The notes under the pieces: model-generated
What the model saw: the letters and a program-made list of their open reading frames with translations, nothing else
Database searches by the model: none
What the model was told of the DNA's origin: nothing
Origin: Chloroflexota bacterium
GTDB lineage: Bacteria > Chloroflexota > Anaerolineae > JAAYEA01
Assembly (NCBI GenBank): GCA_012689325.1
Contig: JAAYEA010000288.1
Span: forward strand, 1 to 36,130
DNA length: 36,130 bases
Direction: 5' to 3'
Part shown: one piece after another, positions 1 to 36,130 of the stretch
How the letters are laid out: the number at the start of each line of letters is the position of its first letter
How positions within the stretch are numbered: the stretch's first letter is position 1
Position numbers and translations under genes: made by a program

Positions 1-117
1 CTCTTTCACGATGGTCTCCGGCGTCGGTTGGGCGCAGCTCGCCGCCAGAACACCCACCGCCGAGACGGCCGTCCAGGTCAGGAACTCGCGGCGATTGAGT
101 CTCTTTTCGTTCTGCAT
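1..117 (-). CDS. Solute-binding lipoprotein of an ABC transporter, N-terminal fragment (cut by the window edge)
   Basis: Only the first 39 codons are in the window; the gene runs off position 1. The start is the ATG at 117-115, preceded by a strong AGGAGG (130-125) seven bases upstream. The product begins with a basic segment, a twin-arginine-type RREFL motif (residues 9-13), a hydrophobic stretch and a lipobox-like end at Cys28 followed by AQPTP. This is almost the same architecture, and the same SCAQPTP junction, as the complete family-5 solute-binding protein at 5558-7570. The two are probably paralogues: exported, lipid-anchored and capturing a solute for an ABC importer. The ligand cannot be guessed from this fragment. 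It is transcribed divergently from the CHAT gene at 530, apparently from the promoter at 359-387. Confidence 0.8.
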   Translation of the reverse strand, partial: MQNEKRLNRREFLTWTAVSAVGVLAASCAQPTPETIVKE

Positions 118-358
118 CGAATGGCCTCCTTTGGCTCTCCTCCGTTCAACCAACCATGGATAAACAGAACGGAACACGCGATGGCAGTATCACCCCCTTC
201 CCGTAGTGCGCGACAAGGCGCCAGGCCCAGAAGGCAGAGACACCGCGCCGCCACCCCATTGCGGCGATAGAGCAGTTGGTAAGCGACGATGGACTCGAAT
301 GCAGGGGTCAGGTCAGCAACCCGGTCGCACGTCTAAAGACCCATCCTATACACCTTCT

Positions 359-387
359 AGTATAGGAGCATCGGCGCAATCTGTCAA
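359..387 (-). promoter_or_regulatory. Sigma70-type promoter for the divergent lipoprotein gene
   Basis: On the minus strand TTGACA (387-382) is followed after exactly 17 bp by TATACT (364-359). The -10 lies inside the 7-bp inverted repeat at 345-366, which could be an operator. This is inferred from consensus match only. Confidence 0.6.
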
Positions 388-417
388 CTCGGATGTGAAC
401 GTGTGCAAAGCTCTGGG

Positions 418-445
418 TTGCATCCCTGCTGTCTCGAGGTATACT
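418..445 (+). promoter_or_regulatory. Probable promoter of the CHAT/transglutaminase-like operon
   Basis: TTGCAT (418-423), 16-bp spacer, TATACT (440-445). Transcription would begin near 452, about 78 nt before the chosen ATG at 530. That is downstream of the alternative upstream starts of the same frame. Confidence 0.5.
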
Positions 446-529
446 GTAAGTGGTGATAGCGGCCCTGCCCATACCATCGACCTGCATCACGCCTGGGCGA
501 TAAGCGTCCGCCAGAAAGGCGAGGCAGCA

Positions 530-3500
530 ATGGCCAAGACACGACGGCCTCTCCCCCTCCTGCGAATCTGCGTCTGCGCATGGCTCCTGGTTTCGCTCCT
601 CAGCGCCCGCTCGCCCGCCCGGGCCCAATCCTCCCGCGAGATCCTGCTATACGAGGAGGGCTTTGACCAGGGCGAAGCCCCCGGCTGGGACTTGGAGGCG
701 CTCAAGGAGAATCGCTGGTACGTGGAGGGCCAGGCGCTCTATGCGCGCGGGCACGCCCTGGCCACCTATCTCAAGGGCGAATGGGAGGACCTGCGCCTGG
801 AGCTGACGGTCCAGCTCCTCTCCCCCGACGAAGGGCTGCACATCAACATCCGGCACAGCGGCGAGGGGCGCTACTACCTGGCCCTGCACCCCGACCGCGC
901 GACGTTGCACAAACAGATCGGCTTTGGCGCCGGCGAGCGCTTTATCCAGGTCGCCAAGCCGGTGGACCAGGCCTTCGAGCTCAAAATCCCCCACGGTGTG
1001 AGCCTCTCGGTGTACGGCGGGCGGGTGCTGGCCGTGGTGGATGGGCAGACGCTCTTCGATTGGACCGACGACGCGCCGCTGCCTGCTGGGGCCATCGGCG
1101 TGGAGACGCTGGAGCGGGGCGAGGCGTTCGTGGACCATGTCCGCGTCTATGGCCCGGCTTTCCGGCAACTGGAGCTCATACGGCCCGACCTGGTGGTCCT
1201 GCCCGTGGAAAAGTTCTCCTATGCGACGGACTGCCAGTCTCTATCCCTGGTGGCCACCGTGCTCAATGGCGGCAAGGCCGTCTCCGGCTCTAGCGTGCTG
1301 CAGATCACCGACCCCAAGAACCAGTGGGAGGTCGCCTGGCGCGAGGTCCCCGCGTTGGACCCCGGCGGCGCCGCCAATCTCGAGATCACTGCCGAGCTCC
1401 CCGCCGACCAGCAGGGCCGGGAGCACGTCCTCACCCTGGTGATCGACCCCGACCAGGCGATCCGGGAAAGCGACGAGGGCAACAACGCCAGCGAGCTCTA
1501 CTTGCCCGCCTGTGCCCAGGCCGAGCCGGCCGCGCTGCTCATCCGCGGCCTCGACCCGGCCGAGGGGCGCCGCGGCGAGACCCTGACGGTGCGCGTGCTG
1601 GGCGAGGGCTTTGCCCCTGGGACAGAGGTGCGGATACTGCCGGACATCCGCACCGAGGCCACCGATTTCGTCAGTCCGGAAGAGCTGCAAGCCCGCATCG
1701 CCATCCCGGACAGCGCCGAGGGAGGGGCGCGACGGGTGCAGGTGGTCGCGCCGGACGGCCGCACCGCCACCGCTCGGGTCGCCTTCGGCATCGTGGCCCC
1801 GCCGGCGGAGCCGCCCCCGGTGACCGATACCCCGCGCCTGGTCACGCCCACGCGCCGCGTGCGCGCGCCCACCCCCACGGGGCCGGGCCTCCTCGCCTGG
1901 CCGCCGGAGGACCCGGTGGTCCGGCTGGTGCTCATCCTGGTGGGCGGCGGCGTCGGGCTGGCCCTGGTGCGACGCGCCATCCGATCCCTTCAGGACCAAC
2001 TGACGCAATCCAAGCCGGCGGGCTTGCCGCCGTTGCGCCTCACCCGGGTGTGGCTCACCGAGGGCCCCTCGGGGCAAGGGCGCGTCATCTCGGATCGCGA
2101 GGCGCTGGCCGAGGGCGAGGATTACACACTGCACGTGCAGGCATTGCCCCGCGGCGCGGCAGAGGCCGCCGCCGTCGCAGGGGGCGCGGGCGCGCACCTG
2201 GACGTCGTCTTTTACTCGCCGGAGGGGGAGCTGCAAATGGACCGCGAGGCGGCCGCCCTCGACGTGCCGCCCCGCGGCGCCAGCAGCGAGGTCCAGCGGG
2301 TCGTCCGCCCGGCCAAGCGAGGCCGCGCGCGGGTCCGCGCCTGCATCTATTACCGCAACACCCTGGTTCAGTCGGTGCTGGTGGATGCCGATGTGGCGCG
2401 GCGCCAGGGCGCCAAGGGGCTCATCCGGCGCGAGATGGACTATGTCGCCAGCCTGGACCTGGCCAGCATGGAGGCGCTGCCCAGCCCCGCGCTCAACATC
2501 TGGACCAACCAGGCGGCGGATGGGACGCACTGGATCGGGGTCTTTTCCAGCGAGGCCCAGGCGGGCCACCTGCTGCGCAATGGGGTGATGCACACTTTTG
2601 GCGCCGGAGAGCTGGCCCCGCAAGCCCAGACGTTGCGCGAGCTCTGGTTCAAGGCCGAGGCGGGCGAGCGAGGGCGCTCGTACCGCATGGCCCTGCCGCA
2701 GCCGCTGGACGTCGCCCCGGTCGTGCAGCGGCTGGAGCGCGACCTGGTGGAGTTGGCCGCGCGCGGGCGCATCCTGTACGACGCCCTCTTTTACAGCCGC
2801 CTGGACTCCGTCGCCCGGCAGGAGCAACTCGAGGGCATGGAGGCGGCGCTGGCCCAGCCGGCCATCATCTCGGTGGCGCGCTGCCACGAAGACGGCGTCA
2901 CCATCCCCTGGGCGGCCCTCTATAGCCTCTATCTGCAAGCCGGCAAGCTGGAAACCGGCGGCCTCCAACTCTGCCCCATCTTTAAGGCCCAACTGGCCGA
3001 CGATCTGGCCGATCCCGGAGGCATCCACGACCTGCTGGACGATTTCCCGGCCTGCCGCGGCCAGGCGCCGTGCCCCGTGGCCCGCGGCGGCGACGGGACC
3101 GTGGTCTGCCCCTTTGGCTTTTGGGGGATCATGCACCAGATCGAGCAGCCCTTGCAGCAGATCAGGCCCACGCCGGTGGATCAGCTTCCCGCCGAGCTGC
3201 AGAGCGAGAGCTTTAACCAGACCTCTTTCCTGACCCACGCCCGGGGCGCCGCCCTGGATTTAGCCATGGCGGCCTATCCTGCCCTGCCCCGATTGGCGGA
3301 GCACCGCGCCGAGTTCGAGGGGCTGGGCCGCGCCATCCCCTTGCACGTGACCTATGAAGAGGATCGGGACCGGGTGCTGGAGCTGTTGCGACAGGGCGGC
3401 AAGCACATCTATTACTTTTACTGCCACGGCGACCCGGATGACCGGGTGTTCAAGCTCGCGCTGGGGCCAGCCCAGCGCCCAGGCTACCTCATGGCGGCGG

Positions 3501-3931
3501 ACCTGGACCCGGCCTGGCGCGCGCGCTGGCCCAAGCAGCCGCAGCCGCTGGTCATCCTCAACGCCTGCGAGACCACGGTGCTCTTGCCCGAGATCAGCCA
3601 CGGTTTTTTGGGCAAGCTGCGCTGGCTGGGGGCCTGCGGCGTCATCGGCACCGAGATCAAGGTGCGCACCGAGCTGGCCGCACCCTTTGGCGCCCAGTTG
3701 GTGGCGGGGCTGCTCTCCGGGCGCTCCGTGGGCGAGGTGGTCCTGGGCATTCGCCACGGGTTGCTGCGCCAGGCCAACCCGCTGGGCCTGGTCTACAGTT
3801 ACTACTCCCCCGCCACCCTGCACCTGCACCAAGATGCCGGATGCCCCTGGTGCCAGGCCCATCCGCCCACGCGCGCGGGCCGGACAGGCGCCACGGGCAG
3901 CGGCCCCGTCGAAAGGAGAACACCCCTATGA
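530..3931 (+). CDS. Single-pass membrane protein with CARDB and IPT-like ectodomains and a cytoplasmic CHAT caspase-like protease
   Basis: The start at 530 is chosen because it opens directly on a signal peptide (basic start, hydrophobic core, ARA cleavage end near residue 33); the promoter lies downstream of longer alternatives. The product is 1133 aa. Visible order: a jelly-roll domain resembling LamG/DUF1080 (about 35-209), a CARDB-like domain with the DEGNNASE signature (about 218-328), an IPT/TIG-like domain (about 334-423), a Pro/Thr linker, one transmembrane helix (about 462-485) and a large cytoplasmic part. The C-terminus (about 890-1115) matches the CHAT family: YFYCHG gives the catalytic His966 and LVILNACET the catalytic Cys1013, with the preceding VCPFGFWG typical of the family. 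By family knowledge CHAT domains are caspase-like cysteine proteases. An extracellular event could thus control an intracellular protease (inference). The stop overlaps the next start as ATGA, so the two proteins are probably made together. Trigger and substrate are unknown. Confidence 0.85.
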   Translation: MAKTRRPLPLLRICVCAWLLVSLLSARSPARAQSSREILLYEEGFDQGEAPGWDLEALKENRWYVEGQALYARGHALATYLKGEWEDLRLELTVQLLSPDEGLHINIRHSGEGRYYLALHPDRATLHKQIGFGAGERFIQVAKPVDQAFELKIPHGVSLSVYGGRVLAVVDGQTLFDWTDDAPLPAGAIGVETLERGEAFVDHVRVYGPAFRQLELIRPDLVVLPVEKFSYATDCQSLSLVATVLNGGKAVSGSSVLQITDPKNQWEVAWREVPALDPGGAANLEITAELPADQQGREHVLTLVIDPDQAIRESDEGNNASELYLPACAQAEPAALLIRGLDPAEGRRGETLTVRVLGEGFAPGTEVRILPDIRTEATDFVSPEELQARIAIPDSAEGGARRVQVVAPDGRTATARVAFGIVAPPAEPPPVTDTPRLVTPTRRVRAPTPTGPGLLAWPPEDPVVRLVLILVGGGVGLALVRRAIRSLQDQLTQSKPAGLPPLRLTRVWLTEGPSGQGRVISDREALAEGEDYTLHVQALPRGAAEAAAVAGGAGAHLDVVFYSPEGELQMDREAAALDVPPRGASSEVQRVVRPAKRGRARVRACIYYRNTLVQSVLVDADVARRQGAKGLIRREMDYVASLDLASMEALPSPALNIWTNQAADGTHWIGVFSSEAQAGHLLRNGVMHTFGAGELAPQAQTLRELWFKAEAGERGRSYRMALPQPLDVAPVVQRLERDLVELAARGRILYDALFYSRLDSVARQEQLEGMEAALAQPAIISVARCHEDGVTIPWAALYSLYLQAGKLETGGLQLCPIFKAQLADDLADPGGIHDLLDDFPACRGQAPCPVARGGDGTVVCPFGFWGIMHQIEQPLQQIRPTPVDQLPAELQSESFNQTSFLTHARGAALDLAMAAYPALPRLAEHRAEFEGLGRAIPLHVTYEEDRDRVLELLRQGGKHIYYFYCHGDPDDRVFKLALGPAQRPGYLMAADLDPAWRARWPKQPQPLVILNACETTVLLPEISHGFLGKLRWLGACGVIGTEIKVRTELAAPFGAQLVAGLLSGRSVGEVVLGIRHGLLRQANPLGLVYSYYSPATLHLHQDAGCPWCQAHPPTRAGRTGATGSGPVERRTPL

Positions 3932-5130
3932 GCAACGCATGGCAGCGCCAACAGCGCGTCGTCGAATCGCTGCGCCGGTTGATCTACGCGCAGCCCGACC
4001 CCACCGCCTCCGCAGAACTGCTGCAAAAGCTGCAAGAGGAGGAAGAAAAGCTCCACCAGCTTGAGAGCGCGGAGCAACGCCCGGCGCCCGGGGGCGGCGT
4101 CTTGCTGGAGGCGCAGGTCGGGGGCAAGCACGCCGGCGACCTGCTGGGCGGGACCACCACGGGCATCGAGGCCACGGTGCTCTTGCGCCAGTCCCATGTG
4201 CCCATCAGCGTCGTGCATTTCCTCGATCCCCAGGACAAACCCCTGGTCACCTTTCGCGTTAAATACCTGGGCGACGAATACGCCAGGCTGCGCTTGACCT
4301 CCTTTGTGGAAGGCTACTCGGCCCAGGCCATCAACACCGTCGAGCTGCTGGACGATCAGGAGGTGGAGATCCACCAGTTGCCCACCTTCTTTCCCGATAG
4401 GCTGCGCTCGGTCACCGAGTTGACCCGCGCCACGCTCCACGTCCGCATCGACGACCTGGATGGGGCCACCGAGCAGCACAACACCTTCCCCATCTGGCTG
4501 CTGGCGCGGACCAGCGCCTACCTCGGCGTGCAGGACCCGGCCACCGGCGAGTGGCTCGACCTCTCGCCCTATCTGGGCGCGTGGGTTACCCCCAACGCCC
4601 CGGAGGTGCTGCGGCTGCTGCGCAAGGCGCTGGACCTGCACCCCCAGCGCAAGATCGTCGGCTACCAGGCGGGCGCGGCAGGGGTCGAGCCGCAGGTCAG
4701 GGCCATCTATCAGGCGATCAAGGCCGAAGGCATCGCCTACGTGAACTCGCTGCTGGCCTTTGGCGGCGCTGGCGCGCAGATGCAGCGGGTGCGTTTGCCG
4801 CGCGAGACCATCCGCACCCGCTCCGCCAATTGCATCGACGCCACGGTGCTCATGGCCAGCGTGCTAGAGGCCGCCACGTTGAACCCGGCCCTCATCATCC
4901 TGCCGGGCCATGCCCTCCTAGGCTGGGAGTCCGAGAACGGCAGCGGCGAATGGCACTATGTGGAGACGACCATGCTCGGCACGCATGATTTCGACGCGGC
5001 CTGCAAGGCGGGGCAGATCATGGGTCAGCAGCAAGAAGCCCAGGCCAAGAAACTGGGAGACCCGCGCTATTTCCAGCGCCTTGCCCTGCCCGCGCTGCGC
5101 GGCGAACGGGGCATCATGCCCATGGAGTGA
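3928..5130 (+). CDS. Transglutaminase-like protein coupled to the CHAT protease
   Basis: The start is the ATG of the ATGA overlap, with AAGGAG at 3913-3918. The product is 400 aa with no signal peptide or transmembrane segment, so it should be cytoplasmic. Residues 1-50 form a charged, Leu/Glu-rich probable coiled coil. A middle beta-rich region (about 50-190) is not recognised. The C-terminal half has a transglutaminase/papain-like core: Cys302 in NCIDATVLMAS, His328 in PGHALLGW and an acidic third position, Glu346, in HYVETTML. Most transglutaminase-like triads use Asp or Asn, so Glu is slightly unusual. Such folds act as proteases, peptide amidases or crosslinking enzymes. Coupling to the CHAT gene suggests this is its substrate, partner or effector, but nothing shows which. 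Direct interaction is inference. Confidence 0.75.
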   Translation: MSNAWQRQQRVVESLRRLIYAQPDPTASAELLQKLQEEEEKLHQLESAEQRPAPGGGVLLEAQVGGKHAGDLLGGTTTGIEATVLLRQSHVPISVVHFLDPQDKPLVTFRVKYLGDEYARLRLTSFVEGYSAQAINTVELLDDQEVEIHQLPTFFPDRLRSVTELTRATLHVRIDDLDGATEQHNTFPIWLLARTSAYLGVQDPATGEWLDLSPYLGAWVTPNAPEVLRLLRKALDLHPQRKIVGYQAGAAGVEPQVRAIYQAIKAEGIAYVNSLLAFGGAGAQMQRVRLPRETIRTRSANCIDATVLMASVLEAATLNPALIILPGHALLGWESENGSGEWHYVETTMLGTHDFDAACKAGQIMGQQQEAQAKKLGDPRYFQRLALPALRGERGIMPME

Positions 5131-5149
5131 ACGGGCGCCGCAACGCCGT

Positions 5150-5177
5150 TTGACATGGTCCATAATTGATGTATACT
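5150..5177 (+). promoter_or_regulatory. Strong sigma70-type promoter upstream of the leader RNA
   Basis: TTGACA (5150-5155), 16-bp spacer, TATACT (5172-5177), just after the stop of the transglutaminase-like gene. The transcript would start near 5184. Confidence 0.65.
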
Positions 5178-5183
5178 TGGCAC

Positions 5184-5450
5184 AGATACATGAAGCGCCC
5201 AGATTGATCTGTCTCAACAAGAGCGCATCTAGGCGCGCATGGGCCAGAGGTAGACGGCCCAGTTCGCGGAACCCATTCGGTGAAGCCAAGATGTGTAGGC
5301 TGCGATGGCGCAGCCGAAATTGACCCCAAGCCCCATCTACATACACAGCAACCTAGCAAGGAAGCAGGATGCACACAGGGCAGGCCCAAACAGGCAAGAC
5401 GGATAGCGGAGCGTTGCATAACGCTGGCTATCCGTTTCGCCTGTTTTTTT
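5184..5450 (+). ncRNA. Putative structured leader or small RNA ending in a terminator
   Basis: The stretch between the promoter at 5150 and the terminator at 5391-5450 has no convincing open frame but several hairpins. One is TGGGCC with GGCCCA (within about 5239-5263). Another is a perfect 7-bp stem GGCTGCG/CGCAGCC with loop ATGG (5298-5315), which may be extended by TGTGTA pairing with TACACA near 5345. The solute-binding gene begins 107 nt after the T-tract and no second good promoter is visible between. The RNA is therefore either an attenuator/riboswitch for that gene or an independent small RNA. I compared it by eye with cobalamin, TPP, FMN, SAM, glycine, c-di-GMP and SRP/6S signatures and recognised none. 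Confidence 0.4.
5391..5450 (+). terminator. Long intrinsic terminator hairpin
   Basis: The outer arms CAGGC..CGGATAGC and GCTATCCG..GCCTG (17 nt each, nearly complementary) enclose a second perfect stem AGCGTT/AACGCT with loop GCAT. They are followed directly by seven T residues (5444-5450). It can end the CHAT operon and also the leader RNA, and could be conditional. Confidence 0.8.
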
Positions 5451-5557
5451 GCATAGCGCTCACGGGGACAGCCGCGGAAAGGAGATGAGCCAGACAGTCA
5501 GGCGGGCCGCATCGTTCGTTTACCTCTCTATTACATGATAAGGAGATCAAACAGACC

Positions 5558-7570
5558 ATGAAGCGTCGTGATTTTCTCAAAGCGACGGCAATGACCGCCG
5601 TTGGCGCCCTGGCAGTGAGCTGCGCACAACCCACCCCCCAGATCATCGAGAAGGAAGTGCCAGTCGAGAAAGTCGTCAAAGAGACCGTGGTTGTCCAGAA
5701 AGAAGTGTCCGTCGAAAAAGTCGTGACGGCGACCCCGGTCCAGATGAAGTACAAGGAAGCCCCCACGCTGGCCGGGCTGGTGCAACAGGGCAAGCTCCCG
5801 CCGGTGGATGAGCGCCTCCCCGAGGACCCGCTCGTGATCCCGGTGGTGGAAGAGATCGGGCAATATGGCGGCACCTGGCACCGCTTGGCCACCACGGCCA
5901 GCGATGTCGGCATGTACAACAACCGCCTGACCTATGAAAACCTAGTCCGCTGGGCCCCCGACGGCAGCGAGATGCTCCCGAACATCGCCGCGAGCTGGGA
6001 GATCTCGCCCGACGGCAAGGTCTTTACCTTCAAGCTGCGCAAGGGCATGAAGTGGTCCGATGGCGAGCCGTTTACCGCCGAGGACCTCGCCTGGCTGGTC
6101 GAGGTGGTCTGGAAGAACAAGGAGCAGACCCCCAACTTTCCGGCCGCCTGGTCCCCCGGCGGCACTCCGTTGGTCGTCGAGACGCCAGATGACTATACCG
6201 CGCGCTTCATCTTTGGCGCGCCCTATGGCCTGATGATGGTCAAGATGGCCTCCTTCGATGGCGTGTCCTTCAATACGTGCCCCGCGCACTATCTGAAGCA
6301 GTTCCACATCAGCGAGGTGGACAAGGCCAAGCTGGAGACCGCCGCCAAGGCCGCCGGTTTCGAGTTCTGGTATCAGCTCTATGGCAACAAGAACAACGCT
6401 CTGGCCAACAAGGACAAGCCGGTGATCTTTGCCTGGGTTCCGGATATCCTCGCCCCCAAGCAGCCCATTGTGCTCTCGCGCAACCCCTTCTACTGGAAGG
6501 TGGATCCCGAGGGGAACCAACTGCCCTACATCGACCGGATCGAGTTCATGGTCGTGGGCAACGCCCCCACCATCAACCTGCGCGCCGCCTCCGGTGAAGT
6601 GGATATGCAGCTCCGCCACATCACCCTGGACAACTATCCGATCTTTCAGGAGAACAAGGAGAAGGGCGATTACCGCGTCTTTCTCTGGGACCAGGGCTAT
6701 AGCTCGGGGAGCATCGTTGGCATCAACCTGACCAACAAGGAGCCTGTCTCGCACGAGATCGTGAACGACAAGCGCTTCCGTTACGCCCTCTCCCTGAGCA
6801 TCAACCGGCAAGAGATCATCGATGGCGTCTATTTGGGCATCACCGAGCCGACCCAGAACGCGCCGCTCAAGAGCTCGCCCCATTACTGGGAAGAGTTCGG
6901 CAAGAACATGATCGAGTACGATCTGACCAAGGCGAACGCGTACCTGGACGAGATGGGCCTGAACAAACGGGATGCGGACGGCTATCGCCTGCGCCCGGAT
7001 GGCAAGCGCCTGTCCTTCATCTACGAGTACACGCCGGCCTTTGGCCCCTTTGGTGACGTGGCCGAGTTGCTCGCGGCGCAATGGGGCAAGGTCGGCATCG
7101 AGATCATCATCAAGGAAGTGGCGCGCGATCTCTATAACCAACACCTGACGGCCAATGACATCGAGCTGACCATGTGGACGGGCAGCGCCGAGTTCAACCC
7201 GTTGATCGACCCGCGCTGGTTCGTGCCGAGCAACGACTGCGCCATGTCCCCCTGGTCCTGCCAGTACGGCCTGTGGTGGATCACCGCCGGCAAGGAAGGC
7301 ATCGAGCCCACCGGCGATATCCGCAAGGTGCTAGAGATCTATGACGAGATCAAGGTGACGACGGATCCGGACATGCAGGTCAAGCTCTTCCGCCAGATCC
7401 TGGAGCTCAACAAAGAGAACCTGTGGGTCGTCAGCGTCTGCACCGAGGGCCCGCAGCCCGTCATCGTCAAGAACAATTTCCGTAACGTCCCCGAGGTTGC
7501 CCTTTCGGACTGGCAGTTGCAGACGATCGGCAACACGCGGCCGGAGCAGTACTTTATCAAACAGAGCTAA
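5558..7570 (+). CDS. Family-5 (peptide/nickel type) ABC transporter solute-binding lipoprotein
   Basis: The product is 670 aa. The ATG follows AAGGAG at 5540-5545. A twin-arginine signal (RRDFLK, residues 3-8) and hydrophobic stretch lead to Cys22 in a lipobox-like site. A Glu/Val/Lys repeat linker (about 30-65) of the kind common in Chloroflexota lipoproteins follows. The rest is a full-length SBP_bac_5-type fold: early GGTW and LTYENLVRW segments, then the WSDGEPFTAEDLAW motif typical of oligopeptide/dipeptide binding proteins. It should sit on the outer face of the membrane and deliver a peptide or other organic solute to an ABC permease. No permease or ATPase gene is in the window, so it is either an orphan receptor or works with distant components. 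It is bounded by its own leader/terminator upstream and a strong terminator downstream, making it a single-gene unit. The ligand cannot be assigned. Confidence 0.9.
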   Translation: MKRRDFLKATAMTAVGALAVSCAQPTPQIIEKEVPVEKVVKETVVVQKEVSVEKVVTATPVQMKYKEAPTLAGLVQQGKLPPVDERLPEDPLVIPVVEEIGQYGGTWHRLATTASDVGMYNNRLTYENLVRWAPDGSEMLPNIAASWEISPDGKVFTFKLRKGMKWSDGEPFTAEDLAWLVEVVWKNKEQTPNFPAAWSPGGTPLVVETPDDYTARFIFGAPYGLMMVKMASFDGVSFNTCPAHYLKQFHISEVDKAKLETAAKAAGFEFWYQLYGNKNNALANKDKPVIFAWVPDILAPKQPIVLSRNPFYWKVDPEGNQLPYIDRIEFMVVGNAPTINLRAASGEVDMQLRHITLDNYPIFQENKEKGDYRVFLWDQGYSSGSIVGINLTNKEPVSHEIVNDKRFRYALSLSINRQEIIDGVYLGITEPTQNAPLKSSPHYWEEFGKNMIEYDLTKANAYLDEMGLNKRDADGYRLRPDGKRLSFIYEYTPAFGPFGDVAELLAAQWGKVGIEIIIKEVARDLYNQHLTANDIELTMWTGSAEFNPLIDPRWFVPSNDCAMSPWSCQYGLWWITAGKEGIEPTGDIRKVLEIYDEIKVTTDPDMQVKLFRQILELNKENLWVVSVCTEGPQPVIVKNNFRNVPEVALSDWQLQTIGNTRPEQYFIKQS

Positions 7571-7599
7571 CGGCATCCTGTCGTCGCAGCCCAGATGGG

Positions 7600-7635
7600 A
7601 AAGGCGCTCGCCGCTTGGCGAGCGCCTTTCTTGTT
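7600..7635 (+). terminator. Intrinsic terminator of the solute-binding protein gene
   Basis: A perfect 13-bp stem (AAAGGCGCTCGCC with its complement, loop GCTT, 7600-7629) is followed by CTTGTT. It separates this gene from the rex promoter 20 bp further on. Confidence 0.85.
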
Positions 7636-7654
7636 GCTGATCTCGCCCCTCTAT

Positions 7655-7672
7655 TTGACAGAAATTTCACAA
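7655..7672 (+). promoter_or_regulatory. Rex-box-like operator 1, over the -35
   Basis: The site reads TTGACA-N6-TCACAA. The known Rex consensus is close to TTGTGA-N6-TCACAA. The right half is perfect; the left half is compromised by also serving as the -35 hexamer. Confidence 0.55.
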
Positions 7673-7683
7673 AGTGCTATACT
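7655..7683 (+). promoter_or_regulatory. Promoter of the rex-formate dehydrogenase operon
   Basis: Consensus -35 TTGACA (7655-7660), exactly 17 bp, then TATACT (7678-7683). Rex-box-like sites overlap the -35 and lie just after the -10. A perfect 9-bp inverted repeat TCACAAAGT/ACTTTGTGA (7667-7675 and 7681-7689) encloses the -10. Confidence 0.8.
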
Positions 7684-7701
7684 TTGTGACAAAAGTAACA
7701 A
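7684..7701 (+). promoter_or_regulatory. Rex-box-like operator 2, at the transcription start
   Basis: TTGTGA-N6-TAACAA, a near-consensus Rex site lying immediately after the -10. Bound Rex would block initiation, so the operon should be autorepressed when NADH is low. Confidence 0.65.
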
Positions 7702-7733
7702 ACGTTGGCGTGATTCGGGGAGGGATGAGGGAC

Positions 7734-8390
7734 ATGAGCGAGACCTATGGCATTCCCAGGCCAAGCCTGCGGCGCTTGCCGATCTATTACCGCCATCTGA
7801 TCGAGATGGCCGAGCGCCAGGTGCCCTATGTCTCCTCCAAGGATTTGGGGCAAAATGCCGGGGTCCCGGCCTCGCAGGTGCGCAAGGATCTCAGCTATCT
7901 GCACGAGTATGGCCGCCCGGGTGTCGGCTATGACACCAAGGCGCTGGCCGGCTATCTGGAGGAATTCCTGGGCCTAGCCAACGATAAGGAAGCGATCCTG
8001 GTGGGCGTGGGCAACCTGGGGCGCGCCTTGACCCTCTACCCAGGGTTTGCCCAATATGGCCTGCAGATCATCGCCCTGTTCGATATCGATCCGGCCAAAA
8101 TCGGCCAGACGGTGGGCGACCGCGAAGTGCTGCCCATGTTCAAGCTCGTCGACCTGGCCCGGCGGCTCAAGGTCCAGATGGGCATCATCACCGTGCCGCC
8201 ACACGCCGCCCAAGAGGTAGCCAGCGCCATGGTCTCCGGCGGCATCAAGGTGATCTGGAACTTTGCGCCCTGCAAGCTCACCGTGCCCGCCGAGGTGCTG
8301 GTCAAGAGCGAGGATTTGGCCGCCGAGCTGGCCGCCCTATCCCATCACATCATGCGACGCAGCCAGGTTCTGGCGCCCGCGACCGAATAG
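7734..8390 (+). CDS. rex: Redox-sensing transcriptional repressor Rex
   Basis: The product is 218 aa, the usual Rex length. The ATG at 7734 is chosen because GGAGG (7719-7723) sits 10 bases upstream; the in-frame ATG at 7725 touches the Shine-Dalgarno. The N-terminal winged helix (about 1-75) has the family signatures RRLPIYYRHL and the recognition segment SSKDLGQNAGVPASQVRKDLSYL. A Rossmann domain follows with the nucleotide loop GVGNLGRAL, the acidic strand end LFDID and a C-terminal helix used for domain swapping. By family knowledge the dimer binds DNA when NAD+ is high and is released by NADH. It is the first gene of an operon with the NuoF/GltD chimera (38-bp gap), formate dehydrogenase and a [2Fe-2S] protein. 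Two Rex-box-like sites lie in its own promoter and another at 17556, so it probably governs both redox operons. Confidence 0.95.
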   Translation: MSETYGIPRPSLRRLPIYYRHLIEMAERQVPYVSSKDLGQNAGVPASQVRKDLSYLHEYGRPGVGYDTKALAGYLEEFLGLANDKEAILVGVGNLGRALTLYPGFAQYGLQIIALFDIDPAKIGQTVGDREVLPMFKLVDLARRLKVQMGIITVPPHAAQEVASAMVSGGIKVIWNFAPCKLTVPAEVLVKSEDLAAELAALSHHIMRRSQVLAPATE

Positions 8391-8428
8391 GCCGCGCCTG
8401 CCATTAGGCGCGTAAAGGAGCATCCACT

Positions 8429-10399
8429 TTGAGCAATCTGGTCTTTGGAATCTGGGACGGACAGCGAATCGACCATCGCGACGACGGCTACGAAGGCGAC
8501 ATCCCCGCCCAATTGGCCAAGCTGGAGAGTTACCAGCCCGGCGAAAGGGTGCTGGCCGTGATGGGCTGGGATGGCTTTTTGGTCTTTGATGACCAAGTCG
8601 ACGTGATCGACATGGCCCGAGCTTATATGGAGATGGTGCAGGGCGAATCCTGCGGCAAGTGTGTGCCCTGCCGGATGGGCACCCGCGTGGCCTCGGAAAT
8701 CCTGACCCGCATCGCCGATGGGCGCGGGACCGCCGAGGACCTCAAGACGCTGCGCCGCGTGGGCGAGCTGGTCCAGGCCGGGTCCATGTGCGAGCTGGGC
8801 CACACCGGCATGAACGCCGTGCTGGCCATGATGGACCACTATGGGGCCGAGTTCGACCGCGCCATCGCGGAAGGCAAGCGCCGGCCGCGGGGCCAGTATC
8901 ACACCAAGATCACCGCGCCCTGCATCGAGGCTTGCCCGGAGCGCCTGGACATCCCTCGCTACATCGAGTACATCAAGTCCGGCCGCTATGCCGACTCGCT
9001 GGAAGTGATCCGGGAAAAGAACCCGTTGGCCTCGGTCTGCGGGCGGGTCTGCGTGCGTTTTTGCGAGTTCGCCTGCCGCCGCGGCAAGCTGGACGACCCC
9101 GTCAGCATCAAGCACCTCAAGCGCTTCGTCGGCGATGTGGAGATCGATCACGCCGTCAAGCGGCTGCAGCCCCAGGTGCAGGTGCCGCCCGAGGCGCCCA
9201 AAGTGGCCGTCATCGGCGCGGGGCCGGCGGGCATGACCGCGGCCTATCACCTGCTGAACAAGGGCTACAACGTCGAGATCTTTGAGGCGCTGGGCGAGCC
9301 GGGCGGCATGGCCGCCGTGGGCATCCCCGACTATCGCCTGCCGCGCGAGATCCTGCGCACCGAATGGGAGATCATCCAGAGCATGGGCGCCAAGATCCAC
9401 TATTACCAGCGCCTGGGCCAGGATTTCACCCTGCAAGACCTGCGGGACCGCGGCTTTGCCGCCACCTTTGTGGCTATCGGCGCGCAAGGCGGGCGCGGCA
9501 TGGGCGTCAAGGGCGAGGAGGAAAAGCCCCAGGGCTACCTGCTGGGCGTCGATTTTCTACGGCGCATCAACCTGAACGAGCCGCTCCCCAAGGCCCGCGA
9601 GGTGGTGGTGGTCGGCGGCGGCAACGTCGCCATGGACTGCGCCCGCTCCGCGCTGCGGAGAGGCGCCCAAAAAGTGCACCTGGTCTATCGGCGCACCCGC
9701 GACGCCATGCCCGCCGACAAGGTCGAGGTCCATGACGCGGAAGAGGAAGGCGTCGAGTATCACTTTCTGTGCAACCCCACCCGGCTGATGATCGAGGAGG
9801 GGCGCGTCGTCGGCGTCGAGTGCAATCGCCAAGAGCTGGGCGAGCCGGATGCCAGCGGGCGCCGCAGCCCGGTGGCGGTCAAGGGCTCCGAGTTTGTGAT
9901 CCCCTGCGACCTGGTCATCCCGGCCATCGGCCAGCAGGTAGAGACCGCTTGCGTGCAGGGAGAGGGCAGCCCAACCACGACCAAGTACGGGACCATCCAG
10001 GCCGACCCAGATACCCTGGTCACCAACGTGGAGGGGCTTTTTGCCGGCGGCGATTGCGTCTCCGGCCCGGCCACGCTGATCGAGGCCATGGCCGCCGGCC
10101 TGCGCGTCAGCAACTCGATCGACCAGTACCTGCGCGAGGGCAAGGTCACCCTCACCGAAGACGAGCGGATGAGCCGCGTTTTCCGGAGCATCGCCGCGCT
10201 GGATGCGCAGGTACACTCCCAGGGCGATATGGATCGGCTGGGCGGCGCCCAGCGCATGGAAGCGCCCATGCGCGAGGCCCAAGAGCGTATCGATGATTTC
10301 GAAGAGGTCGAGATGGCCCTCACGCCGGAGGATGCCCTGCTGGAGGCGGACCGGTGTCTGCGGTGCTATCGCATCCTCCTCGTCGCAACCGAAAGCTAA
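8429..10399 (+). CDS. NuoF C-terminal/GltD-type chimeric NAD(P)H oxidoreductase subunit
   Basis: The start is TTG; AAAGGAG (8414-8420) eight bases upstream fixes it and there is no nearby ATG. The product is 656 aa. Residues 1-120 resemble only the end of NuoF (SLBB remnant plus the NADH_4Fe-4S domain): ESCGKCVPC gives Cys75, 78 and 81, with Cys121 as fourth ligand. The NuoF FMN/NADH-binding domain is missing. From about 165 the protein is GltD-like: a Cys-rich dihydropyrimidine-dehydrogenase-type Fe-S domain (CIEACPERLDIPRY; CGRVCVRFCEFAC), an FAD loop (GAGPAGMTAAY, about 260) and a pyridine-nucleotide loop (GGGNVAMDCA, about 393). A terminal CLRC motif closes it. It should pass electrons between NAD(P)H and the formate dehydrogenase encoded 13 bp downstream. 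NADH versus NADPH cannot be decided by eye. Confidence 0.85.
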   Translation: MSNLVFGIWDGQRIDHRDDGYEGDIPAQLAKLESYQPGERVLAVMGWDGFLVFDDQVDVIDMARAYMEMVQGESCGKCVPCRMGTRVASEILTRIADGRGTAEDLKTLRRVGELVQAGSMCELGHTGMNAVLAMMDHYGAEFDRAIAEGKRRPRGQYHTKITAPCIEACPERLDIPRYIEYIKSGRYADSLEVIREKNPLASVCGRVCVRFCEFACRRGKLDDPVSIKHLKRFVGDVEIDHAVKRLQPQVQVPPEAPKVAVIGAGPAGMTAAYHLLNKGYNVEIFEALGEPGGMAAVGIPDYRLPREILRTEWEIIQSMGAKIHYYQRLGQDFTLQDLRDRGFAATFVAIGAQGGRGMGVKGEEEKPQGYLLGVDFLRRINLNEPLPKAREVVVVGGGNVAMDCARSALRRGAQKVHLVYRRTRDAMPADKVEVHDAEEEGVEYHFLCNPTRLMIEEGRVVGVECNRQELGEPDASGRRSPVAVKGSEFVIPCDLVIPAIGQQVETACVQGEGSPTTTKYGTIQADPDTLVTNVEGLFAGGDCVSGPATLIEAMAAGLRVSNSIDQYLREGKVTLTEDERMSRVFRSIAALDAQVHSQGDMDRLGGAQRMEAPMREAQERIDDFEEVEMALTPEDALLEADRCLRCYRILLVATES

Positions 10400-10412
10400 C
10401 AAGGGGAATCTG

Positions 10413-13274
10413 ATGGCATCATTCACGAGACACGACCTGAAGCGCATCCATCTCACCGTCAACGGCAGGCCCATCCTCGCCCGCGCCGGTCAAACCGTGC
10501 TGGAGGCCGCCCGCGAGAACGGCATTCATATCCCGACGCTGTGCTACCACGAAAAGCTCAAGCCCATCGGCGCTTGCCGGCTCTGCGTGGTGGACGTGGC
10601 GGGCACGCCGACGCCGGTGACCTCCTGCACCACGCCGGCCACCGAGGGCATGGTGGTCACCACCGACTCGGCCATGCTGGAGAATCTGCGGCGAGAGACG
10701 CTCAAGCTGCTGCTCCTGCGCCACCCGATGAACTGCGCCGCCTGCGAGCTGAACGGCAATTGCCAGCTGCAGGACCTGGTGCACGAGTACGATATCACCC
10801 ATCAGGACCTGCACACCTACGAGATCACCCCCGTCGAATATGACGCGGGGGTCTGGGCCACGCCGCTCATCAAGTATCACCCGCAGCGCTGCGTCCTGTG
10901 CGGGCGCTGCGTGCAGGCCTGCATCGAGATCACCGGCGCGGGCGCCATCAACTTTAAGGGACGCGGCGCCACGACCCGCATCGCGCCGGTGGAGCCGACG
11001 CTCAATTCGCAGGGCGAATGCGTCTCCTGCGGCGAGTGCATGGCCATCTGCCCCGTCAATGCCCTCACCGAGGCCAACGCCAAGCCCAAGGGCAAGCCCT
11101 GGGAAACCACCCGAGTCAAGACCGTCTGCGGCTATTGCGGCTGCGGCTGCGAGCTCGAGCTGAACGTGGTCCACGGCCAGGTGGTGGGTGTGACGCCCGC
11201 CGGGGATAACGGCGTCAACAATGGCGCGCTCTGCGCCAAAGGGCGCTTTGGCTACGGGTTCATCAACCACCAGGACCGCCTCAAGGAGCCGATGATCAAG
11301 CGGGATGGCTATTGGGAGCAGTCCAACTGGGACGAGGCGCTGGACTATATCGCCGACAAGCTGTTGCAGATTCGCGACCAGCACGGCCCGGATGCCATCG
11401 CCGCGCTCAGCTCGGCGCGCTGCACCAACGAGGACAATTACCTGTTCCAAAAGCTGACGAGGGGAGTCATCGGCACCAACAACATCGACCATTGCGCCCG
11501 TCTCTGACACTCGGTCACTGTGGCCGGTCTGGCCGCATCATTCGGCAGTGGCGCGATGACCAACTCGATGTCCGAGATCGAGCACACCGACTGTATCCTG
11601 ATCACGGGCAGCAACACGGCGGAGACCCACCCCATCATCGGGCGCATGGTCAAGCGGGCGGTGCAACGCAACCGGGCCAAGCTGATCATCGTGGACCCGC
11701 GCCAGGTAGAGTTGACCAAGTACGCCCACATCTGGCTGCGTCCCCGCCCAGGCACCGACGTGGCCTGGATCAACGGCCTGATGAACGTCATCATCGCTGA
11801 AGAGCTGTGGGACAAGGTCTACGTCCAGGAGCGCACCGAGGGATTCGAGGCGATGCGCCAGGCCGTGGCGCCCTATACCCCCGAGGTGGTTAGCAAGATC
11901 ACCGGCGTGCCCGCCGAGGACATCCGGCGCGCGGCGCGGATGTACGCCAAGGCGCCACGGGCCATGCAGCTTTACGCCATGGGCATCACCCAGCACTCCA
12001 CGGGCACGAACAATGTCATGGCACTGGCCAACCTGGCCATGCTCTGCGGCAACGTCGGCATCGAGGGCGGCGGCGTGAACCCCCTGCGCGGGCAGGGGAA
12101 CGTACAGGGCGCCTGCGACATGGGCGCGCTGCCCAACGTGTTCCCCGGCTACCAGTCCGTCACCGACGAGGCCGTCTTGGGCAAGTTCGAACAGGGGTGG
12201 GGCACCGGCATGCGGCTCTCCAACCGCCTCGGGCTCATGCTCACCGAGATGTTCCCGGCCATCATGGACGGCAAGCTCAAAGCCATGCTGATCATGGGCG
12301 AGAACCCCGTGCTGAGCGACGCCAACGCCACCCACGTGAAGGAAGCGCTGGAAAAGCTGGACCTGCTGGTGGTGCAAGACATCTTTTTCACCGAGACGGC
12401 GCAACTGGCCGATGTGGTCTTGCCCGCCGCCTCGTTCGCGGAAAAGGACGGTACGTTCACCAACACCGAGCGCCGCGTGCAACGCGTGCGCAAGGCCATC
12501 GACCCGCCGGGCAGCGCCATGCCCGATTGGCAGATCATCTGCGCCCTGGCCGAGCGGATCGGGCAAAAGCTGCAGGAGCGGCGCGACCGCGACAATGGCC
12601 GCAACGCCGCCCGGGCCGCCGCTCGCCCGGCGTATGGTCGCTGGGACTATGCCTCGCCCTCCGAGATTTTCGACGAGATGGCCTCGCTGACGCCCAGCTA
12701 TGCCGGCATCAGCTATGAGCGCCTGGAGCGCGGCGGCCTGCAGTGGCCCTGCCCGACCAAGTATCACCCCGGCACGCCCTATTTGCACAAGGGGCGCTTC
12801 ACCAGGGGCAAGGGCAAGTTCGCCGCCATCGAGTTCGCGCCGTCGGCCGAGCTGCCCAACGAGGAATATCCCTTCTACCTGAGCACGGGGCGCATCCGCT
12901 ACCACTATCACACGGGCACCATGACACGGCGCTCGCCGGGGTTGGAGACCATCGCCCCCGAGGAGCGCCTGGAGCTGAACCCTCAGGACGCGCAGCGGAT
13001 GGGCATCGCCGAGGGCGACCTGGTGCGGGTGACCTCGCGCCGCGGCAGCATCGAGGCCAAGGTCCGGCTCAGCGAGCGCTCGTCGCCGGGGATGGTCTTT
13101 GGGACCTTCCACTTCCGGGAGGTGCCGATCAACGTGTTGACCAACAATGCGCTGGACCCGGTGGCCAAGATCCCCGAGTACAAGGTCTGCGCGGTGCGCG
13201 TGGAACGGGTGCCCACCGCCGAGCGCCCGGCAGCGCCCGAACGCAAAGCGGCGGAGGAACTCCAGCCGGCATAG
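10413..13274 (+). CDS. fdhA: Selenocysteine-containing formate dehydrogenase, catalytic subunit (TGA at 11505 read as Sec)
   Basis: Read as one gene of 953 aa, with Sec365 encoded by the TGA at 11505-11507. The frame continues unbroken to 13274, and the surroundings DHCARL-Sec-HS..VAGL are the classic formate dehydrogenase active-site motif. The ATG at 10413 follows AAGGGG. N-terminal region: a [2Fe-2S] domain (Cys44, 55, 58, 72), a NuoG-like His104/Cys108/Cys111/Cys117 cluster site and two 4Fe-4S ferredoxin motifs (CVLCGRCVQAC; CVSCGECMAIC). Then come a molybdopterin-family [4Fe-4S] motif (CGYCGCGC, about 240) and the large bis-MGD domain. The C-terminal dinucleotide-binding domain contains YPFYLSTGR. 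It should oxidise formate or reduce CO2 at Mo or W, passing electrons to the upstream flavoprotein. It is soluble: no signal peptide or membrane helix. The selenocysteine machinery and cofactor genes must lie elsewhere. Confidence 0.93.
11505..11550 (+). promoter_or_regulatory. Bacterial SECIS element for selenocysteine insertion
   Basis: Directly after the TGA a 7-bp stem (11519-11525 with 11531-11537, one G-U pair) displays the apical loop GGTCT (11526-11530). Eighteen bases separate TGA and loop. From memory, the E. coli fdhF SECIS has the same loop and spacing. An outer CACTG/CAGTG pairing (11516-11520, 11546-11550) is possible. Confidence 0.85.
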
Positions 13275-13295
13275 GTTGAAGCGTTGAAGCATCGA

Positions 13296-13332
13296 GGCTC
13301 AGCCTCGGCCCGGCGCGGCCCGTGGCTGAGCC
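13296..13332 (+). repeat. Inverted repeat in the fdhA-ferredoxin gap
   Basis: Perfect 9-bp arms GGCTCAGCC/GGCTGAGCC enclose a GC-rich 19-base loop. It lies between two genes of the same operon and has no T-tract, so it more likely stabilises or processes mRNA than terminates. A tandem GTTGAAGC duplication sits just upstream. Confidence 0.4.
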
Positions 13333-13356
13333 CATCCATCAATGGGGAGAGAGCGA

Positions 13357-13611
13357 ATGGTCACAGTCTTGGTGTGCTTGGGGAGTTCCTGCTACGTGCG
13401 CGGCTCGGAGCAGATCGCCGCGACGTTCGAGCAGTTGATCGAAAAGGAAGGGCTGCAGAATCAGGTCGATCTGCGGGGCAGCCTGTGCATGGAGCACTGC
13501 GCCATGGGCGTTTCGGTGCGCGTCGGCGAGCGGGTGTATCACCAGCTCAGCCCCGAGGGCGCCGACAAGTTCTTCTATAACGAGATCGTGCCGCTGGCCC
13601 GCGAGTCCTAG
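13357..13611 (+). CDS. Small NuoE-like thioredoxin-fold [2Fe-2S] protein
   Basis: The product is 84 aa. The ATG at 13357 follows a purine-rich GGGGAGAGAG. It corresponds to the thioredoxin-like [2Fe-2S] domain of NuoE/HoxE without the N-terminal helical part. Ligand Cys pairs are in VCLGSSCYVRG (Cys7, Cys12) and GSLCMEHCAMGV. By homology it relays electrons next to a NuoF-type subunit. Last gene of the rex-fdhA operon, 82 bp after fdhA, it is the natural partner of the chimeric NuoF/GltD subunit. A clear paralogue is encoded at 17213-17476 beside the hydrogenase, so each redox operon carries its own copy. Confidence 0.85.
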   Translation: MVTVLVCLGSSCYVRGSEQIAATFEQLIEKEGLQNQVDLRGSLCMEHCAMGVSVRVGERVYHQLSPEGADKFFYNEIVPLARES

Positions 13612-13636
13612 GCCAGGCCGCGGGCTCGCCCGCCTA

Positions 13637-13688
13637 ACACACCACAAGCTGGCTTTCGAGCGACACCGAAAGCCAGCTTGTGGTGTGT
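13637..13688. terminator. 22-bp perfect hairpin between the converging redox operons
   Basis: Two 22-nt arms (13637-13658 and 13667-13688) are exactly complementary around an 8-nt loop. They lie 25 bp after the plus-strand operon and 15 bp after the minus-strand operon. Position fits a bidirectional terminator, but neither side has a T-tract, so the mechanism is uncertain. Confidence 0.6.
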
Positions 13689-13703
13689 CAACAGGGAAAT
13701 CAG

Positions 13704-14252
13704 TTACTTCGAGTTACGCGACACCGCCCAGTTGATGCTCAGGGCGATGGCGCCGCCGATCAGGGCCGTCGCCAGTTGCGGCCATTGCATCATGGTGGCA
13801 ATCGAGGCGGGGATGGACACGCTCTGCGCGCTCCCGCCGATCAACAGGTTGAGCGGGCGGCTCACCAGCAACGTCACCACGCCATAGAGCAACAAGAACT
13901 TGGCCGCCGCCGCGGCGCCCACCGCCAGCCAGCGGTTGGTCCGGCGCAGCGCGCCAAAGGTCGCCGAGTAGAGCGCGTTGCCCATGGCGATAAAGGGGAT
14001 CATCATCCACAGAGGCAGGGGCAGAACGCCCCGCAGCGCCGCGCCCAGCGGCGTCACCATGCCCAAAAGCAGCGCCGGCGTGACCCCGCTCCACAGGACG
14101 GTCAAAAGCAACAGGGCATTCACCAGCGAACCGGTCACCAGTTGGGTCATGCCCAAATTGGGGATGATAACCGCCAGGGCCAGCAGAGCCACAAACTGGG
14201 CCGTGCCAGCCCAGGGCCAAGATCGACTCCATACGTTTTCGCGAGTGTTCAC
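13704..14252 (-). CDS. ECF-S-like small integral membrane protein of the hydrogenase operon
   Basis: The product is 182 aa, starting at GTG (14252) after AGGAGG with a short four-base spacer; no better start exists in this frame. It is almost entirely hydrophobic, with about five to six membrane helices, and resembles the S-component type of energy-coupling-factor transporters. Similar small membrane proteins are, as I recall, found beside [FeFe]-hydrogenase genes and have sometimes been labelled iron hydrogenase although they carry no metal motifs; this one has no cysteines. It is the last gene of the minus-strand operon, 79 bp after the SpoIIE phosphatase. It might import a cofactor precursor or metal for the hydrogenase, but no ECF A or T component is nearby and no ligand is evident. 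Confidence 0.6.
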   Translation of the reverse strand: MNTRENVWSRSWPWAGTAQFVALLALAVIIPNLGMTQLVTGSLVNALLLLTVLWSGVTPALLLGMVTPLGAALRGVLPLPLWMMIPFIAMGNALYSATFGALRRTNRWLAVGAAAAAKFLLLYGVVTLLVSRPLNLLIGGSAQSVSIPASIATMMQWPQLATALIGGAIALSINWAVSRNSK

Positions 14253-14331
14253 TTTTCCTCCTCATGCGCGCCGTGATGCTACAAGGACCAGTATAGGCGA
14301 GCCGCGCGCGGGCGCATATGATCTGCCGCAG

Positions 14332-15507
14332 CTAGATTTTCTCCAGCACGACGTCTTTTTGCCGCTCCTCCAGCACGCGGAGCAGGTCTTTGACGTACAC
14401 CATGCGCATCGGCTCGCCGCGGATCAGGTCGGCAACCTGGTTGGGGTTCAGCGCCATGCCCACCAGCAGCTTGATGCGGTCGGCGGAGAGCAGGATGCGC
14501 GCCAGCCGGGTGGCCGCGTCGCTATCCGGCGGCAGGTCGTGGACCGTCTGGCACTGCTCCAGCAGCTCCACGGTCTGGCCCAGGGTCAGGATGCCCTCGG
14601 TGACCAGGTCCACCCCCTCCAGGGTGGCGGTGGGCGGCGTGCCGGTCTTACGCGACGGGCGGCCCTGGCGTTTGCTCGGCGGCACCCATTCCACTTTCAG
14701 CTCTTTGCCCAGCACGCGCGCCGCGATCTGGGCGGTGGTGCCGCCGCAGATCACCTTGACCCCCTCGCCGCTCATGAGCTTTTCCACGGCCTCCACATCT
14801 CGCGCCTTGTCCGACGGCGGGCCGGTCAGGACGGTGGCGGTGACGGCGCGACGCACGCGCATGCCCACAACGGTGGCATCATCGCCCGGCTTGCCATCGT
14901 ACAATTTGGCGCAGGTGCGCGAGAGCGCCCGGGTGAGCCCATGGGCATCGCCGCCGGTCTGGACCCAGCGCCGCACCGAGACGGCAATGTTCTTCCAGCC
15001 CCAGCCCAGGCGATAGAGGCCGCCCACGCCGGCGTGCACATAGCCGTCGCTGAACATGACCATGTAATCGCCCTCGCGCAGCTTGAAATGCGCCTCCTTG
15101 ACCTTGCGGCCGCCGATCTCCCGCTCGGTGCGGGCGATCTCGGCGATCTCGCCGTCGCGGATCAGGACCAAGGGCGGGTTATCGTATTCCACCAAGTAGG
15201 CCTCGTGGCCGCGATAGACCTTGAGCATGGTCAGCGTGGCATAGGCCAGCTTGCGCACCTGGCACTCCGGCAGGGTCTCGGCCAGGGTCGCCATCACGTC
15301 TTCCACGCGCGCGCCCTGCTCGAACATCGAGGACGCGATCTGGGCGCTCAGGGTGGCGAGGATATTGGCCTTGACCCCGCTGCCCAGCCCATCGGAAAGC
15401 ACCGCAGTGAACGAGTCGGGCGTGGTCGTGATCTTGACGCAATCGCCACACAACTCCTCGCCGTGCTTGGCCAGGGACTCCCAGGAGGTCTCGACGATCT
15501 GGGTCAT
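14332..15507 (-). CDS. SpoIIE-family serine phosphatase linked to the sensory hydrogenase
   Basis: The product is 391 aa. The ATG at 15507 overlaps the upstream hydrogenase stop as ATGA. Residues 1 to about 225 form a PP2C/SpoIIE domain with metal-binding motifs VLSDGLGSGVKA, VMFSDGYVHAG and KPGDDATVV. The remaining 165 residues are not a known catalytic domain to me: they include an ICGGTTAQIAARVLG segment, a Lys/Arg-rich stretch and a helical end. PP2C phosphatases of this type usually dephosphorylate anti-sigma antagonists or other Ser/Thr-phosphorylated regulators. Tight coupling to a PAS-containing [FeFe]-hydrogenase suggests it is the output of H2 or redox sensing, as proposed for group C (HydS-type) clusters. 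Substrate unknown. Confidence 0.85.
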   Translation of the reverse strand: MTQIVETSWESLAKHGEELCGDCVKITTTPDSFTAVLSDGLGSGVKANILATLSAQIASSMFEQGARVEDVMATLAETLPECQVRKLAYATLTMLKVYRGHEAYLVEYDNPPLVLIRDGEIAEIARTEREIGGRKVKEAHFKLREGDYMVMFSDGYVHAGVGGLYRLGWGWKNIAVSVRRWVQTGGDAHGLTRALSRTCAKLYDGKPGDDATVVGMRVRRAVTATVLTGPPSDKARDVEAVEKLMSGEGVKVICGGTTAQIAARVLGKELKVEWVPPSKRQGRPSRKTGTPPTATLEGVDLVTEGILTLGQTVELLEQCQTVHDLPPDSDAATRLARILLSADRIKLLVGMALNPNQVADLIRGEPMRMVYVKDLLRVLEERQKDVVLEKI

Positions 15508-17216
15508 TGCCCTTTGCCTTCCTCCAGCAGCTTGGCCAGCTTGGAGAGCATCATCTTGGATTCGGCGGTGGTCTCGCCCAAAAGCTGCGCGATCTCTTGC
15601 GCCACCACCATCTGCTTGTGGACGACTTCTTGTGTACGCTTCAGGGTCTCGGTGCGGATACGCTCCAGTTGCTCCTGCTGGCCAACCTGCTCGGTCACGT
15701 CGCGCAGCACGCCCACGATCAAGCTTTGGCCCTTCACCGGGACGATGCTCTGCTCCAGGATTAGCCCATCGCGCACCTGGATCCGCTCGCCGACGACGGT
15801 GTGGCCGGTGCTCCGGACGCGCGCAAAGCTCTCCACGTTGGGCAGGATGGTCTGCAGCGGCTGACCCACCACGGCGGACTCTTGGCAGCAGAACATGCTC
15901 TCCGCGGACGGCGAGATATCCTGGATACGCAGGCGAGTATCCACGATGATCACCGGCTCCGGGGTGACGGCCATGATCACCTGGCGCAGCCCCTCGGCGC
16001 GGCGGCGCATGTAGGGGATGCACATCGTCGCTTCGGCCATGCCGCGCAGCGTGGCGATGGCCTTCTCGCGGCAGGTGGCATAGCCGCAGGCGCCGCAGTT
16101 CAGCTCGTCTTCGGTGGTATACTTGTCCACCAAGTGCAAGACGCGCTGGATATCCTGGTCGGAGAACTCGGGCGCCGACACGCCCCGATCGGTGTAAGCG
16201 CGCTCCAGATCGGGCCACTCGCCGCGCTCGGGCAGGGGCTCGGGCTGGCGCTGCGTGGCATAGGCAATGACCCGCTGCCGGGCCAGGTAGATGCTGCCGG
16301 TGCTCTTCATCGCCGGGCCATTGATGCAGCCGCCCTCGCAGGCCATCAGCTCGACCATCTCGGCATCGAGCTTGGCCGCGCGGATGCTATCGAGCACATC
16401 GCGGCAGGCCTCCAGCCCCGAGGTGGTGACAATGTTGCTCGCCAGGATATCCGTATCCATCTTGGCCGTGCCGACCAGGCCGCCCTCCACGGGGAACAGC
16501 CGGGCATTGGCGCGCGGGACCGGCAGGCTCTCCGGCGCTGCCGAGGGCCACTCCACGTGCTCTGCCTCGAACCATTCCTGCAGCTCCTCGAAGGTCAGCG
16601 CCGCATCGATCACGCCAGCCACCGCCTCGTCGTCAATCTCGCCCTTTTTGGCGATGCAAGGGCCGATAAAGACGATCAAGGCGCCGGGGTACTTGTCCTT
16701 GAGCCAGCGCCCATGCGCCAATAGCGGCGAGACCAACGGCGCCAGGTGAGGAATGAGGTCCGGGTAATACTTTTCGATCAGGTTCACCACCACCGGGCAG
16801 GACGAAGTGACCACTGGCTGGCTCTGGGGGTGATCGGTGACCCAGTCCTTGTGCGCCAGGCCGACCATCTCGGCGCCGAAGGCCGTCTCGCCAGCGGCGG
16901 CAAACCCCAGCTTGCCCAGCGCCGTTTCCATCTGGGCAAAGCTGCGCATCTCGAAAAAGGCGGGAGCCGAGGGGGCCACACTGGCCACCACGGTGCGCCC
17001 GGCGGCGATGGCCTCGCGCACCTTGGGCCGATCATCGCGGACGACCTTGGCGCCCTGCGGGCATTCCAGGACGCAACTGCCGCAAGCGATGCACAACTCG
17101 GGCACCACTTGCGCCTGACCGTTCTCCACGCGCACGGCCTTGACGGAGCAGGCGCGGACGCAACGATAGCAGTCGCGACAGCGCGCCAGGTTGGTGCTGA
17201 CCACGGAGGTGCTCAT
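15504..17216 (-). CDS. hydS: Sensory (group C, HydS-type) [FeFe]-hydrogenase with C-terminal PAS domain
   Basis: The product is 570 aa; its ATG overlaps the upstream stop. Two ferredoxin-type clusters lie at the N-terminus (Cys13, 16, 19, 23; Cys42, 45, 48, 52). The H-cluster domain has ligands Cys140 (TSSCP), Cys187 (GPCIAKKGE), and Cys293 and Cys297 (MACEGGC). In catalytic [FeFe]-hydrogenases the first motif is TSCCP, where the first Cys carries protons; here it is Ser139, so turnover is probably poor and the role sensory. After it come another [4Fe-4S] module (NCGACGYATC, about 371), a PAS domain (about 405-510) and a C-terminal coiled coil (about 510-570) suited to signal transfer. It lies between a NuoE-like protein and a SpoIIE phosphatase, both overlapping by four bases. 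No HydE/F/G maturases are in the window. A Rex-like box sits by the operon promoter. Confidence 0.9.
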   Translation of the reverse strand: MSTSVVSTNLARCRDCYRCVRACSVKAVRVENGQAQVVPELCIACGSCVLECPQGAKVVRDDRPKVREAIAAGRTVVASVAPSAPAFFEMRSFAQMETALGKLGFAAAGETAFGAEMVGLAHKDWVTDHPQSQPVVTSSCPVVVNLIEKYYPDLIPHLAPLVSPLLAHGRWLKDKYPGALIVFIGPCIAKKGEIDDEAVAGVIDAALTFEELQEWFEAEHVEWPSAAPESLPVPRANARLFPVEGGLVGTAKMDTDILASNIVTTSGLEACRDVLDSIRAAKLDAEMVELMACEGGCINGPAMKSTGSIYLARQRVIAYATQRQPEPLPERGEWPDLERAYTDRGVSAPEFSDQDIQRVLHLVDKYTTEDELNCGACGYATCREKAIATLRGMAEATMCIPYMRRRAEGLRQVIMAVTPEPVIIVDTRLRIQDISPSAESMFCCQESAVVGQPLQTILPNVESFARVRSTGHTVVGERIQVRDGLILEQSIVPVKGQSLIVGVLRDVTEQVGQQEQLERIRTETLKRTQEVVHKQMVVAQEIAQLLGETTAESKMMLSKLAKLLEEGKGQ

Positions 17217-17476
17217 GAGGCCTCCTCACCCTGCGCCAAAGGCAAGACCTCGCTATTGAAAAAGGCCTCGGCGTCCTGGACCTGGATGCCGCGGTATCCC
17301 TTGTTGCCCACGCGGATCGAGACGCCCGTCGAGCATTGCTCCATACAAAAGGCGCCCACCAGCTCGATCCGAGCCGCCAGGTTCGACTTGGCGATCAGGT
17401 CCTCCAGCGCCATGGCCAGCTCCTCCGAGCCATGCACGCTGCACGAGCTGCCGACGCAAATAGTGATGCTGAGCAT
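17213..17476 (-). CDS. Small NuoE-like thioredoxin-fold [2Fe-2S] protein of the hydrogenase operon
   Basis: The product is 87 aa. The ATG (17476-17474) follows GGAGGG. Cys pairs lie in ICVGSSCSVHG and GAFCMEQCSTGV, the same spacing as its paralogue at 13357-13611, with conserved GVSIRVG. It is the first gene of the operon and its stop overlaps the hydrogenase start. Such domains hand electrons to or from hydrogenase and NuoF-type subunits, so this one may couple the sensor hydrogenase to the cell's ferredoxin or NADH pool. Confidence 0.85.
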   Translation of the reverse strand: MLSITICVGSSCSVHGSEELAMALEDLIAKSNLAARIELVGAFCMEQCSTGVSIRVGNKGYRGIQVQDAEAFFNSEVLPLAQGEEAS

Positions 17477-17520
17477 GACGATCCCTCCGCTTTTACCTTG
17501 ATGCTGCCTTAACGGCTCCT

Positions 17521-17549
17521 ACTTTAGCACCGGTGGCGCTTTTTGTCAA
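17521..17549 (-). promoter_or_regulatory. Promoter of the sensory hydrogenase operon
   Basis: On the minus strand TTGACA (17549-17544), 17 bp, TAAAGT (17526-17521). The Rex-like box at 17556-17573 is immediately upstream of the -35, with an 11-bp palindrome TCACTTCGTGA (17551-17561) between and overlapping it. Confidence 0.7.
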
Positions 17550-17555
17550 ATCACT

Positions 17556-17573
17556 TCGTGAAAAATGTAACAA
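17556..17573 (+). promoter_or_regulatory. Rex-box-like site between the hydrogenase operon and the response regulator
   Basis: TCGTGA-N6-TAACAA, differing by one base in the half-sites from the box at 7684-7701 (TTGTGA-N6-TAACAA). It could serve the minus-strand operon or the divergent regulator gene. Confidence 0.5.
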
Positions 17574-17599
17574 AGTAACCTGCATGATTCCTGCGCCTC

Positions 17600-17628
17600 T
17601 TGCCGAACGCGCCAGGACGTGATACAAT
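17600..17628 (+). promoter_or_regulatory. Promoter of the response regulator gene
   Basis: TTGCCG (17600-17605), 17-bp spacer, TACAAT (17623-17628), giving a leader of about 100 nt. Confidence 0.55.
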
Positions 17629-17734
17629 GAAGGAGTACCCCTGTGAGACAAGCTCGGAGTGAGAGGGCCAAGGCCAAGCCCCTGGCCAGGCCCGGCCTAC
17701 GGAATAGCGTTCAATGCGGTGGGAGGAGGATGGC

Positions 17735-18400
17735 ATGGCCAAAGAGATCCGAGTTTTGGTGGTGGACGACCACGCCGTGGTGCGGCAAGGCGTCCGCGCG
17801 CTCTTGGAGACCGAAGGAGGCATCACCATCGTGGGCGAAGCGCGGGATGGGCAGGAAGCCCTGGCCCAGATCCGGGCGCTCAAGCCGGATGTGGTGCTCC
17901 TGGACCTGGTGATGCCCAACATGGACGGCAACGAGGTGATCCGTCGCGCGGTGAGCGAGGGGCTCAAGACCCGCATCCTGGTCTTGACCAGTTTCGCCAC
18001 CGATGACAAGGTCTTTCCGGCCATCAAGGCAGGGGCGCTGGGCTACTTGCTCAAAGACTCGGGGCCGCGGGACCTCCTGGAGGCCATCCAACAGGTCTAT
18101 CGCGGCGAGACCTCCCTTTCCCCGGCCATCGCCCGCAAGCTGGTGCTGGAGCTCTCGCGTCCCGCCGAACAGCCGCTCACCACCGATCCGCTGACGGGCC
18201 GGGAGGTGGAGGTGCTCCGGCTGCTGGCGCGGGGAATGAGCAACCAGGCGATCGCGGAGGAACTGGTGGTAAGCGAGGCCACGGTGCGCACCCACGTGAG
18301 CAACATCCTCAGCAAGCTGCACCTGGCCAGCCGCACCCAGGCCGCGCTCTATGCGCTCAAGGAAGGGATCGCCTCGCTGGACGATGCCCCCGATCTATAG
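17735..18400 (+). CDS. NarL/FixJ-family response regulator
   Basis: The product is 221 aa. The ATG at 17735 is chosen for the GGGAGGAGG at 17721-17729; an earlier in-frame ATG at 17714 has no such site. The receiver domain (1 to about 120) has the acidic pair Asp11/Asp12, phosphoacceptor Asp57 in [11 protein letters not shown], the Thr/Ser switch in VLTSFA and Lys in YLLKD. A LuxR-type helix-turn-helix (about 150-212: [21 protein letters not shown] and the recognition helix [13 protein letters not shown]) binds DNA. No NarL-type (HisKA_3) kinase is adjacent; the nearest kinase (21127) is HisKA type, which rarely pairs with this family. It is divergent from the sensory hydrogenase operon and shares a 260-bp control region with it, so a role in the same redox response is plausible but unproven. 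Confidence 0.92.
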
Positions 18401-18442
18401 CTACGCCTTTTGTTGTAGGCGCGCAGGGCTTTTGTGGAGAAG

Positions 18443-18467
18443 GGCCGCCTCTTGGGGCGGTCTTTTT
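18443..18467 (+). terminator. Intrinsic terminator after the response regulator gene
   Basis: Seven-bp stem GGCCGCC/GGCGGTC (one G-U) with a 6-base loop, then TTTTT. Confidence 0.8.
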
Positions 18468-18494
18468 CCGTAGCGTGATTGCTCGCTTTGGCCG

Positions 18495-18523
18495 ATGACA
18501 GCCCCACTGGGGCCTGCTACAAT
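18495..18523 (+). promoter_or_regulatory. Promoter for the 24-residue peptide gene
   Basis: ATGACA (one mismatch from TTGACA), exactly 17 bp, then TACAAT. Transcription would start near 18530, about 33 nt before the small gene. Confidence 0.5.
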
Positions 18524-18562
18524 GGCATCGTAGGGTCCGCGGTGCTAGGTGGGAGGTCGACG

Positions 18563-18637
18563 ATGGATACGATGGCGGGACTGTGGGTCATCGGGCTGGT
18601 GGTGATCTTTTTCGGGCTGAGCCTGATCCGCGCCTGA
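18563..18637 (+). CDS. 24-residue single-helix membrane peptide
   Basis: A short open frame with its own good promoter (18495-18523) and a GGGAGG ribosome site (18551-18556) six bases before the ATG. The product, starting MDTMAGLW and ending LIRA, is one hydrophobic helix (residues 5-22) with a terminal Arg. It sits in a 412-bp gap after a terminator and before the MgtC-like gene's own promoter, so it appears to be an independent unit. Small membrane peptides often modulate a larger transporter or kinase; no target is visible. It resembles no family I recognise. Codon pattern is too short to judge, so expression is inferred from the signals around it. Confidence 0.5.
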   Translation: MDTMAGLWVIGLVVIFFGLSLIRA

Positions 18638-18661
18638 GCGGTGAAGGCCAGCGCCAGCGAT

Positions 18662-18690
18662 TTGACTATAGCGCGCACTGTGACTATGAT
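18662..18690 (+). promoter_or_regulatory. Promoter of the MgtC/DUF4010 gene
   Basis: TTGACT (18662-18667), 17 bp, TATGAT (18685-18690); start near 18697, leaving a leader of about 115 nt. Confidence 0.6.
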
Positions 18691-18812
18691 ACATAGACAC
18701 GACGTGACAAACTAGAGTCGCGAGCGCCCTGAAGTGTGTGTCTACAAATAGATGGGCTGCCAGGCGTCACAAAGTCGAGCCTGGCAGTTCGTTTTATTCG
18801 GGGAAGGTGGAT

Positions 18813-20078
18813 ATGACACAGCAGGAGCTTTTCTACCGGGCCGCCGTGGCGTTGGGCATCGGCATGCTGGTCGGCATGGAGCGCGAGCGCACCAATGCGG
18901 GCGCCAAGCGCCGCTCATTTGCGGGGATGCGCACCTTTGCCTTGTTCGGGCTCCTGGGCTTTCTGGGCGCCCTGGTGGCTGACCAAATGGAGTCGCCCTG
19001 GGTCATGGTCGCCATCGTGGCGGTGCTCGGGGGGCTGATCACCACGGCCTATGCCCTCTGCGCCAAGACCGGATCGGTGGGCGTCACCACCGAGTCCTCG
19101 GCCCTGATCACCACGCTCAACGGCGCGCTCTGCTACCTGGGCCAACTGCCGCTGGCGGTGGCCATCACGGTGGTCGTGCTGGGGCTGCTCTCCCTCAAGC
19201 CCGAGATGCACCGCTTCGCCAAGTCCATCACCCGCCAAGACATGTACGCCACGCTCAAGTTCGCCGTGATCTCGGCGATCGTCCTGCCCATCTTGCCGCA
19301 CGAGCCGCTGGGCCCGCCTCCCTTCGATGTGTTGAACCCCTACAAGGTCTGGCTGATGGTCGTCTTTATCTCGGCGATCAGCTTTGCCGGGTATGTGCTG
19401 GTCAAGGCTGTGGGGCCGCGCCTGGGCATCTGGCTGACCGGCCTGGTGGGCGGGCTCGTTTCCAGCACCGCCGTGACCGTGAGCATGGCGCAGCGGAGCA
19501 AGCAGCGGAACGAGCTGGGCAAGCCCCTGGCGCTAGCCGTCATGCTCGCCTGGACGGTCATGTTCGCGCGGCTCGTGGTCGTGGTGGGCGTGGTCAACCT
19601 GGACCTGGCGCGATCCTTGCTAGGGCCCATGGCCGCGGCGGCGCTGGTGGGCATCCTCTATTGCGCCTATCTCTATCGCTCGCAGCGGTTCACCAGCGAG
19701 GGCGAGGACATCTCTTTCGCCAACCCCTTCGAGCTGGAGCCGGCGCTCAAGTTCGGGCTGCTCTATGCGGTGGTGCTGCTGGCGGCGCGAGCAGCGCAGA
19801 TGTACCTCGGCAACCTGGGGATCTATCTCTCCAGCGTCGTGGCGGGGCTGGTGGAAACCAACGCCATCGCCCTATCCATGGCCGAGTTGAACAAGATGGC
19901 GGGCGATCCCAGCCTGCCCGTGGCCGCGCAGGCCGTGGTCCTTGCTGCCATGGCCAACACCGCCTCCAAGGGGGCCATCGTGCTGGCCAACGGCTCCTCC
20001 GCACTGCGCCGGGCCCTCTGGCCGGGGTTCTTGCTCATGCTAGCGGCAGGCATCGGAGTGGCGTTCGTCCTGGGCTAG
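18813..20078 (+). CDS. MgtC/DUF4010-family integral membrane protein
   Basis: The product is 421 aa. The ATG at 18813 follows GGGAAGGTGG and opens directly on the first conserved segment. The N-terminal 130 residues match the MgtC/SapB family (GIGMLVGMERER, GMRTFALFGLLGFLGA, TTESSALITTLNGALCYLG). The rest matches DUF4010: helices with SFAGYVLVKAVGPRLG, GLVGGLVSSTAVTVSMAQRS and a similar C-terminal repeat (VVAGLVETNAIALSMAEL). About 12 membrane helices in all. MgtC proteins are linked to Mg2+ limitation and membrane potential, but the biochemical function of this fused form is not established. It has its own promoter and no obvious operon partner. Confidence 0.88.
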   Translation: MTQQELFYRAAVALGIGMLVGMERERTNAGAKRRSFAGMRTFALFGLLGFLGALVADQMESPWVMVAIVAVLGGLITTAYALCAKTGSVGVTTESSALITTLNGALCYLGQLPLAVAITVVVLGLLSLKPEMHRFAKSITRQDMYATLKFAVISAIVLPILPHEPLGPPPFDVLNPYKVWLMVVFISAISFAGYVLVKAVGPRLGIWLTGLVGGLVSSTAVTVSMAQRSKQRNELGKPLALAVMLAWTVMFARLVVVVGVVNLDLARSLLGPMAAAALVGILYCAYLYRSQRFTSEGEDISFANPFELEPALKFGLLYAVVLLAARAAQMYLGNLGIYLSSVVAGLVETNAIALSMAELNKMAGDPSLPVAAQAVVLAAMANTASKGAIVLANGSSALRRALWPGFLLMLAAGIGVAFVLG

Positions 20079-20092
20079 GACGAGCCCAGAGC

Positions 20093-20120
20093 TTGCGGGC
20101 TCGAGCAATCTAGCTATACT
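20093..20120 (+). promoter_or_regulatory. Promoter of the carbamate kinase gene
   Basis: TTGCGG (20093-20098), 16 bp, TATACT (20115-20120). Confidence 0.5.
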
Positions 20121-20160
20121 GATTCGCAGCACTCCAGGATCGCGAGATAGCGGAGGGGTT

Positions 20161-21108
20161 GTGAACAGCAAGGTTGCTGTGGTAGCCATCGGCGGCAATT
20201 CCCTGATCAAGGACAAACAACACCAGACGGTGCCCGACCAATTCGCCACCACGCGCGAGACGGCGCAGCATATCGCCGAGATGATCGCTGCCGGGTGGGA
20301 AGTCATCATCACCCACGGCAACGGCCCGCAGGTGGGCTTTATCCTCTTGCGCTCCGAGCTGTCGCGCCACGCGCTGCACGACGTGCCCCTGGATTCATGC
20401 GGGGCAGATACGCAAGGTGCGCTGGGTTACATGATCCAACAGTGCCTGCAGAACGAATTCGCCGCCAGGGAGATCAACAAGCTGGCCGTGACGGTGGTAA
20501 CCCAGGTCGTGGTGGACCGCCTGGACCCCGCCTTTGCCAACCCATCCAAGCCCATCGGGCCGTTCTATGACGAAGCCAAGGCCGCGCAGTATGGCGCCGA
20601 GCTGGGCTGGCGGATGGCCGAGGATGCCGGGCGCGGCTGGCGACGCGTGGTCCCCTCCCCGCGACCGCAGCGCATCGTCGAGATCGAGGCGATCCGCCGC
20701 TTGGTGCGCGAGGGATACGTCGTCATCGCCGCGGGCGGCGGAGGCATACCCGTCATCGAAGATAGCCGAGGCCATCTCGCCGGGGTCGCCGCGGTCATCG
20801 ACAAGGATTATGCCTCGGCGCTCCTGGCGACCGAGATTAGCGCCGACCTGTTCGTGATCTCGACCGCCGTGGAAAAGGTGGCGCTGCATTACGGACAGCC
20901 CAACCAACAGTGGCTCGACCATTTGAGCTTGGCGGAGGCGCGCCAGTACCTGGCCGAGGGGCATTTCGCGCCAGGCAGCATGAAGCCCAAGATCGAGGCG
21001 GTGATCCGCTTCCTGGAAATGGGCGGCAAGCAAGCCCTGATCACCTCGCCCGAGCAGATCAAACGCGCGCTGGACGGCCAGACAGGCACCTGGATCACCT
21101 CGGCATAG
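20161..21108 (+). CDS. arcC: Carbamate kinase
   Basis: The product is 315 aa with a GTG start behind GGAGGGG. It has the amino-acid-kinase fold with carbamate kinase signatures: AIGGNSLI at the N-terminus, VITHGNGPQVGF, the QGALGYMIQQ helix, AAGGGGIPV, VIDKDYASALLA and the C-terminal GSMKPKIEAVIRFLE. It interconverts carbamoyl phosphate + ADP with ATP + carbamate; in fermenters it makes ATP from citrulline, allantoin or purine breakdown. No arginine deiminase or ornithine carbamoyltransferase gene is nearby, so the carbamoyl-phosphate source is not visible. The histidine kinase gene starts only 18 bp downstream and is probably co-transcribed. Confidence 0.95.
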   Translation: MNSKVAVVAIGGNSLIKDKQHQTVPDQFATTRETAQHIAEMIAAGWEVIITHGNGPQVGFILLRSELSRHALHDVPLDSCGADTQGALGYMIQQCLQNEFAAREINKLAVTVVTQVVVDRLDPAFANPSKPIGPFYDEAKAAQYGAELGWRMAEDAGRGWRRVVPSPRPQRIVEIEAIRRLVREGYVVIAAGGGGIPVIEDSRGHLAGVAAVIDKDYASALLATEISADLFVISTAVEKVALHYGQPNQQWLDHLSLAEARQYLAEGHFAPGSMKPKIEAVIRFLEMGGKQALITSPEQIKRALDGQTGTWITSA

Positions 21109-21126
21109 CCGCAGTCGGAGAGCAAC

Positions 21127-23403
21127 ATGAATGGCAACCCGGCCCTAGACCCACCAACGATCTTGGCGGTCCCAGCCTGGCTTGCCTATGCCCTGCTCTT
21201 CTGCGTCGCGCTCCTGAGCCGAGGCCCGCGCCCCCTCGCCAAGTGGCTATTGGCGCTCTATTTCGCCACCGCCTTTGTGGCCAATGCCGGAACCGCGCTG
21301 CCTAGCGTAGCCTTTCTGCGCGACACGTGGCTCGGCGAGACATTGTCTGGGCTATCTCCCTGCGCCATGGGTGCCTGGCCAGCCACGTTCTACTTGCTGA
21401 CCCTGGCCTATCTCCGGTGGCAGCCACGCCGCGGCGTCGCCTGGATCATCGGGCTGGCCTGGCCGCTGCTGATCACCCCCATCTGCTTTCTGCTCTTCCC
21501 TGCGTGGCGTGACGCCCCTGTTTTCCGAGCCATCTCCGGCTATGCGCCCCTCGCCGGGTGGATCCTGGCTATCTTGGCGTGCGGCGCCATGCTCGGATAC
21601 CAACGGCTGCACACGCCCCGCCCTCGCCGCCGCAACGAGATCGATTACTGGGTGCTGATCTGGGCCTTCCTGGCGGTGGGGCAAGCTGGCTACTTTTGGA
21701 ACAAGGGCATCACCCGAGACGCCGGCATTGCCATTGCGACGCTGGTGGGGGTCTTGATGTGCTATGCGGCGCTAAGGCCGGACCTGGCCGACCTGAAGCA
21801 CCTGCTCCGGCGAGTCTCCGGCTATTTGGTGGTGACGCTGATCACCGTGATCGTCTACTTTGCGGCCATCAGCGTCCTGCAGGTCTCCGCCTCCCGCTTG
21901 CCTGCCCCCTTCAGCCGACTGATCGGCGTCAGCATCGCCGCCATCGCCCTGACCGTGCTCTATCAGCCGCTATACCAGTTTGTACAAAAGACGATCGACC
22001 GGCTCGTTTGGGGCGCGGGCTATGACAACTATGTGGCCTTGAGCGACTATGGCCAGCATATCGAAGGGCTCACCGACTTGGAGGAACTGGCGGTCAAGGC
22101 GGTGACGCTCATTGCCCACGCCTTTGGCGCCGAGCGCGGCGCCATGATCAACGTCGAGCGCAAGGAGGAAGAGGGGCTCACCTTGCGCGCGGTCCCTGGG
22201 ATGGGCGTGATCGGCGCCTTTCCGCTGGGGGTATCCAGAAGCCACCCGGTGATCAAGTACCTGGAGGAAACCAGCGCGCCCCTGCGGCAACGAGACCTGG
22301 AGCGCTCGCTCGAGTTCCGCGCGATCCCCGAGCGGGATCAGGAATGGTTTGCCTTTCTGAACATGTCGGTCTATGTGCCCGTCAAGTCCGAAGACAGGCT
22401 GATCGGGATCATCGCCCTGGGGCCCAAGCGAGAGGGGGCGCCCTATCTCCGCAGCGAACTGGAGCTGCTGGCCTCCCTGGGGGAGCAGACGGCGCTGCCG
22501 CTCCGGAACGCGCAACGCTTCATCGAGCTCTCGAACATGAACGCGAACATGGCCCGGCTGAACGAGGACCTGCGCCGGCTGGACGAGGCCAAGTCCAACT
22601 TTTTGACCATCGCCTCCCACGAGCTCAAGACCCCCCTGACCCTGATTCAGGGTTACACCAACATCCTGACCTCCTTGCCCGCGGTCGACCTGCAGAACGG
22701 CGACAAGATCGCCCACATCACCGAGGGCATCTCGCGCGGGACGGAGCGCTTGCGCCAGATCATCGACGACATGATCGATATCTCGCGCATCGACGCCAAC
22801 GCGCTGGACCTGCATTGGCGGGAATGTCGGCTCGGCCAGATCATGGGCCCGGCCATCGCGCAATTGGCGCCGATCGCGCAAGAGCGCCAGCAACGCCTGG
22901 AGGTCGGCGACTTGGAAGGCCTGCCTCCCTTCGAGGGAGATCCTCAGCGGCTGCACCAGGCGTTTCATAACATCATCGAGAACGCCATCAAGTTCACGCC
23001 GGATGGCGGCCGAATCTCGATCTCGGCGCGGCTGCTGGGCGGCGACGAGCCAGCCGAGCAGTTCATCGAGGTGATCATCGCGGATACCGGCATCGGCATC
23101 GCCCTGGAGGACCAGGAGCGCATCTTTACCAAGTTTTTCCGCGTGGGCGACGTCTCGCTGCATAGCTCCAGCCGGGTGCAGTTCAAAGGCGGAGGACCTG
23201 GCTTGGGCCTGGCCATCACCAAGGGCATCATCGAAGCGCATGGCGGTAAGATCTGGGTGGCCAGCGAAGGGCACGACGAGGATAATCCGCCTGGCAGCGA
23301 GTTTCACGTCCTGCTCATGCTGCGCGCGCCGCAGAGCCTCAAGCGGGATCTCTTGCACGAATATGGCGGCCCCTCTGCGCCGGAGGACCGCCCCGCCCCT
23401 TGA
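21127..23403 (+). CDS. Membrane sensor histidine kinase with GAF domain
   Basis: The product is 758 aa; the ATG follows GGAGAG. The N-terminal 300 residues contain about eight to nine membrane helices, resembling a 7TM-type sensor region. A GAF-type domain (about 305-465) follows, then a short helical linker and HisKA with phosphoacceptor His498 in FLTIASHELKTPLTLIQ. The ATPase domain shows N box HNIIENAIKF, G1 IADTGIGI, F box FTKFF and G2 GPGLGLAITKGI. A roughly 20-residue acidic/proline tail ends the protein. It should autophosphorylate in response to a membrane or small-molecule signal. No response regulator gene of the matching OmpR type is adjacent, so its partner lies elsewhere. Confidence 0.92.
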   Translation: MNGNPALDPPTILAVPAWLAYALLFCVALLSRGPRPLAKWLLALYFATAFVANAGTALPSVAFLRDTWLGETLSGLSPCAMGAWPATFYLLTLAYLRWQPRRGVAWIIGLAWPLLITPICFLLFPAWRDAPVFRAISGYAPLAGWILAILACGAMLGYQRLHTPRPRRRNEIDYWVLIWAFLAVGQAGYFWNKGITRDAGIAIATLVGVLMCYAALRPDLADLKHLLRRVSGYLVVTLITVIVYFAAISVLQVSASRLPAPFSRLIGVSIAAIALTVLYQPLYQFVQKTIDRLVWGAGYDNYVALSDYGQHIEGLTDLEELAVKAVTLIAHAFGAERGAMINVERKEEEGLTLRAVPGMGVIGAFPLGVSRSHPVIKYLEETSAPLRQRDLERSLEFRAIPERDQEWFAFLNMSVYVPVKSEDRLIGIIALGPKREGAPYLRSELELLASLGEQTALPLRNAQRFIELSNMNANMARLNEDLRRLDEAKSNFLTIASHELKTPLTLIQGYTNILTSLPAVDLQNGDKIAHITEGISRGTERLRQIIDDMIDISRIDANALDLHWRECRLGQIMGPAIAQLAPIAQERQQRLEVGDLEGLPPFEGDPQRLHQAFHNIIENAIKFTPDGGRISISARLLGGDEPAEQFIEVIIADTGIGIALEDQERIFTKFFRVGDVSLHSSSRVQFKGGGPGLGLAITKGIIEAHGGKIWVASEGHDEDNPPGSEFHVLLMLRAPQSLKRDLLHEYGGPSAPEDRPAP

Positions 23404-23459
23404 GCGGACAGCCCCGCAGCGCCAGGCGAGCCAAGTTGCCAGGGCTGCCCCGAGGCTGC

Positions 23460-23489
23460 TTGGCGTTTCGGGAGTTGCTGTGGTATAGT
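23460..23489 (+). promoter_or_regulatory. Promoter of the SPFH-domain operon
   Basis: TTGGCG (23460-23465), 18 bp, TATAGT (23484-23489); start near 23496. Confidence 0.45.
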
Positions 23490-23555
23490 TAGGCGGGGTT
23501 GCGGAGCATCGAGGGGAATCTCGGCGGCCGGGCGCCGCCTGGCAGGAGCGCTGTG

Positions 23556-25019
23556 ATGAAGTGGGTCTTGGCGGTGCTGGGCGGTGGGATCGTGGCAGGC
23601 CTCCTGCGGCTCTATTGGCCGCTAGGCTACCTGGCCTTGCTCATCTATGCTTTTTGGCTGATGCGACAAATCCCGCGCTTTCGTCGCTACCTGACGATGG
23701 GCTATGCCGTTTTCGCCATCACGCTCCTCTCCAGCACCCTCCTGCAAACCCTCCTGGTGCGCAACCCCACCGTCCAGGCGCTGATTCAGCGCTCCCGCCC
23801 GCTGGGGCTGCTCGCGGGCGATCCCTACCGGCTGGCTTTCTGGGCGGTCCTGGCGGGCCTGGCCCTCGGCGTGCTGTTCGTGTGGGCCGCGCTCCAGGCC
23901 GTCGCCTGGATCAGCAGCGAGTTCGTCCTCAAGCTCAACGCCGGCCTGGGCGTCTCCGCCGCCGATGCCCGCCGCTACATATTGGACCTGATCCTGGACC
24001 GGCAGGGGCCGGTCATCACCGTGGACAACGGGCAGGTCATCGCCGAGTCGCCGCCAGGAATCCTGGGACGCAGCGGCGGGCCCGGCCTGCTGGTGGTGCG
24101 GCCTGGCAATGCTGTGGTCCTGGAGGCGCCGGACGGGAGTAATCAGGTCCTCGGCCCCGGCACGGGCAAGGCCAGGCCCTTTGAGAAGGTCAAACAGGTG
24201 GTGGACCTCCGCCCGCGGACCCGCACGGTGCGCGTCAAAGACGCCCCCACCCGGGACCAAATCCGGCTGACCTTTCACACCAGCCTCACCATCCAGATCG
24301 AGCCCAAAGCGGACACCGACCTCCGGCCCGATGCCTTTTTGGCGCCCCGCCGGTTCGACCACGTCATCGAGGGGGCCTACCCGGTCTATGCCGAGTCGGT
24401 CTATCGGGCCGTCTATAAGGCCTCTCGCGAAGGCTGGGAGCAAGATACGGCGGGCGCGCTGGCGATCGCGCTGCGAGACGTGATCGCCGAGTATGACCTG
24501 GATAGGCTGCTCGCCGTCTCCGAGATGGGCTCCAACCCGGTCATGCTCTCCGAGCTGGAAGCGCAGGTGCAAAAGCACCTGGAAAAGCGAGCGCTGGCCT
24601 GGGGCGTCAAGATCGGCAAGGTAGACATCACCACCGTCGAGATGCCCCCGGATATCTGGCGCATCGTGCTCGCCTGGTGGCAGAAAAAGTGGGAGACCAA
24701 GATCGCCCACGAGGAAGCCGACCGGCTGCGCGTGGAGGCGGACAGCAAGAGCGAGTGGCTGGAGCTGATGCTCAAGGTCTTGCACACCTATGCGCCCGAG
24801 CTTCCTTTGGAGCACGCCACCAAGTTCCTGTTGCCGTACGTGACGCGCCCCACCCCAGAAATCCAGGCCCCCAGCCAGGCCAAGGCCCAACCGACCCCGA
24901 CCGCCCAACTGGGAGCTCCGGCCAAGGGCGCCGAGCCGTCAGGTCAGGGCGGTGGGGAAGCGCCTGGGCAGGACGAGTCCCCGGCGGAGCCGCACGATCA
25001 GCCCATTGAGGAGGGATAA
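23556..25019 (+). CDS. Membrane protein with an SPFH (band 7) domain
   Basis: The product is 487 aa. ATG 23556 is chosen for AGGAG (23544-23548) seven bases before it; the frame extends upstream to 23499 but without a ribosome site. There are four membrane helices (about 1-35 as two, 50-70, 90-120), then an SPFH-type region (about 150-400) with VVRPGNAVVLEAPDG, a VVDLRPRTRTV strand and a helical part. The C-terminal 70 residues are Pro/Ala/Gln-rich and probably disordered. SPFH proteins oligomerise on membranes and organise microdomains or guard proteases. The next gene starts two bases after the stop and encodes another four-helix membrane protein, suggesting a complex. The link to the following PfkB and polyprenol kinase genes is positional only. 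Confidence 0.75.
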   Translation: MKWVLAVLGGGIVAGLLRLYWPLGYLALLIYAFWLMRQIPRFRRYLTMGYAVFAITLLSSTLLQTLLVRNPTVQALIQRSRPLGLLAGDPYRLAFWAVLAGLALGVLFVWAALQAVAWISSEFVLKLNAGLGVSAADARRYILDLILDRQGPVITVDNGQVIAESPPGILGRSGGPGLLVVRPGNAVVLEAPDGSNQVLGPGTGKARPFEKVKQVVDLRPRTRTVRVKDAPTRDQIRLTFHTSLTIQIEPKADTDLRPDAFLAPRRFDHVIEGAYPVYAESVYRAVYKASREGWEQDTAGALAIALRDVIAEYDLDRLLAVSEMGSNPVMLSELEAQVQKHLEKRALAWGVKIGKVDITTVEMPPDIWRIVLAWWQKKWETKIAHEEADRLRVEADSKSEWLELMLKVLHTYAPELPLEHATKFLLPYVTRPTPEIQAPSQAKAQPTPTAQLGAPAKGAEPSGQGGGEAPGQDESPAEPHDQPIEEG

Positions 25020-25021
25020 CC

Positions 25022-25762
25022 GTGGAACAACCCGAACGCGGTCAGCCTCTGCCCGTCTATTTTCTCGGCGCCTTTGGGCTGTTGGGGCTGGCGTCCTTGC
25101 TGCTGCCCGTGCTGATGTGGGCCTATCCCTTTCTGCCGGACGTGAGCGCCAGGACGTTGGTCATGGCCGAGATCATTTGCGTCATGATCTTTGCCTACTG
25201 CTACATGTACAAGCAGGCCATCTGGGAGGGCGAGCTGCGCCGGTCGGTGCGCGGCGCGCAGGGCCAGAGCGTCAAGATGCTGGCCACCCTGGCGCTTCTC
25301 TGGGCCATGGGCGTGGGCTTTTTCGCCGCAGTGGACGGCACCTCCTATCTGCGCGCGCTGCTGCCGACCCTGCTGGAAAAGCTGACCGTGCCGCCCCTGC
25401 AAATCTCGATCTTGGCGGGCATCACCGGCTTTTTCTCGATCATGGCCGCTCTGGAGCACATGTCCAAACTGGAGAGGGCGGGGCTATATCGCCGTCCGCC
25501 GTACCTCCGGCCCGAGATCGACCTGCCCGACCTGGCCATCGAGCGGCTCAAGGAGAACCTGCGCATCCCCGCAGGCGAGGCCTGGAAGATCATCGAGCGC
25601 GTCCGGACCCCCAGCGGCGGCATCCAGTTCACCCTCTTTTGGACGGAAAAGGTCAAGCGCATCAAGCCCGATGGCGAGAGCGTCGAGTTCACCCAGGAGA
25701 AGCGGTACGTGGTCGAGCTAGATGTGCGCGGGAACATCGTGTCCGTCAAGGAGAAAAGTTGA
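25022..25762 (+). CDS. Four-helix membrane protein partnered with the SPFH protein
   Basis: The product is 246 aa, GTG start with GAGGAGGG just before the previous stop. Four membrane helices fall at about 12-34, 44-62, 87-103 and 122-143. A cytoplasmic C-terminal domain (about 150-246) rich in charged residues follows, containing PEIDLPDLAIERLKENL and a small beta-rich end. I do not recognise a family. It begins two bases after the SPFH gene, so the two are made from the same message and may form a membrane complex. Confidence 0.65.
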   Translation: MEQPERGQPLPVYFLGAFGLLGLASLLLPVLMWAYPFLPDVSARTLVMAEIICVMIFAYCYMYKQAIWEGELRRSVRGAQGQSVKMLATLALLWAMGVGFFAAVDGTSYLRALLPTLLEKLTVPPLQISILAGITGFFSIMAALEHMSKLERAGLYRRPPYLRPEIDLPDLAIERLKENLRIPAGEAWKIIERVRTPSGGIQFTLFWTEKVKRIKPDGESVEFTQEKRYVVELDVRGNIVSVKEKS

Positions 25763-25795
25763 GCGCAGCCCCTAACCTCGGACAAGGAGCGAGCG

Positions 25796-26719
25796 GTGAC
25801 TGAACGGGTCCTCGTAATCGGCGCGTCCACTGTGGACATCAAGGGCTTGGCCAGCGGCCCGCTGATAAGCTCTACCTCCAACCCCGGTCAGATCAAGTTT
25901 AGCTGCGGCGGCGAAGCGCGCAACGTCGCCGACAATCTGGCGCGGCTGGGGCTGGATGCCAAGCTCTTCTCCGCCGTGGGCCGCGATGGCCTGGGCCATA
26001 CGGTCCTGGAAGAGACCGCCCAGGCCGGCGTGGACATGGAAGCCATGATCATCAGCCCGGACCGGCACACCGCCGCCTATCTGGCCGTGCTCGACGAATC
26101 CGGCGCGCTGGCGGTCTCCATTGACGACATGATGGTCCTGGACCTGATCACGCCGCAATACATCTTTCGCCATCGCAAATGGTTCAAGCAGGCCGTGTTG
26201 GTGGTGATGGACGCCAACGTGGGGCCGGCCACCATGGGGCTGGTGTTCAAGCTGGCCGAACGCTATCGAGTGCCCGTCGCGCTGAACACCGTGTCGGTCT
26301 CCCTGGCCCCGCGCGTCCGGCCCTTCCTGTCGCGGCTGCACGTCCTGGCGGCCAACCTGTCCGAGGCCAGCGCCGTGGTTGGGCGCCCGCTGGCCGACCA
26401 CACCGAGGCCATGGCCGCGGCCCGCGAGATGGTGAGCGCAGGCGTCAAGGTCGCCATCATCACCCTGGCGGAAAACGGGCTCTGCTACGCCACGCCCAGC
26501 GAGAGCGGCTATATCTCTGCCATCTCGTGCGACGTGGTGGATAACACCGGCGCGGGCGCGGCGCTCATGGCCGCCGTGCTTTATGGCCTGATCCACCAGA
26601 TGCCCGCGGCGGAGGCGATGCGGTTGGGCGTCTCGGCGGCCACGCTGACGCTCAAGTGCGCCGAGACCGTGTGTAAGGAATTGGACCTCGAGCATCTATA
26701 CGACCAATTGGTGATCTAG
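25796..26719 (+). CDS. PfkB-family sugar/nucleoside kinase homologue lacking the catalytic Asp
   Basis: The product is 307 aa, GTG start behind AAGGAG (25784-25789). It has the ribokinase fold: VLVIGASTVDIKG, the first PfkB signature around GGEARNVADNLARLG, and the C-terminal signature DNTGAGAALMAAV. In active PfkB kinases this reads DTxGAGDA, where Asp is the general base; here the codon is GCG (Ala). The protein may therefore be inactive, binding-only or altered. Otherwise it most resembles pseudouridine- or adenosine-type kinases. It is followed one base later by a polyprenol kinase-like gene, suggesting a shared salvage or signalling role. Substrate unknown. Confidence 0.8.
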   Translation: MTERVLVIGASTVDIKGLASGPLISSTSNPGQIKFSCGGEARNVADNLARLGLDAKLFSAVGRDGLGHTVLEETAQAGVDMEAMIISPDRHTAAYLAVLDESGALAVSIDDMMVLDLITPQYIFRHRKWFKQAVLVVMDANVGPATMGLVFKLAERYRVPVALNTVSVSLAPRVRPFLSRLHVLAANLSEASAVVGRPLADHTEAMAAAREMVSAGVKVAIITLAENGLCYATPSESGYISAISCDVVDNTGAGAALMAAVLYGLIHQMPAAEAMRLGVSAATLTLKCAETVCKELDLEHLYDQLVI

Positions 26720-26720
26720 C

Positions 26721-27377
26721 ATGAAATCGGACGTGTGGGCCCTGATTTTCTCGTTCGTCTATGTCTTTGCCGTCCTCTTTGCCGCCGAGGGGCTGCGCAA
26801 GTGGCGCGGCTATCCCATCGAGTTCACCCGCAAGTTCGTCCACATCGGCGTGGGCATGTGGGTAGTCGGCACGGTGCTCCTCTTCCAAAGCCGCTATGCC
26901 GCCATGATTCCCCCGCTCTCGTTCGTCGTGCTCAACTATATCTCCTATCGGCGCAGCGTCTTCCAGGCGATGGAGACCGGCGAGCGGGAGAACCTGGGCA
27001 CCGTCTATTTCCCCATCTCGTTCGCCTTGCTGATCCTGTGGCTCTGGCCCCAACCGGCGCTGCTGGTCGCCGCCCTGATGCCCATGACCTGGGGCGACGC
27101 CCTGGCCGCCATCGCCGGCAAGCGCTGGGGCCAGCACAAGCACCCCTTCGCTGGCTCGCTCAAAAGCTGGGAAGGCAGCCTGACCATGTTCCTGGCGAGC
27201 TGGCTGGCCGTGTCCCTGGCGCTGCTCATCTTTTCCTCGTTGAGCTGGGGGGCCGCGCTGGGCGGGGCGCTCATCGTCGCCCTGGCCGCCGCCGTGGTCG
27301 AGGCGGTCACGCCCTGGCATCTGGACAACCTGACTGTGCCGCTCGTCTCCGCACTGGTGCTGACCCTGCTCTTCTAG
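26721..27377 (+). CDS. Diacylglycerol/polyprenol kinase-family (phytol/dolichol kinase-like) membrane protein
   Basis: The product is 218 aa; the ATG lies one base after the PfkB-like stop. It has about six to seven membrane helices. Conserved family signatures are present: RKFVHIGVGMW near the N-terminus, and MTWGDALAAIAGKRWGQHK followed by AGSLKSWEGSLTMF. The latter is the CTP-binding GDA..KS.EGS pattern of dolichol kinase, DGK1, phytol kinase and CdsA-type proteins. It should phosphorylate an isoprenoid alcohol or diacylglycerol from CTP at the membrane. The exact lipid cannot be named. It ends the SPFH operon before a hairpin. Confidence 0.85.
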   Translation: MKSDVWALIFSFVYVFAVLFAAEGLRKWRGYPIEFTRKFVHIGVGMWVVGTVLLFQSRYAAMIPPLSFVVLNYISYRRSVFQAMETGERENLGTVYFPISFALLILWLWPQPALLVAALMPMTWGDALAAIAGKRWGQHKHPFAGSLKSWEGSLTMFLASWLAVSLALLIFSSLSWGAALGGALIVALAAAVVEAVTPWHLDNLTVPLVSALVLTLLF

Positions 27378-27394
27378 CTGGGCATGGCCGCCCG

Positions 27395-27430
27395 GGCCCG
27401 CCACCGCCGGTGAAGGCGGGCCGCTCTTTC
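27395..27430 (+). terminator. Probable terminator after the polyprenol kinase-like gene
   Basis: Eight-bp stem GGCCCGCC/GGCGGGCC (27395-27402, 27415-27422) with an inner ACC/GGT pairing, followed by GCTCTTTC. The T-tract is weak. Confidence 0.5.
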
Positions 27431-27459
27431 CACGCGCCGCCGACCCTCGTCGAGCTCCT

Positions 27460-27487
27460 TTGTCGTTCCCGGCGAAAGCGGTATAAT
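27460..27487 (+). promoter_or_regulatory. Promoter of the radical SAM operon
   Basis: TTGTCG (27460-27465), 16 bp, consensus TATAAT (27482-27487); transcription would start near 27494, 23 nt before the TTG start. Confidence 0.65.
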
Positions 27488-27516
27488 GCCAGCACTATCC
27501 CTGTGAGGCTGCCAGA

Positions 27517-29388
27517 TTGAAAACACCTGCTATCGTGAGCCGCGAGGCCCTGGACCGCATCCTGCCTCGCGTCACGCAACCGGCGCGCTACGCCGGCCAC
27601 GAATGGAACGCGATCACCAAGAACTGGGACGCCATGGACGTGCGCCTGGCGCTGCTCTACCCCGACGCCTACGAGATCGGCATGTCCAACCTCGGCCTGA
27701 TGATCCTCTATGACCTGGTGAACCGCCAGCCGGATATGGTGGCGGAGCGCGCCTATGCGCCCTGGACGGACATGGAAGCCGCCATGCGCGAAGCGGGCAT
27801 CCCCCTGTTCAGCCTGGAGACCCGCCACGCCCTGCGCGATTTCGATCTGCTGGGCTTTTCCCTGCAATACGAGCTGACCTACACCAACGTGCTCAACCTG
27901 TTGGACCTGGCGGGCATTCCCATCCGCGCCGAGCAGCGCTCCGCCGACGACCCGCTGATCATCGGCGGGGGCAGCGGCGCCTATAGCCCCGAGCCGATGG
28001 CCGACTTTTTCGACCTGTTCGTGATCGGCGAGGGGGAGGTGGCGCTGCTCCAGTTGCTGCGCGCCTACCAGGCCGCCAAACGCCGGGAGGGCTGGTCCCT
28101 GGAGGCCAAGCGGCGTTTTCTGGAGCAGGCGGCGCGCCTGCCCGGCGTGTACGTGCCCAGCCTCTACCGGGTGACCTACCACGACGACGGGCGCGTGGCC
28201 CAGTTCGCCGCGTCTGGCTCGGCGCCTGCCCGCATCCAGCGGCAGATGGTCACTCCCCTGCCCCCCGCCCCGACGCGCCTGATCATGCCCTTTATCGACA
28301 CGGTGCACGATCGCGCCGTGATCGAGCTGCAGCGCGGCTGCACCAACGGCTGCCGCTTCTGCCAGGCGGGCATGATCTATCGCCCGATCCGCGAGCGTGC
28401 GGTGGACGAGGTGGTCCAGACGGTGGACGAGATGATCGCCGCCACGGGATATGAGGAGCTGGGGCTGCTTTCGCTGAGCAGCAGCGACTATAGCCGCATC
28501 GAGGAACTGCTGAAGCGCCTGCGCGAGCGGTACGCGCCGGAGCAGCTCGCCATCTCGCTGCCTTCTTTGCGCACCGACGCCTTTTCCGTGTCCCTGGCCG
28601 AGATGATCCAGGAGGGACGGAAGAGCGGGCTGACCTTCGCCCCGGAGGCGGGCAGCCAGCGGCTGCGCGACGTGATCAACAAGAACGTCACCGCGGAGGA
28701 CCTGCTGAACGCGGCGCGCACGGCCTTTGAGCGCGGGTGGCAGCACCTGAAGCTCTATTTCATGATGGGCCTGCCCACCGAAACCGACGAGGACATCGAC
28801 GCCATCGCCGACCTGGTGCGCCAGGTCTTGCGCGTCGGGCGGGAGGCGCGCGGCCGCCGGGTCGAGGTGAACGTCAGCGTGGCCACCTTTGTGCCCAAGC
28901 CGCACACGCCCTTCCAATGGCTACCCCTGGCCGATCTGGAGGTCGTGGCGGACCGGCAACAGCGGCTGCGCCAGGCCCTGCGCCTGCCCGGCGTCAAGCT
29001 CAACTGGCACGCCCCGGAGGCCACGCTGCTGGAAGCGGCCCTCTGCCGCGGCGACCGCCGGCTGAGCCGGGTGATCGAGCGAGCCTGGCGGCAAGGTGCC
29101 CGCTTTGACGCCTGGCAAGAGCACTTTGACTATCAGACCTGGGCCGGAGCTTTCGAGGCGGAGGGGCTCGACCCGCAGTTCTACGGTAGCCGTTTGCGCG
29201 CAAGCGACGAGGTTTTGCCCTGGGACCACATTGCCTGCGGGGTGGACCGTGCGTTCCTCTGGGCCGAGTACCACAGCGCGCTGCGCGCCGAGACGACCCC
29301 CGATTGCCGCGGCGGCTGCCAGGATTGCGGGCTGCGCGCCTGTTACGAGCTGGCGGACTGCCCGCCGGAACTGGCAGGGCAACCATGA
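27517..29388 (+). CDS. B12-binding-domain radical SAM protein (TIGR03960 type)
   Basis: The product is 623 aa. The start is TTG at 27517 with GAGG (27505-27508) eight bases upstream; no ATG fits. An N-terminal cobalamin-binding-like domain (DAYEIGMSNLGLMILYD; IIGGGSGAYSPEP) comes first. The radical SAM core follows: the CX3CX2C cluster at Cys275, Cys279 and Cys282 (RGCTNGCRFCQAG), then SSSDYSRIEEL and GLPTETDEDIDAI. The C-terminal Cys-rich end (CRGGCQDCGLRAC) is typical. The family is usually paired or fused with DUF2344/TIGR03936, whose gene overlaps here by four bases. The reaction is not well defined; a role in RNA or tRNA modification has been suggested. Confidence 0.92.
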   Translation: MKTPAIVSREALDRILPRVTQPARYAGHEWNAITKNWDAMDVRLALLYPDAYEIGMSNLGLMILYDLVNRQPDMVAERAYAPWTDMEAAMREAGIPLFSLETRHALRDFDLLGFSLQYELTYTNVLNLLDLAGIPIRAEQRSADDPLIIGGGSGAYSPEPMADFFDLFVIGEGEVALLQLLRAYQAAKRREGWSLEAKRRFLEQAARLPGVYVPSLYRVTYHDDGRVAQFAASGSAPARIQRQMVTPLPPAPTRLIMPFIDTVHDRAVIELQRGCTNGCRFCQAGMIYRPIRERAVDEVVQTVDEMIAATGYEELGLLSLSSSDYSRIEELLKRLRERYAPEQLAISLPSLRTDAFSVSLAEMIQEGRKSGLTFAPEAGSQRLRDVINKNVTAEDLLNAARTAFERGWQHLKLYFMMGLPTETDEDIDAIADLVRQVLRVGREARGRRVEVNVSVATFVPKPHTPFQWLPLADLEVVADRQQRLRQALRLPGVKLNWHAPEATLLEAALCRGDRRLSRVIERAWRQGARFDAWQEHFDYQTWAGAFEAEGLDPQFYGSRLRASDEVLPWDHIACGVDRAFLWAEYHSALRAETTPDCRGGCQDCGLRACYELADCPPELAGQP

Positions 29389-30038
29389 GCGAGAACATCC
29401 AGCGCCTGCGCGCCACCTACACCAAGGGCGAGGCCGTCAAGTACATCTCGCATCTGGACTTGGCCCGCACGGTGGAGCGGGTCTTTCGCCGCGCTCGGCT
29501 GCCCCTGGTCTATTCTCAGGGCTTTAGCCCCCGCCCCAAGTTCGCCTTCGCCTCGGCGCTGCCGGTGGGCGCCACGGGACGAGCCGAGCTGCTGGACGTC
29601 TGGCTCTCCCCGCCGCTGGCCCCGCTCGAGTTCGCCAAACGCGTCGCGCCACAGCTTCCCGCAGGGATCGAGCTGGTCGAGGTGCGCGAGGTGGACCTGC
29701 GCCTGCCCGCGCTGCAGGCCAGCGTCAGCCACGCCGACTACCTGGTCACGCTGGAGGACGCGCCCGTCGACCTGGGCGCGCGCATCGCCGACTTGTTGGC
29801 CCGCGATGCCATCCCCATGGAGCGCCAGCGCAAGGGCGAGTTGCGCGCCTATGACCTGCGTCCGCTGATCCTGGAGCTTGACCTGATCCCCGGGCCAGGG
29901 GCGCAGATCGGCATGAAGCTGGCCAACAGCAGCAGCGCCACCGGCCGCGCCGACCAGGTGCTGGCCGCGCTGGGATTGGCGGACGCGCCCTATGCGGTGG
30001 AGCGCACGCGGCTGTATTTCGATCTCGCCGACCAATAA
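29385..30038 (+). CDS. DUF2344/TIGR03936 radical SAM-associated protein
   Basis: The product is 217 aa. The ATG at 29385 overlaps the radical SAM stop as ATGA. It opens with the typical LRATYTKGEAVKYISHLDLARTVERVFRRA and the YSQGFSPRPKFAFASALPVG motif. In many genomes this domain is fused to the C-terminus of the preceding radical SAM protein; here they are separate but coupled genes, implying one complex. The substrate is unknown. Confidence 0.92.
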   Translation: MSENIQRLRATYTKGEAVKYISHLDLARTVERVFRRARLPLVYSQGFSPRPKFAFASALPVGATGRAELLDVWLSPPLAPLEFAKRVAPQLPAGIELVEVREVDLRLPALQASVSHADYLVTLEDAPVDLGARIADLLARDAIPMERQRKGELRAYDLRPLILELDLIPGPGAQIGMKLANSSSATGRADQVLAALGLADAPYAVERTRLYFDLADQ

Positions 30039-30050
30039 GGGAGTCATCTG

Positions 30051-30536
30051 ATGGAACGAATCTGGGCCCCGTGGCGTCTCGTATATATTCAGGCGGACAA
30101 GACCGGCGAGTGCGTCTTTTGCCACGCTGCCGCCCATCCCGAGCTGGACCGCGAGGATTTCCTGCTCTGGCGCGGCGAACACGCCTTTGTGATCCTGAAC
30201 CGTTTTCCCTATAGCAATGGGCACCTGTTGGTGCTCCCCTATCAGCACGTCGCCTCGATCGAGGCGCTGGACGGCGAGACCCTGACCGAGATGATGGGCA
30301 TGGCGCAACGGTGCCTAGCCCTGCTGCGCCGCACCCTGCGCCCCGACGGCTTTAATATCGGCATCAACCTGGGCGAGGCCGCCGGCGCGGGGATCGCTGC
30401 CCACGTGCACATGCACATCGTGCCACGTTGGAACTGCGACACCAATTTCATGCCGGTTCTGGCGAACACGCGAGTGATCCCCGAGTTCATGGAGAGCACT
30501 TATGAGACGCTGATGCAGGGGATGAAGGAGATGTAA
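30051..30536 (+). CDS. HIT-family nucleotide hydrolase/phosphorylase
   Basis: The product is 161 aa. The start is the ATG after a weak GGGAG. A CVFC pair near residue 24 may bind zinc, then NRFPYSNGHLLVLPYQHV and the catalytic histidine triad HVHMHIVPRW. Family knowledge: such proteins cleave dinucleoside polyphosphates (Ap4A phosphorylase/FHIT branch) or AMP-linked compounds. It lies 12 bp after the DUF2344 gene and shares one base with the MFS gene. Confidence 0.93.
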   Translation: MERIWAPWRLVYIQADKTGECVFCHAAAHPELDREDFLLWRGEHAFVILNRFPYSNGHLLVLPYQHVASIEALDGETLTEMMGMAQRCLALLRRTLRPDGFNIGINLGEAAGAGIAAHVHMHIVPRWNCDTNFMPVLANTRVIPEFMESTYETLMQGMKEM

Positions 30537-31930
30537 TGACCCGCAAGACCAACCGTCTGGCGCTGTGGCGCGCGCAGGCCAATTACTACCATTCCCGTTT
30601 CAACGCGCGTCTCTCAGCTTGGCTGCATCGCCAGCGCGGGCCGGAAGAGATGAATGCGCTGCACCTCTACGGCGATATCGCTTGGTTCGGGGTCACCAAT
30701 GCCATCCTCGGCACCTTCACCAGCGCCTTTGCCATCCGCTTGGGCGCCTCCGATACGCTCGTCGGCTTGCTCAGCTCGCTGCCCGCCCTGATCAACATCT
30801 TTTGGCAGGTTCCCTCCGGCCGCGTCGTCCAGCGCAGCGGCCAGATCCGGCGCGTCACCTTCTGGAGCCTTCTCGCCCAGCGCCTGGCCTACCTGCTCAT
30901 CGCCATCATGCCCTTCTTCCTGCTGCGCTATCGCGCCGAGGCGGTGGTGGGGCTGATCACGCTAGCCAGCCTCCCCGGCGCCCTGGGCGGCGTGGCCTTT
31001 ACCACCCTGATGGCCAAGGCCGTCTCGCCGGAAAAGCGCGCCGGCGTGGTAAGCATCCGCAACATGCTGCTATCCCTGACCGGGATGCTCTCCGTGTTGC
31101 TGGCGGGCAAGCTGCTGGACACGATCCCCGTCCCCTATAACTATCAGCTCTTTTTCGGCGTGGCCTTTCTGACCTCCATGTTCAGCCTGTATAACGTCAG
31201 CAAGGTACACCCCCTGCCTGAGTTGGAAGCGCCCAAGCCCGCGGCGACGCCAACCAGCGCGCCGGTCGCGCGGGTTCCGCTCCGGACGCGCCTGCGGGAC
31301 ACCTGGCAGACGATCCGCTCCCAGCGCGAGTTCTACAACTTTGCCGTGGGGAATTTCCTCTACGGCTGGGCCATGTATTTCCCGATGGCGCTCTATGGCC
31401 TCTATCGCGTCCGCGACCTGCAGGCCTCGAATAGCTGGCTGGGCCTGATCTCCACCGTGGGCAGCGCCACGCAGATCGTCATGTTCCTGCTGTGGGGGCG
31501 CATCATGAAGCGGCGCGGCAACCGCTGGGTGTTCCTGGTGAGCGCCTTCGGCCTGGCCGGGTTTCCCTTCCTCACCGGCCTCTTTACGCGCATCGAGCCA
31601 CTGGTCTGGGTCTCGGTCTGGAGCGGGATCTTTAATGCGAGCTGGAGCATCTCGAACTTTGACTGCCTGATCTCGTCCATCCCCTCCAACCGGGTGCCCA
31701 CCTTCATGGCCATCTATAACACGCTGCTCAACGTCACGGCCTTCATCGCGCCGCTGTTGGGCACCGCGGTCGCCGGCTGGATCGGCGCGCGCTACGCCCT
31801 GATGCTGGCGGGCGGGATGCGCCTGGCCGGCGCGCTTGTCCTCTCGCGCCTGCCCTTCGGCTACACGCCCCCGCGCGGGACCGCGCCCAGCCTGCTGGAG
31901 CGCCTCCGCAGTCTGCGACAAAAAGAATAG
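30536..31930 (+). CDS. MFS transporter
   Basis: The product is 464 aa; the start ATG shares its A with the HIT stop (TAATG). About 12 membrane helices with a soluble N-terminal 45 residues and a central loop (about 220-260). The region between helices 2 and 3 has SGRVVQRSGQIRR, matching the major facilitator loop pattern. It is a secondary transporter of unknown substrate, possibly an exporter; no neighbouring gene points to a ligand. Confidence 0.88.
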   Translation: MTRKTNRLALWRAQANYYHSRFNARLSAWLHRQRGPEEMNALHLYGDIAWFGVTNAILGTFTSAFAIRLGASDTLVGLLSSLPALINIFWQVPSGRVVQRSGQIRRVTFWSLLAQRLAYLLIAIMPFFLLRYRAEAVVGLITLASLPGALGGVAFTTLMAKAVSPEKRAGVVSIRNMLLSLTGMLSVLLAGKLLDTIPVPYNYQLFFGVAFLTSMFSLYNVSKVHPLPELEAPKPAATPTSAPVARVPLRTRLRDTWQTIRSQREFYNFAVGNFLYGWAMYFPMALYGLYRVRDLQASNSWLGLISTVGSATQIVMFLLWGRIMKRRGNRWVFLVSAFGLAGFPFLTGLFTRIEPLVWVSVWSGIFNASWSISNFDCLISSIPSNRVPTFMAIYNTLLNVTAFIAPLLGTAVAGWIGARYALMLAGGMRLAGALVLSRLPFGYTPPRGTAPSLLERLRSLRQKE

Positions 31931-31951
31931 CCCGGCGCTCTGCCGGGCTAC
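31921..31951 (-). terminator. Terminator of the glycogen synthase gene
   Basis: A perfect 9-bp stem TAGCCCGGC/GCCGGGCTA with a 5-base loop. Read on the minus strand it is followed by TTCTTTTT, a proper T-tract. On the plus strand it overlaps the MFS stop and lacks one. Confidence 0.8.
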
Positions 31952-31971
31952 TTGGCAGGTTGGTTTCCCCG

Positions 31972-33708
31972 CTAGTCGTCCAGGTGATTGATCTTGCGTT
32001 TGACCTCCCTGGCCAGGCGGTAGGCATCGGCGTACTCGCGCGCCGACGGGCCCCAGGAAAAGTCCTTGCTCATGCCCTCGCGCGCCAGCGCCCGCCAGCG
32101 CATGGGCTGCTGGCCGAAAACCTCCCGCGCGCGCCGCACCGCCTCCACCAGGGCCTGCGGCGAGGGCTCGTCAAAGACGAAACCGCCGCCCTTGCGGGCA
32201 TCCGGCGGCGCCTCGGCGTCGCGCACCGTATCGGCCAAGCCGCCGGTGCGCCGGACGATGGGCACCGAGCCGTAGCGCATGCTCACCATCTGGGAGAGGC
32301 CGCAGGGTTCGTGCAATGAGGGCATCAGGAAGGCGTCGCTGCAAGCGTAGAGCAGGTGCTCGAACTCGAAATCGGCGTCGGCGGGCAGCCCTTTGCCGAG
32401 CCAGCGCTGCCACCGGCTGTTGATATAGGCCAATTGGCCGGGATAGACCTTGTCGAACCGCTCGTACTCGGCCCGGTACCACTGCCCGGCCACATCCTGC
32501 GCCGAGGCGCGCCCCAGGATCACCACCTGGCAGCCCATCTCCAGGATCGCCTGCAGCGCCCGAGCCCCCTCCGCCATCAGCAAATAGTCCTTCTGGTCGC
32601 CGATGCGCGCCACGCGCCCGATGAGCAGCGCCTGGTCGTCCACATCCAGGCCGCAAATCTGTTGCAGCCGCCGCTTATTGAGGGCCTTGCGCTGCCAAAG
32701 CACCTCGTCGGGCAGGTCGGGCCCAAAGCTCAACTGCCCCGGCGTCGCGGGCTCCACCTCGATCGGCTTGGCCAGCCCCTTGGCCAACCCCGCCACCACG
32801 TTCATCGCCAGGTGGGGATCGGTCTGGGGGTTCCAATAGTCCGTGTCGATGCCGTTCAGGATGCCCAGGAAGGGCCGTGCCTTTTGCCGGTGCCGCAGCA
32901 CATTATAGAAACCGACGCCATTGGGGATGCGGCAGGTATGCTCCGTGGCGCTGGAGCCCTCGGTGATGCGCACCGGATAGGGCAGCGGGTCGGATTCCGG
33001 CTGCAGGATCTCTTGGGCGTAAGTGGGGCTGACGGTATTGACCACGTCGGCCAGCGACAGCGCGCCCTTGCTAAAGCTGAAATGCCCGTAATACTCGTGC
33101 GGATGGATCACCGGGACCAGCTCGAGCCCCAACCCCGCCTCGCGCAGCGTGCGCGTGGAGAGCCCCCCAGGCCCGCCGAAGAGGATGTTGTGGGTGGTAT
33201 AGAGCGTGGCGGTATTGAGGAAATCGTACTTGTAGACGCTGTCCAGATAGGCGGGGATCAGGCCCGCCTGCCAGTCGTTGCAGTGGATCACGTCCGGCTT
33301 CCAGTTCAGCGCGTTGAGCAGCTCCAGGGTGCCCCGGCAGAGCAACATGAACCGGCGCGCGTCGTCGGGCCAGCCATAGAGGCCGGCGCGGTCCTTGGTG
33401 CGCCGGTAAAAGTCGTAGGTGGTCGCGTCAAGGAGATAGACCTGCACGCCGCTATCGGGCAGCGTGGCCATCTTGACCTCGACCTCGCCAAGGTTGGGCA
33501 CCGAGATGGGCTCGCCCAGGCCCGGGACTTCCTCCAGCTCGTAGCCCTGCTCTGCGATCATGGCATAGGCGGGCATGATCAGGCGCACCTGATGCCCCTG
33601 TTGGCGCAGCGCCTTGGGCAGGGCGCTGGCCACGTCCCCCAGCCCGCCGGTGGCAGCGAAGGGGCGCACTTCCGAGGTGACAAAGGCGATGTTGAGTTCG
33701 GCTCCCAT
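31972..33708 (-). CDS. glgA: Glycogen synthase (GT5 family)
   Basis: The product is 578 aa, longer than the usual 470-500. The ATG at 33708 follows GGAGGAG (33723-33717). The GT5/GT-B fold is clear: IAFVTSEVRPFA..TGGLGDVASALPKAL at the N-terminus, DVIHCNDWQAGLIPAYL, LYTTHNILF, GILNGIDTDYWNP, and the C-terminal MPSLHEPCGLSQMVSMRYGSVPIVRRTGGLADTV. Extra length comes mainly from inserts around residues 230-300 and 315-345. The usual Lys before TGGL, which binds the ADP-glucose phosphate, is Ala here. It should elongate alpha-1,4-glucan from a nucleotide-glucose in the cytoplasm. No other glg genes are nearby; it has its own promoter and terminator. Confidence 0.93.
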   Translation of the reverse strand: MGAELNIAFVTSEVRPFAATGGLGDVASALPKALRQQGHQVRLIMPAYAMIAEQGYELEEVPGLGEPISVPNLGEVEVKMATLPDSGVQVYLLDATTYDFYRRTKDRAGLYGWPDDARRFMLLCRGTLELLNALNWKPDVIHCNDWQAGLIPAYLDSVYKYDFLNTATLYTTHNILFGGPGGLSTRTLREAGLGLELVPVIHPHEYYGHFSFSKGALSLADVVNTVSPTYAQEILQPESDPLPYPVRITEGSSATEHTCRIPNGVGFYNVLRHRQKARPFLGILNGIDTDYWNPQTDPHLAMNVVAGLAKGLAKPIEVEPATPGQLSFGPDLPDEVLWQRKALNKRRLQQICGLDVDDQALLIGRVARIGDQKDYLLMAEGARALQAILEMGCQVVILGRASAQDVAGQWYRAEYERFDKVYPGQLAYINSRWQRWLGKGLPADADFEFEHLLYACSDAFLMPSLHEPCGLSQMVSMRYGSVPIVRRTGGLADTVRDAEAPPDARKGGGFVFDEPSPQALVEAVRRAREVFGQQPMRWRALAREGMSKDFSWGPSAREYADAYRLAREVKRKINHLDD

Positions 33709-33757
33709 ACGCTCACTCCTCCATGGTCGTGGTTGCTGGCGGATCGCCGGTGGCCCT

Positions 33758-33785
33758 ATTATACCGGCAAGGGAGGAACTGGCAA
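33758..33785 (-). promoter_or_regulatory. Promoter of glgA
   Basis: On the minus strand TTGCCA (33785-33780), 16 bp, consensus TATAAT (33763-33758), about 50 nt before the ATG and just after the preceding gene's stop. Confidence 0.65.
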
Positions 33786-33797
33786 CAGGGCCCCGCC

Positions 33798-36130
33798 TCA
33801 GCTCGTCCCGAAAAGCGGCAAACGTGCCTCGTCCCGCTCGATCAGCGGGTCCAGCCCCACGGCCTCGGCCCACTCGTGCCAGCTCACCTGGGCGCCCTGC
33901 GCCAGGTTGACCAGGTGATCGTCCTTGATGATGCGCCACGCGGCCGCCGCCAGGCGCTGCCGCCGCAGCAGCGACCGCGCGAGCTTGGCCCGCAGCAGGC
34001 CCGCCCGGCGCGCCGGGATCACGAGGTACCGCTCGCCCACAGAGCTTTCCGACAGCAAGTCATCGATCTGGGCCGTCTCGCGCAGCACAAAGCTCAGCCG
34101 GACCTCCTGGCTCCGGGCCCAGACGACGTCCGCCTCGGGCGGGAAGGAGGCTGGCCCAAGGTCTCCGGCTGCCTCCGGTCCAGCAGGACGAATCCAGACG
34201 CCACAGCCGAGGCGATAGCCCAGCCGGGCCAGCGCCTCGATCAGGTTCATCCGCCAGGCGGCGTCCGTCGCTGCCGCCTGCCAGCGCGCCTCGTCCACGG
34301 GGTCGCCATAGGCTTCCAGGCACCGCCTGACCAGGTCCGGCTCCGGCGTGGCGGGAAACGGGAAATCCGCCTCGATCCGCCGCACGAGCTCGCGCCAGGT
34401 CCAGGCTGGCCGCTGCGGAAGCAACTCGCGCACTGCTTGCTCCACGCGATCGTCGAGAGGGGGCGATAGGGAACCGGGCCGCTGCAGCCACCAGGCGCCT
34501 TCCTCGCCGCCCTCCTTTTCCGAGAGCCAGACCACCTCGCTCGCCACGCCCTCTTGCAGCGCTCGCTTGACCTGCTCGCTCACGGCATCCCAGGCGCCGC
34601 CCTCCACCTGGCCCGCCATGGCCTGCCGCAAGAGGCCGCGCTCCTCCAATCGGCGCCAAATGGCGTAGCGCAGCAGGGTTGCGCCGACTGGCTCGCCTCG
34701 TTGGGTCAGGGTGTCGACGGTGGCCCGGCGCGCCTCCTCCCGGAGCGCAGCCTCCAGCGCCTCGCGAGGCATGGGCGCGGGCTGCGGGAGCTCGTGGAGC
34801 GCCCAGGTCTGCCGGTAGCCGCCGCGCTGACTCGCCGAGGGCGCCGTCCAATGGGCCGCATCGCCCGGCGCGAACCCCGTCTCCACCAGCCGCAGCCCCG
34901 CCTTGGCCGCCGCCAGCATCAGCAGGGCGGGATAGGCCTGGTCGGCGGCCTCGAAGGCCATGACCAGTTGGCCATCGGCCTTGAGCAGCCGCCCCAGGAC
35001 GTGCAGCGCCACCTCGACGGCCTGCAGGTACCAGCTCCAGGATGGGGCCTTGCGCCGCGCCAGGCTCCAGAGAGGCGCGGCCCGCTGCTCGCCCCAAAGC
35101 CACCCACTCCAAAGGTAGGCCAGCGGCCAATAGACCACGTCGAACTGGGTCGGCTGCGCCAGGATGGCCGCCACGCTCCGCGCGGGCAGGTGCTGGGCCA
35201 GGTCGCGCATGGAACGCAGCCCCACATAGGCCGCCGGGGCGGGCGGTCCCGCAGGCGCGGCGGCCAGCAAGTCCGCCGGATTGGGCGCCAGCCGCACGGA
35301 AGCGGGCTTGAGCTCGCGCAGGGCGGCCCAAGCCTGCTCCCAGGCCAGCCACACATTGATCTCCAGATACTGGCGCGGCGCGCGGGGCCGCTGCGGGCGA
35401 TAGGCGGCATGGCCCGCCGGGTCGGGGTGCAAATTGGTGCAGAGGTCCAGACATTGCAGCAACAGCCAGAAGAGCGGCTGCTTGGACGCCGCATCCGGAT
35501 ACAACGCGTCGATCTTGAGCGCCAATTGGACCAGGGCATAGAGGCTGCGGGGCGTATACAGCGCCAAGAGCGCCTGAACCAATTCGCGCGCCTCCTCGCC
35601 CGCGCCGGAAAAGCGGTCGAGGATGTAGGAGCGATAGAGCCCCTCCACCGGCACGCTGTGGGCGAGCGCCAGGTCCGCCTCCGCGACAGGATCCTCGAAC
35701 GCCTGCTGGCAGGTCGCGCAGCGGTAGCGCTTGCGCACCGGCGCGCCCTGATCGCGATCCCAGAGGTAGCCATCCGCGATGGCCGGGGAGCCGCACGTGG
35801 CGCAGGTGGTGCGATAGAGCTCCTGGATATGCTGGCGCAGGGGCACGCCGCGCTTGGGCGAGTCGGCGAGCCGGGTCACGGTGGAATCCAGCGCTGAGAC
35901 GGCGGGCGGATCGAGCGCGATGGCGAGGCCCAAATGGGCCAGCGGGTCAAAATGGATCGAGATCGTGGAGAATCCCCGGCGCTGCGCCCGCCACACCACC
36001 TCGGGGTCGCGCGCAAAGGGATCGAGGATGATGCCGCCGGGGGACCAGCCAGACAGGTAAACGTCCACCAGCTCGGCGTCGAACCGGCCGGGGCGCTCCA
36101 GCACGAGGCTATTCTCCGGCCACCAGGCGA
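33798..36130 (-). CDS. Zn-ribbon DNA methylase-like protein with degenerate catalytic motifs (5' end beyond the window)
   Basis: The reading frame is still open at the window edge (AWWPENSLVLERPGRF), so the true start is outside; at least 777 residues are visible. It has the layout of adenine-specific methylases with a Zn ribbon (COG1743/DUF1156-like): a SAM motif region GGIILDPFARDPEVV, then a four-Cys ribbon (CATCG ... CATC). Next is a helical region, then a motif-IV-like position AQPTQFDVVYWPLAY. In active enzymes these read DPFAGxGT and D/N-PPY; both are damaged here, so catalysis is unlikely. The last 300 residues are unrecognised and helical. No restriction or defence gene is adjacent in the window. 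Homology to methylases is inferred from motif order; a different function is possible. Confidence 0.6.
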   Translation of the reverse strand, partial: AWWPENSLVLERPGRFDAELVDVYLSGWSPGGIILDPFARDPEVVWRAQRRGFSTISIHFDPLAHLGLAIALDPPAVSALDSTVTRLADSPKRGVPLRQHIQELYRTTCATCGSPAIADGYLWDRDQGAPVRKRYRCATCQQAFEDPVAEADLALAHSVPVEGLYRSYILDRFSGAGEEARELVQALLALYTPRSLYALVQLALKIDALYPDAASKQPLFWLLLQCLDLCTNLHPDPAGHAAYRPQRPRAPRQYLEINVWLAWEQAWAALRELKPASVRLAPNPADLLAAAPAGPPAPAAYVGLRSMRDLAQHLPARSVAAILAQPTQFDVVYWPLAYLWSGWLWGEQRAAPLWSLARRKAPSWSWYLQAVEVALHVLGRLLKADGQLVMAFEAADQAYPALLMLAAAKAGLRLVETGFAPGDAAHWTAPSASQRGGYRQTWALHELPQPAPMPREALEAALREEARRATVDTLTQRGEPVGATLLRYAIWRRLEERGLLRQAMAGQVEGGAWDAVSEQVKRALQEGVASEVVWLSEKEGGEEGAWWLQRPGSLSPPLDDRVEQAVRELLPQRPAWTWRELVRRIEADFPFPATPEPDLVRRCLEAYGDPVDEARWQAAATDAAWRMNLIEALARLGYRLGCGVWIRPAGPEAAGDLGPASFPPEADVVWARSQEVRLSFVLRETAQIDDLLSESSVGERYLVIPARRAGLLRAKLARSLLRRQRLAAAAWRIIKDDHLVNLAQGAQVSWHEWAEAVGLDPLIERDEARLPLFGTS

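Follow-up and report, generated by a model that had tools for sequence, protein, structure and literature searches.

Two adjacent genes near one end of a Chloroflexota contig raise the question of whether a caspase-like CHAT protease has been wired to an extracellular receptor and coupled to a second, transglutaminase-like (TGL) enzyme. The window, by which we mean the whole 36,130-nucleotide stretch that was analysed, encodes the two proteins, P1 and P2, in intact open reading frames as an earlier sequence-only reading had claimed, with the P2 start overlapping the P1 stop in an ATGA motif. Both starts are preceded by ribosome-binding-like sequences (aaaggcgagg upstream of P1 and aaaggaga before P2). 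The features of the pair are listed in Table 1.

Architecture of P1 and P2

Table 1. Coordinates in the window of the P1 and P2 genes and of the features assigned to them.
Feature	Position	Strand	Basis or remark
P1 (signal peptide / ectodomain / TM / beta-sandwich / CHAT)	530..3931	+	intact ORF, 1133 aa, ATG 530
P1 predicted Sec signal peptide, residues 1-33	530..628	+	hydrophobic 8-26, then ARA/Q
P1 jelly-roll/LamG-like domain, residues 36-212	635..1165	+	same domain in L086, L087
P1 CARDB, residues 219-321	1184..1492	+	Pfam PF07705, E 2.2e-10
P1 IPT/TIG-like domain, residues 338-419	1541..1786	+	NCBIfam NF058597, E 4.6e-9
P1 TM helix, residues 462-480	1913..1969	+	hydropathy; GGGVG small-residue patch, then RRAIR (positive-inside)
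P1 cytoplasmic beta-sandwich, about residues 503-640	2036..2449	+	AlphaFold2 model; structural matches to CARDB folds
P1 invariant C815, C848, C860, H925	2972..3304	+	alignment, 43/43 sequences; candidate metal site
P1 CHAT core, residues 910-1071	3257..3742	+	H966 codon 3425-3427, C1013 codon 3566-3568
P2, cytoplasmic	3928..5130	+	intact ORF, 400 aa; ATGA overlap with P1 end
P2 TGL triad C302, H328, E346	4831..4965	+	sequence, alignment

P1 has the predicted layout of a membrane receptor: a signal peptide, a single transmembrane (TM) helix and an inside C-terminus. From hydropathy and the positive-inside rule, residues 34-461 would lie outside the cytoplasm and residues 481-1133 inside. An acidic, proline-rich stretch directly precedes the helix, and Cys235 and Cys328, in or directly past the CARDB domain, are a possible disulfide. 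The jelly-roll domain recurs in two other Chloroflexota proteins, behind a signal peptide in one (L086) and outside a TM helix, with NB-ARC and TPRs across the membrane, in the other (L087); this placement independently supports an extracytoplasmic ectodomain in P1. Together with the signal peptide, the one helix and the RR that follows it, it favours the predicted arrangement that had been read from the sequence, with the ectodomain outside and CHAT inside. An assembly chimera of ectodomain and CHAT is thought unlikely: the frame is single and continuous, and GC and GC3 are equal in both halves.

The inside part of P1 consists of the beta-sandwich, a helical region and CHAT (AlphaFold2 pLDDT 82.2). 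It belongs with the CHAT peptidases by profile, His/Cys dyad and caspase-like fold, its activity being predicted. The Pfam CHAT score is 23.7 bits with hmmscan, just under the cut-off of 24, and 24.7 bits in the genome search; the best Foldseek matches of the CHAT model include SAVED-CHAT, Csx29 and separase. The dyad lies at His966 and Cys1013, as claimed earlier. In an alignment of 43 sequences H966 is kept in 42/43 and C1013 in 43/43; the genomes were scanned with the patterns CPxGFWG and YFxCH, so that C860, C965 and H966 owe their conservation in part to this selection, while that of C815, C848, H925 and C1013 is independent of the patterns. The residues C815, C848, C860 and H925 mark a CHAT subfamily with the motif CPxGFWG and may form a metal site, of a kind that we do not know from other CHATs. 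This subfamily spans bacteria of many phyla as well as archaea. CHAT domains as such were found in 138/190 genomes of the window's class and are so common there that CHAT alone says little about immunity.

The AlphaFold2 model of P2 (pLDDT 88.9) comprises a helical hairpin (residues 2-49), a disordered linker (51-75), a beta-sandwich (80-202) and a TGL domain (213-400). The TGL fold is recognized by a Cys at a helix start and a His and Asp/Glu in the next strands, and the model has this arrangement: C302 starts helix 302-315, H328 starts strand 328-334, and E346 follows strand 342-345. These positions, too, had been named correctly, and they are conserved among P2 relatives (C in 21/23, H in 22/23, and E or D in 23/23). 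Foldseek matches to transglutaminases, yeast PNGase and the putative protease 3kd4 are weak, with low global scores, and the only curated Pfam match, PF04473, scores 15.7 bits, below its cut-off of 20.5; the relatives L025 and L034 match Transglut_core(2), again short of the cut-off. Proteases and amidases are among the enzymes with a TGL fold. For P2, the word transglutaminase should be read as a statement of fold, and crosslinking is at most a predicted function. Nearly all TGL relatives end in a conserved R..GI.P(M/L)E-like C-terminus (window 5098-5127 in P2), as though the end of the chain had a function.

The TGL module in other proteins

That P2 is transglutaminase-like stands as far as the fold is concerned, but the protein is not unclassified. 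Homology identifies it with a known module, which forms the N-terminal domain in DUF3320/DUF4011 helicases and occurs in EAD proteins as well. Residues 132-337 match the N-terminus of the NCBIfam family NF058533, 'anti-phage protein ProA', with an E-value of 1.7e-30. The match covers only positions 41-239 at 105 bits, as compared with the 1903-position match of >1500 bits that marks a full member; P2 therefore shares a domain with the ProA family and is not itself a member. Annotated plasmid matches of P2 are DUF3320/DUF4011 proteins, with the C/H/E triad present in two. The homology extends over about 200-300 N-terminal residues of these helicases and includes the triad, but P2 differs in having no helicase part and in being paired with a CHAT protein.

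Other proteins carry the module fused to EAD1 (L025) or joined to discoidin-type (F5/8C) domains that follow a signal peptide (L033, L034). These fusions and gene contexts indicate that the same TGL module occurs both within and outside cells, as well as in predicted conflict systems. At L215 (2308-6907) an EAD7-TGL gene is found, with a gene for a NACHT-HEAT-FGE-sulfatase protein 44 bp downstream. Several genomes of one family in the window's class (L026-L031) carry an AAA_35 ATPase-TGL fusion in similar gene contexts, as if it were a fixed chromosomal gene. An astacin-type (M12) metalloprotease gene adjoins a TGL gene at L092 (2295-4457; Pfam), and an astacin look-alike, recognized by eye, does so in the unrelated genome of L024 (8126-8890).

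Such a range of partners (helicase, AAA_35, EAD, F5/8C and CHAT) would be expected of a sensory or adaptor module, and is an argument for regarding P2 as a regulator. Its TGL domain and beta-sandwich would then sense or scaffold, perhaps recognizing a modified protein or a phage factor, and would hold CHAT off or switch it on, with CHAT as the executioner. We consider this rather unlikely: the C/H/E triad is kept in nearly all members, which suggests catalysis, and is lost in a few (L218, L230).

Recurrence of the gene pair

A scan of the genome collection for members of this CHAT subfamily yielded 64 loci, on which a P2 profile was run in all six frames. P2 adjoins CHAT at exactly 2/64 of these, L089 and L092, both from Myxococcota, although each group was sampled in part and some contigs are short, such that there may be more pairs and contig ends may explain some of the absences. 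In L089 (Sorangium cellulosum So0157-2), the P2 stop lies 4 bp upstream of the CHAT ATG, and identity to the window pair is 48% for P2 and about 34% for CHAT. This P2 lies under a long antisense ORF; longest-ORF calling hides it and the six-frame search finds it. In L092, a Polyangia metagenome-assembled genome, the genes are 60 bp apart and identities are 43% and 31%, respectively. The pair thus recurs outside the window, which overturns the reading of it as unique; absence from other genomes had been named as the observation that would count against coupling of protease and partner, and recurrence in Myxococcota instead supports it. Scans of close relatives for P1 only or P2 only found nothing.

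No relatives of P1 score better than the CHATs of L089 and L092. In a tree of 43 proteins, the three paired CHATs group in a single clade (support 100/96), and the three paired P2s fall in a seven-member clade (support 97/99) together with four unpaired P2s. With P2 beside both nearest CHAT relatives, its adjacency in the window is not a matter of chance, and the CHAT-P2 pairing is, from sequence comparison, real and conserved. Homologues of P2 without CHAT nearby (L023, L214, L024-L034) outnumber paired ones and most CHAT relatives have no P2, indicating that the link, real as it is, is restricted to one clade.

P1 and P2 might nevertheless be independent conflict-system parts whose adjacency is inherited co-transcription. 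The reversal of gene order between phyla (CHAT-P2 in the window, P2-CHAT in L089 and L092) and the many relatives of each protein that stand alone would fit this explanation, which we judge quite improbable: adjacency coincides exactly with the nearest clade and spans two phyla, a second type of CHAT lies near P2 in L244, and adjacency at 2/64 loci would arise by chance with a probability of <1e-5 (a rough estimate, taking a P2 homologue to be present in about one in ten genomes or fewer). In L244 (486-9978), from a 14.6-Mb myxobacterial genome, the P2-like gene heads a run of MoxR/AAA_5, a vWA-like ORF (assigned by eye; without a Pfam match), CHAT and CHAT-nSTAND1.

The myxobacterial CHAT relatives have neither a signal peptide nor a convincing TM helix, and their N-terminal halves are unrelated to the P1 ectodomain. 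No CHAT relative examined has a convincing TM helix with an ectodomain; hydrophobic stretches in some (e.g. at 505 in L089) were considered as TM segments and mostly correspond to strands of the sandwich or CHAT core. Among the proteins examined, the receptor half is thus peculiar to the one in the window. The window version looks to have gained it, as a new membrane-receptor variant of the paired CHAT.

Predicted function and comparison with known systems

The genes around the pair encode solute-binding proteins and Rex-like, NuoF-like and molybdopterin oxidoreductase proteins (ten window neighbours scanned): this is a metabolic/transport neighbourhood and not a defence island. Lipoprotein-type extracellular solute-binding protein genes with similar N-termini flank the pair directly, at 1-117 (- strand) and 5558-7570 (+ strand, SBP_bac_5). 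PADLOC and PHROGs gave no match. EAD, NTPase or vWA domains were not detected in P1, P2 or the ten neighbours, and are present at the relatives L025, L215 and L244.

Our tentative reading, which we prefer without giving it even chances, is that P1 and P2 form a two-gene CHAT-TGL signalling module, likely of the conflict or programmed-cell-death type, with CHAT attached to a single-pass receptor. In its favour are the architecture, the conserved CHAT His/Cys and TGL Cys/His/Glu, and the recurrence of the pair; against it are the metabolic surroundings, the lack of PADLOC and PHROGs matches, and the majority of unpaired P2 homologues and CHAT relatives. According to two surveys of conflict systems (Kaur et al. 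2020, PMC7159879; Burroughs and Aravind 2021, PMC8195603), parts of such systems include caspase-superfamily and transglutaminase-like peptidases, and EAD, MoxR-vWA and STAND-FGE proteins are their hallmarks. The conflict-system contexts of its relatives make the cytoplasmic CHAT-P2 core look like a predicted module of this kind, and the pair probably belongs to bacterial self-defence machinery.

The flanking solute-binding protein genes, and the fact that CARDB, IPT and jelly-roll are typical binding or adhesion modules, could also be accommodated if P1 were an envelope or nutrient sensor. CHAT would then cleave P2 or another regulator and so adjust transport or envelope genes, with no cell death. 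This alternative seems to us somewhat unlikely, as a membrane receptor half is missing from the myxobacterial pairs, L089 has an nSTAND1-trypsin gene rather than a transporter alongside, and P2 relatives are found in EAD, STAND and helicase contexts.

In the conflict-type reading, a ligand (a glycan, or a phage or cell-surface component) would bind to or crowd on the jelly-roll/CARDB/IPT ectodomain, P1 molecules would be brought together via the GGGVG-containing TM helix, and the clustered CHAT domains would become active by proximity. P2, tethered by its N-terminal hairpin, may be the immediate CHAT target or a co-effector, and could be released at the disordered linker. The freed or activated TGL domain would act as a second thiol enzyme, a protease, deamidase or amidase and not necessarily a crosslinker, on cell proteins, leading to growth arrest or death. 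Cleavage of P2 by CHAT and an effector role for TGL are thus suggestions drawn from sequence. In Myxococcota the pair would do without a membrane receptor and presumably take its input from within the cell. The boldest version, an outside-in death or alarm receptor in which ligand activates CHAT and fires the TGL co-enzyme, with a core shared across phyla and fused to a receptor only here, is unlikely. If true, bacteria would have a caspase-like protease that is coupled within a single chain to an extracellular receptor, by a logic like that of animal death receptors, and a second thiol enzyme would be its dedicated partner.

The pair resembles CHAT-containing NTP-dependent conflict systems of the MoxR-vWA ternary, STAND and EAD-linked types, in that EAD1 or EAD7 is found in relatives of P2, which also adjoin NACHT-FGE or MoxR genes, and is unlike them in that the window pair has no adjacent NTPase, EAD or vWA gene and has an added ectodomain. 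In the available text of PMC7159879 and PMC8195603, we did not find a CHAT+TGL pair named. System 4 (EACC1 + caspase; PMC7159879), which is membrane-associated, likewise has two genes, one conserved TM helix with a small-residue patch, a caspase-superfamily peptidase and a proposed membrane-proximal activation; there, however, TM protein and peptidase are encoded separately, the peptidase lies outside this CHAT subfamily, and there is no constant TGL partner. Csx29/TPR-CHAT (Craspase) and SAVED-CHAT share the CHAT fold and His/Cys dyad with P1 (PDB 8eex and 8tl0 are among the best Foldseek matches), and in both Csx29-Csx30 and SAVED-CHAT systems, CHAT acts on a partner substrate or within a proteolytic cascade. 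They differ from P1 in their input, intracellular RNA or cA3, and in having no TM helix. To our knowledge, Csx30 is not a TGL protein. CHAT-P2 offers a simple two-gene system for testing the function of the TGL module, and a candidate partner for this otherwise orphan module of the widespread DUF3320/DUF4011 defence-type helicases.

The earlier statement that known CHAT systems are cytoplasmic proved too broad. The C-terminal half of P1 resembles DdvA (PDB 8rot and 8rw5; Foldseek E-values of 1.5e-5 to 1.8e-5), titled a transmembrane anti-sigma factor; it differs from P1 in that role, given by title. We know of no TGL partner of DdvA. In the window's own class, L279 (1686-5456) encodes a signal peptide-TPR-CHAT-TM protein, with CHAT predicted to be extracellular. 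The genome that contains it (G172) also holds, at another locus, the nearest P2 homologue, which is truncated.

Follow-up and report, generated by a model that had tools for sequence, protein, structure and literature searches.

We report here that a sensory [FeFe]-hydrogenase-type receptor (HydS) of an already known, phosphatase-linked kind is encoded by a Chloroflexota genome in which none of the maturases HydE, HydF and HydG was found over cut-off. The window that was analyzed is a stretch of 36,130 nucleotides. The new element is the maturase-free genome around a known kind of receptor, and it makes the sensed signal a testable question. Taken as a whole, our proposal is that a coupled operon connects a group C3 receptor to a phosphatase, that Rex controls it and that sensing in this organism is redox sensing by a diiron-free domain; we give this complete picture an even chance of being correct.

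The operon lies on the minus strand. Its first gene (17213..17476) encodes a small thioredoxin-like [2Fe-2S] ferredoxin of 87 aa, followed by HydS (15504..17216; 570 aa, ATG start) and by a SpoIIE-type PP2C phosphatase (14332..15507; 391 aa). Each of the two junctions is an ATGA overlap. A small membrane protein gene, ECF-transporter-like by eye only, lies 3' of SpoIIE (13704..14252, minus strand). An Rfam scan of the window gave no match at gathering score.

HydS consists of a ferredoxin domain (residues 8-56), an H-domain (Fe_hyd_lg_C, 75-301, E 1.1e-53), an FeS domain (PF04060, 372-401), a PAS domain at about 412-510 and terminal helices (508-567). The original prediction, which was made from the sequence, had described four H-cluster cysteines, a serine in place of the proton-shuttle Cys of TSCCP, a PAS domain and an overlapping SpoIIE gene, and all of these were recovered. 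The cysteines are C140, C187, C293 and C297, of which the last three stand in the motifs PCIAKK (Cys187, Lys190) and CEGGC (Cys293, Cys297). The first motif reads TSSCP (Ser139, Cys140; Ser139 codon at 16800..16802, minus strand), and the PAS_4 match (418-510) is marginal with 23.5 bits against a cut-off of 23.1. From the TSCCP motif we take Ser139 to be the position of CpI C299; among the relatives this position holds Ser or Ala and once Pro, and the CpI M353 position is Gly in HydS. The same equivalence of Ser139 and C299 follows from PMC10055695, and the accessible portions of PMC8163306 and PMC10055695 describe loss of the shuttle Cys as frequent in groups C and D. The C-terminal [4Fe-4S] motif Cx2Cx4Cx16C (C374/C377/C382/C399) is invariant in 34/34 aligned sequences. 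The AlphaFold model of HydS has a mean pLDDT of 87.4 and matches 50 listed entries of solved [FeFe]-hydrogenases with Z of 26.4-35.6 over 269-352 residues, the best example being 8zqd_A (Z 35.6, rmsd 2.6, 336 aligned). The tail is modeled as helices 508-545 and 551-567 with low pLDDT (54-58) from residue 541; Q535, A539 and L546 are invariant in 81/81 rows, and G547 and A551 are conserved in 79. The four H-cluster cysteines, the PAS domain after the C-terminal [4Fe-4S] motif and the adjacent phosphatase gene assign HydS, by these sequence features, to the phosphatase-linked receptors (HydDB C3). Group D (M2e), which requires that there is no PAS domain, was rejected since HydS has one.

The diiron half of the H-cluster is the product of HydE, HydF and HydG. 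Assembly of the cluster is described as needing these three proteins in the accessible text of PMC11736057. At E 0.001, neither HydG nor HydE had a match in the genome to which the window belongs, a MAG with 96.8% completeness, and its best match to the HydF profile scored 94.3 bits, the cut-off being 325.55; none of the three genes, which we use as the mark of a complete H-cluster, was over cut-off in it. It holds one PF02906 protein, which is HydS, and no catalytic [FeFe]-hydrogenase was found. The same is seen more widely, in draws from the class and the phylum rather than the full sets. All 19 sampled class genomes with PF02906 were without a HydG match and without a HydF match over cut-off (19/19), and 12 of them have a completeness of 90% or more and a contamination of 5% or less. 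HydG was over cut-off in 0/400 genomes across the phylum and HydE in 0/22 Chloroflexota genomes. The HydF search covered the 19 class genomes and left out G298, G301, G302 and other relatives, while that for HydE covered 32 genomes only. By comparison, HydG was over cut-off in 40/45 non-Chloroflexota relatives, and one of 14 control genomes, which is taken to be that of T. maritima, passed the cut-offs for HydE, HydF and HydG. Matches below cut-off to the HydF profile occurred in 19/19 class genomes (best 105.1 bits) and are taken for other GTPases; those to the HydG profile, in 27/400 phylum genomes (best 201.8 bits), are taken for ThiH-like enzymes. Contamination was considered and rejected as a cause: the HydS-SpoIIE pair is found in 12 class genomes, the window's included, and a thirteenth is cut at a contig end. 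Among the papers listed in literature searches, none on missing maturases in Chloroflexota was recognized by title, most subscription papers being beyond reach.

The original prediction had regarded HydS as an H2/redox receptor rather than an enzyme. That it is not a catalytic group A enzyme holds by profile and tree (see below); however, since no HydE, HydF or HydG is over cut-off, an H2 receptor cannot be presumed. For this lineage there are two options: either the receptor lacks the diiron site or the site is assembled by another route. Because no HydEFG route was seen in the genome, we prefer the first as the most likely, namely that the H-domain in this lineage would serve as a diiron-free redox reporter.

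The second option would make HydS an ordinary C3 sensor of H2, with a complete H-cluster that Anaerolineae build by an unrecognized, HydEFG-independent route. The pocket speaks for it: Lys190, which by motif is presumably CpI K358, together with P82, S83, S163, P164, G185 and the four ligands, is identical in 14/14 Chloroflexota rows without HydG. The H-domain of HydS is under purifying selection, with dN/dS of 0.08-0.10 in four pairs, three of them drawn from three genomes within a single genus; these conservation and selection statistics ignore kinship. Decay of the pocket in the maturase-free branch was rejected, as 0 H-domain positions are at least 95% fixed in the 42 HydG-bearing rows yet below 50% in the 14. 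Furthermore, group A genes with intact motifs (TSCCP, MPC and CPGGC, read in six loci) occur in maturase-free genomes. One of these, G252, is a one-contig genome with 99% completeness, and in four class genomes a C3 HydS occurs together with group A-type genes, with TSCCP read in 3/4. Against this route, no candidate enzyme was found in a search for HydE, HydF and HydG only, the best HydE-profile match in G252 reached 41.4 bits where the cut-off is 254.6, and we know of no alternative route of H-cluster assembly. We consider such an H2 sensor unlikely, if worth keeping in mind, and it is likewise rather unlikely that Anaerolineae build functional H-clusters in both HydS and the group A proteins by an undescribed route without HydE, HydF and HydG.

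The kept pocket residues, the low dN/dS, the group A genes alongside and two PF00374 ([NiFe] large-subunit-type) frames in the own genome count against the diiron-free version. Given the PF00374 frames, a role of H2 in the cell is still conceivable.

It is also conceivable that maturases are present and were missed, through assembly gaps or extreme divergence, or that cofactor or protein is supplied from elsewhere. Most of the genomes are fragmented MAGs, and the five non-Chloroflexota genomes in which HydG was missed include genuine gaps: in G333, HydE but not HydG is over cut-off, and G332 has a HydE fragment of 60 residues. The HydE cut-off also fails G336 (219.7 bits, below 254.6) despite its clear HydG, and two single-cell genomes labeled Dehalococcoidia (L079 and L080) have HydG and HydE. 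Nevertheless, this explanation seems quite improbable when HydG is absent from all 19 class genomes, including the 12 of high completeness, and when G252 is a single contig; the HydG of the 42 relatives that pass matches with E 2.8e-135 or better, and the best HydE-profile match in the 22 Chloroflexota genomes is the 41.4 bits of G252.

We now turn to the partner of the receptor. The prediction that the hydrogenase is wired to a phosphatase was borne out as gene coupling, with SpoIIE directly 3' of the HydS gene in 77/80 relatives and the three exceptions at contig ends. Two peptide patterns served to find these relatives, 80 of 134 being kept, and the sample leans to the HydS branch because the patterns came from it. 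The phosphatase domain (PF07228, E 3.7e-17) is a PP2C domain of residues 1-222, in which D39, D154, D209 and D210 are invariant (36 sequences). Conserved Asp residues of the PP2C fold bind metal. When the whole SpoIIE model was compared with solved structures, residues 1-222 were covered, with matches to 3pu9_A (Z 24.2, rmsd 3.0, 217 aligned) and to 5ucg_A (Z 23.5, rmsd 2.9, 215 aligned). The C-terminal domain (223-391, about 170 aa) had no Pfam match and nothing from a PDB sequence search. The tail helix and the phosphatase with this undescribed domain form a common output across several phyla. The pairing itself is of a known kind and not new: HydDB already lists group C3 as putatively "phosphatase-linked", with its role given as 'undetermined' (PMC5037454, accessible part), and in Thermoanaerobacterium genetic work has addressed a PAS-containing hydrogenase paired with a serine phosphatase (hfsB, hfsC; PMC11837493, accessible part).

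The other neighbors are less constant. A homolog of the [2Fe-2S] gene is directly upstream of HydS in 31/80 loci; its product had no Pfam match and a weak NCBIfam match to a 2Fe-2S ferredoxin (E 1.5e-5, below cut-off). The membrane protein is conserved in 6/14 Chloroflexota loci and had no Pfam or NCBIfam match. A NarL-type response regulator gene (17714..18400, plus strand; ORF and Pfam) is divergent, as predicted. That the receptor acts through this regulator and not through the phosphatase is very improbable. The gene is 237 bp away and a few of the 80 relatives, L108 and L111 among them, have a response-regulator match in the flanks that were fetched; however, the set of 14 Chloroflexota loci, which includes short ones, holds no regulator family common to at least three loci, SpoIIE is present in all 14, and the operon is without a histidine kinase, the nearest one seen being at 21127-23403. 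The regulator was consequently rejected as a part of the module, and its predicted place in the pathway was not upheld.

The phylogenetic analysis that the original prediction had called for placed HydS in a SpoIIE-linked clade apart from group A. Support is 0.205 for the whole C3 set and 1.0 for the clade of Chloroflexota and Syntrophaceae-type sequences; the 20 group A sequences are not monophyletic under the rooting used. The best NCBIfam subfamily was group B1, with 223.2 bits below its cut-off of 450. That HydS is a catalytic group A hydrogenase serving metabolism is hardly conceivable: it has the fold and the four H-cluster cysteines in common with these enzymes, but it scores 113.6 bits with the group A profile TIGR02512 (cut-off 405.95), lies outside group A in the tree, has Ser for the shuttle Cys and Gly at the M353 position, and comes with a PAS domain and a phosphatase gene.

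The promoter region of the HydS operon contains a palindrome (17556..17573, no strand assigned) with two mismatches to TTGTGAN6TCACAA, which we take to be the Rex operator consensus. A Rex-like site precedes the operon in 6/14 loci, with a shuffle fraction of 0 to 0.02 each, and 8/14 are without one; for some loci HydS itself was the starting point of the measurement, and the operon may begin further upstream there. With up to three mismatches, the pattern occurs 5 times in the window versus 4.67 by chance, which is no excess. A gene for the redox-sensing repressor Rex is at 7674..8390 (plus strand), with operator-like sites at 7655-7672 and 7684-7701. These candidate sites suggest that Rex probably regulates the HydS operon.

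Together, these data suggest the following model. The translationally coupled operon would yield the [2Fe-2S] ferredoxin, HydS and the PP2C serine phosphatase, and Rex would probably tune its expression to the NADH/NAD ratio. As input we infer electron delivery by the small ferredoxin or, should there be a diiron site, H2; either would alter the Fe-S chain and the H-domain in their state. This change would travel by way of the C-terminal Fe-S domain and the PAS domain until it reaches the conserved terminal helix, and the helix would in turn determine how active the SpoIIE phosphatase is towards a phosphoprotein. In the preferred, diiron-free reading, the H-domain in this lineage would hold its [4Fe-4S] cluster alone and report redox state (reduced ferredoxin), not H2. 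The class keeps hydrogenase genes whose active-site residues are intact and which are under purifying selection, yet none of its 19 sampled hydrogenase-bearing genomes passes a maturase cut-off. This implies either a second assembly route or a sensory hydrogenase domain that can do without H2 chemistry and sense redox state through its Fe-S clusters. The tail helix and the C-terminal domain of the phosphatase offer a handle on the downstream pathway of group C sensors.

Among known systems, HydS resembles HydDB C3, as far as PMC5037454 was accessible, in that a PAS-bearing sensory [FeFe]-hydrogenase is encoded next to a serine/threonine phosphatase. It differs in that the Chloroflexota genome lacks a group A gene and any maturase (HydE, HydF, HydG) over cut-off, and in that the HydS branch has a conserved [2Fe-2S] partner gene and, in part of the branch, a Rex-like operator. 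HfsB-HfsC of Thermoanaerobacterium likewise combine a PAS-bearing [FeFe]-hydrogenase and a serine-phosphatase homolog in one operon, and their regulatory role was inferred from deletion; in contrast to the present case, the hosts of hfsB-hfsC and of Ruminococcus albus HydS run active hydrogenases of the same type (PMC11837493, accessible part). TmHydS, the group C protein of Thermotoga maritima, shares the PAS and hydrogenase domains and has no Cys at the C299 position; it has Ala there and low activity (PMC10055695, accessible part). The M353 position is Gly in both TmHydS and HydS, whereas the M497 position is Ser in TmHydS and Met291 in HydS (PMC8163306, accessible part). TamHydS of group D has, like HydS, two N-terminal cluster motifs, a C-terminal Cx2Cx4Cx16C and no C299; however, as described in the accessible parts of PMC8163306 and PMC13104023, it is without the PAS domain that HydS has.

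The HydS gene (15504-17216, minus strand) is an open reading frame of 570 aa. Two [4Fe-4S] motifs at the N-terminus precede its [FeFe]-hydrogenase domain, which is followed by a C-terminal Cx2Cx4Cx16C motif, a PAS domain and two terminal helices. Read by motif, the H-cluster ligands are C140, C187, C293 and C297, and Ser139 occupies the position of the proton-relay Cys of catalytic enzymes; the CpI equivalences of these residues are assigned by motif. The AlphaFold model resembles the solved hydrogenases CbA5H (8zqd_A: Z 35.6, rmsd 2.6, 336 residues aligned) and CpI (4xdc_A: Z 31.3, rmsd 3.0, 340 residues aligned). HydS forms an operon with a thioredoxin-like [2Fe-2S] protein of 87 aa (17213-17476) and a SpoIIE-type phosphatase (14332-15507), with ATGA overlaps at both junctions. 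The original prediction of four ligand cysteines, a Ser in place of the shuttle Cys, a PAS domain (found C-terminal to the Cx2Cx4Cx16C motif) and an overlapping SpoIIE gene is confirmed.

The active site shows no sign of decay. Fourteen positions around the site were compared between 14 Chloroflexota rows without HydG, one of the maturases for the diiron half of the H-cluster, and 42 HydG-bearing rows. Ten positions (82, 140, 163, 164, 185, 187, 190, 246, 293 and 297) are uniform and identical in both sets. The other four vary: position 83 is Ser, with Ala in 3 of the 42 HydG-bearing rows; 139 is Ser or Ala, and Pro once; 165 is Met, with Leu only in the window protein and Ala once; and 291 is Met in all 14 rows without HydG and Met or Leu among the 42. 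Across the H-domain, no position fixed to 95% or more among the 42 rows drops below 50% in the 14. Four close pairs gave dN/dS values of 0.06-0.10 for the whole HydS gene and 0.08-0.10 for the H-domain; one group A pair gave 0.046.

The window's own genome (96.8% complete, 580 contigs) encodes a single PF02906 protein, HydS. A profile search of this genome gave no match to HydG or HydE at E 0.001, and the best HydF match reached 94.3 bits, below the cut-off of 325.55. Among 298 genomes drawn from the class, 19 contain PF02906; by our reading of motif and C-terminal length, 13 have the C3 type (one shortened by a contig end), nine the group A type and four both. None of the 19 has HydG at E 0.001 or HydF over the cut-off, and HydE passes in none of 22 Chloroflexota genomes, a set made up of these 19 plus three named ones. 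Of three HydG-bearing genomes searched alongside, G308 and G317 pass for HydE and G336, at 219.7 bits, does not. The best HydE score among the 22, 41.4 bits, belongs to a 389-aa frame of G252, a genome of the class in one contig of 2.95 Mb, in which a group A gene is present (motifs TSCCP, MPC and CPGGC) and none of HydE, HydF and HydG exceeds its cut-off. G252 (loci L054 and L066) carries, besides this group A hydrogenase, a different HydS-like protein with TSSCCP, whose 18 kb hold no SpoIIE match.

HydG was likewise not found over the cut-off in 400 genomes drawn across the phylum (27 weak matches). Applied to 50 genomes of HydS relatives, the same search passes in 42, namely 40 of 45 non-Chloroflexota and two of five Chloroflexota-labelled genomes. 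Gaps account for some of the five non-Chloroflexota misses (G307, G313, G332, G333 and G341), because G333 has HydE over the cut-off and G332 a HydE fragment. Both passing Chloroflexota-labelled genomes bear the label Dehalococcoidia (AH-958) and are taken to be single-cell genomes; their loci L079 and L080 come with HydE and HydG. The HydS of these two branches beside that of L081 and L082, whose genomes are without HydE and HydG; the two pairs offer a ready comparison for the branch that lacks maturases.

We prefer to read HydS as a diiron-free redox sensor, since we know of no HydEFG-independent assembly of the H-cluster. The alternative is that its cofactor is built by some other, HydEFG-independent assembly route; the intact HydS pocket and the group A genes within the same class speak for it. 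Two PF00374 frames in the own genome (contig C27, E 1.9e-18; contig C399, E 1.1e-16) point to [NiFe] hydrogenases or proteins related to them, and H2 may thus still be relevant to this cell.

Anatomy and conservation suggest a signalling path in which the state of the Fe-S centres and H-domain would pass through the PAS domain and helix to the phosphatase. Nearly invariant in 81 rows, the tail motif QxxxAxxxAxxLGExTA also exceeds the PAS domain in number of invariant columns in an alignment of 34 HydS sequences; we regard this motif as the leading candidate for contact with the phosphatase. In the SpoIIE model (pLDDT 88.1), residues 1-222 are a PP2C phosphatase (3pu9_A: Z 24.2, rmsd 3.0, 217 aligned; B. 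subtilis SpoIIE 5ucg_A: Z 23.5, rmsd 2.9, 215 aligned), in which D39, D154, D209 and D210 do not vary among 36 sequences. Residues 223-391 form a predicted alpha/beta domain, which is present in all 36 C3-linked phosphatases aligned. An hmmscan of these 36 gave no credible Pfam match for it, and a profile from 13 sequences no convincing solved chain (the best, at E 0.012, was a segment of a translation initiation factor). Its invariant residues (GPP, a Gly of CGGTT, VTEG, and the G and N of VG...N) lie in loops after strands and may form a ligand site.

The response regulator beside the operon (17714-18400), originally counted among the signs of a receptor, is not conserved among the 14 Chloroflexota loci compared, and the small membrane protein after SpoIIE (13704-14252) has a homologue in six of them. 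The window also contains rex (7674-8390). With the Rex consensus, five matches with at most three mismatches occur against 4.67 expected by chance. At most two mismatches leave three matches, where 60 first-order shuffles average 0.37 and reach 3 at the highest; two of the matches are at the rex gene, and the third (17556-17573) falls in the HydS operon promoter region. Rex is likely to control the operon in only part of the branch, because such a site precedes it in six of 14 loci (shuffle fraction 0 to 0.02; L050 and L072 among these six share one genus) and the best site in the other eight is at chance level, with four or five mismatches.

The plus strand carries a formate dehydrogenase-type molybdopterin protein (10407-13274), taken for Pfam as one 955-aa frame read through an in-frame TGA (11505-11507; context HCARL-U-HSVTVAGL), which falls where known formate dehydrogenases have selenocysteine. 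It adjoins a second small [2Fe-2S] protein (13342-13611) and a plus-strand protein (8429-10399) in which a NuoF-type Fe-S segment precedes a GltD-like NAD(P)H oxidoreductase. In one relative (L058) a formate dehydrogenase-like frame (9572-10570, minus strand) stands directly before the [2Fe-2S], HydS and SpoIIE genes on the same strand, and formate metabolism may therefore be a target.

Genome contigs were scanned with a nine-sequence alignment, and 80 of 134 relatives were kept; their labels include Chloroflexota, Syntrophaceae and other Deltaproteobacteria, Desulfotomaculum relatives, Planctomycetes, Omnitrophota and Ignavibacteria. SpoIIE directly follows HydS in 77 of the 80 loci, and the contig remaining in the three exceptions is 1, 128 and 711 bp. 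In 57 of 80 loci a same-strand group A gene is found no more than 6.5 kb upstream, but in none of the 15 labelled Chloroflexota, Anaerolineae or Dehalococcoidia, six of which have at least 6.5 kb of upstream sequence. The H-domain tree, the check across hydrogenase groups proposed with the original prediction, places HydS away from group A, in a clade with these Chloroflexota-labelled and the Syntrophaceae-type sequences (support 1.0); the C3 set as a whole is poorly supported (0.205). A HydS-like protein from L060 falls outside the C3 clade; its P3 motif aligns as FCD-GCINGP, with one residue fewer between both cysteines, and its 6.5 kb hold no SpoIIE match.

At the level tested, the membership of HydS in C3 is secure. 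The HydDB table gives C3 as putatively phosphatase-linked, with its role undetermined (PMC5037454). For groups C and D, loss of the shuttle C299 has been described (PMC8163306), and of the sensory sequences in HydDB only 17% have Cys at this position, about 43% Ala and about 10% Ser (PMC10055695). In Thermoanaerobacterium, the hfs operon likewise combines a PAS hydrogenase with a serine-phosphatase homologue (PMC11837493), so that, with these reports, the idea of a sensory hydrogenase tied to a phosphatase is already in print.
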